A stretch of DNA of 64,000 nucleotides, from the NCBI GenBank assembly GCA_026770025.1, contig JAMXDE010000020.1, positions 744,001 through 808,000 of the forward strand, given 5' to 3'. Under the pieces are notes generated by a model, which saw nothing but the letters and a program-made list of their open reading frames with translations, had not been told where the DNA came from and made no database searches. Shown in pieces: positions 1 to 64,000 of the stretch (the stretch's first letter is position 1; the number at the start of each line of letters is the position of its first letter). This DNA is from Craspedostauros australis. Taxonomy: Eukaryota > Bacillariophyta > Bacillariophyceae > Mastogloiales > Achnanthaceae. A program made the position numbers and the translations under genes.

Positions 1-264
1 CTGCAGACATCGTCGTAGAATGCTGATACAGATCGTCACAACCGCAACACTCACATGATGATCACCGTTGCCATCAAGTATCTATTCACAGAGCATGCCA
101 ATGCTCCGTCTCTCCCTCTCTCTCTATTTCTAGAGAGACTTCGAACGATGCCGGCTGGTTGACTTGGTTCCTCACTCATTGATCGCCCAACCACAGAGAC
201 AGCCACAACCAGAAGGATCACAGCAACGGCAGCATTGGCAGCAATGACACCAACGACGTGATTG

Positions 265-396
265 ATGCATCAAAAGAGGATGATTGGTGCCATCTGCATC
301 GCGTGCATGTTGGTGGCAACGAACTCACTGTCATCACCATCCCCGACACTTTTCTTCCATCGTGAATTGAGAACCACCGACGGCCATTTCCTTTGA
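265..396 (+). pseudogene. 5' remnant of FAD monooxygenase, cassette copy 1
   Basis: The frame starts at the same ATG as the two downstream paralogues (MHQKRMIGAICIAC...) and matches them through the SSPSP segment. It then runs into unrelated sequence and stops after 43 codons. No FAD-binding glycine motif remains. The upstream 264 bases match the promoter regions of the other copies, so this is the promoter plus signal-peptide end of a third monooxygenase whose body was deleted or replaced. A short secreted peptide could still be made, but nothing supports a function. Confidence 0.75.
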
Positions 397-683
397 CAGG
401 CGCAACAATCGCAGCAACGACACCATCACCAACATCCACCACATTGTTGTATCCCATCGCATCAGCCCATTGCCTCAGTATGATCACTGGAGAGAGAGAG
501 ATCAGATCCACCACTGGACATTGGACATTGGATACTGGATACTGCGCCATCAGCAATCACGTTTGTCGCAAAAGGCCTTCCATTGGACATTCAACATTGC
601 GCGATTGGAGGATTGAACGAAGCAACAGAGCAGATCATTCCCAAAACAACACAATACAAGGCAACAGAAGGCAACACAAATCG

Positions 684-2253
684 ATGGAAGACAACAGATT
701 CCCGTTCACCAGCAAGGCTTCACGGTCGTCCTCCTCCACGCCTGGCATTGAACGCAAGACCGGTCACCAGTACGATCGCAACTCTGCGCCATCACCAAGC
801 TCCATGTCGTCATCGGCAGCATCATCGCCCACCGGCTACAGCTCCGCCTACACCTCCAAGTACATGGACGACCTGGGCAGCAAGCAGCAGGCTGTGTCGG
901 CGACGACAATGAGGCAGAGTTCTACATGCACTCGCAGCAGAACTTCGACGCCGACATGATTGACTCCACCAGCGCGAGGAGGGTGGTGGACAGCGACGAG
1001 GAGCCCTTCGACGAAGGCCTGGACGATGACATTGACAGCGACAACAGCGACGACAATGAAGGTGCCGACGCCAACAGCCGCAGTCGCAGCCACAGTCGCA
1101 ACGTCAGCGCGGGTGCCAGCGACAACACGCAGCAGATAGATGATGACATCGAGAGCCAGTGTTCCGATGAGGAGGCGGGCGACAAGATGACCGACAAGAC
1201 GACCGATGGAGGCTTCGACGAGTTCACAGACGAGGACGACTCCATGCGAGACGACTCCTTTCGTGGCGAATTCCGTTCCACATCCTGCCAGCCTCCACGC
1301 ACGATCGGAACATCTCCCGACACCAGCAACACCAACACCGCGCCGTCCAGGACGTCCCCGCCAGCCAGAGGCAGCCCAACACCTCCTCCAACGGGGGCTC
1401 GTCCTTCGGCTTCTCCTCCGCCAAGAGGATGTCTTTCATCTGCCAGGAAGGTGGACTGTAGACCGTCATCGAAGGCGAGGAGGGTGACGAGACGGAGCGA
1501 CCATCCACCAGAACTGTCAACAAACGCAAGCCAGGCGAATTCGGTGCCCATTCCAATGGGGATTCCGGACTCTTCTCCTCCATGGTCTCCGCCAAAAACG
1601 ATGGGACCCAGCGCATGGCCGCCACCTCCAATTCATCCAACAGCAACCACGGCAACCAGGACTCCACCAACTCCCTTCCCAAGGAATCCAACCACAGCAA
1701 TGTGGACATGGACATGGACGGTGAGGATCCAGCTTCCACAAAAAACCCAGCGTCAACCTACATCTCCACATCCACCAACCGCCTCATGAGCGGCAGTTCC
1801 GCTTCAGCCGGAGTGGTCTTGGACAAAAGCCAATCCACTCATTCCGCCATCCTCCTCAACAAGACCAACGGCACCAACGAGGACATGCCCACCCAGCTCG
1901 TCTCGCGCACCAACTCCATCGAAATATCTTTCACTCCCATGATGCCCGCAACTGCTCCGGCGCAAACCATCACTCAAGGTCCACCAGCCAAACAGCTCCC
2001 GCGAAAAGAACCCACCGGACCCTCCAAGGGATCCAGCAAGCATCTTGATCCGAAGAACGTGGTCGAGCAGGACACCGGCAACACCACAAGCATGCATTCC
2101 GTCGACATTGAGGCGCAGACGGCCACCACAACCACAAAGCCGACGTTGCAGGAACCAGCACCTAGCAAAGGCAACATCATGATCCCCATCGTCATCGTGG
2201 CTGTCCTCATCATCGGTGGTGGCATTGCAGCAGGCGTCGTGCTGGCGGGCTGA
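684..2253 (+). pseudogene. Ser/Thr/Asn-rich single-pass membrane protein gene, reading frame disrupted
   Basis: Coding-like sequence starts at an ATG (MEDNRFPFTSKASRSSSS) and continues in three successive frames. Frame 3 holds to about 895. Frame 2 runs from about 890 to 1270 with an acidic stretch (DSDEEPFDEGLDDDIDSD). Frame 1 runs from about 1265 to the stop at 2251, interrupted by a TAG at 1459-1461. The last 27 residues form one hydrophobic helix (IMIPIVIVAVLIIGGGIAAG) next to the C-terminus, which suggests a tail-anchored or type I protein. No introns of normal size reconcile the frames convincingly, so decay or assembly error is likelier than splicing. The family is not recognised. The gene sits where cassette copy 1 should have its monooxygenase body. 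Confidence 0.45.
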
Positions 2254-2710
2254 AACAGCAGTTTTGTTTTTGCAACTCTCGCTGCCGACGCCTCTGACTT
2301 TCGTTGACCGCAAGTCAAACATGCCGATCGCTGGAGATGGAGTATCCCAAATAGTAGTATCGTAGTAGTATTATCGTGACTCGTTTTGCCTTTTGGTGTT
2401 GACGTTGCGTGGTTTCTCGTCATCGCAGATGCATCACTGTTGCGATCTTGGCAGGAACACGCACGGGCATGGACATGGGTGCTACATACACACACTCGAC
2501 TCGCTTGCAGTCAGTGGAGTTAGACGAGAGTAGTTGTCCTACAGTTGTTTAAGGCAATGCAGCATTGTATAATATCAATCATCGACACACCTTTCTTTGC
2601 TTTGTGAACACCGAGCGCTTAACAGAAACTCCGTCGCTTTCACGAGTGTGGCCAGTTGGCTGTCAATTTCATTGCGCTGGCAGAAGGCTGATGATCTTAT
2701 CACGGCAGCG
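2254..2710. other. Intergenic, no gene seen
   Basis: This is the 3' flank between the membrane-protein gene and the convergent LRR-like gene. It is unique sequence with a short CA-rich stretch near 2490. Similarity to the other cassettes begins only at about 2762, inside the LRR-like gene. Confidence 0.5.
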
Positions 2711-4066
2711 CTATTTATTTTGTCGTTGCTGATCATGAAGCTCGGCGCGACGATCGTCCCATGTCTGTTTCAACATGTCACTGCACTGCAGCAGAATGTG
2801 AAAAGTCTCGTTCGTGATACCCAATGGATCACATAAACCCCAACGTTTGATTGTTCTCATCAGCATCTTCCCAAACAGGGCCTGTGGCCGTGACCATGTT
2901 GGAAGGGAATGCAGCACTGCTCTCACCTTGTTGCGATGATTTCGCCGCAAGATGCGTTCAACAAGTGCATAGTACCAATCGGCATATTCGCAAGACGGGC
3001 TTGGGTACATGCTGAAATAGGTGAGTTGGGTAGTCTGCTCCAAGGCTTGCTCAAGTGCTTCCATTCGTGCCAAGAGGGTCTCACGCGGATGCTCAAACTC
3101 CTTGGGATTCGAGCAGTCGAAGTATGTGAGAGATGACAAGCTCTTGTTTCCCAGGAGCGATATCAATGCGTCGAACCTTGTCTCCTGATCTGGCTCCGAT
3201 GACCGGCCCCAGATAGGGGAAACCTTTAGCTTCTTCAGGTGTGATGCATCTAAAAGGAGTTTGATGATCTGGTCGACTTCTTGTGGTGAGTAGGTTCGTT
3301 GTCGGTTGTAGTCCTCAAAGCAAGTGATGTTAAGCTTGTTGATGCGCTTGTTTGACTGGAATAGATTTGCCAAGTTATCACAAGTGATACGGGTGTCCAA
3401 AAAGGTTACTTTGGTGATGCTGCAATTGTTTGGAGACAGCCATCTGCACAAATCAGCGCCCCCATTGGCGAGCTCACAGGAATCAAACTTAACCCACTTC
3501 GAGTTTTGGGAGATGTTGAACATGAGCTTGTCGCAATCAACAAGATCACATGAACCCAAATGCACACCATGTGTCGCAGGGATATCGTGGAGCTGTTTCA
3601 TCTCCACGAAGTATTGAGTCAAGCGGATGCCGTCGGCCCATGGAGATTCGGGTGGGTGTTCGGCAGCCAATCGAAGTACGAAGCGAATCGCTTGCTTGTC
3701 TTCTTCTCCAAATTGGTCATCGTCGCCGAATTCCAGATACAGGGATCGAATGCGCATCCGCCCGCATGCCGGGTAAAGCCAACCGCTCAGTAGAACATGA
3801 GGTGATAAAGCAAGGTGCTTGTGCTGCCGCTGCATCGATTTCAAGTCAGCAAAGGTGAATCCTGCTTCGATGGCCATGTCCCAGTGTTCCATCCGCTTGG
3901 GTGTGACACTGTAGCAGTCGATCTGCTTTGCTCGTGGGGACTGCACATTGAACACGGTCTTTGGTGACAGCTCTTTTCCGTGGAGTTGTTTCCAGAAAGT
4001 CTTGAAGTCTGGATCATGGTCACTGTTGGCATTGGTGTTGGTGACATCATCCATGTTGCGGTTCAT
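2711..4066 (-). CDS. LRR-like protein, cassette copy 1 (451 aa)
   Basis: This intronless gene encodes a protein with degenerate leucine-rich-repeat texture. Examples are the segments around NNCSITKVTFLDTRITCDN and SNKRINKLNIT, where hydrophobic residues recur with LRR-like spacing. The N-terminal signature DHDPDFKTFWKQLH and the central SCDLVDCDKLMFNISQNSKW are nearly identical in all three copies. No signal peptide or membrane segment is seen. The start is the ATG giving MNRNMDD, matched by MNHNMDA in copy 3. The C-terminus differs: copies 2 and 3 stop after MLKRT, while this copy reads on for 16 more residues (WDDRRAELHDQQRQNK) because the homology ends there. The function is unknown. LRR proteins usually mediate protein contacts. 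Confidence 0.8.
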   Translation of the reverse strand: MNRNMDDVTNTNANSDHDPDFKTFWKQLHGKELSPKTVFNVQSPRAKQIDCYSVTPKRMEHWDMAIEAGFTFADLKSMQRQHKHLALSPHVLLSGWLYPACGRMRIRSLYLEFGDDDQFGEEDKQAIRFVLRLAAEHPPESPWADGIRLTQYFVEMKQLHDIPATHGVHLGSCDLVDCDKLMFNISQNSKWVKFDSCELANGGADLCRWLSPNNCSITKVTFLDTRITCDNLANLFQSNKRINKLNITCFEDYNRQRTYSPQEVDQIIKLLLDASHLKKLKVSPIWGRSSEPDQETRFDALISLLGNKSLSSLTYFDCSNPKEFEHPRETLLARMEALEQALEQTTQLTYFSMYPSPSCEYADWYYALVERILRRNHRNKVRAVLHSLPTWSRPQALFGKMLMRTIKRWGLCDPLGITNETFHILLQCSDMLKQTWDDRRAELHDQQRQNK

Positions 4067-4968
4067 CCTGCTATGTGTTGTCGATGCTGTTTATGGTGGG
4101 GGCTGTCGATAGTGTTGGTTGCACAGCAGCAGAGCAGGCAGAGTATGTGGTCCCAAAGCAGTTGTGCTTGGATGGTGATTGTGAGCTCATCTGCTCGAGT
4201 TTGCTGTCTTCCATTTCATGATCCTGTGCATTGATCACGAAGCAACGTGTCGTCAGTCAACACGCCTGCATGGACTTGCGCAGTTCCACCACTGCGTATG
4301 GTGTGGTATGATACGACTGTGGATAGCCACATCATGATCCGAAGCTGGCTAGCTCGCTCGCTCGCACGATACGGCCTTCGATGGTGCCCAACTTGGCCAC
4401 GCTGCGCAGTTGCGCCTCTTCATGTGATACCATTGTTTGTGTATCATGAGTAGGCACATCCTCTGTGATGGTCTTGGGGAGTCGACCACGATACTGTTAT
4501 ATTATACTCCGATCGATACAGTTCTTCGGCAGTTGCATGTCATCGAACGACTACCATGGGCGGACCCACGATGTGAAGAATCCACGATGTGAAGGAATCA
4601 CCACGATGTCTTCTTCGGTCGGCATCAGAGAGGCGTTTCTCACGTTTTGTTGCGAGGATGACGACGATGACGATGTTGGTGACACCACTCGTGTTTCAAT
4701 CGACAACAAACGTATCCAGGACTCATCTCGCCTCACTCAATCACTGCGGACTCTGTGGCGAATGATCAACCATCAGTCTTCCGATGAACACGGAACGTGT
4801 GCGAGACAGGTCATTTTGTGGCGATGGCAATGACGATGACGATGACGATGGTTGTCGTGGTGGTGCTACAGACATCGCTACAGAATACTGACGCAGATCA
4901 CCACAACTGCAACGCTCACATGATGATCACCGTTGCCATCAAGTATCTATTCACAGAGCATGCCAATG

Positions 4969-5004
<36 letters not shown>

Positions 5005-5145
5005 TTCTAGAGAGACTTCGAACAATGCCAGCTTGTTGAGTTGCCTAGTTCCTCACCCATTGATCGCGCAACCACAGAGACACCCACAACCAGAAGAATC
5101 ACAGCAACGGCAGCAATGGCATCAATGACACCAACGACGTGATCG
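4067..5145. promoter_or_regulatory. Shared divergent upstream region, between cassettes 1 and 2
   Basis: This stretch separates the LRR-like gene (leftward) from the next monooxygenase (rightward) and should hold both promoters. It recurs at 7860-8898 and, in part, at 12151-13005. It contains a block around 4680-4735 that is nearly unchanged in all copies (GACACCACTCGTGTTTCAAT... to CATCTCGCCTCAC), GAC/GAT-rich runs, and a CT tract (4973-5001, the longest of the copies) followed by the CTAGAGAGACTTCGAAC motif about 130 nt before the monooxygenase ATG. No functional element is proven. Confidence 0.5.
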
Positions 5146-6417
5146 ATGCATCAAAAGAAGATGATTGGTGCCATCTGCATCGCGTGCATGTTGGTGGCGA
5201 CGAACTCACTATCATCACCATCCCCGTCGTCCCCGTCGTCCCCGTCATCCTCGCTCCAATGCAGCAGTAACAGCAGCAGCAATGGGAATGGGAATGGGAA
5301 TGAGAATCACCAACCAATACGGAAGATCGCAATCATCGGCGGTGGCATCGCCGGTCTCTCCTTGGCGCATGCCTTCGACAACAACAACGGCAACGATGCA
5401 CACAACATTCATGTGACATGCTTCGATGCGAGACCAGAATTGGGCGTCGTCGCAGGTGCGGGTGTGCAGCTCAACAGCGGCATGGCAGTGCTGAAGCAGA
5501 TCTATCCGTCCCTGCAGCATGCGGTGGCCGATGCCGCGCTGCCGTTGACGACCGTGCGATCCAAGACCACCAACTGGATCTCATCCAACAAGGAGTTCCA
5601 ACTGCTGCACTTCAATCTCAGACAGATGATCATGGATGCAGAGCGACACCACAACGAAAGCGCTGATCCAGGAGGAAGGCGAGGTCATGGCGTACCATGC
5701 TCCATCATGCGAAGAGCGTTGCAGGAGGCGCTGCTGGAGGAGCTGAAGACGACGCCCGTGCATCTTGGCAAGCAGGTGATGAATGTGGAATGTGACAAGA
5801 CGGAGGCGCGAGATGCCATCCATCTCGGGTTTGAAGATGGAACGAGAGAAGAGCCGTACTGGTACGATATGGTGGTGGGCTGTGATGGTGTCAACAGCGT
5901 CATCGAGCAGTACATCAACGGCGATGCGCGGTCGCCATCAGACAATCAACGCAATTCACCAGCTGTGAACTCTGGTATCCGCATCCGGTACGTCATCCAG
6001 GATGTCGCCAAAGAGGACAGCGACAGCAACAGTGGCAGCAGCAGCGACGACGGAACGAACAAAATGACACAAGATTCCGTCTTGCAGCAATTCTTTGGCA
6101 ACGGCGCCTACTGCCTCACTGGCAACTACGGCCAGGTTATCAAACACGACACCACCAGAGACTGCTTCATCATCTTCCGCAACGCCTTGCCCTTCTCCAA
6201 GCCCGCCGTCAGAAAGGACGATGAGAACGTCGCTTGGAAGGCATCATCCGAGGCCGAACGCATCCAGCAACAGGTACGACAGCAGATCGATGATGCCACC
6301 AACCACAACACGCAATCACAATCACCCAGCCATCTCCCTTGTTCCATCCTACTCATACTCGTCACAACACACTCACATGCACCAGAGTATCAATACTATC
6401 TTCATGAGACGTTCTAA
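5146..6417 (+). pseudogene. C-terminally truncated FAD monooxygenase, cassette copy 2 (423 aa frame)
   Basis: The protein begins MHQKKMIGAICIAC and keeps the N-terminal FAD-binding motif GGGIAGLSLAHAF and the VGCDGVNS (DG) motif. After QQIDDA it diverges from the intact paralogue and ends about 40 residues later. It therefore lacks the second FAD/ribityl-binding motif (GDAAHAMPPFLGQG) and the whole C-terminal third. Alignment with copy 3 shows a deletion of about 607 bp between two GCCA tetranucleotides (kept GCCA at 6295-6298), which also removes the stop and the 3' flank. In addition a +1 and a +5 insertion between about 5641 and 5705 garble some 20 residues before the frame is restored. 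The frame is still open, but an active flavoenzyme is unlikely. Confidence 0.8.
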
Positions 6418-6542
6418 GTACTCCACGAGCAGAGTATTCCAAAGCTATGTCGGATCGCATCAACCATCGATGTGTCTTTCTTTTCCACACAACAAGCAGA
6501 AGCACCATCAACTTGGACGAGCCGATCCGCTCTCTTGTCATC

Positions 6543-7859
6543 TCATGTCCGCTTCAACATCTCACTGCCCTGCAACAGAAGATGGAAAGTCTCGTTCATG
6601 GGATCCATGGGACCCATTGCATGCATTGTACCACGACGTTTGCTTGTTCTCGTCAGCATCTGCCCAAACAGAGCCAGCGGCCGCGGCCATGTTGGAAGGG
6701 AACACAGCGCTGCTCTCATCTCGTTGTGATAATTTCGCCGCAAGATACGTTTAACAAGTGTCTTGTACACACGAGCATGTTCGTTGGGCAGGGATAGACC
6801 ATTGTGGAGATAGGTGAGATTGGTAGTTTCCTCCAAGGCTTGCTGAAGTGCTTCCATTTGTGCCGAGAGGGTCTCAGGCGGAACCTCAAACATGCCGGGA
6901 TTCCAGAAGCCTCCGTATCTGAGATATGACAAGCTCTTGTTTCCCAGGAGCGATATCAACGCATCGAACCTTGTCATCTGCCCTTGTCGCGATACTCTGT
7001 TCCAAACATCGGCAACCCCAAGCTTCTTCAGGTGTGATGCATCTGAAAGGAGTTTGATGATCTGCTCGGTTTCTTGTGAATGGATGTGTTGGGCGCCGTG
7101 GACCAGACCGAGATTGATCTTGAGCTTGTTGATGCGCTTGTTTGACTGGAATAGCTTTGCCAAGCTATCACAAGTGATACGGGTGCCAAAAAATGATACT
7201 TCGGTGACGCTGCAATTGTTTGGAGACAGCCATCTGCACAAATCAGCGCCCCCATTGGCGAGCTCACAGGAATCAAACTTAACCCACTTCGAGTTTTGGG
7301 AGATGTTGAACATGAGCTTGTCGCAATCAACAAGATCACATGAACCCAAATGCACATGATGTGTCACAAGAGGGATATCGTGGAGCTGCTTCATCTCCAC
7401 GAAGCATTGACGCAAGTGGATGCCTTCGTCGAATACAGATTTGGGTGGGTATTTGGCAGCCAATCGAAGTACGAAGCGAATCGCTTGCTTGTCTTCTTCT
7501 CCGAATTGGTCATCGTCGCCGAATTCCAGATTCAGGGACCGAATACGCATCCGCCTATGCCTCTCGCCAAGCCAATCGCTCAGTAGAACACGAGGTGATA
7601 AAGCAACGTTCTTGTGCCGCCGCTTCATCGATTCCAAGTCAGCAAAGGTGAATCCTGCTTCAATGGCCAAGTCCCAATATTCCATCCGCTTGGGTGTGAC
7701 ACTGTAGCAGTAGATCTGTTCTGCGTGTGGGTACTGCGGAGCGAACACGGTCTTCGGTGGCAGCTCTTTTTCATGGAGTTGTTTCCAGAAAGTCTTGAAG
7801 TCTGGATCATGGTCACTGTTGGCATTGGTGTTGGCGTCACCATGCATGTTGAAAGCCAT
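6543..7859 (-). CDS. LRR-like protein, cassette copy 2 (438 aa)
   Basis: This is a paralogue of the genes at 2711-4066 and 10822-12150: intronless, same orientation, and open over its full length. It shares DHDPDFKTFWKQLH near the N-terminus and the SCDLVDCDKLMFNISQNSKW segment, and ends in GSEMLKRT. LRR-like hydrophobic spacing is visible through the middle. The ATG is at 7859 (MAFNMHGDANTN). The first three residues differ from the other copies, while the following NANSDHDPDF is common, which supports this start. The 3' end lies only 125 bp from the truncated monooxygenase, closer than in copy 3 because of the deletion there. Function unknown. Confidence 0.8.
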   Translation of the reverse strand: MAFNMHGDANTNANSDHDPDFKTFWKQLHEKELPPKTVFAPQYPHAEQIYCYSVTPKRMEYWDLAIEAGFTFADLESMKRRHKNVALSPRVLLSDWLGERHRRMRIRSLNLEFGDDDQFGEEDKQAIRFVLRLAAKYPPKSVFDEGIHLRQCFVEMKQLHDIPLVTHHVHLGSCDLVDCDKLMFNISQNSKWVKFDSCELANGGADLCRWLSPNNCSVTEVSFFGTRITCDSLAKLFQSNKRINKLKINLGLVHGAQHIHSQETEQIIKLLSDASHLKKLGVADVWNRVSRQGQMTRFDALISLLGNKSLSYLRYGGFWNPGMFEVPPETLSAQMEALQQALEETTNLTYLHNGLSLPNEHARVYKTLVKRILRRNYHNEMRAALCSLPTWPRPLALFGQMLTRTSKRRGTMHAMGPMDPMNETFHLLLQGSEMLKRT

Positions 7860-8898
7860 CCTGCTATGTGTTGTCGATGCTGTTTATGGTGGGGGCTGTC
7901 GATAGTGTTGGTTGCACAACAGGTAGAGCTGGTAGAGTATGCGGTCCCAATCAGTTGCGCTTGGATGGCGATTATGAGCTCATCTGCTCAAGCTTACTGT
8001 CCTCCATTTCATGATCCTGTGCATTGATCACGAAGCAACATGTCGTCAGTCAACATGCCTTCATGGACTTGCGCAGTTCCACCCACGGTGTATGGTATGG
8101 TATAGTACGACCGTGGACAGCCACATCACGATTCGAAGCTGGCTAGCTGGCCCACACGATACGACCTTCGATGATGCCCAACTTGGCCACACTGCGGAGT
8201 TGTGCTTCTTCATGTGATACCATTGTTTGTGTAACATGAGTAGGTACATCCCTCTGTACTGGTCTTGGGGAGTCGACCACGATATTGTTATATTATACTC
8301 CGATCGATACAGTTCTTCGGCAGTTGGATGTTATCGAACGACTGCAAAGGTGGATCCACGATGTGACGAATCCACGATGTGAAGGAATCCACCATGATGA
8401 CTTCTTTGGTGGACGTCAGAGGCGTTTCTCAGGTTTTGTCGAGAGGATGACGACGATGACGATGTTGGTGACACCACTCGTGTTTCAATCGACAACAAAC
8501 GTATCCAGGACTCATCTCGCCTCACCAAACCATCCGGAACTCAGTGGTGAATGAATCAATCATCAGTCCGATGATCAACATGGAGCGCGTGCGAGATGAT
8601 TCGTTGCGTGGCGATGACGATGACGGCGGTGGTGGCGCTGCAGAAATCGCTGTGAAATACGTGTACTGATACAGATCACCACAACCGCAACGCTCGCCGA
8701 TGATCACTGTCACCATCAAGTATCTATTCACAGAGCATACCAATACTCTGCCTCTCTCTCTCTCTCTAGAGACTTCGAACACTGTCGGCGTTTTGACTTG
8801 GTTCCTCGCTCATTGATCACCCAACCACAGAGACAGCCGCAATCAGAAGAATCACAACAACGGCAGCATCAGCAACAATGACTCCAACAACGTGGTTG
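7860..8898. promoter_or_regulatory. Shared divergent upstream region, between cassettes 2 and 3
   Basis: Homologous to 4067-5145, including the conserved block at about 8466-8525 and a shorter CT tract (about 8752-8766) ahead of TAGAGACTTCGAACAC. It should contain the promoters of the LRR-like copy 2 and of the intact monooxygenase. No other gene is seen. Confidence 0.5.
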
Positions 8899-10521
8899 AT
8901 GCATCAAAAGAGGATGGTTGGTGCCATCTGCATTGCGTGCATCGTGGTAACAACGAACTCGCTGTCATCACCATCCCCGCCATCTTCACTCCAACGCAGC
9001 AGCAGCAGCAACGGGAATGAGAATGAAAATCACCAACCAATACGAAAGATCGCAGTCATCGGCGGTGGCATCGCCGGTCTCTCCTTGGCGCATGCCTTCG
9101 AGAACAACAACGGCAACAATGCACACAACATTCATGTGACATGCTTCGATGCGAGACCAGAATTGGACGTCGTCGCCGGTGCGGGTGTGCAGCTCAACGG
9201 CGGCATGGCGGTGCTGAAGCAGATCTCTCCGTCCCTGCAGCGTGCGGTGGCCGATGCCGCACTGCCGTTGACGACCGTGCGATCCAAGACCACCAACTGG
9301 ATCTCATCCAACGAGGAGTTCCAGCTGCTGCAGTTCAACCTCAGACAGATGATCATGGATGCGGGCGGCGACACGACGAAGGCGCTGATCCAGGAGGACG
9401 GCGAAGTCATGGCCTACTCCATCATGCGGGGAGCGTTGCAGGAAGTGCTGCTGGAGGAGCTGAAGACGACGCCCGTGCATCTCGGCAAGAAGGTGGTGGA
9501 TGTGGAATGTCAAAAGACGGAGTTGCGAGATGCCATCTATCTCACATTTCAGGACGGAACGAGGGAAGGGCCGTACGATATGGTGGTGGGCTGTGATGGT
9601 GTCAACAGCGTCGTCAAGCAGTACATCAACGGTAATATGCGGTCGCCATCAGACAATCAACGCAATTCGCCAGCTGTGTACTCTGGTATCCGCATCCGGT
9701 ACGCCGTCCAGGACGTCGCCAAAGAGGACAGCGACAGCAACAGTGGCAGCAGCAGCGACAACGGAATGAACAAACCTGCACAAGATTCCATCCTGCAGCA
9801 ACACTTTGGCAACGGCGCCTACTGCCTTACTGGAAACTACGGTAACGGTATCAAGCGTGGCACCACCCGATGCTGCTTCATCATATTCCGCAACGCCTTG
9901 CCCTTCTCCAAGCCTGCCGTCAGTGCGGATGATGAGAACGTTGCTTGGAAGGTATCATCCGAGGCCGAGCGCATCCAGCAGCAGATGCAACAGCAGATCG
10001 ACGATGCCAAGATCCCCACACACACCACAAGGCCCATCATCGACAATGCCGATCGTTTCTTTGAGTTAGGGATCTACTTCCACAATCCCTTTACGCGATG
10101 GACCAAGGCGATGGTGGCCACCGACGGAAATCGCAACCGCAATGGAAGCACCGGCGCAGACAAGGCTGCCGTCCTGACTGTCTGCGGTGATGCGGCGCAC
10201 GCCATGCCACCGTTCCTGGGACAGGGCGCCAATCAGGCCATCCAAGACGCCTACTGTCTGGCCAACGCCATTCGCCAATACAATATGCAGTACGATGAAC
10301 AAGCCGATGGCGGGAACAGACTCGAAGATATTCTGCAGACAGAATACAAAGACAAGCGATGGTCCACCACCACGGGCATCACAGCCAAGGCTGGACTGCT
10401 GGGGTACCTGGAGGCCTCGTCAGGGCCGTTGGCCAAGTTCCGGGATGTGTTCTTCTTCACCATGGACAAGACGGGCGTTGCGAAGAAGATCTTTCTGGAT
10501 GCTGCCGTTCCGAGGATATGA
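8899..10521 (+). CDS. FAD-dependent monooxygenase, intact cassette copy 3 (540 aa)
   Basis: This is a class A flavoprotein hydroxylase of the FAD_binding_3 / UbiH type, expected to use NAD(P)H and O2 to hydroxylate an aromatic or polyene substrate. Visible motifs are KIAVIGGGIAGLSLAHAF (dinucleotide fold, about residues 50-66), VGCDGVNS (DG motif, about 232) and VCGDAAHAMPPFLGQGANQ (GD motif, about 428). The N-terminus has a hydrophobic stretch (MVGAICIACIVVTTNSL) that reads as a signal peptide. No plastid-type AF motif follows, so the secretory pathway is the simplest destination. The start at 8899 is chosen because the ATG 21 nt upstream is followed by a stop in the other two copies, whereas MHQK is conserved in all. 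Zeaxanthin-epoxidase-like or salicylate-hydroxylase-like relatives are possible; the substrate is unknown. Confidence 0.9.
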   Translation: MHQKRMVGAICIACIVVTTNSLSSPSPPSSLQRSSSSNGNENENHQPIRKIAVIGGGIAGLSLAHAFENNNGNNAHNIHVTCFDARPELDVVAGAGVQLNGGMAVLKQISPSLQRAVADAALPLTTVRSKTTNWISSNEEFQLLQFNLRQMIMDAGGDTTKALIQEDGEVMAYSIMRGALQEVLLEELKTTPVHLGKKVVDVECQKTELRDAIYLTFQDGTREGPYDMVVGCDGVNSVVKQYINGNMRSPSDNQRNSPAVYSGIRIRYAVQDVAKEDSDSNSGSSSDNGMNKPAQDSILQQHFGNGAYCLTGNYGNGIKRGTTRCCFIIFRNALPFSKPAVSADDENVAWKVSSEAERIQQQMQQQIDDAKIPTHTTRPIIDNADRFFELGIYFHNPFTRWTKAMVATDGNRNRNGSTGADKAAVLTVCGDAAHAMPPFLGQGANQAIQDAYCLANAIRQYNMQYDEQADGGNRLEDILQTEYKDKRWSTTTGITAKAGLLGYLEASSGPLAKFRDVFFFTMDKTGVAKKIFLDAAVPRI

Positions 10522-10821
10522 GAATGTATGGAACGGTGTGAAATCACGATGTGATGCAGATAGGTTCCGTGGACGGCTTTCGCTTTCTGTTAATAGACAT
10601 TCCATACTTCTCGCCAACCAAAACGCACAGTCACAATCAATCAACCAACCCCCCTTTCCATCATACTTGTACAACAACACACTCACATTCACCAGAGTAT
10701 CAATACTGTCTTCATGCGCTGTTCTAATTACTCGCCAAGCAGAGTTGTCGATGCCTTTCTTTTCCACACAGCAAGCAGAAGCACCATCAACTTGGACGAG
10801 CCGATCCGCTCTCCTGTCATC

Positions 10822-12150
10822 TCATGTCCGCTTCAACATCTCACTGCCCTGCAGCAGAATGTTAAATGTCTCGTTCGTGGAACCCATTAGACCCATGAGA
10901 TCCATTTCAGCCATTCTACTCCGATGTTTGCTTGTTCTCATCAGCATCTCCCCAAACAGAGCCCGTGGCCGCGACCATGTTGGAAGGGAGCACAGCACTG
11001 CTCTCGCCTTGTTGCGATGATTTCGCCGCAAGATGCGTTCAACAAGCGCATCGTACCAATGCTCATGTTCTTTGGGAAGGCTTGGAGAAACGTGGAGATA
11101 GGTGAGTTGGGTAGTCTGCTCCAAGGCTTGCTGAAGTGCTTCCATTTGTGCCGAGAGGATCTCAGGCGGAACTTCCAATATGTCAGGATCCCCAAAGTGA
11201 CAGTATGTGAGATATGTCAAGCCCTTGTTTCCCAGAAGCGATATCAACGCATCGAACCTTGTATCCTGTTGTTGTCGCGATAAACTGTTCCACATACCGT
11301 AAATCCTGAGCTTCTTCAGGTGTGATACATCTGAAAGGAGTTGGGTGATCTGGTCGATTTCTTGTTGTGAGGAGATTCGTTGTCCGTTGCCGTCCCAATT
11401 GGAAGTCATGTTGAGCTTGTTGATGCGCTTGTTTGACTGGAATAGCTTTGCCAAGTTATCGCAAGTGATACGGGTGTCAACAAATGATACTTCGGTGATG
11501 CTGCAATTGTTTGGAGACAGCCATCTGCACAAATCAGCTCCCCCATCGGCAAGCTTGCGGTGACAAAACTTAACACATTTCGAGTTTTGGGAGATGTTGA
11601 ACATGAGCTTGTCGCAATCAACAAGATCACATGAATACAAAGCCACACAATGTGCCACAAGAGGGATATGATGGAGCTGCTTCATCTCTACGAAGCGTTG
11701 AGGCAAGTGGATGTATTCATCGAATGGAGATTTGAGTGGATGTTCGGCAGCCAATCGAAGTACGAAGCGAATCGCTTGCTTGTCTTCTTCTCCGAAATGG
11801 TCATAGCTGCCGAATTCCAGATTCAGGGATCGAATGCGCATCCGCCCGCAGCCCCCGTGAAATGAATCGGTCAGTAGAACACGAGGTGATAAAGCAATGT
11901 ATCTGTGCCACAAATCCATCGATTTCAAGTCATCAAAAGTGAATCCAGCTTCGATGGCCATGTCCCAGTGTTCCATCCGCTTGGGTGTGACACTATAGCA
12001 GTTGATCTGCTCTAGTGGATGACTCTGCACATTGAACACGGTCTTCTGGTCCCGGCATTTCTGATGGAGTTGTTTCCAGAAAGTCTTGAAGTCTGGATCA
12101 TGATCGCTGTTGATATTGATGTTGGCGACAGCATCCATGTTGTGGTTCAT
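10822..12150 (-). CDS. LRR-like protein, cassette copy 3 (442 aa)
   Basis: The third paralogue, converging on the intact monooxygenase with 300 bp between their stops. The frame is open upstream to 12255, but the first ATG is at 12150 (MNHNMDAVANIN), which matches the start of copy 1. Conserved blocks are DHDPDFKTFWKQLH, SCDLVDCDKLMFNISQNSK and WLSPNNCSITEVSF; the protein ends GSEMLKRT. No targeting signal is apparent. The function is unknown. The conserved pairing with a flavin monooxygenase in each cassette could reflect co-duplication only. Confidence 0.8.
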   Translation of the reverse strand: MNHNMDAVANININSDHDPDFKTFWKQLHQKCRDQKTVFNVQSHPLEQINCYSVTPKRMEHWDMAIEAGFTFDDLKSMDLWHRYIALSPRVLLTDSFHGGCGRMRIRSLNLEFGSYDHFGEEDKQAIRFVLRLAAEHPLKSPFDEYIHLPQRFVEMKQLHHIPLVAHCVALYSCDLVDCDKLMFNISQNSKCVKFCHRKLADGGADLCRWLSPNNCSITEVSFVDTRITCDNLAKLFQSNKRINKLNMTSNWDGNGQRISSQQEIDQITQLLSDVSHLKKLRIYGMWNSLSRQQQDTRFDALISLLGNKGLTYLTYCHFGDPDILEVPPEILSAQMEALQQALEQTTQLTYLHVSPSLPKEHEHWYDALVERILRRNHRNKARAVLCSLPTWSRPRALFGEMLMRTSKHRSRMAEMDLMGLMGSTNETFNILLQGSEMLKRT

Positions 12151-13256
12151 CCTTTTCTTGTCGTTGCTGATTGTTGTTGCTTGTTGCCGTTGGTGGTACG
12201 ATCGTACGAGTAGAGCAGGCAGAGCTGGTGGAGCAGGTAGAGTATGTAGTCCCAAATCAGTTGCGCTTGGATGGCGATTATGAGCTCATCTGCTCGAGTT
12301 TGCTGTCTTCCATTTCATGATCCTGTGCATTGATCACGAAGCAACGTGTCGTCAGTCAACACGCCTGCATGGACTTGTGCAGTTCCACCAAGGTGTATGG
12401 TGTGGTTCTGTGCGGTGTGGTATGACCGTGGACAGCCACATCACGATCCGAAGGTAGCTCGCTTGCTCGCTCGCACGATACGATCTTCGATGATGCCCAA
12501 CTTGGCCATGCTGCGGAGTTGTGCCTCTTCATGTGATACCATAGTTTGTGTAATATGAGTACAGTACATCCCTCTGTGATGGTCTTGGGGGAGTCAACCA
12601 TTATACCATACGAATGCACACTATGTACTTCGGCAGTTGGATGTCATCGAACGACTGTAATGGGCGGATCCACGATGTGAAGGAATCACCACGATGACTT
12701 CTTCAGTGGACATCGAAGGCGTTTCTTGAGTTTTGTGGTGAGGATGATGATGGCGACGATGACGACGATGATGACACCACTCGTGTTTCAATCGACAACA
12801 AACGTATCCAGGACTCATCTCGCCTCACCCAACCGTCGGTCCATTTTGTGACGATGGTGATGGTGACGATGGTGATGCTACGAATCGCGCCGCGGAATAC
12901 TGATACAGATCGTCACAACTGCAATGCTCGCTGATGATCACCGTCGCCATCAAATATCTATTCACAGAGTACATCAATACTCTCTCTCTACAGAGAGACA
13001 GAAAGACAGTGGCCTCGTCTCGACTCTACAACCCTCTTCCTCGCAAGAGGCAAAACGAGCATCCACCAGCAAAAGTTGCCGATCCATGCATCCATCCTTA
13101 CGAGTATACATCGTGAACTAGCATTAGAGTGTTATTGGTGCCCGGAACGTACCTACGATACCGCCAACACCGCGTCAAATATGGCACATACATTTTACAC
13201 AACGATCACCCTTGATCAGCTGGTTCCCCTGCCTGTTATTCCAATCTCGTCGTGTG
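12151..13256. other. End of the cassette array and unique spacer
   Basis: From 12151 to about 13005 the sequence matches the divergent upstream regions of the other cassettes, including the conserved block near 12775-12830 and a short CT tract followed by ACAGAGAGACAG. Similarity then stops and no monooxygenase reading frame follows. About 13006-13256 is unique, with no gene recognised. Confidence 0.6.
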
Positions 13257-16200
13257 TTACTCCTCCAACGGCGGGCAGGCGTCGTCTATTGTGCGGGTGG
13301 TGCCCGGGAGCGGAGATGGCATGGGATAGTCGTATTTCTGATGACAAGCGCACACAACTGGCCGATTGGCGGACCCACAGGTGTACGCGATCTCGCAGAG
13401 GGCACGCGTGAAATCGTGGCACCCAATGAAGTCGTTGAAGTCGGCGTTGCACCGGATGTTTTGGAAGTTGTTGGCCACGTCGTCGAATCTTGGCACAAGG
13501 TCGCGATCGGGGATGATGTTGAATGTGTACCGGTCTAGACTTTCTGGCCTGACGGGAGGATCGAATGACAAGCCGGAGATCCTTGCATTAGGTCCCGAAA
13601 TTGCGACTGCTGGGACCTTCGCCTGGGCACCCGTGATGATCGACAGCCCACCGCCAAGTGAGTGACCGGTGACCTGGACGTGGTCGAACTTGCCGCTCTC
13701 CTTCAATTCCTCGACGAACGGTGTGATGATTCGGTAGAAGGACACGTCTCCGACAGCTGATGATTCCACTCCGTTCATGAGGAGGACGAGTTCTGGGAGA
13801 GTGCGAAAGAAGGCAAAGCGGAAGAAAGGTAAATGGGAAACGCGAGGAGGGACAGGGTGAGATGGACATGGGATGGCGACAACGACAACGACATGGCAAC
13901 ACGACAACAATAAAACAAGATCCAGTGCGCTTCAAACGAGCAACAGAGTGGTTTTGAGTGCTGTCGCATCAGGAATATGACCACAACTTCGAGCAAGATT
14001 TCGAGCAGCGTTTCCCAGCAGAATGTTCCAGTCGCATTCAGCATGCTTACCATCCAGGATAGGCGTCCATATTTCACCAAGTGGGAGAATTCCTCGCAGC
14101 ACCTGCACTAGCATGGCCGCTGACCAAAGCTGGCTATCCGCGAGAAGATCGAACGCATTCTGCGTGCCGCGGATGCTCACGATGGCGAGGTTGCTTTCAG
14201 GGACCGTGAAGAGCTTGAAGTTCGCAGCTGAGTCCACGTTGTTTGTGCGCTCTCTGTATTCGCTGACCATGGTCGTATCGAGTTTGACACCCTTGTTTGG
14301 GAACCAGCCATCCAATTCGTCTTGGACGAGGTCGAGCTTGTTGTACGCCAGGCCAGCCAAGAAGCTGTGACGAAGCAGTTGTAGAATCCCGCCACGTGTT
14401 GGTGGTGTGCGGCAAGTAGCAGGCAATAGCAGCAGGGGCGGCAGTAAAGGAAAAAGTGAAAAGTGTGTGAGAAATCCATCGTCACTCTGCAGGCGCATGA
14501 TCGCAACACCGTCATTCTTTGCACCTTGGGCACAAAAGCATGAGTAGAGGCACTTACATGTAGTCGCCGATGGTGGAATTGGTACCAAATACTTCATTGA
14601 TTTCTGGGAGGCTGCAGGTTGGGTACCTCATGTCATCGGGCTGTGGTGGATAGTAAAAGTCGTTCAGGTACGTGTGCTGGAGGTCGTTGGTGGATTCGGA
14701 GCTGGTGCCGATGGACAGGAGGAAGATTCCGACAAAGATCAGACCAAAGCCCCACAACAATCGAGACCATACGATGCGGCTCTTGTCGTGCGTGATCTTC
14801 TTCACCAGATTCGATAAGCGGGATGTGTTGGCCCATCTCTCTTCTGCCGTGTCGCCGTCGACCAGGTCCATGTTACCTCTCTCTTCGATCGCGACAGCCA
14901 CGTTCATGTAGTGGCGAAGGCTTGAGTTGAGTGCGACGAATACAAAGAGTCCAGCGATCGCCCAGTTCCGAAGGTATATGAGTGTGGCAAATGGATAGAT
15001 GAAGTAGAAGATGTGCTCCAATGCGAACAAGATCCATGCCATGCGCTCCGTAACCTTGGTGACTCGGTTGTAGTGAGAGACCAGGTAGATTCTGGATATT
15101 GGTTGTGTATGGTCGAGGACATGCCATTGCATTGAGAGAGAATGGAAATAGAAAAGGGATGCGGCGATAGCGAAAATATAATACAGCAATACAGTACAGT
15201 CGAGTAGAACAGTGTTCATGAGGTGAGAATGGTTGAACAGCATGGAGCGCGATCAATACACGGTGGGTGTGCTGTGCCATGACAACTTCCGCAAACATCA
15301 ACGTCTGCTTCGATCTGGAGACGTCATACATGTGCCCATCAGACATCAGACGTACTACTCATCAACCGCGTTGGAGTAGAATATGCCGACTCATTTTCGC
15401 CGCAAACTTACCCTTCGCTTGGCTTGGAACCCAGCTTGTCCCATTTGCGTTTGGAGTCGCCACGCGGCGCAGAGTAAGGTCCGCTGGTTTGCCTCATGCC
15501 ATCTTCTGCGATGAACGAAACAGCAGGATCGACCTGCGGGGTGGTCTCCCGCGCGAATGTGACACCGGCCGCTTGCTCCTTCTTTGGTTTGGCTTCCGTC
15601 TGGTCCTCTTCCAGGAATTCCCTGGCGCTGGAGTACTCTTTGGTGTCCTCCGGATCCATTCGAGATTCCTGGTGGCTTGGACCGCCGAAGCGTTGATCGG
15701 CCTGTGATTCCGCCATCTCAGGATCATCCTGATTTGCCGCGGCTTCGATATCATCTCTGCCGTCACCGCGAGAACCTTCGTTCAGAACGATATCAATCGA
15801 TTTGAGCTGAGCGCCATTGCCTTCGTTGTCATGATCGGGGTCGTCACCGTTCTTGTCTTTGTCCTTGATGCCCGTGCGTGCCTGGATGTAGTCTTTGGCC
15901 ACCTTGGAAAGCTGCCGGGTGCGCTTAAGGACCTTCCACGCCGCCAGGGCCAGGACGATCGTCGCGACTATGATGAGCGGAAGTTCGGTGTCCAACCAGA
16001 CGAGGACGGCGATGCACAACCACAAGATGAGGAGGGTTCCGAGGAGAGAGCACGCTATGTTGCTCTTGATCTGAGAACGGGTGAGGGCACCCGGGCCGTC
16101 GATGATGGCGATGTAACGCGAATTGGCGGGTCTGCAAAAGATCCTCTCCAGTCCCCATGTGGACTTGGTGAGGAAGGGACGGTAGTCCTGGACATCGTCG

Positions 16201-17279
16201 ATTCGAAAAAGTCTTTTGGGCGGATCGAGGGGTTCGAAGAGCTTGAGGCCTCCCGGGGTGTCGGTGCTGAAGAATCCCATCTTGGTGAGCTGCGCCCACC
16301 AGTTGGCCTTGGCCTTATCCCTGGTCGATTCGATGATGCTGGCCTTGTGAATATCGTCGGAGTCTTCGCTATCCTTGAGGAATGATTGTGCCAGATACGT
16401 GTCCATCTCACGACCGCTGTAGGCGTGAATCTGTCGCCAGATGATGCCCTGCTTGATGACGTCGAAGAGGGCATCGCTATTGGCACCATTGCTCTTCCTC
16501 ACGAAGGTGAGCGCGGCTGTGACCTCGTAGTACACTGCCAGCATGGAGAAGACGAAGAACATGACGGTGATGCAACCGAACCAGACCAGCGATGTCACCG
16601 TCCACCAATCCTCGATGGCTGACATGAGCGTGATGCAGAGGACCGTGACGGGGATGCCGAGGAAGAAGACGAAGAAGATCCATTCGACGACGACGTCGTT
16701 GTAGTTGTTGTTGGCGAAGAAGATGAGCTTCTTCATGAAGCTGTGTCCCGACCACAGCTCCGAGCAGAAGGTGCTGGTGAGCACCATCGCCGCTGCAAAT
16801 CCGTCGATGAAGACGATGATGCAGAGCATGACCCCGATGAGCACGCCCATGTTGAAGTCCTTCGTGATGGAGGTCTGGCCGGATTGCACGGCCATGTCGA
16901 GCACGAGGAAGAGCAGCACCTGGAGGCAGAAGGCGAAAAGGATGCCTGACCAGAGAATAGCGACGGTGGTGTACAACGCCCTGAGGGCTTGGAGATTCCT
17001 GGTGCTGGTCGACATCTTCTTGACCGTGATGACGCTCTCTTCGATGGCGGGGTCGTACTGCTCCTCGAGGATGACCTGGCTGTTGTTGCTCTCGAAGACG
17101 CGCGCGGCATTGTTGCGTGAGCGGAAGCGCACGATGCTTGATGCCACCGGCAAGGTGAAGTGGTCGACGAAGCTCTTCGCCACCATCAAATTCTCCTTCA
17201 CGGAGCCCGTTGTGTTGTCGCCCTGCGTGCGTTCGGAAAACATCACATTGCGGTGGTCGTGGTCTGATGCCGACGCCAT
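13257..17279 (-). CDS. Multi-pass membrane protein with C-terminal class-3 lipase domain, paralogue 1 (1,083 aa)
   Basis: Four exons are resolved: 17279-15412, 15091-14558, 14364-14051 and 13792-13257, with GT-AG introns of 320, 193 and 258 nt. The summed length of 3,252 nt is in frame. The N-terminal two thirds hold about nine predicted membrane helices in two clusters, separated by a charged low-complexity loop (about residues 490-620). The last 180 residues form an alpha/beta-hydrolase of the lipase class 3 (Lipase_3) family: nucleophile elbow GHSLGGGL with Ser at about 950, probable Asp in PDRDLVP (about 1003) and His in GCHDFTR (about 1031). Cysteines cluster at the C-terminus, as expected for a lumenal or extracellular domain. 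It probably cleaves acyl esters of membrane glycerolipids. A paralogue lies at 19261-22717. Confidence 0.85.
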
Positions 17280-19260
17280 GGTGCAATGGTTTGTGGTCTG
17301 TGTCTGTGGGTACTGTTGTTGGTGATTGGAGAAGAGTTGCGGTTGTGATGGCCGTCGCTCAGATGAGAGGCGTCTTTGTTTCCAATGCTGTTCGTCTTTT
17401 TACTGTTCGTTTGGAGGAAAGCGAGAGAGACAGCAATTGATGAAGTGCTCCCAATTGCAATTATGGGGACAGCGCAGAGCTGAGTTGAATAATCTGTGTG
17501 CTCTCTCTATCTCTCTCCTCCGTCGATGGATGTTGCTGTGGTGATGTTGTATTGGTGGGTGGTGCGTGGAGTACTCTACTTGCAGTTGTGGCGAAATGGA
17601 GGCGGTCCAACACGATCTGGCGCGGTTTTACGTGAAGGTTTGGTCGGACTCGTGCTTTGTGTTCCCGTCTGTTCGTCTCTCTGGTTCATGTCTTTGCTCA
17701 TTCCTTTGTTTCTCATTTGGCGCACTCGAAGCGGGAATCAGGGAGGGGAGTCTTTGGTGATGTTCGTTGTGTTCATGGTGGATACTGGTGGGAACGCAGT
17801 CGGACTGTTTTCATCGCGCACCGCGCACTGTGGGAGGGAACAACAGAGCTTCCGATTGGTTTGTTGGCAGCAAAACGGAAAAGACGACTCCGCAGTCCCT
17901 CTTCGACGCGTTTATTCATTCCGAGGCGGCCGGACAGCGACGAACTCTTCGCGCGCTCACTTAATTCTGCAAAATGTCTTAAAAAGCTATCCTTGTACGC
18001 GGTCTCCAACATGACATCACGAGAAGTATTCTATTCTAGTACATTTGTTGTCCATGAAGGAGAAGTCGAAGCGTTTCATCCGCCATGCCAACAATCTTGT
18101 TCCAACTGTGAGAGCCACCAATGCAAGCAATTGTCTCAAGGTCGTCATCTTCCCCATCGTTGAACAGTCGCCGTGCCGTTCAACCATGCCTGTGCATGGT
18201 ATGGCAATCCACGACCTGCTCTTTGCAGTTCTGTGCATCATCCACGTCTGGTCAATCCCGTAGTGGCATTCTTCGGATTTGTTCTTCCAGCACTTTGATG
18301 AGAGGACAGAAAGGATGGAGAGAAAGAGAGCATCGGTCATCACCTCACTAAGGCCTCCGCCATTTCCGCAAGATTCACGTCACGGGAGATGGATGAGTGG
18401 CGACACCAACGCATCGGCTGTCTTGCGCATGGTGTCGACAGAAGCCTCTTCTCCAAATTCTGCCTTCGACCAGAACAAGCTCTCAGGAGAAACATACTCG
18501 TGCTTGAAGATTGCTGAGCCGTGCCCTCGCGAGGCGTTGCGACCACGACACATGTTTGGGAACGGGCATCACAGTTGCCGCGAATGTCATCAGACGCAGC
18601 GGATTGTCGATTCACACTTTCTGTTCTTTCCTCATTCCGCTCCGACAAACTTTCTCATAGACGAATATCAAGATCGCAACTTCATTCATTCATTCATTCA
18701 CAATGCTCAACTTCTCGATGTGTGCGTGTCTCTCGCTCACTCTATCCAGAGAGAGAGAATGTGTGGTAGACCATGGGAACATATCTTTCAGAAGAAACAG
18801 GAGGGCGGTGTGCAACGGCGTTCTTCTATTCGTACTCACATTACTGATTATTGCCGGTCGGGACTGTTGCTCTGTCTGCGCCGCCCCCCAATGGACGTGC
18901 ATCAAGTCGATCCCGACGGGGAAAGGCACAGAGCGAGAGTCGTGACCTCTCCATCTTCGCTACCGACAACAACATCACCATTCATCCAATGATCCACACC
19001 CACATTCGCGGTAGCTTCGACATTTACATTTCACATTATCACAGTTGGAGACCGAAGCTCGGCGCTCCTGGCGCTGATTTTCACCCGACGCCCCACCTGT
19101 GGGATTCATAGCTCGTATGGTACCACGTCACAATACACTACTCTCCGTTCATCCATTCGTGGATCCACACAATTTCGTGCACGGCTTGCCCATCCCGCAG
19201 GCAGGCCATGCACGTGTTCGACGTTCGTTCGTTTGCTTGCTCCGTCATTCATTCACTTGC
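17280..19260. other. Intergenic region between the lipase paralogues
   Basis: Two kilobases without a supported gene. It should contain the promoter of lipase paralogue 1 and the 3' flank of paralogue 2. Only simple-sequence features stand out: CT runs near 17503-17518 and ATTC repeats at about 18681-18700. A minus-strand frame at 18017-18343 has a hydrophobic start but no recognisable continuation. Confidence 0.5.
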
Positions 19261-22200
19261 TTACATGGGGCAAGCCTCCTCGAACGTGCGACTTCCAGTG
19301 GCCTCCGGCTTCGGAAAGCCGTACTGGGTGTGGCATTCGCAGAGAGCAGGGCGGTTGCCCGTTCCGCAGGTCCACATGATCTCGCAGAGACTTCTGGTGG
19401 AGTCATGGCATCCGACCGGATCGTTGAGATCGGCGTTGCAGCGGATTAATTGGAATTGGTCGGCCACGTCGTCCAGCATCGGCACCACGTCTCTGTTGGG
19501 GATGATGTTGAACGCGTACTTGTTCAAGTCGTCTGCGGTGACTTTGGGATCGAACGATCGACCGGAGATCCTTGCATTTGGGCCCGACAGCCCGACGGCT
19601 GGGATGCCAGCCTGCGCTCCAGTGATCATCGACAGACCTCCGCCCAAACTATGTCCGGTCACTTGAATGTGCTTCCTGGTTGGGTCATTCTTGAGCTCAT
19701 TCGCGAACTTGGTGGTGAGCTTGTAGAAGGAGATCTTTTCAACCGTCTCGGATTGCAGCGTGTTGATTACAACCACCAATTCTGTGATCATCGTTGGTAT
19801 CACATGACGCCATGACATCAACACATTACGGTACAGCACAGCATTGTTTCAACAGGATAGATAGAGATGGGAGCGTGAGAGCAGAGCATCTTTGGTCGGG
19901 ACGACGGCTGTCGGGCTTCAAATGTTTGAGCAGGGCAAAAGCAAGACCAAGTCACAACTTACCATCCAAAATGGGAGTCCACATCGGACCGAACGGGAGG
20001 AATTCTCGCAGCATCTGCATCAGAGCAGCAGCGCTCCAAAGCTGGCTGTCGGCAAGCATGTCCCAGTTGTTTTGGGTGCCACGGATGACGATCATGGAAA
20101 GCTCCTGGTCTGGGAACTCGATGAGCTTGAATGTCACGGCGGAGTTGTCCTTGTCCTCTCGTTCGCGAAACTCGGTCACAGCCGTCGTGTTGTCAATGGC
20201 GCGGGTCACACCACCGAACCATCCATCGAGCTCGGTCTGAGTCGCTGATTCGGGGCGGTAGGCCAGTCCAGCGAGGTAGGCAAAATCTGCGAGCGTCGAT
20301 TCTTCGGCAAAGCCGCCGTTCATGTGGCTGAGAGTGCAGGTCTGGTAACGCATGTCGTTGGCTTGAGGCGAGTAGGCGAAATCGTTGAGGTAGGTGAACT
20401 GGTCGTTGAACGTCCCCTCCGTGTTGGTGCCGACGGCGCTGAGGAAGATGGCCACGAATGCAAAGCCAACAAACCCAAGGACACTGGACCAGACCTTGCG
20501 GCTCTTGGCGGTTGTGATGGAACCGACGATGTCCGACAGACGGGACTTGTTGTTCCAACGCGTGACCTCATCATCACCATCCACCAAGTCCATGTTTCCT
20601 GTCTCTTCGATGATCACCACTGCGTTGATGTAGTAACGGATTCCAGACACGATGGAAACGACGAGGAAGAGGATTCCGACATTCCAGTTGCCAATGGCGA
20701 AGAGAGTGACGGCGGGGCAGACGAAGAAGATGCCGACCTCGAGGAACATCATGATCCAACAGAACTTGTTAGTTGCCTCCGTAGTTCGTGAGTATTGGCT
20801 GACGAAGTACACTGCTTCCGATGGGCTTGCGCCGGCCCGTCCCCACTTCTGCGTGGATCGTGCGCTGGGCTGAGTGTGTGGACCGACGGGTTCATCTGCG
20901 TTAGCTGGTGGGCTCTCTGGGTCTACCTCTTCTTCGTCGACGGACGATCCGACATGTTCTGGATTTGCCTTCAGGTCAGTTCGGAGCGCGATGAGGTCGG
21001 AGCTGACTTTCATGAGCTTGCGCGCGTTGCTCATGGAATTGTAGGACATGATGAGTGCAATGGCAAAGGCGAATGCGACGAATCCACCCGAAAGGCCGAT
21101 CCAAACCAAGAATGACACGAACACCAAGACGATCATCCCGGTGCCCAGCAATGAGCACATGAGACTGCTTCTCAACTGGGCTCTTGTCAGCGCTCCTGGT
21201 CCCTTGATGATGGCGACGTAACGCGAGTTTGTCGGACGGCAGAACACTCGTTCCAAACCTGCGAATGCGCGTGAGCGACATCATCAAGGTGTGGAAAATG
21301 AACAGAGTACGCGTATTGCGAACATTATGCAATGTGATGCAATGGCAGAAAAGCAGGCGGTGAGGTTGTCTGAAGTTTGGTTTGGCATGCAGTGCGCGTG
21401 CATATGGTGCTCTCTCTCTCTCTCTCTCTCCTTTTTCTCTGCAATTCTTCAGCGGCATCTGAAGAGGCAAACATGACAGGCAGCAACCACACCTTACGCA
21501 TCCACATTCGCAGACATTCGCAGACGCTTGTGCATATGATACGTACTCCACGTGCTCTTGGTGAGGAAAGGACGAAAGTCCTGGACGTCATCAATGGTGT
21601 ACAACCGGACGGGGTTTTCGAGCCTGTGGTACAGATGGATACCACCATCAGTCTCGGCGCAGAGGAAGTCCATCTGGGTGAATTTGGACCAGTAGCCCAT
21701 GCTCTCTTCCTTGGTGGATTCGTAGATGTTGGATTGGTCCTTCGACTCCGTGTCCTCCATGGTGCGGAAGGCCGATCTGGCCAGGTAGGTGACACGTTGG
21801 CGGCCACTGTAGGTGTGGATCTGACGCAGGCGGATGCAGCGGCTGAGGACGCTGAAGAAGCTATCGCTGTCCGTGTCCGATCGGTTCTTGGCGAAGTTGT
21901 AGGCCGCGCTGACTTCGTAAAAGACGATGTTTGCCGTGAAGATGACGAAGAATGCCAGCACGCATCCGAACCAAACCAGCGACGTGATGGTCCACCAATC
22001 GTCGCTCTGTGCCAGCAACGTGATGCACATGACCATGAGCGGAAGGAAGAGGAAGAAGAAAAAGAAGATCCAATCGACTGTGACGGCTCCGAAGGTCCCG
22101 GAGAAGACGAATTGCTTGGTCAAATAATGGCCGGTCCAGGTGTCGGAGATGTAATGGCCCGCGATGACGAGGGCCGATGCGAATCCATGCACGAAGACGA

Positions 22201-22717
22201 TGATGGCGATGATGACGCCGATCGTCTTGCCAACGTTGACGCTGGCGTCGATGGCGGTGGCACCGGACACGACGGCCAGATCCAGCACGAGGAAGAGGAG
22301 GACCTGCAGGCAGAAGACGAAGAAGAAGCCGGTGAACAGAGCGCAGACGATGGAGTACGTCGCTCTGAGGAATTGCAATCCCTTGGTGGTGTCATCGATG
22401 TTCTTGACGACGAGGTTGTGCTTGTCGTTTTCCTGGTCGTACGTCTCCTCGATGATGACTTGGGAGGCCTTGTTCTCGAAGACGCGCGCGGCATTCTGAC
22501 GGGTGCGGAAGCGGATGATGTTGGATGCGGTTGGCAGAGTGAAATGATCCTCCATCGACGACAGGATGGGTCCACGTTCACGACGCGACGACTCCACGGC
22601 ATTGTGATCACCGATCACAGGCACCTGCACGATCTCCACAGCCGGTGGATTGGGATCCTCATCTGCCTCGTACTTCCCGACGACGATATCCGGCTCGTCG
22701 GCATCCTCAGTCGCCAT
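19261..22717 (-). CDS. Multi-pass membrane protein with C-terminal class-3 lipase domain, paralogue 2 (995 aa)
   Basis: Three exons are resolved: 22717-21547, 21258-19963 and 19781-19261, with introns of 288 and 181 nt. The summed length of 2,988 nt is in frame. Domain order matches paralogue 1: membrane helices such as TGFFFVFCLQVLLFLVLDL and VDWIFFFFFLFLPLMVMC, a charged loop, a second helix cluster, then the lipase domain with VTGHSLGGGL (Ser about 867), NRDVVP and GCHDSTR. The last intron (in ILD^E, phase 1) is at the same place in both paralogues. The intron in TW^SLERVFC is found only here, and the two introns in PSEG^IYLV and DY^IFLAG only in paralogue 1. The tandem, same-strand arrangement indicates gene duplication. 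The substrate is unknown. Confidence 0.85.
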
Positions 22718-23877
22718 GGTGCTGTCTGCTTTCTGTTACTTCACTTCGCTTCACTTGGTTTGGATTGGTTTGATGTTTCCCTGCGCTCTTGAAAATGCTT
22801 GTGTGAAGACTTGGATGGCTGTGTCAAACAACAGCGGAGCTCTGTTTCTCTTCTTTTTTTTTTTTTTGACAAACCGGGTTCTGTTGCAGTTATGATCAGT
22901 AGGTACTCTCGGCACAGACAGAGAGAGAGAGAGAGCAGTGGGTGTCGACTCTGACTGTTGGGTGGTTGAACTGATCGTGGCTGATTGCACTGATTGCATT
23001 GCGTTCCGAAAGGATGGATGGAGAAGAGGTGAGTTGCATTGAGTTTTGCGGCGCTTCGCTTCGCATCTGTTTCTTGTTTGGTTTGGTGCTGATTTTGGTT
23101 GGGGCGGCGCGTTGATGTTGCAAACTGCTTCGGTTCTTCGTTGACCGTTGAATTTGGTGAGGGGCGAAACACACCTCCAATCATGTTTTTTGTGTCGTTC
23201 ATGAACGCCGGTTTCCAAACTCGGAACTGATTCGCCGGCGCGCTGCCATTCTCGATCTTGATTGGTCAGAGCACAGAAGATAGTACGTTTGCGTCACGTC
23301 TGATTGGGCAGATGGGTCGTTGACGCTGAAGCTTCTTGATTGTTTGCTTCCGATTCCCATGACTACAACGACCACATTGACTTCAATTGTTGTTCCACAG
23401 TTCTCATTCTTGTTTTGCGGATCCACGATTGCGACACATCATGTTGTTCTCTGATTGTGCAGCGTTCTATTTGGTGCACACAAACTCACAAATCCGCCGG
23501 TCTGGTCGCATCCGCCGTTTGTGGCTGCACTGTGGGTCGCACTTCGCACCAGCCACACTTCCGCCTGGCCTGTTGCCTGTATTGCTCGATGAGGGAATGG
23601 ACCACATCTCGCCACTTCTCTTCTCATTCGTACTGTCGAGTTCACAAGAAAGTAGTCATCCTCTCATCGCCATCGCCATCACCATCACCATCACCATCAC
23701 CATCACCACCGCCGCTGTGATCCAAGAACACAAGGTCGATCTGCGACAGCGGTGTCCCGAGCGGGAGCAGCATCGACGCTGCCAACGTCGTCTCCGTTGC
23801 CTATAGTCGATACTCGCACGGCGGTTCGTGTTGCTTGCAGGGTACCTGATGGTGCCAGCAAGCCGATTGTCGGAACC
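22718..23877. other. Intergenic, divergent promoter region
   Basis: Lies between the leftward lipase gene and the rightward ankyrin-like gene. It holds a long T run at about 22853-22867, a GA tract at about 22920-22935 and a CATCAC repeat at about 23674-23706. The ankyrin-like frame is open back to 23656 but without an ATG, so an untranslated leader or a short upstream exon may end here (possible acceptor TTGCTTGCAG at 23831-23840). Confidence 0.5.
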
Positions 23878-24978
23878 ATGCTACCGGCGGGATTATCGGG
23901 TCTATGGCATTGCATTCTGAATGGCTCCCACCAAGGGGCCAGCGAGCGTATCAGAAAGCATCCGCATGAAGCACGCCTGGCGTTTCCAGAATGCGGCATT
24001 CTCCCGCTGCATGCCGTTCTCATCGATCGCACCGCATCACCGCAGTTGATCCACGAAGTTATGCAAGCCTACCCGCAAGCTGCCAGCGTCGCCGATCCAG
24101 CGGGCCAGCAGGTGCCCATCGCTCTCGCCATCTTCATGTGTCAACCGATCGAGGTGTTCATGGAAATCCTGGATACTGCCCCGGAGACAGCAGCTTGGGT
24201 ATCTCCAACTGGGGACAACCTCCTGGACTGCATCTTGAGTGAGGCCACGCCGGAGGAATTGCGGGCATTGGACTCCGCAGCTCCCGAAGCAACAAGCACC
24301 GAGCTGTCGCGCAAGATACATCGTATCCTGTTCGAGATGGCACGAATCCACGAACTTAACACAACCGATCTCGTGGGTACCGGCACGGATGCTGGAGATG
24401 CCACCAAACCAACGGGAGCCCCTTGCCAGCACTCCGACACAGTCTTGTACGTGCATGCGGCATGCTGCTTTGGGCCATTGCACTGTCCAGTCCACGTTCT
24501 TGATCATGTCCTTCGGCAGCATCCCGAGCAAGCCAATCGGGTCGATCGCCACGGGAGACATGCGCTGCACATCGCGGTTCTTCAACCCAACTGCTTGCCA
24601 GGGCCAAGGGACTTGACAAACGATGAAGCAAACTGTCGCGAGCGTGCATTCATGACCCGTTTGTTGCAGGCGAACAGTCTTGCGGCGGAGGTACCAATAC
24701 GTACTCCAGAAATCGGCGCTGACGAACGGTCCCCACTCGTTGAGGCAATCAAAAACGGCCAGGTGTGGGAAGGTGGGATCAAGGTACTGTCCGATGCTTC
24801 TCCGGATGCCAAGCTGCTGGTTGATCCTGCGACAGGCCTCCTGCCATTTCAGCTGGCTGCTCTCCCCAGTGAAAGCGCAAGGCCCAACATATCCACAATC
24901 TTCTCTCTGCTGATTGAGCAACCACATGAGATCCTGAACGAAGCGCAAAGTCACGCTGTTGCATCGCAAGGAGAATAG
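23878..24978 (+). CDS. Ankyrin-like repeat protein (366 aa from the first ATG)
   Basis: The protein shows degenerate ankyrin-type units: LPLHAVLIDRTASPQLIHEVMQ, then YPQAASVADPAGQQVPIALA, and HPEQANRVDRHGRHALHIAV. The pattern (hydrophobic helix, YPQAA or HPEQA, D-x-x-G-x-x-x-L-H) is common in diatom ankyrin-like proteins. No signal peptide or membrane segment is seen. The start at 23878 (ACCATGCTACC context) is the first in-frame ATG. The frame is open upstream and looks protein-like for about 40 more codons, so the true start may be in an upstream exon. Such proteins usually act by protein-protein contact; no partner can be inferred. Confidence 0.65.
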   Translation: MLPAGLSGLWHCILNGSHQGASERIRKHPHEARLAFPECGILPLHAVLIDRTASPQLIHEVMQAYPQAASVADPAGQQVPIALAIFMCQPIEVFMEILDTAPETAAWVSPTGDNLLDCILSEATPEELRALDSAAPEATSTELSRKIHRILFEMARIHELNTTDLVGTGTDAGDATKPTGAPCQHSDTVLYVHAACCFGPLHCPVHVLDHVLRQHPEQANRVDRHGRHALHIAVLQPNCLPGPRDLTNDEANCRERAFMTRLLQANSLAAEVPIRTPEIGADERSPLVEAIKNGQVWEGGIKVLSDASPDAKLLVDPATGLLPFQLAALPSESARPNISTIFSLLIEQPHEILNEAQSHAVASQGE

Positions 24979-25255
24979 CACGTGCGATGGTAGAAAGCAT
25001 CTCGCTCTATCATTCTGTCTCTCTGGAACGAACGAACTGCCATCGTCATCATCACTTTCGCTCGGTGATGCACGAGATGATTTGAAAAAGAATGCAACAA
25101 ATAGCAGAGCACACTAGCAGACACTTACTCGAATCATGGTGGGACGATGTCGTACTTAAATCATGAGGAGTAATACCAGAGTCGTCGACCACTTGTGAGA
25201 GTTCTGGTAGGCCTCTGGTCGTACCCAACTTGCTCCTCTTTGCAATCAGTGTTTG

Positions 25256-26469
25256 TCACTTGGACTCATTATTGATGCCGTCTAACGTCTGTTTTGTGAA
25301 GTGCGCCGTTGCATGGCTGCATTTGCAATCGAACAGTGGCTCCGTGCTGTCGGCAATCGCGGCCGCTGGTGATTCAAGGATGGACTCAGAGTCGGACGTT
25401 GTCGTTGATGGTTCTGGCAGCGACTGATTCGAATTGTCGCCAACGCGTTGCATGAGCTGATCCAGATCTTGCGGTTCGTCAATGTCGTGCATGAGCTTAC
25501 CTAGCGCAACCTGAATCCCTTGGTCCGTGAGCGCTTTGATCTGGCACAGCGCAGTCAGCGGATGAGACCAAAGCACCCGCTCGAATGTCAGCACCGTATC
25601 AGCTTGACTCGGCACGCTCAGCATCCCGTATCCACCATCCGACGCCGGGCACAATATCGCTTTCCTTGGAGTCGCTTCGTCGCCACCGTGACTCTGGCCC
25701 AACGCACGTGCTATGTCGTCCAAAGGAAGTTCGGGCGCATCCATACCCAAGAAGACGACGCTGCCGTCTGGATCGATGAGGTCCCGCACCCTTCTGAGAG
25801 CATCACTGAGAATGGCGCTCAATGCGGACGATTGCAAAACTGTGGAATGCATGGGTAGCAGCGTCCAGGATGCATCCGCATTCTGTTGCCTCTCTTCACC
25901 CGTCGACAGGACTGCCAGGTTGATGCTGGCCATGATGCCCTTCATGATCGCCAGACCATCGTCATTGCCAGGCGCATACAGCAGCACCTTTGTGTAACTG
26001 TTGATGGCAGTCTGGTGTTTCGTTTGAGTGTGAAGAGTATGCGAAATTGGGCGTAGAATTGGGTGCGGACACGAAACAATGAGGCACGGCATTTGGTTTG
26101 AGCGATCGTCGGAATGTGGCGAGGGTGTGGTGGGCTTGCCGAGCACATTCAATGTCCGTACGTGTGGCCATCAGAGCTCTACAAAGTGGCGCGGATTGGA
26201 ACGAGATGCGCGCAGCATACATACTCGTACTGTTCCAAACGAAATAAAATGACATGGCATGGCATGAAATAACACGCCATGACGAAACGACCGTAACTCA
26301 CACACTTCTCCAGGGACGTGAGAACATCGCAAAGCATGGACCTGGCCAGCGCAGCTGAACCTTCCTTGCCGTATCTGGCAGCCAGCCGAGTCTTGCTCTT
26401 TCCTGGTATGGGACACTTGGCGACAACCACGATGGCCCCGTCCCGTTGCGCTGCGGAAGTCGACCCCAT
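25256..26469 (-). CDS. DUF2064-type glycosyltransferase-like protein (307 aa)
   Basis: Two exons, 26469-26302 and 26011-25256, are joined by a 290-nt GT-AG intron (donor GTGAGT, phase 0). The product matches the DUF2064 / TIGR04282 family of GT-A-like transferases: N-terminal IVVVAKCPIPGKSKTRLA (residues about 13-30, the nucleotide-binding loop), VVFLGMDAPELP (family GxDxPxLP motif, metal or nucleotide binding), and CPASDGGYGMLSVP (family DGGY motif). The last 60 or so residues, rich in Ser/Thr and acidic residues, extend beyond the usual family length. The reaction is not established in the family; a sugar-nucleotide transfer is assumed. It is divergent from ADAT2 with about 420 bp between starts. 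Confidence 0.8.
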
Positions 26470-26892
26470 TATTCTTCAATTCCTTCTTCACCTACTTCGT
26501 TCCTTGCTTGCTCGCTTTCGAAATGTTCTGCTTGTGCTTGTATTCCTGATCATGTCATCATCAAACATGCACAGGAGCGACGTCGTGGTGTGGTGTGTGT
26601 TGGCGCCATCGCCATCGTCGTTTGTGCACAAAGATGACAGCGAAAGATACCATCCGCTCACGTATCTTCGCTATTTTCCGAGAGACCATTAACGACCAAA
26701 ACTGTCCTGGATCGCTTCACCATCTTGTTCGACAACGACAGCGCAAACGAAACGTGGGTGGTGCCGACCCCACCAACCCAACACATCAACAACGGTCAAC
26801 TCATCTCGCCACAATGTGCCACCGCTTCATTTCTAATCCTCGTTCCTCCATTCGACAAGATCATCGCAACTAAAGTATCCAAGCACGTCACC
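26470..26892. promoter_or_regulatory. Divergent promoter region, glycosyltransferase/ADAT2
   Basis: This spacer separates two oppositely transcribed genes and must carry both promoters. An in-frame ATG at 26725 could extend ADAT2 by 56 residues, but that extension has no recognisable content. No specific element is identified. Confidence 0.45.
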
Positions 26893-27801
26893 ATGGATCT
26901 TGCGAACGACAACGGCATCAACAAACGCAAGAACGTTGGTGAAACCAGCGACGATGATGGCGATGATGAATTTTACATGAAGCAAGCACTGACAGTGGCA
27001 GAAGCGGCCTTGCGGGTTGGCGAAGTGCCGGTGGGTTGCGTGATCGTCCTTCACGACCATCCCGCATTTCCTCGACTGCTAAATGCGGATGGCGATGTGC
27101 GGAATAACTCCGTCGTCATATCGCACGGTGCCAACCAAGTCAACGCAACCCGGGACGCCACCCGCCACGCGGAAGTTGTGGCCATCGATCGCATATTGAC
27201 AAAAGGTGCATCCACGGATGAACTGCGACTTCCCCTGTCGGTCGGAACCAAGACGTCGCCTGGCAATTCTGCGACGTACCCCGATGCAGTTCGCAAGGAG
27301 CGCGAGGCACAATGGGAGGATCGATGGGTTAACGTGCCCGACGACCCGACGCATTGGAAGAACACGTACGGCTGGAGGAGCTCGCAGCATGATTTCACGG
27401 TGGATGTGTTCCGACAATGCACCCTCTACGTCACCTGCGAACCATGCATCATGTGCGCTGCCGCATTGGCGACGGTTGGGATCCAACGCGTCGTCTTTGG
27501 TTGTCGCAATGATCGCTTTGGTGGTTGCGGATCGTTGCTTCATCTTCATGAACGGGAACGCAAAGGATCCTCTCAATCCGCATCAATACCTCGTGATGGA
27601 AGAGACAATCAAGGCAACGGCACTTGTACTCGTGTTCGTCTTCCCAGTCCCCACAACTGCGACAACTGCGGCGACGGATACCAAATCACAAGCGGTGTGT
27701 TAGAAAAGGAGGCAATCACGCTTCTGCGTTCGTTCTACGACCGAGAGAACTTCCATGCACCTGATGACAAGCGGCGGAAGAAGGACGGCAAGATTAAATA
27801 G
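26893..27801 (+). CDS. ADAT2: tRNA-specific adenosine deaminase catalytic subunit, ADAT2/Tad2 type (302 aa)
   Basis: This is a zinc-dependent cytidine/deoxycytidylate-type deaminase expected to convert adenosine-34 to inosine in the tRNA wobble position, as a heterodimer with ADAT3. Visible motifs are EVPVGCVIV, the catalytic HAEVVAID (His92 zinc ligand, Glu94 proton shuttle), CEPCIMCAAAL (zinc ligands Cys185 and Cys188) and VVFGCRNDRFGGCGSLL, which is typical of Tad2. The start is the ATG in CACCATGG at 26893. Between HAE and PCxxC there is an unusually long insert, about 65 residues beyond typical ADAT2. A second spacer carries CxxC (CDNCGDGYQI) before the C-terminal helix. A bacterial-type TadA is less likely because of these features. 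Confidence 0.9.
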   Translation: MDLANDNGINKRKNVGETSDDDGDDEFYMKQALTVAEAALRVGEVPVGCVIVLHDHPAFPRLLNADGDVRNNSVVISHGANQVNATRDATRHAEVVAIDRILTKGASTDELRLPLSVGTKTSPGNSATYPDAVRKEREAQWEDRWVNVPDDPTHWKNTYGWRSSQHDFTVDVFRQCTLYVTCEPCIMCAAALATVGIQRVVFGCRNDRFGGCGSLLHLHERERKGSSQSASIPRDGRDNQGNGTCTRVRLPSPHNCDNCGDGYQITSGVLEKEAITLLRSFYDRENFHAPDDKRRKKDGKIK

Positions 27802-28106
27802 AGTATAGTCGAATTGTACGTAGTCTCGTACCGTGCGCTGTTGGTGCAAGTATAATGGAGGGGACTCGCGTGCTCTCCCCCAAGAGAGATAAAGAGAAAT
27901 TTGCGGAGGAGAGATAGAGAATCACCGCATGTGACACAAGTTCTCAATGGAACGAACGTGTGGGAGTTTTGCGACAAGACAAGATACGATGCCGCCATTG
28001 CAGCCCGCTCTTGTTCTATCGCAACCAGTCCCAGAGCATTGTTCCATTTCACTCTGTTGAAGCCATCATTTGTTTTGCCAGCGTACTCGTAGGACAACAT
28101 CCAAAC
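27802..28106. other. Short convergent intergenic region
   Basis: 3' flanks of ADAT2 (rightward) and SLX9 (leftward). No gene or repeat is seen apart from a purine-rich stretch around 27880-27920. Confidence 0.5.
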
Positions 28107-28826
28107 CTATGCCTTGCTCCTGCCCGCCTTGAATTTCTTTCGCTTCTTCCTCCGACCTTGCAGCTGCTCCTTCTTGAGCTGTGTGCGTTCTTCTTTCTGC
28201 TTGGCGTCTTCCCGGTTGCGCGTCTCCGTCTGTTGCTGCAATCGCTTGGCCTGATCCGCGAAGGTATTCTGCAGATGCTGTTGCAATGTCGCGAATGGAT
28301 CGGACTGAAAGGCAGGATGCTGCGAGACCAGATTGAAATGATTGATCTCCTTCGCAGCGAGGTATCGCTTTCCTTTGTTTGATTTGACGATTTGAGACTG
28401 CGTTTGTTGCTGTTGTTTTGCGCTTTCTTTACCGCCTTTCGCGACCGTCCCCACTAGGGCCTCACGGATGGCGTCCAATCCATCGATCCTTTTGCTCTGT
28501 TCCTCATCCTTCTTCAGCTTCAATGTGGACAGTATCAGCCTTTCCTTCTGCAGGAACCGCTCGCGTTTGGCAAGCCGTTTGCGCTGCCCTCTGCTCAATT
28601 CCTGAGTCTTTGGCACATCCGGCTCATCCGATGGCTTGCCATCTCCTTTGCGCTTGGTATGGTCAGCACCCGTGGACGACGACGATGGCGTCAACGGAGA
28701 ATTGGGCGTGTTTGCTGCCTGTGAATGCAAGGTGCTGCCATGCTCTTTGGCAGCAACCAGCGGTTCGGATGCTGCCACGCGCCTTGCAACTCGCCGGAGC
28801 TTTGATGCCTTTTGCACCTTCGGCAT
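28107..28826 (-). CDS. SLX9: Ribosome biogenesis protein SLX9/FAM207A-like (239 aa)
   Basis: A small, basic, Lys/Gln-rich protein with the layout of the SLX9 family (nucleolar, needed for 18S rRNA maturation and 40S export). The conserved SLX9-like segments are LSRGQRKRLAKRERFLQKE (about 80-98) and SNKGKRYLAAKEINHFNLVSQHPAFQSDPF (about 148-177). The family pattern is a basic helix followed by a late block of the form E-x-x-x-F-x-x-V-x-x-H-P-A-F. The C-terminus is a basic tail (GRRKKRKKFKAGRSK) that looks like a nucleolar signal. The start at 28826 (MPKVQKASKLRR) is preferred over an in-frame ATG 57 nt upstream, because the protein then begins with the basic segment expected. Single exon. Confidence 0.8.
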   Translation of the reverse strand: MPKVQKASKLRRVARRVAASEPLVAAKEHGSTLHSQAANTPNSPLTPSSSSTGADHTKRKGDGKPSDEPDVPKTQELSRGQRKRLAKRERFLQKERLILSTLKLKKDEEQSKRIDGLDAIREALVGTVAKGGKESAKQQQQTQSQIVKSNKGKRYLAAKEINHFNLVSQHPAFQSDPFATLQQHLQNTFADQAKRLQQQTETRNREDAKQKEERTQLKKEQLQGRRKKRKKFKAGRSKA

Positions 28827-29832
28827 GTTGGCAGAGACTAATCGCAATATTGGTAGCGTGTTGTTGTACGAGTATGTCTCCAAGATATTGGATCAGGAGA
28901 TCGGAGGGCTTTGGCAATTCAAAAGGGGATGGTGTTGACCTGATGCCCACACAAGTTATTCGAAAGAGATCACAAGAAGTCACAAGAGAGATGGTGGGAT
29001 GATGGCTACCCAAGCTCGAAACTTGTCCAAGAAGTAGAGCAGAGAACCTGGATCCAAAGCTGAGTTCCCTTGACACAGTATTGATGGGCATCAATAATCA
29101 CCGCTGTGGACCTCGCGCCAGCTGCGGAGGTCTTTCCTGTCGTCATCTCCATTTTCTCAAGAAGAAGAGAGTTGTCGTCATCGCTGCTCGCGTTGCTCAC
29201 GTTGCCCAAAAGAAGATTGTTCCACTTGGCTCAGGTCTGTCGCCCGAATGATGTTTGTTGTGCGTGGTGGGAGGAAAAGATACCGATCGGTGTTGCGTGA
29301 GCCTGTTTGGTTGGTTGATGTTCGACTTCGCATTGTGCGGGTGACATGCAGACGACAAAACCAACAGAACGGAAGGCTTTTTCTCTCGCATTCCAACCCA
29401 ATCGTGTCTCTGTTGTGTTGGAGAACGTCCATGCGGCGTCCGGCAATGTCCCTTGTGTCCATCAAAAATTGTCCAAAGACACCACGAATCTTTGCGCTGG
29501 AAGCAGCGAGGCTACGTGGCTGCTTCGCACCACAGTGCGAAAATCAGCGCTGTGTGGTGCGAGAGCACTCTCTCTGTCGTGCTTCCTGTCGCGTCGTTTG
29601 GGTTTTTGTGGTGTTGTGTGGCGTTTGACCGTGACAGAAAGACAGAAAACCACGCGCAACAACACGTAACAACACGGAACAACACGTAACAACGCGACAA
29701 CGCACAACGCACCACCGCAAACCGAAAGAGAGATCCAAAACGGAGGCAGCAGATCTGGTCGTGTTACGTCGTTGCCATAAAAACGCAAAGTCTGCACAAT
29801 CAACCAAACAACAGAACTTGTCATCATCCAAA
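28827..29832. promoter_or_regulatory. Divergent upstream region, SLX9/EF-1alpha
   Basis: One kilobase that must include the strong EF-1alpha promoter. Just before the EF-1alpha ATG, 29655-29720 carries an AC-rich series of ACAACACGTA/ACAACACGGA repeats, probably in the untranslated leader. No gene is supported here. Confidence 0.5.
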
Positions 29833-31640
29833 ATGGGAAAGGAAAAGGTCCACATCTCTCTGGTCGTCATCGGCCACGTCGACGCCGGTAAGTCGATTTG
29901 GAAGCCCAAAGCAACGCGGCGATGATGCCCTGCGAGTCGCAACAATCTTCGGCAGCGTATCTGTTGAGAACACAGATGCCTTCGACGAGCCCGACGCGTG
30001 ATCCGCCCGATTTTGCATTTGCATTCGGCCAAGCCCACACAGGAGAACGCATTGGCCATGACATGCGACGCATCATGCGCTTGTGGCAATCGCACCAGCG
30101 CCGATGCAGCCACTGCAAGGCATCGCATGCAAAAAGTCTCGGCAGCAATCGAACGATCTTTGATCTCACCTCCATACTTCGCTTCACTTCATTCCATCAC
30201 CTTCGACGCGCCCAACGCTGCCTCGGACTTTCGTTGTTGATGACACAAACAATAATTGAATATCGTGTTACCCGTGCCGCGCAATTGAATATCGCGTTAC
30301 CCTTGCCGCGTCATGTCACGTGATGCTATCAACCAAACACTGCAACCGCAATCGCATCTGCAACCACAGGAAAGTCCACCACCACTGGTCACTTGATCTA
30401 CAAGTGCGGAGGTATTGACAAGCGTACCATCGAGAAGTTCGAGAAGGAAGCCGCCGAGCTCGGAAAGGGATCCTTCAAGTATGCCTGGGTCCTTGACAAC
30501 CTCAAGGCCGAGCGCGAGCGTGGTATCACCATCGATATCGCCCTCTGGAAGTTCGAGTCTCCAAAGTACTCCTTCACCGTCATCGACGCCCCAGGACACC
30601 GTGATTTCATCAAGAACATGATCACCGGTACCTCCCAGGCCGATGTCGCCGTCCTCGTCATTGACTCCTCCCAGGGAGGATTCGAGGCCGGTATCTCCAA
30701 GGACGGACAGACCCGCGAGCACGCTCTCCTCGCCTACACCCTCGGAGTGAAGCAGATGATCGTCGCCATGAACAAGATGGACGACAAGACCGTCAAGTAC
30801 GCCGAGTCCCGTTACAAGGAGATCAAGTCCGAGGTCTTCACCTACCTCAAGAAGGTCGGCTACAAGCCAATGAAGATCCCGTTCGTCCCAATCTCCGGAT
30901 GGGAGGGTGACAACATGATCGACAAGTCCACCAACATGCCTTGGTACAAGGGCCCATACCTCCTCGAGGCCCTCGACAACGTCAACCCACCAAAGCGCCC
31001 AACCGACAAGGCCCTCCGTCTCCCACTCCAGGATGTGTACAAGATCGGTGGTATCGGAACCGTTCCAGTCGGACGTGTTGAGACCGGTATCATCAAGCCA
31101 GGTATCCACGCCATGTTCGCCCCAGCCGGCATCGTGGCCGAAATCAAGTCCGTCGAGATGCACCACGAGTCCCTTCCACAGGCCGTCCCAGGTGACAACG
31201 TCGGATTCAACGTGAAGAACGTCGCCGTCAAGGACCTCCGACGTGGATTCGTCGCCTCCGACTCCAAGTCAAGCCCAGCCGCTGGTGCCTCTAGCTTCGA
31301 GGCTCAGGTCATCGTCATGAACCACCCAGGACAGATCTCCAACGGATACTCCCCAGTCTTGGATTGCCACACCGCCCACGTCGCCTGCAAGTTCAAGCAC
31401 ATCAAGGAGAAGATGGACCGTCGTTCCGGAAAGGTCCTTGAGGCCGATCCAAAGTTCGTCAAGACCGGAGATGCCTGCATCGTCGAGCTCGAGCCAACCA
31501 AGCCACTTTGCGTCGAGACCTTCACCGACTTCCCACCGCTCGGCCGCTTCGCCGTCCGTGACATGCGTCAAACCGTCGCTGTCGGTGTGATCAAGAAGGT
31601 CACCAAGGGTGAGCTCACCGCAAAGAAGGGCAAGAAATGA
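29833..31640 (+). CDS. EEF1A: Translation elongation factor 1-alpha (441 aa)
   Basis: GTPase that delivers aminoacyl-tRNA to the cytosolic ribosome. Exon 1 is 29833-29887 ([19 protein letters not shown]) and exon 2 is 30370-31640. The 482-nt intron (donor GTAAGT, acceptor CCACAG, phase 1) splits the P-loop GHVDAG^KST. All G motifs are present: [17 protein letters not shown] (G3), NKMD (G4). The EF-1alpha hallmarks [20 protein letters not shown] and [15 protein letters not shown] are visible, and the C-terminus ends in a basic [11 protein letters not shown]. Codon use is extreme (Pro almost always CCA, Lys AAG, Asp GAC), as in very highly expressed genes. Both splice junctions restore the family sequence exactly. 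Confidence 0.97.
30254..30311 (+). repeat. 29-bp direct repeat in the EF-1alpha intron
   Basis: Two adjacent 29-bp copies (30254-30282 and 30283-30311) start AATTGAATATCG and end TGCCGCG plus one base. They differ at only three positions, lie near the 3' end of the first intron, and contain near-palindromic GC-rich cores. A recent tandem duplication; any enhancer role is speculative. Confidence 0.75.
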
Positions 31641-32803
31641 ATCATTGACAATGAGAAGACAACAGCCAAGCAGCAGATGACTGAACCGCGCTGCGTGGCG
31701 ATGGAGGTTCCCAGATACAGCAACACCATAACAATCGGGCCAAGTGGGTTCTGGTTGGATGTTGTGCGCAAGGGAACACGAAGAATACAACGGCCCTTTG
31801 TTTTGTAAGGGGTACCGTGATGAGTCCAATGATCTCGTTCAAACAACAACTAAGAGCATAGGGAGGCTGTGCCAACAACCAAATAACTTCTGTCAATTGT
31901 GCTCTATCGTGCATGTATGCACTTGTGTATTGGATTTGCTGTGTCTGTAAATCGAGTGCTCGAACGTTTGGCGCAACCGTAGTGGACATCGTTGGTGTTG
32001 CTGGTGAAACATCCTGCGCCTTGACTCAACTCAAACGATGGATACCTAACAATCAACCGTATCTTCGGAATACTCTCCGATCGGCAACGATGACACGTTT
32101 GCTGTCCTATCAGATGCCAGGCGCCTCCAGAGCTGGTACCAGTGCTGGTGTTGGTGCTCCACGGTTTGGGTTGGCTGTCCACCGTGCCTCTGAAGGGCGA
32201 GAGCCTCATTCGTTGGGATAGGGGTTCGCAATCGCGTTCCATCTTTATCTTTGGCGGAGGGTATCTTTGCACGAGCGCGAGCTCTGGGGGCTCTGCGCCA
32301 TAACCCAGTCGCCACTGCGCCGTCGCAGGAGCACAGAAGACAACACCGTGGGGTTACGAGCCATACAACCTGGAGGTGCATGAAATTCATCGGAAGATTC
32401 GTCGAGTCGGATCATTGCGTCACACATTTTGCCACGTGCCACAAACCAGAAGGAAGGAACGAGAGGAACGGTCATGTCCACATCCCTCCAGAGCCACACA
32501 AAGCGGTCGTGCCCAAATGACCGTCATTGCTTTGGGCATCAAAGAAGGGAGATGGGGGATGTTGTCCTTGACATGCATTCGCCAAAGTGTGCAGCCGTCA
32601 AATATCCGCAATCGTCTCGACCTACTTTTGGCATGCGTCGATGTGGCTGGTAGCTGGTCACTCCGCCAGATATAGTACATGCTCGTTGAGACGTGTGGTG
32701 TGGTGGTCATCTGTTATGATTTTGTAATAGAATTGTTTACTTCGTTACTCTATGTCTGGTCTGATCTGGTATGTTGTGGTGTGATGTGGTATGTGTGCTG
32801 TAG
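31641..32803. other. Convergent intergenic region
   Basis: 3' flanks of EF-1alpha and of the CCT-domain gene. Several short open frames occur on both strands, but none shows family motifs or a coding pattern. No repeat was noticed. Confidence 0.5.
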
Positions 32804-34494
32804 CTATGTTATTGTGTGGCGTCGGAGTCTGCGATAGGGCAGGTCATCCGTGGGGGAGAATGGAGAGTTGGGATCATTGGGATCGATGTTGTCCAAATCA
32901 ATGGGCGCGCCCGCCTCCGTCACTGGATCGGCGTCTTGATCCATGCTATCAACGTTGGCTGGTTGTCCAACGATTGCGACAGCAGCTGTTTTGGATGTTG
33001 CAGCAGGCTTTGCTGGCTTGGTGTTGGCAACCTTCTGCTCTGTGGATCGCTTGACGAATCTTCCCTTGACTCTCAGCCTGCGATCTGCGAGATTCTTGCG
33101 GCAGTTGTAACGAATGCGCTTGTTCCAGACGCGTCTGGTGCGCTTGTCGTGGAAGCGAGCGATAATAGCAGCTCGCTCGGCAGGTGTGTAGATCCCGATG
33201 CGCCCATTCTTATTGTAGACCTGTATTCAATTATGGTAGGGAGCGGGGGAGTGGTAGAGTGGCATGAGATGAAAGAGAGGGTGAGAGAGTAGAAGAGAGG
33301 GCAGGATGGTGTGAGTGAGTGAATGAGGGTTCATCACAATACGATAGTACAATGCCATCATAAGATGTCTCCTTTCACATGTGCGCATGCGTGTCGCAAA
33401 CGATTGAATGCCATTGAATACCAGAGGACGGCGTGACTTGGCGCGACACGAGTGGAACTCACATTCTTGTACTTCGCGAGCGAATGTGGCAGCGCGACGG
33501 CCCCCTTGTCTCCGGAGATGCTGCCCTCACTGAGATCCTCCAGCAACCTCGATCGCGCTCTGCGGAGGAGCTGTTCATGCGTGAGCTGGGATTCTTCCTC
33601 CTCGAGGGCCTTCCTGCGTTCCTTTTCCGCCATCGCCTCGACGGCGGAGTTGGCTTCCGCCAGTTCCTTCTCCAGGATGGGCTCCGGAAGGATGAATTGG
33701 ACCCGGTTCCTGCGTGGCTTCCAGCGTTGCAAGCCCTCCGGGTTGGACATGCTGCGCCGGCGGTATCCCTTGGTGCGCTCAGCGGTGTTCGTGGCGACCT
33801 CGGAATCCGATGAATCTGGAGTGGACGTCGAGGGGGTGGACGCTCCAGAGATGGGGATGGCGGGCGGTGGCATCTGCGATCGCAGCTGCTGCTGTTGGTG
33901 CGAGAAGGACGATGGAGGCGTCATTGTTGTTGCAGTTGCCGGCGGTGGCAGCGGCGAAGATGAGGCCGACCTGGAGGAGGATGTGACGAAGGACGGCACT
34001 CCAGGGATGATGATGTCGTCAACGAATCTCGTCTGCTTGATGATGGTGGTCGATTGGGAGGCGTTGATCGTCGCCTGCTCCTTGGTTGCCAAGAAGGCGA
34101 GGGCGTCAAGACCTGCGGAGCCGGAACGGCTCCGGCGTCGGCTCCTGCCGAGCATCATCATGAAGGAGGTGTCCGATGCTGACGATGAGCCGAACGAGGT
34201 GGAGAGGGAGGCTGTCTCGGCCGTGTCAACGTCCGATATGCTGCGGATGGCCTTGCCTCCACCAAAGTGGATGTGCTGCTTGGGGATTGGCAGAGGCAGT
34301 ACATTTCTGGCGCCAACGTGCTGGCCAACGCCTCGATTGGCTGTTGATGAGGACTTGATGAGCGAAGCAGAGGAAGAAGACGATGACGAGGGTGGTGACA
34401 CGCCCAGCAATGCCCTGGCGGCGTCCAGTCTGTCACTGAGCTCGGTCGTCTGCGGGTCCGTCAAGAGGCTTTGTGGCAGTGTCGATAGCGTCAT
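32804..34494 (-). CDS. CCT-domain putative transcription regulator (482 aa, two exons)
   Basis: Exon 1 is 34494-33463 (344 codons) and exon 2 is 33220-32804 (stop TAG at 32804-32806). They are joined by a 242-nt GT-AG intron (donor GTGAGT, acceptor AATACAG, phase 0). Exon 1 is Ser/Pro-rich and ends LAKYKN. Exon 2 opens VYNKNGRIGIYTPAE and at once encodes a CCT (CONSTANS/CO-like/TOC1) motif at residues about 360-402, including RFHDKRTRRVWNKRIRYNC and RKNLADRRLRVKGRFVKR. That motif binds DNA or NF-Y-like partners and carries a nuclear signal. An acidic tail follows (IDLDNIDPNDPNSPFSPTDD). The start is the ATG giving MTLSTLPQSLL. By homology, light or circadian regulation is plausible but unproven. 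Without exon 2 this gene would look like an anonymous low-complexity protein. Confidence 0.87.
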
Positions 34495-35005
34495 TGTGTC
34501 TCTTTGCGTTGGGTTCTGCTGTACCACGGGCTGCTCGTAGTATGGTGTTGCACTGCACAAAGTTGTGGCACGGGTACGTGTGCAAGTACGTGCGAAAGTA
34601 CGTGCGAAGTTGTGTCGGAAGGAGAAAATGGCCCACGCGAAAACAGCGAGTCTGGGAATTCGAGAGTGTGCTTCGCCTGTTGTTGTTGGTGGTGGTGGTG
34701 TTGAGATGGGAGGTTGGTTGGTGTCGATGTCGTCTCCTGTGTTGTGTCTTCCCTCTGTTCGAATGAAAGAGGAAGGATGAATCAGACAGTGAATCAATCG
34801 ATGAATCGAATCAACCAGCGAATCAATAGGGGCACCCTGTTCCGCGAATGATTGCAACGAGATTCGCAACGTGGGAGCTCAAGCGGCCGGTTGGATGGTT
34901 TGTTCGATTGTAATGCAATGCAATGCAATGCGATTGAAAGTGAATGGAATGAGATGCCGATGCTTTCCTCCACTCGGATGGCCTTGTTGATGTGAGTATG
35001 AGTAC

Positions 35006-35094
35006 GGCTGTGGATGTGGCTGTTGATGTGGCTGTTGATGTGGCTGTTGATGTGGCTGTTGATGTGGCTGTTGATGTGACTGTGGATGTGACTG
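35006..35094. repeat. 12-bp minisatellite (GCTGTTGATGTG)n
   Basis: About seven tandem copies of a 12-bp unit, with occasional T-to-G and C-to-A changes at the ends. A multiple of three, it yields artificial repetitive frames on both strands (VDVA on plus, HQQP on minus), which should not be annotated as proteins. Confidence 0.85.
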
Positions 35095-35236
35095 CGAGAG
35101 TATCAATGTTGATGCCGCTCCGAGTAGATGGTGGAGTCCAGCGGTGGTCAGTGTTGTTTGTCGTGGGTGGTGAAGGGGCGGAGGTGATGGCTCTGGCTAT
35201 TTGTGCGGTTGTGAGGTGATGTGGTTATGTTCGTAC

Positions 35237-35264
35237 TGTATCGTATCGTATCGTATCGTATCGT
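35237..35264. repeat. TCGTA pentanucleotide microsatellite
   Basis: About five consecutive TCGTA/GTATC units, a simple tandem repeat upstream of the CCT gene. Confidence 0.8.
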
Positions 35265-37526
35265 GTTGCGGTTGAGGTTGTAGATGTGTTGTCCTCTGTT
35301 GTGTTCCTGTGTGCCGCCCAACTGTCGAGCCAAGACAGATGACGTTGTTTGGTCCTGTGCGGAACAGTGAGTGATTCTGCTGCCGTTGGTGCTGCCGCCT
35401 TGTGACGCCAAAGTTGAAGGAAGCTGGAACCAACTTCTCGTGTTGCGGCGTCCTTGTTTGTTGGAGCTTTGCAACACATGCTCGTGGTGCCACAGAGGAC
35501 GCGCATTTTGTTGGGCTTCACTTTGCACGTACTTTGGAGGCAAACTGCTTTGGGCAGACACTCCCACGAAAGGAAGGGACGCATTTTATTGCTACGCACG
35601 CGTTCTGTGTGTGTGGGATCGTGCTCGTGCTTCGCACAAATCGTGTCATGTCTTTGGCTTTCTCCACTGTACGACGAAGTACGTGTGCATACTCCTACCT
35701 CGCACAATTGTATCGTGTTTCCGCATTTCCAACCGAACACGACACAGCCCCGTCAGTGTCATCGCGGTGTCCCTCCATGACTGTGTCACGTTTTGGCGCG
35801 TCAAGCCCCCTTGCTCTCATACAGTCACGCCATCAACGCTGCCATCGTTCTCCACACGCTCTATCGCCAGCAAGGGCACCGTACTCTTTGGTGCTTTTAT
35901 ACTCCCACTGATAGCAGCACAGCCATAAGTAATTCAAAAGTACTGCAAAGTACCTTTCTCTGCGCTGGACGAACTATACGTACTATTTTTGATGAGCAAG
36001 AGTTACGACAAGTGCCTCGTTTTGCTTCCGACTCAAGAATTGGAAACTTGATGTCGGAAGCAGAACCGAATCTTGCAGCCAACCAAATCGCGATCAGGGT
36101 GCCTGCCGACCATCCAATCAGCGATCAGTAATCAACAAAACCAATTCCGTGTCTGTGATGTTGGCTTCGTCTGTACGTCATCCGGTCCAACGTCAACCAC
36201 TCCCACAACCAACAGCCCAAAACAGGATTGCCTTCAATACGGTTCTCCTTCGCTTCGTTGTGGGACCAACACGACGCGACAGGCAGACAGGTCATTCGTT
36301 GGTGTTTCAGAACACGATAGAACGTGTTCCGTAGCAGGCCCAAAACCAACTGCCATCTGCTTGTGACGTCGAATGCGACATGTCTTCAAGTCAGAACTTT
36401 GGCGGGTGAGTGCCAGACGGTGGACATAGTATTGTCAATCACGGACAAATGGAGACACGGATAGATGAACGTTTGCCGAACGTTAGAAGATGACCGAAAG
36501 GCGGCGTCTGGCGATACTCCATGACCAACCCATTTGATGGCACATTAATGTGTATTATGTTTTTAATATATTAATATTAATTGCATGTGTGTCACACATG
36601 CCGTGGCGGTCTTGGAAAATGTGCGCGCAACCCCTTCACTCGCAGAAAAGTGATGCCTGGCGAGACGGCGAGTGAAACTTGGTGATTGCGCGCAGCGCCG
36701 CACAAACCTCAATGAGCACGCTCCGCGCATTGTGCTTCTCAGTGCTTGTTGATGTTTGTCGGTGGCCACGGTGTTCAACAATACCACAGACAACAACCAA
36801 AAGGCGGAAAGCAGAGAGGAAGGAGACAAGAGGAAGAAGACGATCGGCGCGTGAGAACATTCCAGAGAGTGGAGCACATCGCATCACATCACATCACATC
36901 GTGGATTGTGCATGTGGAAGCATCAGACTGCATAACACCGAACAGCGCATCAGTTGCACCATCTTGGGAACACCGCAAAGAAGGCGCAAAGCAACACTTG
37001 CAACGCGGAGCCCCACCTTTGTCCATTGTCGAAGTCCTCCTTGCCTTGTGCATCAGCATCAGCATCGACACAGGTGTTGTTCTCAGTTGCTCTGGGAAAG
37101 GCTCACACGAATCAGAAGAGGACAACAGCAACTGCACAGCGCCAGGCAACAACACCGTCCTCATTCGTGTTTGACTGCCATCTTCAAGTCTACGAACAGA
37201 AAGCGGAGGACGGGAGGAATTGAATCAAGCGGGAGATCAGCGGTTGGCAGACGCGATTCCAAGAGCGCGGCTACGGACTTGCGACGAGGAAACCTCTCTA
37301 TTTGCCGCAATACGTCCATTTACAATTGCTGTACGTGTCGAGAAGGAGTTCAAACGAGAGAAAGGGATCAGACAAGGTTGAGGCAGGCAGTACCTACAGC
37401 ATTGCACCGCATCGCACCGCATCGCATTGGATCACTTCGCACACACACACAGGATCTCGACAGCGCATCTTCACCGACATCACCACCGACATCCACATTC
37501 ACATTGGTCTTGACGTTGAGTGGATA

Positions 37527-40500
37527 ATGCAAAGCAAGATCACGCCACTGAACTCATCAAAATCCATGACAGCACCCATGACGATGACCATGCCCCTGCC
37601 AATTGCTGAGGACAAGGTCGCCATGCATGGCAGCAGAGGATTCTCGCGCTTGTTATTATCAGCTGTGGACGATCATTCATGCTCCTCGTCGACCTTCCCA
37701 TCACCAACCAATTCCATCATTACAGGGTTCTCAACCGCGACGGTAGCCACCACGACCACAGTTGCTTCCAAGACCATTCGGAAGGCACCGTCAACGTGGT
37801 CAGAAACTCAATCAACGTGTACTGCGACAACTTCTGTCGTGCATGCGCCAACAGCGCCGACAGCAACAGCAACGGTCCCTTCATCATCAACGCAACAGCA
37901 CGTCAGAATTGCAGCAGTGCCATCATCAACCGACGAAACCTACCTAATGTCCAAAGCCGCATCAACAACAACCATGAATGCGCGTACAATGACATCGACA
38001 GCATCGAGAACACATCAAATGCGTCATTCACAACCACATCAGCAGCACCAACATATGCAGCAGCAACATATGCAGCACCAACATTCGCGGCTACAGCATC
38101 CGCAACAACGACAGTCACGGCATTCCAATCATTCCACCCATCCAGTTCATGCGAGTTCACATGATTATTCACATTCGTCTCACGCACCAGGTCGACCATC
38201 GCATTCCGGGCAAACAGCAAACACGGGAAGAGTCCCACCACCGGCTCCGCAATCGCGCAGCGGAAGATCCAGACGAAGCAGACACGCACACTACAGGCAC
38301 CATCGCCAGCATGCAAAAACGTCTGTCGTTAGCGTACCCTTGGAGAAGAAGATCGTCTACGCATCGCCTAGAATCGACAATGATGATGACAACCTCTTCC
38401 CGTCCAAACAGAACAACGAGGATCTGCATCCATCATCGAATGCCCGTTGGAACAGCATCTCGCAGCAAGCTGGCGATCACAAGCAGGACGGTTCGGAGCT
38501 CAACATCACCAGGGGCATGGCCCCGCTCGCACTCAAGGCGGGTGTCACGCCCGCAGTCGCCTCGCGTGTGCGCCGTCTCACCCTCAACCTCGATCCGGCT
38601 GAAGATATCCTGCCCGAGTGGATGGACGTCATCTCGGCCATGTTCTTCGACCTCGAACACATCACCATCGTCTCTGGCGTCACGTCGTCGGAACAGGAAA
38701 CTGTAAGCGCCCGCATGAGACGTCTCTACCTCCTCTATCGTTTCCCCCACCTCATCAGCATCGATGGCACCAAAGTCACGCAGGACGAACGCCGATTGGC
38801 GAGGCCCAACGATCCCAACGGGGAGCGCGTGGAACGTCAAGAGTGGGTCACCAGCGACTCCCTCCTCGACGTCTGCAGCAATGACGATGATGAAGATCCT
38901 GCGGATCACGCGGACCATGCCAATCATCGCAGTCAAGAACGTGATGATGACCACGAACGCAAAAACGAAAGGGAACACGATCGTGCGCAAGGCCAATACC
39001 ATTCAACCACCAAACACCGCCGTATCATTGGCAACGGCTCCAACGTGGACCGTGCGTACGAGGATGATGCGAACCACGCTGGCGATGACTATGAAACCAT
39101 ACGTTTTAGCCAGGACATGTCCAGCCCCACCGGAGCGTCCTTCGATCACCACCAGTGCTGCAACGTGTTCGGCGACGCTTCTCTACCCGACCTGAATTCT
39201 TATGGTAGCACAACATCTCTCCATCACTCATCATCTTCCAATGACAGCAACAACAACAACAGCAACAGAAATAACAACAAGCACGAGCAGATCATTGCAA
39301 GCACCAACTCGAGCCGCTCCCTATCTCCGATGAGACCCAACAACAACAACAACACTACCAACAGTAGCAGCAACAGCAGCAGCAACAGCAGCAAAGGTGG
39401 CAACGACCGTCGAAATCGCGATCGCAATCAAAACCGTGGCTCATCCATGTCAAGGCCAAGAGGACCCTCAGGAGCATCGCTGTCCCATAGACGCCACAGC
39501 ATAAGCGAACGAGGATTCATGGAGAAGAAGATCCACGGCGACGCTCTTGAGGTGGACTTGTCAGGATCAGTGAAGACCGTTCGGCTGGAAACGCCTCGAG
39601 TCGTCGTGCCGCTCATAGATCTACTCGAGGATGGATCCGAATCTACAGCTGGAGCATCCGCAACGGACAGCGAACGGGCGGCCGCCCGCAGACGCACCAG
39701 TAGAAGAAGCGACAATCTCACCCAAGACGGGCATGCTTCGATGCGATCGTCCTCCCTGGATTCGCCCAGGTCCATCCGGCAGTCAGACACGCTGGAGATC
39801 GTGTCTGTGTCCAGCGACTGTCACGAATACAGCAGCCCGCTCTGCGGCATTTCGTTCGGTCGCTTTGGTTGCGCCAACCGCCTCACCTGCGGAACCCGCA
39901 TCAAGAAAGGGACCGGAAAGAGCAGACGTGATAATAGCAGCCAAGGAAAGAAGAAAGGCGCACCATCCTCAGCCAGCAGACGCGGCAGCACAGGCAATGC
40001 CAATAGCAGTAGCAATGGAAGTAGAAATAACGGGAAGAATCGCAACCAGCGACAGCAGCGAAAGATGAAACCATCGTCTCCGATCTATCAGCCGAACCCA
40101 GCCAGACGAACCACTCTGTTCGCCCAGCACCGACTGAACCAGCAGCAGAACCTCCTCAGCGCAGCCGTCACGGCCGGAAGGCAGCAGCTCATGAATTGGA
40201 CGCCTCCACGTTCCCGCGACGGATCTGCAATCTCCAACAACAAGAAGTTGTCTCCATCCAAATCGTTGACGTCTCCATTCCCGATGCAATTCAGGGACCG
40301 TGTCTCCGCAGTCGCCAACGGCGCTGCTGCTCCCCCCAACAAGAGACTCTCGAAGGATCTAAGACTTACCAGCAGCAGCAGCGGTGGTGCAAGCGGCAGC
40401 GGTAGTGGTAAAGGCAGAAGCAACAGCAGTAGCAACAAAGGCAGCAGCAGCAGAGTCGGAACCCACTTGATGAAACCGGCGCCGTTCACACGTGCTGTGT

Positions 40501-40985
40501 CATTCCGAGGAACGACCAGAGCACCAGGGCGGGAGAACACGGCGCCTATAGTGGTGCCAGCATCAGCAACATCGCCGGCGATGGAGACCATCTCCACACC
40601 GATCCAGCTCGATCGCATCGTGTCATCTCCGCCGAGGATCGCCGTCAGTCCACGTTCGAATTCCAAGCGAGGTGATCTCCCGCCGCCATGTCCGAGCAAC
40701 AACCAACGTCGCAAGTCGCTGGCCGCCGCCGCGATGACCGCAATGAGTCCGTTGCGATCCAAGAAGGCCAAGCGGATGTTCCGCCAACGCAAGAATGCCC
40801 GTGCTACGTCTGTCATGAACTTTGACGAGGACGAGGACTGTGACGACGAGGACAGTTGTGACAGCCGTGACGACGACTTGGTCGACACGGACTCGGAAGA
40901 AGACCTGATTGTGGAGGAAGGATTTTCAAGCAGACATGATTCCTTCCACATCGTCGGAGCCATGAGCGAGGAGGCGAGCGCATGA
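37527..40985 (+). CDS. Large low-complexity protein with a single LRR-cap-like region (1,152 aa)
   Basis: A long single-exon gene. Residues about 345-425 form the only ordered part: VASRVRRLTLNLDP, LEHITIVSG and YRFPHLISIDGTKVTQDERRL. This resembles the last repeat and cap of U2A'/ANP32-type LRR proteins (pattern L-D-G-x-x-V-T-x-x-E-R). The rest is low complexity: His/Gln/Ser-rich at 150-280, Asn/Ser runs around 570-640, basic Arg/Ser stretches, and an acidic end (FDEDEDCDDEDSCDSRDDD). The start at 37527 (MQSKITPLNSS) is the first ATG; the frame is open upstream without one. No membrane or signal segment is seen. A nuclear scaffold role is a guess; the function is unknown. Confidence 0.7.
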   Translation: MQSKITPLNSSKSMTAPMTMTMPLPIAEDKVAMHGSRGFSRLLLSAVDDHSCSSSTFPSPTNSIITGFSTATVATTTTVASKTIRKAPSTWSETQSTCTATTSVVHAPTAPTATATVPSSSTQQHVRIAAVPSSTDETYLMSKAASTTTMNARTMTSTASRTHQMRHSQPHQQHQHMQQQHMQHQHSRLQHPQQRQSRHSNHSTHPVHASSHDYSHSSHAPGRPSHSGQTANTGRVPPPAPQSRSGRSRRSRHAHYRHHRQHAKTSVVSVPLEKKIVYASPRIDNDDDNLFPSKQNNEDLHPSSNARWNSISQQAGDHKQDGSELNITRGMAPLALKAGVTPAVASRVRRLTLNLDPAEDILPEWMDVISAMFFDLEHITIVSGVTSSEQETVSARMRRLYLLYRFPHLISIDGTKVTQDERRLARPNDPNGERVERQEWVTSDSLLDVCSNDDDEDPADHADHANHRSQERDDDHERKNEREHDRAQGQYHSTTKHRRIIGNGSNVDRAYEDDANHAGDDYETIRFSQDMSSPTGASFDHHQCCNVFGDASLPDLNSYGSTTSLHHSSSSNDSNNNNSNRNNNKHEQIIASTNSSRSLSPMRPNNNNNTTNSSSNSSSNSSKGGNDRRNRDRNQNRGSSMSRPRGPSGASLSHRRHSISERGFMEKKIHGDALEVDLSGSVKTVRLETPRVVVPLIDLLEDGSESTAGASATDSERAAARRRTSRRSDNLTQDGHASMRSSSLDSPRSIRQSDTLEIVSVSSDCHEYSSPLCGISFGRFGCANRLTCGTRIKKGTGKSRRDNSSQGKKKGAPSSASRRGSTGNANSSSNGSRNNGKNRNQRQQRKMKPSSPIYQPNPARRTTLFAQHRLNQQQNLLSAAVTAGRQQLMNWTPPRSRDGSAISNNKKLSPSKSLTSPFPMQFRDRVSAVANGAAAPPNKRLSKDLRLTSSSSGGASGSGSGKGRSNSSSNKGSSSRVGTHLMKPAPFTRAVSFRGTTRAPGRENTAPIVVPASATSPAMETISTPIQLDRIVSSPPRIAVSPRSNSKRGDLPPPCPSNNQRRKSLAAAAMTAMSPLRSKKAKRMFRQRKNARATSVMNFDEDEDCDDEDSCDSRDDDLVDTDSEEDLIVEEGFSSRHDSFHIVGAMSEEASA

Positions 40986-41481
40986 ACGAAATGGCATACT
41001 CGTCATGGCTGGCATGTTATCATTGCTGAACAAATTGGTTTGCATGGGGTGGCAGGTGGAGGAACGACATGGCCTTCATGGAATGTTGTAAAGGTGGTGT
41101 TGTACCGTAATACTGTAATGAGAGCAGAGCTTCGTTTTTTTTTCACAACTGTAATACGATGACTTGACTATTCGCACTTTACATCAATCCAAACATTGAT
41201 CTAACGTTTGTCAGTGCAACACGACGTTAGAACATATTATATGATGTGAATATGTATATGAATGTTTGCTATCATGTATCTATTGTGTGTACCATACAAG
41301 TATGAGGACAAGTTCCACCAAATCATCTTGGTCAATACGTGAATTCGGACCTGATGCTACCCACACTCTCTCGTTGGTTCGGTTCGTTCGAAAGAGGGGA
41401 CATACTACCATAGAAAGAGTACGAGAGCAAGCACTCTGCTCTGGCCATGCTCTTGAGTGTTGTACTCCACTCTGCTGCACT
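40986..41481. other. Convergent intergenic region
   Basis: 3' flanks of the LRR-cap gene and of the plastid-targeted gene. There is a T run at about 41136-41144 and AT-rich sequence around 41230-41280. No gene is seen. Confidence 0.5.
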
Positions 41482-42048
41482 CTACTCGAAGGCGGTGTTG
41501 ACCTCGTTCTCTCCGATGCCCATGAGCATGTTGAGCTGGATCCGCTTGATGGCCATGTGGGACTCTGGGACGCGCGTGACCTCGTGCAACCAATCGTCCG
41601 CCACTTGCTCGCGCTCTTCCAGAATCATCTCGACGATCCGAAGGGGATCCACCATGGCGGTGTGTTCATCCTGTACCTGCACGCGGGTGGGACCTGCCAG
41701 GAGCAGCTGCTCGAGAAAGTCATCCGCGCGGCCGTACCACTGCGAGCCTGTGAAGTGCGTTCCGACGCGTTGACTGTAGAAGTTGCCGAGGTAGGTGACC
41801 TCGGCGGGCGCACGGGCTGCCGCGTCGGCGCTGTTGAGGATGCGATGGATGCTTTCCTGTGTCGTCAGCAGGGTTAGGAGGTCGAAGTTACCCTTGCGCA
41901 ACGGCGATGGGCAGTAGTCGTTGGAGTTATCCGGTGACATTTCGAGGAAGAGGAGATTGGCGCGTTGGAATGTGCTCTCTGGGGATGGGGTTGCCATGTC
42001 CACTTCAGCGTCTGCGCTGGCTTTTGGAGCGGCACCGGCCCCCTCCTC

Positions 42049-42079
<31 letters not shown>

Positions 42080-42909
42080 CGCTCCCAGTAGACATCCATC
42101 ATCTGACCACCCATGTCCGCGATGACGTCAAGATCCTTTCTCCATTCTCGTGCGATCTGCTCACGGACGCTGATCAGACGGCTGCAGATGGATGCTGGGT
42201 TGATTTCCAGTTCGTAGTTAGGTACGAACCGGCTGCTGGACTCGATGGTGTACGACGCGGTCGGTTCCTGAAGGAGTTGCTCGAAGTAGGTCTCCCAGGT
42301 GGGGAACTTGGTCGTGTTGCCCAATCCCAGCCCGTGGTAGGACAGCATCTTGATTTCGACATTGCCTGTCTCCGAGTCATGGGTGGACGATTGGCCGGAG
42401 GAATCCGACGATGCAGAATCTACGCCCCCTGCCGATTGCTGGTTGAGCATGGGTGATGCTGAAGTATCGGCGTGGCCGGTGGCTGTCTTGGCGGCCTTGG
42501 CCATGGTGGAGATGGCATGGTCGCGCCCCGTACTTTCCTTTTCACGACGGTGGAACACGGGCTCGGAGAACTCCTCCAGCCAAAGGGCCGTCTGACGATC
42601 TCGCAGCGAATTCATGAGGAAGACCAAGGACTGGGCGGCGCATTGGTTGAGGAAGGTCTGGAAGTCGTTGTGGCATGCCCATCGCGAGTCCGTGATTGGG
42701 AGGCTGCTGGTACCCCGACGACCGTGGATGTCGCCTTCACCATCAGAGGAGGATGCTGAAAAGGCATCCAATCGTGAAGTCGCAGCTCGCGATGCGCCAT
42801 CGTGCGATCTGGCCAACCCCGCATGGGCTGAAAATGCCGCCACGTCGTGGTGTGACCCGACGTGAATGGCTGTCAGAAGCAGGAGCTGGGCGATGGAAGG
42901 CAGTTTCAT
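41482..42909 (-). CDS. Probable plastid-targeted protein with an internally duplicated domain (475 aa)
   Basis: The N-terminus (MKLPSIAQLLLLTAIHVGS) is a signal peptide followed by DVAA^FSAHAGLARS. An AAF site, with Phe26 at +1 and a Ser/Arg-rich transit-like stretch after it, is the bipartite plastid presequence of diatoms. The mature part contains two related blocks: residues about 187-275 (KFPTWETYFEQLLQEP then ISVREQIAREWRKDLDVI) and about 371-463 (WYGRADDFLEQLLLAGP then LEEREQVADDWLHEVTRV). A Gln run (about 278-287, from a CTG/CAG repeat at about 42058-42077) separates them. No catalytic motif is recognised. The REQ-x-A-x-x-W helix in both copies suggests a helical protein-binding module. 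Single exon. Confidence 0.8.
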
Positions 42910-43837
42910 TGTTTACGGATATTGTGTGATTGTATGATTATGTGACTGTATGATAGCTCGTGGAGTGTCAGTCTCTCTCTCTCTCTCTGTGTGGGTGTTG
43001 CTCTTGTCCTGCAAGCGTCTTGGATTGCTTCTTCAACCTCCCGGTGATGTCCTGCTTGATGTCCTGCTTGATGTTCTGACTTGGTTTGATCTTGTTCTTG
43101 ATTTTATGATGGCCTGTTGATTCACCGTGGGGTTCCCTGAGTTCCTCTATCGTCTGATCTCTTGTGATCTCTTGCGATCTGCCGCTGAGAACGAATTCTG
43201 TGCCGCTGATGTGGGTTGATGAAACAATGATGACAGCTGCTCCTTTGTTCTGATCTTGCGACTACTACTATGTATCTGCATGTGTCTCCATCTCTGCTGG
43301 TGGATTGCACTGTCCCATGCCTCTCTTCGTCGCTGTGTTCGCCTCGCCGACTCTGCTCCCTCTCACTCGCCCTGTCCCACACCGCGGAGCGTCCTTAGCC
43401 AATGACCCGGCCCCTTTTGCCTTCTCCTTCCGATTGAAGTTCTTGATGTGAAAAAGAACAAAAGGCAGAAGATTTGGCGTCCAAACATGATCCCCTTCGA
43501 CATCGCATCAGCCAACCACCAATGAGATCGTGCGATCACGTGCTGACGTCAACAAGCAGATTGCTGACGTCGCAACGTCATCACTGAAAAGTTCTGTGAT
43601 GTTCTCATCGAATCCAATCCCGTTAAAAGCGAACACAATGGTATCCGTCAATTGGGTCCACTTGGTCCGTTGTCCATCGTTCCCCGATTAAGTCGAATCA
43701 ATCGGAGACGAACAGCCTGGAATTCTCATTCCGTGAGGTCTTTTGTGATGGATCCTGTGCCATCTTCGCCGCAGCCGCCTCTGTGCCCCCATTCACGCCA
43801 TCGTCGTCGTCCAAAAAGGGGTCTGCGACCACCCTCG
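42910..43837. other. Intergenic region up to the transposon insertion
   Basis: Upstream region of the plastid-targeted gene, with a CT tract at about 42971-42988. The right portion (about 43640-43837) flanks the DNA transposon. No gene is recognised. Confidence 0.5.
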
Positions 43838-43840
43838 CAG
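43838..43840 (+). repeat. Target-site duplication CAG, left copy
   Basis: CAG lies immediately outside the left terminal repeat and is matched by CAG at 50899-50901 immediately outside the right terminal repeat. A 3-bp duplication is typical of PIF/Harbinger elements. Confidence 0.75.
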
Positions 43841-43864
43841 CAAGGCACGGGAAAAACGTTGAAA
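43841..43864 (+). repeat. Left terminal inverted repeat, 24 bp
   Basis: Begins CAAGGCACGGGAAAAACG and ends TTGAAA. It is the exact reverse complement of 50875-50898. Beyond 24 bp the two ends diverge. Confidence 0.9.
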
Positions 43865-44004
43865 GTGGGTCCGGACGACGTACAGACTGCTCCGAACAGA
43901 CATGTTCGGTTTGTCGCATCTGTGGGCTCCATCGAGTCAACCGCTGAGCAATGGAAGACGGTGAATACAACGTTAAGTAGACGTTATAAGCGTTAACGTC
44001 GATT

Positions 44005-44186
44005 TTATTACTTTCATTGAAACGCTATTACTTTCATTGAAACGCTATTACTTTCATTGAAACGTTATTACTTTCATTGAAACACTATTACTTTCATTGA
44101 AACGTTATTACTTTCATTGAATCGTGATTACTTTCATTGAATCGTGATTACTTTCATTGAATCGTGATTACTTTCATTGAAACGTC
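44005..44186 (+). repeat. Left subterminal array of a 20-bp repeat, nine copies
   Basis: Unit ATTACTTTCATTGAAACGCT and variants (AACGTT, AACACT, ATCGTG), in exact 20-bp register from 44011 to 44180. Each unit contains TTTCATTGAAA, an 11-bp palindrome around a central T. There are no spacers. The likely role is a cluster of binding sites for a transposon protein. Confidence 0.9.
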
Positions 44187-44449
44187 ATCGTGACACTTCC
44201 ATTGAGTGATCGTTGCAGTCCATGTATTCGATTTACGTCACACAGAGCGATTCGTGTTTCGTTCCAGGCTTCACGCACGTGTTGATCACACGAACACAAA
44301 TCACAATGTAAGCATGCAATGCACGAGTATTGTCCACAGCAATTCAACAAATACTCTCCAACTCGGTCAAGGATTTGTCAGAAACAGCCAAGGTAGGCTT
44401 ACAGATACCTATTATATTATTAACAGGACATCTGTTAGTATCGCTGTCA

Positions 44450-44923
44450 TCATTTTGCCTTCTTTTTGTCCTTCCTCCGTTGTTGCCAATACAACGACTC
44501 GTACTTCCATCGCTTTGCTGCATGAAAATGCTTCCTAAATTGTTCCATTGGGAACTCTTGATAGCACGGTCTCCTTTGGTACAGCTGTCTGGGGGTGAGA
44601 GACTTCAATAGTTCATCTTTGAAGTCGCTTCTCATCATGTTCTGTGCTTCAGAACCATCCCATCTCAGTTTGCCAGTCGGCTTCAAAGTAATTGTCATTT
44701 TCTTGAAAGCAGCGAGTGCTTTCTCTGCATCGGCAGCATCTGCTTCATTTTGCTTCCACTTTTTCCGAAGGCGATTCAAATTGCTGCGAAAGTTGGTGTA
44801 GCTCACATTTGCAAATTCAGCGTGGCTTTCGTAGATCTCCTTTGGTTTCATTTCTTGTGTAATGGTCCCTGCCTTCAATTCCTCCTCCAGGATCTTTTTT
44901 GCATCAGCCCATTTGAACGGCAT
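44450..44923 (-). CDS. Transposon accessory protein with two related W/Y-rich helical domains, putative DNA-binding (157 aa)
   Basis: Starts [19 protein letters not shown]. Two domains of about 50 residues look homologous. The first has [29 protein letters not shown] and NLNRLRKKW. The second has [38 protein letters not shown] and KHFHAAKRW. The shared pattern is P-x-x-[IL]-Y-x-x-x-x-x-[FY]-x-x-[FVY]-x-x-x-x-F-R, then a basic helix. The protein is strongly basic and ends KDKKKAK. In PIF/Harbinger elements the second gene encodes a Myb/SANT-like DNA-binding partner of the transposase; this gene is the best candidate for that job, although it is not a textbook SANT domain. The frame stays open upstream to 45400 through a hexamer satellite, so an SA-repeat extension cannot be excluded. 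Confidence 0.65.
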
Positions 44924-45450
44924 CTTTGTTGATGTTGATGTTGATGCTGATGCTGATGCTGATGCCGATGCGGATGCGGATGCTGATACTGATGCGGATG
45001 CTGATACGGCGGCGGATGCGGATGCTGATGCCGATGTTGATGCTGCTGCGGCCGTTTCTGATACCGATGCTGATACCGATGCTGATACCAATGCTGATAC
45101 CGATGCTGATACCGATGCTGATACGGATGCCGATGCGGATGCTGATACGGATGTGGATGCTGATACTGATGCGGATGCAGATACCAATGCGGATGCTGAT
45201 ACGTCGGCGGATGCGGATGCTGATGCTGATGCCAAAGCTGATGCCGATGTTGATGCTGCTGCGGCTGTTTCTGATACCGATGCGGATGCTGATACGGATG
45301 CGGATGCTGATACCGATGTGGATGCTGATACCAATGCGGATGCTGTTACGGATGCTGATGCGGATGATGATACGGATGCTGATACCGATGCGGATGCCAA
45401 TGCGGATGCTTATGCAGATGCTGATGCAGATGCAGCCGTTGGAGATGCCG
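44924..45450. repeat. GATGCT/GATACC hexanucleotide satellite inside the transposon
   Basis: About 0.5 kb of imperfect 6-bp units (GATGCT, GATACC, GATGCG, GATGTT). Because the period is a multiple of three, several frames are open on both strands (SASV/SASA on minus, DADADT and MLMRML on plus). It sits directly upstream of the accessory-protein ATG, in the spacer between the two divergent transposon genes. Confidence 0.85.
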
Positions 45451-46108
45451 CTGCTATTGCCGCTGATGATGATGCTGCTGATACCGTCGCTGTTGCTGAT
45501 ACCGTCGCTGTTGCTGATACCATCGCTGATTCTGCGGCAAAGCTCCTTCAGGCGTTACCACATGCGCTGATACGAATGCTGGTATGTAGTGTTGTGGAAG
45601 TTGTTGTGGCGGATACTGTTGTCATTGCCGTGGTCTCGTTGTTATCTGTTGATGTGCAAGTTGAGCTGTGTTCAGTTGTGTCGGATGAGACAGTCATGCC
45701 CTGCTCGCCGCCTCCCTGTTGCAAATGGGTCCTCTGCTGTCCCTGTTGCTGTTACCATCAGCATTGCCATTGGTTTGGGTCCGCGTGGCTTGTATTCCGC
45801 AGTTGATTGATCTATTAATTGACTCATCGAGGGCTGCCGTTGCCTGCGGTGTTCTCAGAATCTCTTGTTTGTAGTTGTTGCCGTTGCAGTGTTCGTTTGT
45901 TGTTCTAAATTGGTGGGACTGTGGCTGTGCTCATCCTCGACTGTGGGAGATTGTGTGGAATTGCCATGAGTTTCGTCCTTGGGTGTTGTGTGTGTGTGTG
46001 TCGCGAGGCTTCGGCAATGACGCCACCTATCTCGATTGGTCGTGTGAGTTCGCCCAAAATGGAAAATGTGTGTTCGCCCTTCATCCGTCGTCACAAAACA
46101 AAACAAGG

Positions 46109-47968
46109 ATGAGCAACCAAGCCACCAACACCACTGCTTCTGGTACTCCTGGATCGCGTCTCCCTCGTGGAGCAACTCCCACACGCTCAAATTCAAAATC
46201 GATGCGACCGGAAGTCGACATCGCCATCTTGGACTTCCTCCTTGGCGCAAGGCGCTTCGATACATTCAAACGGCACTGTGACGAGTTTGAACATCTCCTC
46301 GGCAAGGCTGGTTCTGCGCAGCGAGACGCCAGCAGACAACGAAAGTACTACCTTCAAAAGTACCTCGACAAGGCAGGGCTACAAGCATTGCGGACAACTC
46401 TGCAACAATCATTGAGTGGGAATGGTCCGAAACCAACATGTGCAGCCACAACACCCAACACAAACTCAAAAGCTGCAGCTCTCATAACCCCATCAACATC
46501 GACATCCACGCTCTCGCCACAACGACAACGCAAAATCCTCTTCTCTGCTGAGACCAAAATGACGACCAATGACGAAACCAGCACAAGTGTCACCGAAATC
46601 GAAGAAGGTGAACACTACAACATCGACCTCGATCGTCCATTCCACCATGTGGAAAGCACCATGATCTACCAAATGGATGATGTGATCCTCGAAGGTCGAT
46701 CATTTGACTGTCTCGTCATCCGCAAGTTGTTCGTCGACAAAGACGATATCGAGGAAATCAAGGCCTCCATCTGTGAGGGCGGCACTTGCATCAAGATAAA
46801 GGAACCAGCAATCCCATCGTTGATGCTGGAGACGAGCACAGACGCCATGTTCGGCCAGAAGAAGGGGGTGCCCGATGCCAACCTTGCAAGGGAGAAGCTC
46901 CTTTTCCACAAGTTGGTCAACCGCGAGACCACGAGGGGAGTCGGCTCGAAGTATACATACTTCCATTGCCCAGAAGGAATGACCCTCTCCGCCAACTTCT
47001 TTCAAAATGAGGCTGAGTGCCTCACGAAGACATACTGCCCAACACCAAAGGTGTTGGTTCACAAGGCAACAAAGGCGCAGCTCAAGATTCCAACAAATGT
47101 GGTCTGCTGGAGAGTTGCCATCGATGGATTTCATGGCAGGGTTGGTCTCAGCAGCAATGACACCGAGAATGTTGATGACGCATTCTTTGGCATGTTGACT
47201 ACCACTGGTGAGTAGCCATCAAGATCACCGACTCCCTTTCAATTTACTTGCATTGAGTATGATCATGCTGAATCAACTAATACTCACTACTGTAGACGAC
47301 CTACTAACAATCCACACTGATTCTGTCTCTTCTACTTCGTCCAAACAACTCAACACATAGCAAACATGACCATCGGGGCTAGCAGTTGCGATACCATGGA
47401 CGTCGAGGCCCCAACACCGTCCACAGCTCGTTCTAGCATCACTACCAACAAACCTGTTGCATACGGAGGGGAAGCCGTGACCCCTTGCATGGTCGAGAGC
47501 AACCATGGGGTTGTGCACAACCTAAATCCTCTCCCAGCGGTTCAGGATCCCGGATTGGACGGGCTGAACTACCCGGACGTCCCAAAGTCTGCATTGGACG
47601 TTCCCCTCCCTGGTCAGGATGGATTGGATGAGTTGAACTTTCCTGATGTCCCATCATCCGCGGTGGACCTTGTTGATTCCAACCTGCTTGTCTTGGCCAC
47701 AGGCGCAACAATCCATCGCGAAGTTGTTGCTTGTGCTGGTCCTCCAGATGCTGCTGCCCTCGTGGTTCATGCAAATGACGCTGTCATGGGCGACGAAGGC
47801 CATCACCTGAAGCGCGCAACACTTGGGACCAGCGGAAGCACCCCAAAGAAGATGAAGTCTGCAGCAGATGGCGAGCCAACGATCGCAGATGGACCTGACC
47901 TGGAGCAGTCACCAGATTCCTATGATTTCGATGACAGCGCCGATGATCCTCTCTCTGAGTACTTCTAA
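46109..47968 (+). CDS. Transposon-borne protein of unknown family (568 aa, two exons)
   Basis: Exon 1 is 46109-47207 and exon 2 is 47361-47968, joined across a 153-nt intron (donor GTGAGT, pyrimidine-rich tract TCTGTCTCTTCTACTTCG, acceptor CACATAG, phase 1). The sum is in frame (1,707 nt). The start is the first in-frame ATG (MSNQATNTTASG). Residues about 32-95 form a basic helical block (RPEVDIAILDFLLGARRFDT and RQRKYYLQKYLDKAG). Residues about 165-365 look globular (FDCLVIRKLFVDKDDIEEIK and CWRVAIDGFHGRVGL). Exon 2 is acidic, with a doubled motif GLDGLNYPDVPKSALD / GLDELNFPDVPSSAVD and the C-terminus DDSADDPLSEYF. No known family is recognised. An alternative acceptor at 47295 would end the protein after 387 residues. 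Confidence 0.7.
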
Positions 47969-48030
47969 GATGGCAATATTGACAGATAAGAGTACAGGAA
48001 TGACTTGCTCTAATAGTATTTAGGAATGAT

Positions 48031-49998
48031 TCATATCTCAAATATAGGATGCCCGTTGTCCAGCTCGTATTGAATCAATACACAGCAGGCTTCAAAAACA
48101 CATTGATGCTTCTCAATATCATTCCGATAGTCATGCACCAGCGCCTTGAAGTTCTTTATTCTCCCATTAAAACTCTCGTGTCGAGCCCTTGCTCGATTCT
48201 TGAACTTTTTCACAGCAGCAGAATCGAGTGGATTAGGAGCACTGATGGTGGGCTCATTGCGATATCCGCCATCAGCAATTACCATTCCTCCTGGTGGCAA
48301 TTTGCTCTTGAGGCCATCAGACTTGCGATACATCACGAGGTCTGATGTTGACGCAGGGAAGGGGCCGTTGATCCAAACAAGCTTGCTGTCTGCAAGTGAT
48401 ATGCCAAGCTCATATGTGAGCCCTGCAGAGTGGGACTTGTGGCTGTACCACTTTGTTCCAGGATCAGTTCGAGGCTCGTGGATCTTGATGTGGACCCCAT
48501 CAACACTGATCAGGAAGTGCTTGTCATCGGTAGACAGTTCAACATTGTGTGGAGGCCAGATGACCTGAGAGAGTAAATGCAAAAGAAACGAGGAGCACCA
48601 GACAACTTTGTGAGCATGGAGCATGATGGGAAGTGGTCTCGGTTGTGCACAATAACTTACCTTGTTCGGGAGTAAGGCTTGGATCGCTGGCAGATATGAC
48701 CAGACGAGAGACCGGATGGTTTTCTCATCCAAGCCCCACCGGCCTGCCATGACATGCTCTGTATTGTATGCCTTGAGCCAATTCAACACAACAAATGCAT
48801 TGTATGGACGCGGCTGTTTCACTTTGTGTTCTGTCTCGATGTTGGACAAATCAACAAGGAGACAGCCGAAGCTCTCTGGGCTCACGCCATACATTGCGGA
48901 AAACCGAGATTTTCTTGTTCGTTCCGCCATCCTGGTCTGACGGAAGCCTGCATAGTGGAGGCCAAGCTCCAATATCTCATCACAAGACAAAAAATTGACT
49001 TCGGTTGCGTTGGTGGTTGCGTAGTTGCTAGTTGGATGTGTTACTTGGTGTTGGCGTTGTGCTTGTTGCTGCCTGCCTCCGATGGCATTTTGCCTTGCCA
49101 GCCTGCTCCTTTGTTGGATGCTGGGCAAATCGGCCAGTTGCGCGCCTTGGTGACTGCTTCCTTTGCTGGTGGGTTGCTTTGCTGATGTTCCCCTTCGTCG
49201 GATGATCGAAGAATTGGCCAGCTGTTCTTCGCATTGGCCGATTTCTCTGCTGGTGGGTTGCCTATCCGAGCTGCTCCTTTGTTGGATGCTTGGCGAATCG
49301 GTTGGCTGTGCTCCTCTGCTTGCAGGTTGCCTTGCCAACCTGCCCCTTCGTTGGATGCTTGGCAAATCGGTCACTTGCGCTCCTTGGTGACTGCTTCCTC
49401 TGCTGGCATGTTTCCTCACCGATCTGCTCCTTCGCTGGATGATCGAAGAATTGGCCAGCTGTTCTTTGTGTTGGCCGATTCCTCTGCTGGTGGGTCGCCT
49501 ATCCAAGCTGCTCCTTTGTTGGATGCTTGTCGAATTGGTTGGCTGTGCTCCTCCTCTGGCAGGTTGCCTTTCCAATCTGCTCCGTTGTTGGATGATGGGG
49601 AAATTGGCCTGCTGTTTGTTGCATTGGCTGCTGCCTCCACTGGCAGGTTGCCTTTCCAATCTACCCCTTCGTTGGATGCCTGGCGAATCAGTTGGTTGTG
49701 ATGTTCGTTGGCTGCTTCCTCCGCTGGTGGGTTGCCTTGCCGAGGTTCCCCTTTGTTGGATGATTGAAGAATTGGCCAGCTGTTCTTCACGTTGGCCAAT
49801 TCCTCTGCTGGTGGGTTGTCTATCCAAGCTGCTCCTTTGTTGGGTGCTTGGCGAATCGGTCGGCTGTGCTCCTCCTCTGACAGGTTGCCTTTCCGATCTG
49901 CTCCTTTGATGGATGATGCGGAAATCGGCCTGCTGTTTGTTGTGGTTGCTGCTGCCTCCACTGGCAGGTTGCCTTGCCAACCTGCCTCTTCGTTGCAT
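48031..49998 (-). CDS. PIF/Harbinger-like DDE transposase with an Arg-rich repeat N-terminus
   Basis: The C-terminal half is a DDE_Tnp_4-type nuclease: first Asp in ISVDGVHIKIHEPR, the Harbinger-like G-x-x-P-A-x-x-x-D segment (GPFPASTSDLVMYRK), second Asp in VIADGGYRNE, and Glu in RARHESFNGRIKNF (about residues 468, 544 and 576 after splicing). A 96-nt intron (48660-48565, donor GTAAGT, acceptor CTCTCAG) is a multiple of three and stop-free, so it is invisible as a frame break; splicing gives PNK^VIWPPHNVEL. The N-terminal 300 residues are tandem Arg/Gln-rich units such as SIIQQRSSLDRQPTSRG. The frame continues upstream past the chosen ATG to a TAA that is a C-to-T change of a conserved CAA in the repeat. 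A short frame at 50478-50293 (MARRFPPRLNLV) may be the original N-terminal exon. Confidence 0.8.
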   Translation of the reverse strand: MQRRGRLARQPASGGSSNHNKQQADFRIIHQRSRSERQPVRGGAQPTDSPSTQQRSSLDRQPTSRGIGQREEQLANSSIIQQRGTSARQPTSGGSSQRTSQPTDSPGIQRRGRLERQPASGGSSQCNKQQANFPIIQQRSRLERQPARGGAQPTNSTSIQQRSSLDRRPTSRGIGQHKEQLANSSIIQRRSRSVRKHASRGSSHQGAQVTDLPSIQRRGRLARQPASRGAQPTDSPSIQQRSSSDRQPTSREIGQCEEQLANSSIIRRRGTSAKQPTSKGSSHQGAQLADLPSIQQRSRLARQNAIGGRQQQAQRQHQVTHPTSNYATTNATEVNFLSCDEILELGLHYAGFRQTRMAERTRKSRFSAMYGVSPESFGCLLVDLSNIETEHKVKQPRPYNAFVVLNWLKAYNTEHVMAGRWGLDEKTIRSLVWSYLPAIQALLPNKVSYCAQPRPLPIMLHAHKVVWCSSFLLHLLSQVIWPPHNVELSTDDKHFLISVDGVHIKIHEPRTDPGTKWYSHKSHSAGLTYELGISLADSKLVWINGPFPASTSDLVMYRKSDGLKSKLPPGGMVIADGGYRNEPTISAPNPLDSAAVKKFKNRARARHESFNGRIKNFKALVHDYRNDIEKHQCVFEACCVLIQYELDNGHPIFEI

Positions 49999-50290
49999 GC
50001 TTGGGGAATTGGCTGATTGTTCTCCTTGCTGGCTGCCTCTGCTGGCAGGTTACCTTGCCGAGCTTCCCCTTTGTTGGATGATGGGGAAATTGGCCTGCTG
50101 TTTGTTGTGTTGGCTGCTGCCTCTGCTGGCAGGTTGCCTTGCTGACCTGATCCTTTGTTGGATGATTGGGAAATTGGCCTGCTGCTCGTTGTGTTGGCTG
50201 TTTCCTCTGATGCTGGGCTTGTTGCTGCTTGCTGGTGTTGATAGCTGCTTGGTTCCTCCCTCCTGTACTTGTTGGACTGTTCCTCTGTTG
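49050..50290. repeat. Minisatellite encoding the transposase N-terminal repeats
   Basis: About 1.2 kb of related units, roughly 80-100 bp long and variable in length. They contain alternations of (plus strand) TTGTTGGATG, GGCAGGTTGCCTT and TTGGCCTGCTG. On the minus strand they read as Arg/Gln/Ser-rich repeats. Unit boundaries are approximate. Confidence 0.75.
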
Positions 50291-50504
50291 AATCATTGGG
50301 AGGTCAACAGGGTGGTTGACTCCTTGATTGCTCTTCTTGGTTCTTTTCTCTTTGAGATGTCGGCGTCTCGGCGAGTTGTTTGTTGACGAGCGCCAAATTC
50401 GCGTTGTTTGGAATCAGCGCGAATCCAGCCTGAGCTTGATACGACCAGATTTAGTCTTGGTGGGAACCTGCGAGCCATGATTTTTGTCGTTGGATCTTGG
50501 TGCG

Positions 50505-50722
50505 ACATTACTTTCATTGGAACGTCATCACTGTCATTGGAACGTCATTACTTTCATTGAAACGCTATTACTTTCATTGAATCGTGATTACTTTCATTGA
50601 AACGCTATTACTTTCATTGAAACGTTATTACTTTCATTGAAACGCTATTACTTTCATTGAAACGTTATTACTTTCATTGAAACGTTATTACTTTCATTGA
50701 ATCGTGATTACTTTCATTGAAT
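50505..50722 (+). repeat. Right subterminal array of the 20-bp repeat, eleven copies
   Basis: Same unit and same strand orientation as the array at 44005-44186, in 20-bp register from 50511 to 50720. The two outermost left copies are diverged (CTTTCATTGG, CTGTCATTGG). The array stops about 178 bp from the right transposon end. Confidence 0.9.
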
Positions 50723-50874
50723 TTCTATTCAGGGCTCGGTGTTCGTTTTTCAAACCAATAAGCGTTATAGACGTTAAAGACAAACATGTGGTTCAATCAA
50801 TCGAGTCGTGTAGTCTATCACTGTCGTTCCTCATTGACAGGGGGTCGTACTGGTCATGTGCACTTGGAGTCGTG

Positions 50875-50898
50875 TTTCAACGTTTTTCCCGTGCCTTG
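50875..50898 (-). repeat. Right terminal inverted repeat, 24 bp
   Basis: Plus-strand reading begins TTTCAACGTTTTTCCC and ends GTGCCTTG. It is the exact inverted copy of 43841-43864. Confidence 0.9.
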
Positions 50899-50901
50899 CA
50901 G
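50899..50901 (+). repeat. Target-site duplication CAG, right copy
   Basis: Matches 43838-43840 and abuts the right terminal inverted repeat. Confidence 0.75.
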
Positions 50902-51042
50902 ATACCAAACCATCTCAACGCAAGCACTGCGACCCATACGAGCCACATCACTCCACCAGCACTCTACTTTCTCGTATTGTAGCTATTGAACTGTTGAACT
51001 GTTGAACTGTTGACTCACAATTAGATTTGGAGTTTGGAAAAG

Positions 51043-51810
51043 ATGGCACGCATGAGACCCACGATCATTCTGTTTGGTGATTCCATCACCCAACTCTCGT
51101 TCGGCGAGGCTGGCGGGTACGGTTGGGGGTCGCTGCTGTCGTCTTCGTACCAGCGACGCGCGGATGTCATCAATCGCGGATTCAGCGGATACAACACGAA
51201 CCTTGCCATCGATCTCATTCCCAAGGTCTTCCAGAAGGAGGATGCTAGCAGCAGCAGCAGCAGCAGCAGCAAGGTGCTGTTCTGCACACTCTTCTTCGGT
51301 GCCAACGATGCCTCCATCGCTACAGAACCGCAGCACGTCCCTCTCGACACCTACAAATCCAACGTCCGCAAGCTGATCACCATGATTCGAGAGCAAACGG
51401 CATCCTCGCCGCCGTTCCCCATCATCCTCATGACGCCGCCACCGTTGGACGACAATGCCTGGAAGGCATGGCGGGAAATCGACTACTGCTGCCGCACGAA
51501 CGTCCGGGCACGCGAGTACGGATTGGCCGCGCAATCCATCGCGCAGGACACTGAGAACTGCTACTGCGTCGATACCTGGAAGGCGTTGGGCGGCGATGGG
51601 CCGGTCAGTGAGTACGGCAAGCACCTCAGCGATGGTCTTCACCTCTCGAACAGCGGCAACGAGCTGATCTACGAAGCCTTGATGGCGTTGCTGCGCAAGG
51701 AGTTGCCAGACCTCGCACCCATGGAGGATGGATTCGGCAAGCACGGGACGACGGGCATCCCAGAGGAAGAAGAGCTGTGGCAGGATATTTTTGGTATCAA
51801 GCTCGAGTGA
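51043..51810 (+). CDS. SGNH-hydrolase, isoamyl acetate-hydrolysing esterase 1-like (255 aa)
   Basis: A small cytosolic esterase of the GDSL/SGNH family, closest in layout to yeast IAH1. All four blocks are visible: GDSIT with nucleophile Ser14 (block I), NRGFSGYNT (block II Gly), FFGANDAS (block III Asn), and SDGLHLSNSG (block V Asp and His). The order and the length of about 250 residues are those of IAH1-like proteins. The start is the first ATG (MARMRPTIILFGDS); no signal peptide is present. A Ser run (AGC repeat at about 51247-51270) interrupts an otherwise conserved region. The start is only 142 bp from the DNA transposon, so the promoter may include transposon sequence. The substrate is probably short-chain acyl esters. 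Confidence 0.88.
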   Translation: MARMRPTIILFGDSITQLSFGEAGGYGWGSLLSSSYQRRADVINRGFSGYNTNLAIDLIPKVFQKEDASSSSSSSSKVLFCTLFFGANDASIATEPQHVPLDTYKSNVRKLITMIREQTASSPPFPIILMTPPPLDDNAWKAWREIDYCCRTNVRAREYGLAAQSIAQDTENCYCVDTWKALGGDGPVSEYGKHLSDGLHLSNSGNELIYEALMALLRKELPDLAPMEDGFGKHGTTGIPEEEELWQDIFGIKLE

Positions 51811-51972
51811 TGTCAAGTGATGTGTGATGGAGAGCGATGTTAGCTGGCAAAACAATCAAGTTCTCGTGCGAGTCGACACAAATTGGAGGAGTGCAAGGTG
51901 CTACGAGAAAGTGTCCAGCTAACTATGTCTAGAGAGTACCATCCTCGGTTCCTGCTAGTGTATTACTTTGTG

Positions 51973-54900
51973 TCACACGTCATCCTCGTCTTTGTCTTGG
52001 AGCGCAGGATTCTCACTGTCATTGATGTCATTGTCGCCATGCTCCGATTCTGCACCCTCGGCGGGTTCTGTCGTATCTGGTGTTAGCTGACCTGCCGCTG
52101 CAATCTCGATCGTGCGCTGTATGCGGCTGACTGATGAGAGATTCTTCAGCACAGACGCTACCGTTTGCAGACGTGCGATCTTCTGCCGACTCTGGTTGTT
52201 CTGCCATGCCTCAATGTCGCTTGCCATCACCTTCAACGCACCCATGTTGCTGGGAACGGACATGGTGTTCAGAGGCGGGTAAAATTCCTCCAGCAGCATG
52301 CGTTGCACCTCCGGTCGCAGCACCGGCTTCAACGACAGGGCGGAATGTCTTCCGCGTCCCGTGACCACGATCATGTCCTTGCATGTTGCATCAGCAGAGT
52401 CTGTGGCTTCCACACCGTCAGCATCATTGTCAGGAGACTTTACGTACTGCCGTCGCATAGCAACGCGGACGGCGCAATGCGCCATCGCAACGTTCAATCC
52501 GTGCAGATCGACCTCGAAGTGATCCCCCTTGTCTTCCATCTGCAACGTCAGATGGCCATCAGACAATCCCGACTCGAACAATTCATCGGCCTCATCGTAC
52601 AGTCCATTGCGATGCAGCGCCGAGATGGCACCGACGTACAACCGCTCCTCGTAGGTGAATCGCTTCGAAATCACGATGGTGTCCTTCGGTTGCGCCAGCG
52701 CTCTCGTGACCAGCTGCAGCGTCTCCTCACCGCTGTCACGTGCGCTCAAAACGCGGCACGCCGAAAGCACCGCTTCGTGTGGGGGGCGGCGCCCGCTCCA
52801 CTCCATCCAGTCATCGATTGTGCGCACGGTCCATCCGTACTGGGACCGCCGTTCCAGGCACCGCGAGGCGCTGATCAACGCCATGCTGATCTGCTGGTAC
52901 CTGGCAAGGAACAGGCTGCGGTCGGCGGCCGTTTCAGCCTCCGCTGGATTCGTCTTCTGCAAGAACGGCCGTATGAATTGCAACGAGTTGATGCAGACCC
53001 GCCAATTGCCGGACTTGGACGCAGCGATGGTGACCTGCATCCAATCCTCGGCTCTCATGCTCGCCGAGTACCGGACAGCATCAACGAAGTCTCCATTCGC
53101 CAGTGTGTCTGGACTGTCATCGGCATCAACACTGCCGTACAGCGGCATGGCGGACGTCTCGGAATCCATGATTGCTGCAGTGACAAGCGCTGCTTCTGCC
53201 GCCACATCGCTGCTGTCGCTGTCATTGTCGCTATCACCAGATCGGATCTTTTCCGATTTGCGCCGCAGTCTCAACGAAAGGTATTGGATATCCTCCACGA
53301 ATCGCAACGCAGCCTTGACGTTGCCGTGCTGGGCGCACTGTCGCAGAATGGTCCTATGGACGTTGGATACCATCTCCAGATCCTTGCTGGATGTCAACAT
53401 TCCCGCACCAGTTGTGCTGCTGTCGCTGATACTTGTGCTAGCGATGGAGCTTGTGTCTGTGTCTGTGTTCGTCTTTGCGCTTGCGCTTGCATCTGTGGTT
53501 TCGTCAGTCATGCTTGCAGTATCAGGAGATTTCGGCGTTACCGTGTTGAGAACCTGGTCATGCAACAGACTCAATACCTTTCTTGCTTCGTACCACAGCT
53601 CTGCGGATGCGCATCCCTTGATGACAGACCCGACGATGCGTGTTGACGGAGTTGGATCGAGTGCGATGACGATGTTGAACGCGTTCTTGGCATACCGTTG
53701 GCTCAGCGTGATGTCCTTGGAATGAGCATTCTTGGAGCTCATCACATCTTGCTTGTGTTTGCGTGACGTATCCGTCGCGCAAATGGAGAATGCCATGGCG
53801 AACTTCTCCATGGACCTTTTGGAAGGTGTGTGGCCTTGTTGCCTCATCACCGTCAGAAGATCTTGTGCTACGTCCACCTCCATTTGACCCAGAGCCAGCA
53901 AGATGGAGATCTCGTACTCCGCGAACTGCAGCGGCTTGATGAATTCGGTGATATTCGTCAACCCTCTTGATTCCAACTTCGTTTTCTCATCATCGGTGAG
54001 GTCATCATCTCCATCCCACGCCTTCAGAACCAACGGTAAACAGCTGGGATCGAGGACTAGTATCGTCTTGAACAGAAGGGAGACAGTCCTTCTATCAATC
54101 GGAATGCCGCAATCCTCCATCTGCTCCAAGCCTTTCCGAAAGGCATCAACATCGCCGTTCGTGGCGATTGACGTGAAAGATGCACGGAAGAGAGATGGGA
54201 TATCCAAGGAACGCGCGATGCGATCATCCTGGTCAGCTTCGTCCAAGGCCTCCGCCAACACCTGCATGACATTGTCCGATTCTGACAATGCCAGCAAGGC
54301 ATTGCGGTACGTGAAAGAATTGTTGGGCACGTTTATCGATCCCATCTTGGCCAGGAGGTCGAAGACGAGAGAATCGTCACCCTTCAATTCTGATGATGCC
54401 AGAGTAGATAGAATGGCACCGAACGTCACCACATTAGGAGCACAATTCCTACTATCAACCCTGTGTTCGTCGCTGCTGTTCTGTATCATCTCTTCCAAGA
54501 TTTCCAGGGACAGACGCTTGCGTCTGGCGGGCGGTGTCGTGGACGATTTCTGGATGGCCGTCAATGCGTTGTTGTACACCCAGGCATTGGGTTGCGGTGG
54601 CGTGAAGGAATCAGGCTGCTGCGTCTGAGACTGCGAACCGCGCGTCATGCTGCGCAGCAATTCTACTGCCTTCTGCGCTCGATCAAGCTTGCCGCAAGTT
54701 GCGATGGCGGCAGAATACGTGAAGGCATTGGGCTTGGGGTAGCTGGGATCGTTGATCATCGTGTTGAGCAGACGCATCATGCTGTCGAAGGCGTCGTGTC
54801 CTGACTTTGCGTTCCCGTACGCCTTGATGATGGACGTGCAGATGACCACATCTGGCGTGATGTCATTGGCCATCATGTGATTCATAACGACGTCAGCAAC

Positions 54901-56376
54901 GGCTGCGCTGTCGTGGCCGTCGACTTGCTGGGGAACGCGGATGTTGAGATCGAGCAGTGCCGCCATCCCGTAGTTGTTGAGGAGTTCGCTTTTCTCAACC
55001 CCGTCGTGTTTGTTTTCATCATTTTCAATGATGCGGATCAACTTGAGCGCCTCTTTCCATTGCCAGCACGATTCTGCCGATTGCGATGTGATTGCTCTCA
55101 GTTTCTGAAACAACGACGATCCTGGGTGGATGTCCTTCGTGGAAACAGAACTCAAAGACGACATTGACTCTGCCAACGATGGCACCGCTGTCGCGTCACG
55201 CGCCGCAGGTTGTTCAGGAGTGATGGACTTAGCTAACGCGTTCAATGCAATGACGACCGTGTACGAGTCCGGCAATATCGACACGTAGTCGTTCGTGTCG
55301 AAGTCCGATGGGCGGGAGTAGCGGCGTTCGTGACGTGCGAGGATGTTGAGGCAGCTGCCGATGCTGCCTTGCGATGCCACAGCCTGAAGGATGGCGTTGA
55401 GCTCCAGCGATGAAGGCTGCGCTGTGAGGTACGCGGTGGCCTCCTCGGTGGATACCAGCGACCACACTCGTTTTATTTTTGAGAGACTGGCGTTTGTCTG
55501 GGATATGCAATGTATGGCCTCACCGAAGAGTCTCGGCGTCAGCACGCGGTTGCTGTCGGCATAGCGGATGGAGGCATCCAGCAGCATCTGGATCGACTTG
55601 AAGTCATCGATGTCGGCCAGGACGCGGAACGCCAGCGATAGTGTTCTGGATAGCATCTCATCCAGTTCCATGATCTGTTCGAACTGACGATGCTGTTGCT
55701 GATGGTGGTGCTGTTGCTCATGCTGCTGATGCTGACGATTGTGACGATGGTGAGCATGGTGGGTGGAATGGTCGCGGATACCGTCGTTGGTATCACCACC
55801 CACAGCAATAGCACCTCCGTCGCCTCTGTTTTGTATCAGATGCGATGCGTCATATCGCTGGTCGTCCAGAAAGTGACCCAGCGACTTTGCTGCTGCAGAT
55901 ACGCCTCGACGATCCTGCGATGACTGCAATCGTTTGAAATTGAAAAAGTAGGAGAGCAAAGAATTCATGAACGTTGCGCTGCGGTCATTGTTGCTGCTGC
56001 TGGCGTCAGTGGTGAGGACACTATCATCCGTGTTGGTACTGTCTTGTTGTGCATAGTCATCGCCATCCGCCAACCGCGCTTCGAGCGTCAGAAGTGTCCG
56101 GCGGTGCGCGGTGGATGTGACGAATAGCCGCTTGTGCGTGGTCGTCGTCGTTCGGATGGCCTCTCTTCCACGAGCCACCGATGACGACGATGGAATGAAG
56201 GCATGGGTGGATGGAACGCTCGTTCTCCATGCCACGCACATGACGAGGAAAGGAACCACGAAGGATGCAGGGCGCTTCCTTGCGTTAGGACGGGTGCATG
56301 GAGGTGGCGATCGAGCCACATGCCGATCGCGATGTTCCGTGACGGATTTCTGAACCATTGCGACGAGAACCACCAT
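51973..56376 (-). CDS. Plastid-targeted PPR protein with C-terminal SMR domain (1,467 aa)
   Basis: A single-exon gene of 4,404 nt. The N-terminus has a hydrophobic signal-anchor (FVVPFLVMCVAW) followed by PSTHAFIPSSSSVARGRE, an ASAFAP-like cleavage site with a Ser/Arg-rich transit peptide, so import into the secondary plastid is expected. Residues about 440-760 contain pentatricopeptide repeats, for example ITPDVVICTSIIKAYGNAKS, PNAFTYSAAIATCGKLDRAQ and PNVVTFGAILSTLASSE; more degenerate helical repeats follow. Near the C-terminus is an SMR domain (VDLHGLNVAMAHCAVRVAM then MIVVTGRGRHSALSLKPVLR). The plan resembles plant plastid PPR-SMR proteins (GUN1, pTAC2, SVR7), which bind organellar RNA. 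Its exact RNA target is unknown. It is divergent from uL3m. Confidence 0.88.
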   Translation of the reverse strand: MVVLVAMVQKSVTEHRDRHVARSPPPCTRPNARKRPASFVVPFLVMCVAWRTSVPSTHAFIPSSSSVARGREAIRTTTTTHKRLFVTSTAHRRTLLTLEARLADGDDYAQQDSTNTDDSVLTTDASSSNNDRSATFMNSLLSYFFNFKRLQSSQDRRGVSAAAKSLGHFLDDQRYDASHLIQNRGDGGAIAVGGDTNDGIRDHSTHHAHHRHNRQHQQHEQQHHHQQQHRQFEQIMELDEMLSRTLSLAFRVLADIDDFKSIQMLLDASIRYADSNRVLTPRLFGEAIHCISQTNASLSKIKRVWSLVSTEEATAYLTAQPSSLELNAILQAVASQGSIGSCLNILARHERRYSRPSDFDTNDYVSILPDSYTVVIALNALAKSITPEQPAARDATAVPSLAESMSSLSSVSTKDIHPGSSLFQKLRAITSQSAESCWQWKEALKLIRIIENDENKHDGVEKSELLNNYGMAALLDLNIRVPQQVDGHDSAAVADVVMNHMMANDITPDVVICTSIIKAYGNAKSGHDAFDSMMRLLNTMINDPSYPKPNAFTYSAAIATCGKLDRAQKAVELLRSMTRGSQSQTQQPDSFTPPQPNAWVYNNALTAIQKSSTTPPARRKRLSLEILEEMIQNSSDEHRVDSRNCAPNVVTFGAILSTLASSELKGDDSLVFDLLAKMGSINVPNNSFTYRNALLALSESDNVMQVLAEALDEADQDDRIARSLDIPSLFRASFTSIATNGDVDAFRKGLEQMEDCGIPIDRRTVSLLFKTILVLDPSCLPLVLKAWDGDDDLTDDEKTKLESRGLTNITEFIKPLQFAEYEISILLALGQMEVDVAQDLLTVMRQQGHTPSKRSMEKFAMAFSICATDTSRKHKQDVMSSKNAHSKDITLSQRYAKNAFNIVIALDPTPSTRIVGSVIKGCASAELWYEARKVLSLLHDQVLNTVTPKSPDTASMTDETTDASASAKTNTDTDTSSIASTSISDSSTTGAGMLTSSKDLEMVSNVHRTILRQCAQHGNVKAALRFVEDIQYLSLRLRRKSEKIRSGDSDNDSDSSDVAAEAALVTAAIMDSETSAMPLYGSVDADDSPDTLANGDFVDAVRYSASMRAEDWMQVTIAASKSGNWRVCINSLQFIRPFLQKTNPAEAETAADRSLFLARYQQISMALISASRCLERRSQYGWTVRTIDDWMEWSGRRPPHEAVLSACRVLSARDSGEETLQLVTRALAQPKDTIVISKRFTYEERLYVGAISALHRNGLYDEADELFESGLSDGHLTLQMEDKGDHFEVDLHGLNVAMAHCAVRVAMRRQYVKSPDNDADGVEATDSADATCKDMIVVTGRGRHSALSLKPVLRPEVQRMLLEEFYPPLNTMSVPSNMGALKVMASDIEAWQNNQSRQKIARLQTVASVLKNLSSVSRIQRTIEIAAAGQLTPDTTEPAEGAESEHGDNDINDSENPALQDKDEDDV

Positions 56377-56879
56377 GTTGTATCGTATTATATTGTATTG
56401 TGTATGGAGATTGTCTCGTTTATTCCGATTCTGTGGTCCTTCGATGAATTATGCGCAGCTGAGGTCGAGTAATGGCGACCACGCAACAGAGACGCAGGCA
56501 TGCATCCGATGTGCTGATGTGTTGGTTGATGTTTTGTTCTGAAACTTTTTGGTGGTTTTGCGCCATTCCACAAATATGATTATTTTGTCACAGTTTCGTC
56601 CCTCCGGCGTCCGTGTCAGATCTCATCCACAACAACAAAACACGCGACGACAAGTACCTACCATGGCTGATGTGGAACCGCTGTCGTCGTCTCTGCTTGT
56701 GCGCCATCCGCACTCTCGAGCTGCATCCTGACGGTGGTGTGGTGCCTACGATAGTCGTAGCCAACTTAGGCCATACTTGTCGATCGTATTCCACAAGCAA
56801 GCGCACCGGCGCCACTGTACGACTAACATCACAGTATCGCAACTCCTGCAACCTGCATCGTCGAAACGAGGCCAAGAAG
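56377..56879. promoter_or_regulatory. Divergent promoter region, PPR-SMR / mitochondrial uL3
   Basis: About 500 bp separating two genes for organellar gene expression (plastid and mitochondrion). The uL3m frame is open upstream to 56613 but without supporting content. No specific motif is proven. Confidence 0.45.
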
Positions 56880-58088
56880 ATGTGGAGCTCAACGGGCCGA
56901 TTGGCACGCGCCGTGGCTGCGCGCAACAGCAGTTCGTTCCACGCTGGCAACCGTCTGATGGCGGCAAACAGGGCACAACCAGGAGCCGGCGCAGCCATCA
57001 TGCGGTCTTACTCGTCGTCCACCGTCCTGCCCAAGATCATTTACAGCGGCGGAGGCACTGAGATGACGGAAGAGGAAGTGCGGAAGATCATCGAGGAGGA
57101 AGATCGCAAGATGAAGGAGGAGGCCAAAGCGAAGGAGTACCCAGATTGGAAGCCGGGCCAGAGGAAGCGGCCGCTCATCAAGACCTACGACTTGGAAACC
57201 TTCGAGCGCGAGCTGATCCCGGAGAAGTACGCCAACGACCCGCTCTGGACGCTGCGCGACAAGCGGTGCGGCGCCCTCGCCATCAAGGTGGGCATGATGC
57301 CCGTCTGGGACGACTGGGGCGAGCGACATCCCTGCACCGTGCTGTGGCTGGATCGCAACATCGTCATCGGAAGCAAGACGCAGGACAAGAACGGTTACAT
57401 CTCGGTGCAGGTGGCCGCCGGCGAGCGCAAGGCCAAGAACGTCGCAAGGAACGTCAAGAATCAGTACAGCCACGTCACCCAGCTCGGCGGAAGAACGCCG
57501 CATCTCATCCGGGAGTTCAGAGTCACGGACGAGGACCATCTGCTGCCCTTGGGAACGCAGATCCACGCGCGTCACTTCGTGCCCGGCCAGAACGTCGACA
57601 TCAGCGGCATCACCAAGGGAAAGGGATTCCAGGGAGCCATGAAGCGCCACGGATTCGCCGGTATGCCAGCAAGTCACGGTACGTCCCTCAGCCACCGCGC
57701 CCTGGGATCCACCGGTCAGTGTCAAGATCCAGGAAGGGTCTTCAAGGGAAAGAAGATGGCCGGTCGCATGGGCGGCAAGAGGGCTACCCGCCAGAACATG
57801 AAGATCATCAAGATCGACAGAGGCGCCGACCTCATCTACATCCGCGGCGACGTGCCAGGCAACAAGGGCGAGTTCGTGGAGATCCGCGATGCCGTCAAGC
57901 GTCCGCTGTGGCGCACGGACAAGGTCCTCGGATCCCTGCGACGACCACCGCTCCCCACTTTCGAATACGACGCGGAGATTGACGGAACCGGCGAGTCTGG
58001 ATACGAAGAGTTCATGCCTCTTGGCAAGGACGATCCGTTCGATCCGGATTACATGGACTCGACTGTCGTCATCAAGCCAGATGTATAA
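56880..58088 (+). CDS. MRPL3: Mitochondrial ribosomal protein uL3m (402 aa)
   Basis: Large-subunit protein that contacts 23S-type rRNA near the peptidyl-transferase centre. The chosen ATG (MWSSTGRLARAVAARNSSSF) starts an Arg/Ser-rich amphipathic mitochondrial presequence. The uL3 core follows: ALAIKVGMMPVWDDWGERHP, the ITKGKGFQGAMKRHGFAGMP loop with HGTSLSHRALGSTGQCQDPG, and KGKKMAGRMGGKRATRQN, which together are diagnostic. An 80-residue charged region (EMTEEEVRKIIEEEDRKMKE) separates presequence and core, and an acidic tail (GKDDPFDPDYMDST) ends the protein. The protein is longer than bacterial L3 (about 210 aa) but of ordinary length for mitochondrial uL3. Single exon. Confidence 0.92.
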   Translation: MWSSTGRLARAVAARNSSSFHAGNRLMAANRAQPGAGAAIMRSYSSSTVLPKIIYSGGGTEMTEEEVRKIIEEEDRKMKEEAKAKEYPDWKPGQRKRPLIKTYDLETFERELIPEKYANDPLWTLRDKRCGALAIKVGMMPVWDDWGERHPCTVLWLDRNIVIGSKTQDKNGYISVQVAAGERKAKNVARNVKNQYSHVTQLGGRTPHLIREFRVTDEDHLLPLGTQIHARHFVPGQNVDISGITKGKGFQGAMKRHGFAGMPASHGTSLSHRALGSTGQCQDPGRVFKGKKMAGRMGGKRATRQNMKIIKIDRGADLIYIRGDVPGNKGEFVEIRDAVKRPLWRTDKVLGSLRRPPLPTFEYDAEIDGTGESGYEEFMPLGKDDPFDPDYMDSTVVIKPDV

Positions 58089-59384
58089 GTCAGGGAGCAA
58101 TTTATTCCACTCTCCTCTCCGTTCATTCTCGACGAGTATGGTGCAGCATTACTCTGCCTTGCGTCGTATTCCAGCCCATCGCCATCCGTGCCAACCGATG
58201 CATTATAGCTTCATATGCTTGCATGCCACGCGCTGGCCTCCGTTCTTTTGCAGTGGGTTTTTGTTGCACTCGTACCATTGATGGCTTGATGGATTGATGA
58301 GAGCGTATCTTGCGCTATGGTATTATATTATACATCCACTTCGCTTCGGCGACATCTCTCACCACAACGTACGAGTATAGCAGTCCGCATTCACTTTTAC
58401 CGGCCACTTCCATTCACCACCATGTCATCCATGTGCAAACAACTTGATGCGCTCCGACAAAAGCAGGAAGCTACGCGAACTAATGATGAAACATCCGCTT
58501 CCTAGCTGCGAGTGGGAAAGAAATCCCCCATCGCATCCTCTGTTTCGTTCACACATACGAGTAAATCTTCGAAACAAAGATTGAGGCCAAGGCCAAAGCT
58601 GAGGCTGGTGCAAAGAACGAGACCAAGGGTGCCATGGGAAACACCGGAGGACCACTCCTGAGATTTTATAAGCGAAGCAGAAGACAACGAAGCCTAGATC
58701 TCGCAAAAGCCAGGTTTCGGATATGAAGAGGACGAGCTCCTTGCGGATTTGGTTGGACCCGTACCGCATGTCCCAGGTTATGGATTCATGGGTGGGATGG
58801 CACAGGCCAAAACCGCGCCCAGAGTGATCTGCTCGTGCTCTCTCTCTCTGGTCGTAAGAGGCGACAGATACATGCAGCAGGAACATGTCGCGAGTCTACT
58901 CTCTAGAGAGAGTGCATAGGCTACGAGTGCACGCTTCCACGTTGCCAAGTTGGCGCCACGACTGAAAGAAAGGCACACGATTCGACGAAAGTCTCCCAAA
59001 CCAACACCAACGACAACACGAGCAAACTCTACTTGCGGGGAAAGGCATGGAATCGAAGGGAAACTGATTGATTATGAGCACAAGGCATGAGCCATTTACC
59101 CCTGACGTGGTCTCTACTGTGCTGCGTACGATTCAGCCGCTGATGCCCTGTCTAACGCCCAATTAACCGAAATAACGCTCGCGTCTCCTTGGTCCCCTCG
59201 ATATGCGGTGGCTGTGGTTCCGTCAGATCGTCTCATTCTCTCGCTGTCATTGTCGCTCTTTCTCGTACGGTATGTACCTGCTGCATGCCCTCACATTAGG
59301 ACACCACAGGGCGCTCATCCCATCCACTGAAGAGTTACTCCTCAGCAGACCATCCGGTGGGTACTGTCGCGCAGCTTCGATGCA
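58089..59384. other. Intergenic region between uL3m and the retrotransposon
   Basis: Holds the 3' flank of uL3m and, near its right end, presumably the terminal repeat of the copia element, whose outer boundary I could not fix. Around 58421-58840 there are short protein-like plus-strand stretches in different frames (KQLDALRQKQEATR, KAKAEAGAKNETKG, GFGYEEDELLADLVGPV), which may be a small spliced or decayed gene. CT and GA runs occur near 58840-58910. Confidence 0.4.
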
Positions 59385-62300
59385 TTAGAAGAGAATTCGC
59401 TGAGCTTGCTCTCTCCTTCGTGGTCCCAGCTGAGGCTTGGTCAGCATGTCAGCCAGATTGGTTTCCGATGGTTCATACTGAATGGTTGCCACTCCAGCAG
59501 CCACATTCTCTCGAACGAAGTGATATGCAATTGCGTTGGCCTTCTTCCTGAGTTGTGATTCGGGTGCAGATGTGTTGTAGACGACGCTCTGATTGTCGAC
59601 TCTGATGTCGGCTGGTCCATCCAAAGGAACACCCATCATTCGAAGCTTGTATCTCATGCCAATCACAATCTCCATGGCTGTCTTGAGTGCTGTGAATTCT
59701 GAACCAAATGTAGAAGTCTCGATGCCGTTCTGCTTCTTGCTGTACCATAGGATGGGTGAGGAATTTAAACAAAGCAAAACACCTGTGCGTGATCTGCGAG
59801 TGACTTGGTCACCAGCATGATCCGCATCAACAAAACACGTCATTTGCACTTCCTTGCCTCTCGGTTCCGGCATGTCTTGAGGTATCAGTTCGCGTGCATC
59901 AGGATAGAAAGAAGTCCAATCCGGAGTCTGGATGTTGCCCTTTTCGATGTAGGCGTCATCAAAGACCAGTCGTGATCGGTCATGTGAGTTCAAATAAGAG
60001 AAGATGTGAAAGAGAGCACGCAAGTGACCAGTTCGTGGCGCTGCACAGTATGTTGACATCATGCTCGTTTCGCAGCATATGTCGATTCGCCCCAGCTCAA
60101 CGATCCACCTCAATATTCCGATCATCTGTTGGTAGTAGTTCATCTCTTCAGGATCACACAAGGATGTCGAGTCAAGTTCTGGACGATATCCATTTGGCAG
60201 GACGCATGACGCAGTGTTGCGGAATCTGCCACCACGTTCTTCGAGCCAGTGTTTGACCATCTTGATGACTTCTCGAATGTAGCGTTGTGATCCCATGCTC
60301 CACTTGGGCCGCTCAGGCTCTGCTTTCAGATGGAAGGGAGCAATGGTTGAACCGAGGTATGATGTTGGTGGACCGATGGATTTGGGTTTGAGTAGAAAGA
60401 AAGAATCAATTTGTGAGAGCAAAGCGCGCGGGTCCTTGGATATGGCAAGTATGTCGTCAGTGTACACGAGGATGTACTCGTAATACTTTGACCCATCGCT
60501 CGTCTCTCCAGGTTTGAACCATACATCGCTGTCAGCGCGGCACGAGGTGAATCCGAGCGAGTCTCTGAGTGTCTCTGCGAGATGTGCCCTCCAAGCTGCG
60601 CCACTCGACTTCAGTCCGTAGAGTGCTCGACAGATGACGGCAATCTTTCCGGCGTCTTCTCCGAATTCAGGTCCACACGTCGTGTATACCTGTTCACGAC
60701 ATGGTGCATTCAGATAGGCGTTCATCACGTCGGCTGCTTGTACGTCGAGATCGTTGAGTGCTGCGAGAAGGAATGCGATTCGAACACTTTCGCGTGTGAC
60801 CACACTCGCGTATGTGATGCTTGATGGCGTCTCCGTCATGTGGCCTCCGGCAACGAGCCGTGCCTTTCGTGTGAGATCGACCTTGATATCGAATATCATA
60901 TGACATTCAATGTATGTGTGACCGATTGGTGGCTTGGTGTCTTCGCTCTTGATTGAAAATGCTGGACGGACGTTCTTCATTTCCCGTTCGAGTGCCTTGC
61001 GCCATAAGTCGGTGCCTGTCTCCTCGTCAATAGCAAGTGCGCGTTGTACCGTCTTCGGCAACTCGAGGCCATATTTTTCGTTTCGTCTGAAGTATCGTTT
61101 CTGGTTTGCCATAATGATCCTGTTTCGTCGCTTCAAAGTGTAAGGAACCCACCAACGGAAAGCGGGCTCATGAGCAAGATTGTTGACGTCTGCGTATTCG
61201 GCTGTCTTGACTGGGTCGGCCTCCTTCGCGTCTCTCAAATGAATCCACGATGTGGACCCGTCCTTCCACAGTATACATAGCTTCCATCCCTTGGTTGACT
61301 TGGTTGTGGTGGTGTCGTTGACGTTTGCTGCCGTTGGTAGTTTCTTGTGATCGATGATGTCTTCCATGAGTAGTGTCGTGTATCCGTCTTCATCCATCCG
61401 TGCGTATATGCTGTTCGCGATTTGGTTTGCGTTGTAGACTTCGCTGTGTCCGTCAATGAATTCAACCTCGTACATAGAAGTGTCAAGAAAAGGATTTGTG
61501 TGAGAACGACCAATCAACTGTCCGCTTGCATCGCGCTTGCGACGTTTCACGGTTCCGTACTGCATGTCATCGCCAGTGGACAATAACACTCGTGCAGATA
61601 GATATCGATCGTATGCATCAGTCTCCGCATCTGCAGAATCTGACAATGGTTGCAAAGGTTGTTGTTGTTCGAGGAAAGCAATGTCTTCGGCGGTATCATC
61701 GACATCATCGCCGTCGTCTTCAGGTTGGATGCCTTCCATTCGATCTTTCCATTTCGACTGTAGCTTGGACATGTAATCGGCCTGTCTCTGCTTGATCGCT
61801 TCACTGTTCTGGTCGGCAACGGACAAAGGAATCACAGAAGATTTAGAAACAACAACGCCGGATTGGGTGAGAACATACGAGCACATTGCCTCTCCCACGG
61901 TTCGTGAAGGACCGAGGTAGCGACCGAGATGCTTCGTATTCATTTCAGCATCTTGTGGATTGATGTACCACACAAAGTCGAACCACCCAAATTCAGAAAT
62001 GTGTGAGATGTCGGCTGTGTCACCAGTCAGAATCGTCGTTGGTGTCTGACCATGCAGATCGTAGATTTGTAATGCAGTGTTGCTTCGGATCTCGGCGCAA
62101 TACTCGAAGCAATAATCCCATAGGTATGCTGGCGTGTTTGTGGATGTCATGAGCCGGCGGTAGTGACGCCTGAGCTCACGAATTGTCGCTTCAGCCTTGT
62201 TCTGATTGTGAATGTAGGCTTCGATTGGTCGGAGTGAGACCTGAGCCTTGAGAAGTTTCGCTCTGAAGTCGCCCTCGACAAGCTCTTTCGCATTATCTGG

Positions 62301-64000
62301 TATCATGGTGTGTGGAATTCCGTAGTCTCTGAACAATTCGTCAAGTGTCTGTGCAGCTTCGCGTCGGGCTGCCATTGGGTACACTCGGACCCAATGAAAC
62401 GGCGTACAATAGATCATGGCACACTTGTTTCCGCGTATGGACTTTGTCTTCGCGATCATCGTATCCGTGTACATCTTGGTGTTGAGGCGGCGATATCGAA
62501 GTTGCATTGCATATGGAACCAAACGACGTGTCCCCGTTGTCGTGCTGAAGTCTCTGACAGCCAATTGTGTTGTGACGCCAAGCGTGCGCCGTGCTGCTTC
62601 AATACCGATGCGCCATCTTGCCGCCAGCTGCTCTGGCGTAACCGTCCCCTTTCGATTGGAGGTACGTGCATGTTGAATGGAATGTATTTCGCGTTGACAT
62701 GTAAGTGATGAAATGTGTTGCATCTGCTTTTCTGACTCAAGCTTGGTACGAATGGACGCCTCGTCGTCCCCTGTCGACAGCTGGGCTGGATCCCAATACT
62801 GATCGGATGTCATATAGACGTGTACGCAATCATGGTCGGACCTAATTTCGTCCTGTGTAGGTTTGCGTATATGGAAGTATGAAACTGTACCATGTAGCTG
62901 AAGAGGAATATGCAGATCGTAATGTGAATGAAGAATAGAATGTGAGTGTGCATGGCGCTCATCCTCCGGCAACATCGTGAGAGGTGTTTCATTGATTGTA
63001 ACGCCAGCCATGCGCAATTGGTGTGGACACAACAGCGGATGTTGTAAATTGTCGAAGTATAACGATTGAGGAAAGAAGAGAATGTAAGTCGTGTACGAGA
63101 TCGGATCATCATATGCAATTGCCGCTGTAACAATGGGTACGTTCTCGACGTCTCCCAATGTGTCCAAAAATGGTGATGTTGTGACAGTTTGTGAGGTACG
63201 ATGCACAATGTAAGCAGATGGTCCAAAAGCGCAAGTGTCAGCGTGTGAGTCCAGCTCAGCCCTGGATGTGTCAGGTGGAAGGGATTGGCTCGTCGCAGCT
63301 GTTCGGCGACGCCCTCCCGCCTCATGTCAGGACTGGCTTTGTTGGTTTCGGCGCGTCACGAAAGCACCGATGCCGCTCCTTTGCTGCTGGTTGGTGGAGG
63401 CACCTCCCGAGGCAGCAGAAATCAATTGTGACACCTCCTCATTTCGCTGATTTGTGCTTTGACCCTGCGTGCTGACCACTGCGACTCCACGTCTCGCGTC
63501 ACGTTCCTGTCTTAATGCAATAGCACGAGCCCTTTGCGATGCTGACATTGCCGCCCACTCATCTCGATCGTAATATCTGTCTGTGACTTTCATATTCGCA
63601 TCATACTGTGGCTTGCTCTTGTCACCACCTCTTCCTCGACCACCTCTGCCACCCCGGCCTCTGCCTCCACCTGAGCGACGCCGGTACTTTGGACTATTGC
63701 CTTGTAGTCCTGCGATACGTCGGTTGACTGCAGTATCAGTGCGTTGGTCCAATGATTCCGACAAATAGTTGACTGTGTTGTGGAAGCTGGATCGAATTGA
63801 TGGTGTTGCACGTACGACTTCGCATGCTGCCTTGAGACGGTCATCCTTGATGCCGCGAGTGAGACGTCGCACTTTTGCCTCTTCGACTTGTGGTTCACCA
63901 CCTTGTGCGAGGTCCTCGAAGGCTGCATTTAGTCGTTGCGCATAAGTCTCGAACGTGAAGTTTCGTGCTTTTCCATCAAAGTAAGACTCTGCGATAATCT
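59385..64000 (-). mobile_element. Ty1/copia-type LTR retrotransposon, cut by the window edge
   Basis: A minus-strand element in copia order. A gag-like basic part lies at about 63330-64000 and runs off the window. Then come the integrase region (about 62000-62700, with the IPDNAKELVEGD and NQNKAEATIREL segments), reverse transcriptase (about 60300-61000, with AADVMNAYLNAP and YTDDILAIS) and RNase H near 59500-59800. The pol part is open over about 1,270 codons, so the element looks fairly young and largely whole in the part seen, with perhaps one break or boundary between the gag-like and pol parts. Diatom genomes are rich in copia elements (the CoDi lineages), and this fits that group. Terminal repeats could not be paired because the other end is outside. 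Confidence 0.9.

What the first reader, a model, noticed from the sequence alone, without database searches (positions are those of the whole stretch)
43841..50898. A 7-kb PIF/Harbinger-like transposon with three genes and perfect ends
The sequence shows exact 24-bp inverted ends (CAAGGCACGGGAAAAACG...), a 3-bp CAG duplication on both sides, and three genes between them. Known PIF/Harbinger elements carry a DDE transposase and one Myb/SANT-like partner. Here there is also a 568-residue spliced protein of no family I recognise, plus two tandem arrays placed symmetrically about 170 and 178 bp from the ends. The whole arrangement suggests a distinct lineage of element in this alga, probably mobile until recently.
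Basis: partly seen in the sequence, partly recalled or inferred. Interest (0 to 1): 0.9.

Follow-up and report, generated by a model that had tools for sequence, protein, structure and literature searches.

The report
Three-gene jumping DNA in a diatom
This is a mobile DNA element of a well-known cut-and-paste kind that, besides its usual two genes, carries a third gene of an unknown family which has stayed intact in many related copies in this diatom's genome.

Summary
Window 43841-50898 is a complete transposon: perfect 24-bp inverted ends, CAG on both sides, three genes, two subterminal arrays of a 20-bp unit. Of 24 loci scanned, 17 hold a two-ended element; all 17 have matching 3-bp flanks, 16 CWG and one CCG. 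Empty sites were found for 4 of 6 insertion sites searched whole. Two copies at different sites are 99.84% identical. The transposase matches DDE_Tnp_4. The third gene (568 residues, one intron) is the novelty: no significant match in Pfam, NCBIfam, PDB or 5.8 billion proteins, yet 14 loci in this genome, dN/dS 0.09-0.31 for exon 1 in 28 of 28 pairs, and distant homologues in the same slot of two further lineages. It looks like an old component of one large Harbinger clade. Verdict: a new variant of a known kind, a CWG-targeting, NuwaI-like PIF/Harbinger element with an accessory gene of unknown family; the accessory's function is inferred. The 'SANT' partner matches no Myb/SANT profile; it is a duplicated ~46-residue unit.

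The parts
43838..43840 (.). left target site duplication CAG
43841..43864 (+). left TIR, 24 bp, CAAGGCACGGGAAAAACGTTGAAA
   Evidence: similar ends in other copies
44005..44185 (+). left subterminal array, 20-bp unit, about 9 copies
44450..44923 (-). SANT-position gene, conserved core (157 aa); two copies of a ~46-aa unit; frame open upstream to 45400 through a (TGATGC)n repeat
   Evidence: no Myb/SANT Pfam match
46109..47207 (+). third gene, exon 1 (366 codons + 1 base)
   Evidence: dN/dS 0.09-0.31
47208..47360 (+). third gene, putative intron (GTGAGT...TAG), similar splice signals in relatives
   Evidence: (read by eye)
47361..47968 (+). third gene, exon 2 (acidic C-terminal part), stop included
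   Evidence: dN/dS 0.37 in the one pair measured
48031..49998 (-). DDE transposase ORF (PF13359); triad in the exon 48031-48564; repeat-rich N-terminal part
48565..48660 (-). putative in-frame 96-bp intron of the transposase (GTAAGT...CTCTCAG)
   Evidence: read by eye from the printout
50507..50721 (+). right subterminal array, same 20-bp unit and orientation as the left array, about 11 copies
50875..50898 (-). right TIR, 24 bp
50899..50901 (.). right target site duplication CAG

Best explanation
A complete, probably autonomous cut-and-paste DNA transposon of the PHIS superfamily (PIF/Harbinger with its Nuwa-type relatives) with CWG target sites. The DDE transposase cuts at the TIRs and inserts at CWG, copying those 3 bp (ends, duplication and empty sites shown; catalysis inferred from the conserved DDE triad). 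The duplicated-domain protein in the SANT slot most likely binds the transposon's subterminal DNA, as the Myb-like protein of zebrafish Harbinger3_DR does. The third protein is most likely an accessory that works with the other two, perhaps coating the 20-bp arrays and helping to build the end complex, or opposing silencing. That last step is inferred from conservation, purifying selection and gene order only.
For: Ends and flanks; 17 of 17 two-ended elements among 24 loci scanned have matching 3-bp flanks, 16 CWG and 1 CCG. Empty sites without net gap for L009 (99% over 160 bp), L012 (99% over 158 bp), L013 (99% over 161 bp) and L025 (98% over 128 bp). Copies L025/L026: 99.84% over 6361 bp, at sites with CTG and CAG. 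Four short copies without intact genes (L010-L013) have the same internal deletion, element about 1-650 joined to about 6382-7058, at four sites, so the ends seem to be moved in trans. PF13359 at 60.5 bits against a cut-off of 24.8; D, D and E aligned in 15 of 15 elements. Third gene: 14 loci, all 14 with the SANT-position gene on the same contig (13 within 3 kb, one 17 kb away), 13 of 14 with the DDE ORF (12 within 3 kb, one 8 kb away); exon 1 dN/dS 0.09-0.31 in 28 of 28 pairs; homologues in lineages b and c (hhalign 97.5%; 92.1% and 95.2%; unrelated controls 0.2%).
Against: No expression, binding or excision data. No empty site was listed for the window copy itself. Third-gene dS between window and C22 copy is 0.12, so this copy is not among the youngest. 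Direct comparison of lineage b with lineage c third proteins failed (2.6%). The third gene is less constrained than its neighbours (SANT-position 0.05-0.16, DDE exon 0.01-0.09 where a ratio could be had; exon 2 of the third gene 0.37 in one pair). Four related Harbinger elements (L055-L058, fetched in part) gave no third-gene match, so not all Harbingers here need it.
Confidence: 0.7

Rival explanations
1. The third protein is a regulator of the host's silencing of the element (anti-silencing or chromatin factor), not part of the transposition machine, like the silencing regulator of plant Vandal elements (VANC, name recalled) or the SET/TET enzymes carried by some Harbinger-type elements.
For: Such accessory genes in transposons are documented (Vandal, HarbingerS with SET, PHISTA with TET/JBP; PMC12730594, passages). 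The third gene lies on the strand opposite to both other genes, so it has its own transcript.
Against: No chromatin-enzyme domain found.
Confidence: 0.3
2. The third gene is a captured host gene or passenger, not a functional part of the element.
For: No known domain; weaker constraint than the two other genes.
Against: All 14 loci listed have the SANT-position gene on the same contig; homologues sit in the same slot in three lineages; dN/dS below 0.32 in 28 of 28 pairs. No free-standing copy was listed.
Confidence: 0.05
3. It is a wholly different superfamily that happens to resemble Harbinger.
For: CWG flanks instead of TWA; no Myb/SANT profile match; third gene.
Against: PF13359 well above cut-off; 109 of the 120 listed database relatives of the DDE profile carry PF13359; CWG is the published NuwaI target (PMC4482050).
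Confidence: 0.05

Closest known systems
NuwaI group of the PHIS superfamily (Han et al. 2015, PMC4482050; abstract, passages and section 7 seen)
   Same: CWG target duplication; DDE transposase plus one small partner gene; lineage c ends begin GGAC (GGGAC if the duplication is cut one base earlier), near NuwaI's usual GGG start (read by eye).
   Different: NuwaI was reported from 16 animal genomes only, with two ORFs, average ~4.5 kb, TIRs usually starting GGG. Here: a diatom, ~7 kb, TIR starts CAAGG, third gene, partner without a recognised Myb/SANT domain.
Canonical PIF/Harbinger (Harbinger3_DR; rice Ping/Pong recalled)
   Same: PF13359 transposase, TIRs, 3-bp duplication, partner gene, non-autonomous deletion copies.
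   Different: Canonical target is TWA; most autonomous candidates have two ORFs (PMC4482050); no third gene.
PHISTA and HarbingerS (PMC12730594, passages seen)
   Same: Harbinger-type elements with an extra gene; PHISTA has three proteins and lies near or inside the Nuwa lineage with weak support.
   Different: Their extra genes are TET/JBP or SET enzymes; PHISTA has TA duplications. No such domain was found in the third protein here. PHISTA's own third protein was not compared.
Harbinger4_TP (named in PMC12730594; that TP stands for Thalassiosira pseudonana is recalled)
   Same: By that paper in the sister lineage of the TET-bearing Harbinger families, with a 3-bp duplication.
   Different: Gene content and sequence not seen; may or may not carry a third gene.

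Membership tests
PIF/Harbinger (PHIS superfamily) | DDE_Tnp_4 transposase with D, D, E | tested here: met
PIF/Harbinger (PHIS superfamily) | TIRs and 3-bp target duplication, single copy in empty sites | tested here: met
Canonical PIF/Harbinger group | TWA target | tested here: not met
   16 of 17 CWG, 1 CCG; TWA definition from PMC4482050
Canonical PIF/Harbinger and NuwaI | second ORF with Myb/SANT domain | tested here: inconclusive
   no Myb/SANT Pfam match in 9 members; duplicated unit; a diverged trihelix cannot be excluded without a structure
NuwaI | CWG target | tested here: met
   lineage c copy on C65 CAG on both sides, and one CTG end each seen in L044, L043 and L062 (read by eye)
NuwaI | TIR usually starting GGG | tested here: not met
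   CAAGG
NuwaI | two ORFs | tested here: not met
   three genes
NuwaI | transposase groups with NuwaI in a tree | not testable with these tools
   no Repbase sequences at hand

The most novel reading that the evidence does not exclude
A large clade of CWG-targeting Harbinger elements in diatoms is defined by a third, previously undescribed protein family that is an obligate part of the transposition complex and works through ~20-bp same-orientation subterminal arrays; one sub-lineage adds a fourth, KOW-like gene.
Probability: 0.3. Interest if true: 0.7.

Novelty: new variant of a known kind. Interest (0 to 1): 0.5.

Why it matters
Harbinger elements are described as two-protein machines, a transposase plus a Myb-like helper. 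A family with a third, conserved protein of unknown fold, in many copies of which some are nearly identical, offers a natural system to ask what extra parts a cut-and-paste transposon can use and why. It also extends CWG targeting, published as NuwaI from animals only, to a diatom.

Tried and rejected
Judged unlikely: third gene as a host passenger; third gene restricted to the window's own family. No relatives in IMG/VR of the third protein, the transposase or the SANT-position protein. Led nowhere: PDB sequence searches, best E 0.5; phage DNA search, no match. L058's extra ORF shows no detectable relation to the third protein (0.2%).

Rows dropped: 6 of 21 DDE pairs (those with L042) are an artefact, because a stop in that stretch shifted the codon alignment; 7 of the other 15 DDE pairs and 10 of 21 SANT-position pairs have saturated dS and no ratio; some third-gene pairs have dS above 2. 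Inverted-repeat search for the ends of lineages b and c found none; comparing two copies showed some ends. Whether lineages without a third gene have such arrays was not decided, as their ends were not found.

Empty sites: 11 joined sites were prepared. Searched whole: window, L009, L012, L013, L025, L026; in part: L010; not searched: L011 (a few trailing bases apart), L016, L017, L041. Found for L009, L012, L013 and L025. Only the best candidates were scored (40 of 115 and 40 of 101), so the misses do not show absence. One search scored 122 of 413 candidates; a DDE missing from its list is no proof of absence either. Not decided: which of two right ends belongs to L027 (both CAG); presence of the trio in other diatoms.

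Full report
OBSERVATION. The element runs from 43841 to 50898. Its ends are identical over 24 bp, and CAG stands on both sides. Arrays of a 20-bp unit lie at 44005-44185 and 50507-50721; the 13-mer ATTACTTTCATTG occurs 9 times in the first and 10 times in the second, always on the + strand, and nowhere else in the 64-kb window on either strand. Similar splice signals stand at the same place in relatives of the same lineage.

HOST. The window lies in a 74.8-Mb genome of 90 contigs. It has 32 matches of at least 760 bits, among 88, to the silicon transporter family PF03842, which is over its cut-off in none of 14 control genomes, so it is very probably a diatom. The species is not known to me.

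MOBILITY. A search with the left 260 bp found 96 matches; 20 regions chosen from them were fetched. In 24 loci scanned for the ends (window, L009-L028, L041, L042, L045), 17 hold an element with two inward-facing ends; all 17 have matching 3-bp flanks: 16 CAG/CAG or CTG/CTG, one CCG/CCG (L027 has two possible right ends, both CAG). Of the other seven, L014, L015 and L021 show ends of one direction only (flanks CTG, AAG twice, TTG), L024 has two outward-facing ends of two elements (CAG each), and L020, L042 and L045, fetched in part, show none. I joined the flanks of 11 insertions and searched six of these sites whole: empty sites of equal length, without net gap, appeared for L009, L012, L013 and L025 at 98-99% identity; none was listed for the window copy or L026 (which scored 40 of 115 and 40 of 101 candidates). 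L025 and L026 are 99.84% identical over 6361 bp with no gap, at sites with different flanks and duplications. Four short copies of about 1.3 kb (L010-L013) have the same internal deletion at four different sites. Movement, also of copies without intact genes, is therefore well supported, and recent for some.

TRANSPOSASE. PF13359 (DDE_Tnp_4) matches at 60.5 bits (cut-off 24.8). The D, D and E are aligned in 15 of 15 elements compared. A profile of five DDE proteins finds 195 database relatives at E <= 1e-5; 109 of the 120 listed carry PF13359, and two are named from the diatoms Fragilaria crotonensis and Epithemia clementina.

SANT-POSITION PROTEIN. No Myb/SANT match in Pfam in any of 9 members; the weak matches listed are to other families. 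Its two halves are related to each other (hhalign 87%, E 4e-6): a duplicated unit of about 46 residues. Calling it Myb-like rests on position only.

THIRD PROTEIN. A search of the genome with exon 1 gives 19 matches at 14 loci. All 14 have the SANT-position gene on the same contig, 13 within 3 kb and C11 17 kb away; 13 of 14 have the DDE ORF, 12 within 3 kb and C1 8 kb away, C43 none listed. dN/dS of exon 1 is 0.09-0.31 in 28 of 28 pairs of 8 copies (some with dS above 2); it is 0.05-0.16 for the SANT-position core (11 of 21 pairs with a ratio), 0.01-0.09 for the DDE exon (8 of the 15 usable pairs), and 0.37 for exon 2 of the third gene in the one pair measured. So the third gene is constrained, but less than its neighbours. 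In lineage b (transposase 51% identical) five intact copies have a third gene in the same slot, matched to the window's by BLAST (E 4e-6) and by profile (97.5%). In lineage c nine loci at 90-100% and ten at 24-33% have one, with three further marginal matches; of these 19 loci, 15 have a DDE match within about 4 kb. Lineage c is matched to lineage a by profile comparison (92.1%, E 6e-7; 95.2%, E 2.5e-8, when the lineage b member is included) and by HMM (E 7e-9 on L042; the reverse search gave only E 0.004 and 0.014). Direct b-to-c comparison gave only 2.6%. Unrelated controls gave 0.2%. In the DDE tree the 11 elements with a third gene (L059's by a weak match, E 2e-5, on a long branch) and the 4 without (L055-L058) fall on two sides of a branch with support 100/99; rooting is by midpoint only, and the four were fetched in part. 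No significant relative was found in Pfam (one of 8 members matched DUF2718 at E 0.29), NCBIfam, PDB or two searches of 5.8 billion proteins. Those searches need shared short words and predicted proteins, so unannotated or spliced eukaryotic copies can be missed.

SHARED ARCHITECTURE. Lineage c has its own 21-bp array (CCCGACATTCCCGACAAAACA) near both ends, again in one orientation, ends beginning GGACAC[T/G]CGGC with CAG on both sides of the C65 copy, and CTG at the right end of L044. Lineage b ends begin [G/C]ACCGTCCGG next to CTG, seen at one end each of two copies (read by eye). Lineage c also has a fourth gene on the minus strand, 36% identical between L044 and L046, weakly KOW-like in L046 (E 0.17), and its transposase is turned round relative to lineages a and b.

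COMPARISON. Canonical PIF/Harbinger elements duplicate TWA and mostly have two ORFs; NuwaI duplicates CWG, has two ORFs, TIRs usually starting GGG, and was found in 16 animal genomes (PMC4482050: abstract, passages and section 7). Three-protein Harbinger-type elements are known in rust fungi (PHISTA, with TET/JBP), and SET-carrying HarbingerS in oomycetes (PMC12730594, passages). The Harbinger3_DR Myb-like protein binds a 9-bp subterminal motif and is needed to bring the transposase to the nucleus (PMC9710019, passages). Ectocarpus Harbingers have two genes (PMC12477816, passages). Ten literature queries gave listings and passages in which I saw no third protein like this one; one search listed 15 of 128 papers. 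Repbase itself and most subscription papers were not searchable.

MECHANISM. Shown: ends, CWG duplication, empty sites, movement of copies without intact genes, constraint on the third gene. Inferred: catalysis by the DDE protein; binding of the arrays by the SANT-position or third protein; accessory role of the third protein in transposition (my first choice) or against silencing (second). The 20-21-bp period, about two DNA turns, would put repeated protein contacts on one face of the helix; this is a suggestion only.

Noticed in passing
G000 genome-wide: 32 matches of at least 760 bits (of 88) to the silicon transporter family PF03842, far more than the few that I recall for diatoms (not checked).
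   Followed up: no
L044:3447-4028 and L046:3035-3754 (minus strand): A fourth gene in lineage c Harbinger elements, 36% identical between the two, weakly KOW-like in L046.
   Followed up: partly
L022 (C78:89300-99100): An 8-kb segment bounded by the same TIRs with CCG on both sides, holding a second array near its middle and an ORF that by eye looks like an unrelated transposase; perhaps a nested or composite element.
   Followed up: partly
window 51034-51810: A GDSL lipase/acylhydrolase ORF starts about 136 bp beyond the right end, so the insertion may sit near its promoter.
   Followed up: partly
L059 (C21:36500-43000): A related Harbinger whose transposase and SANT-position ORFs run into long His/Arg/Pro/Ser repeats lying in 150-230-bp inverted arms.
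   Followed up: no
L058:5-751 (minus strand): A long ORF without Pfam match beside the SANT-position gene of a Harbinger without a detected third gene; no detectable relation to the third protein. Other Harbinger lineages here may have their own extra genes.
   Followed up: partly
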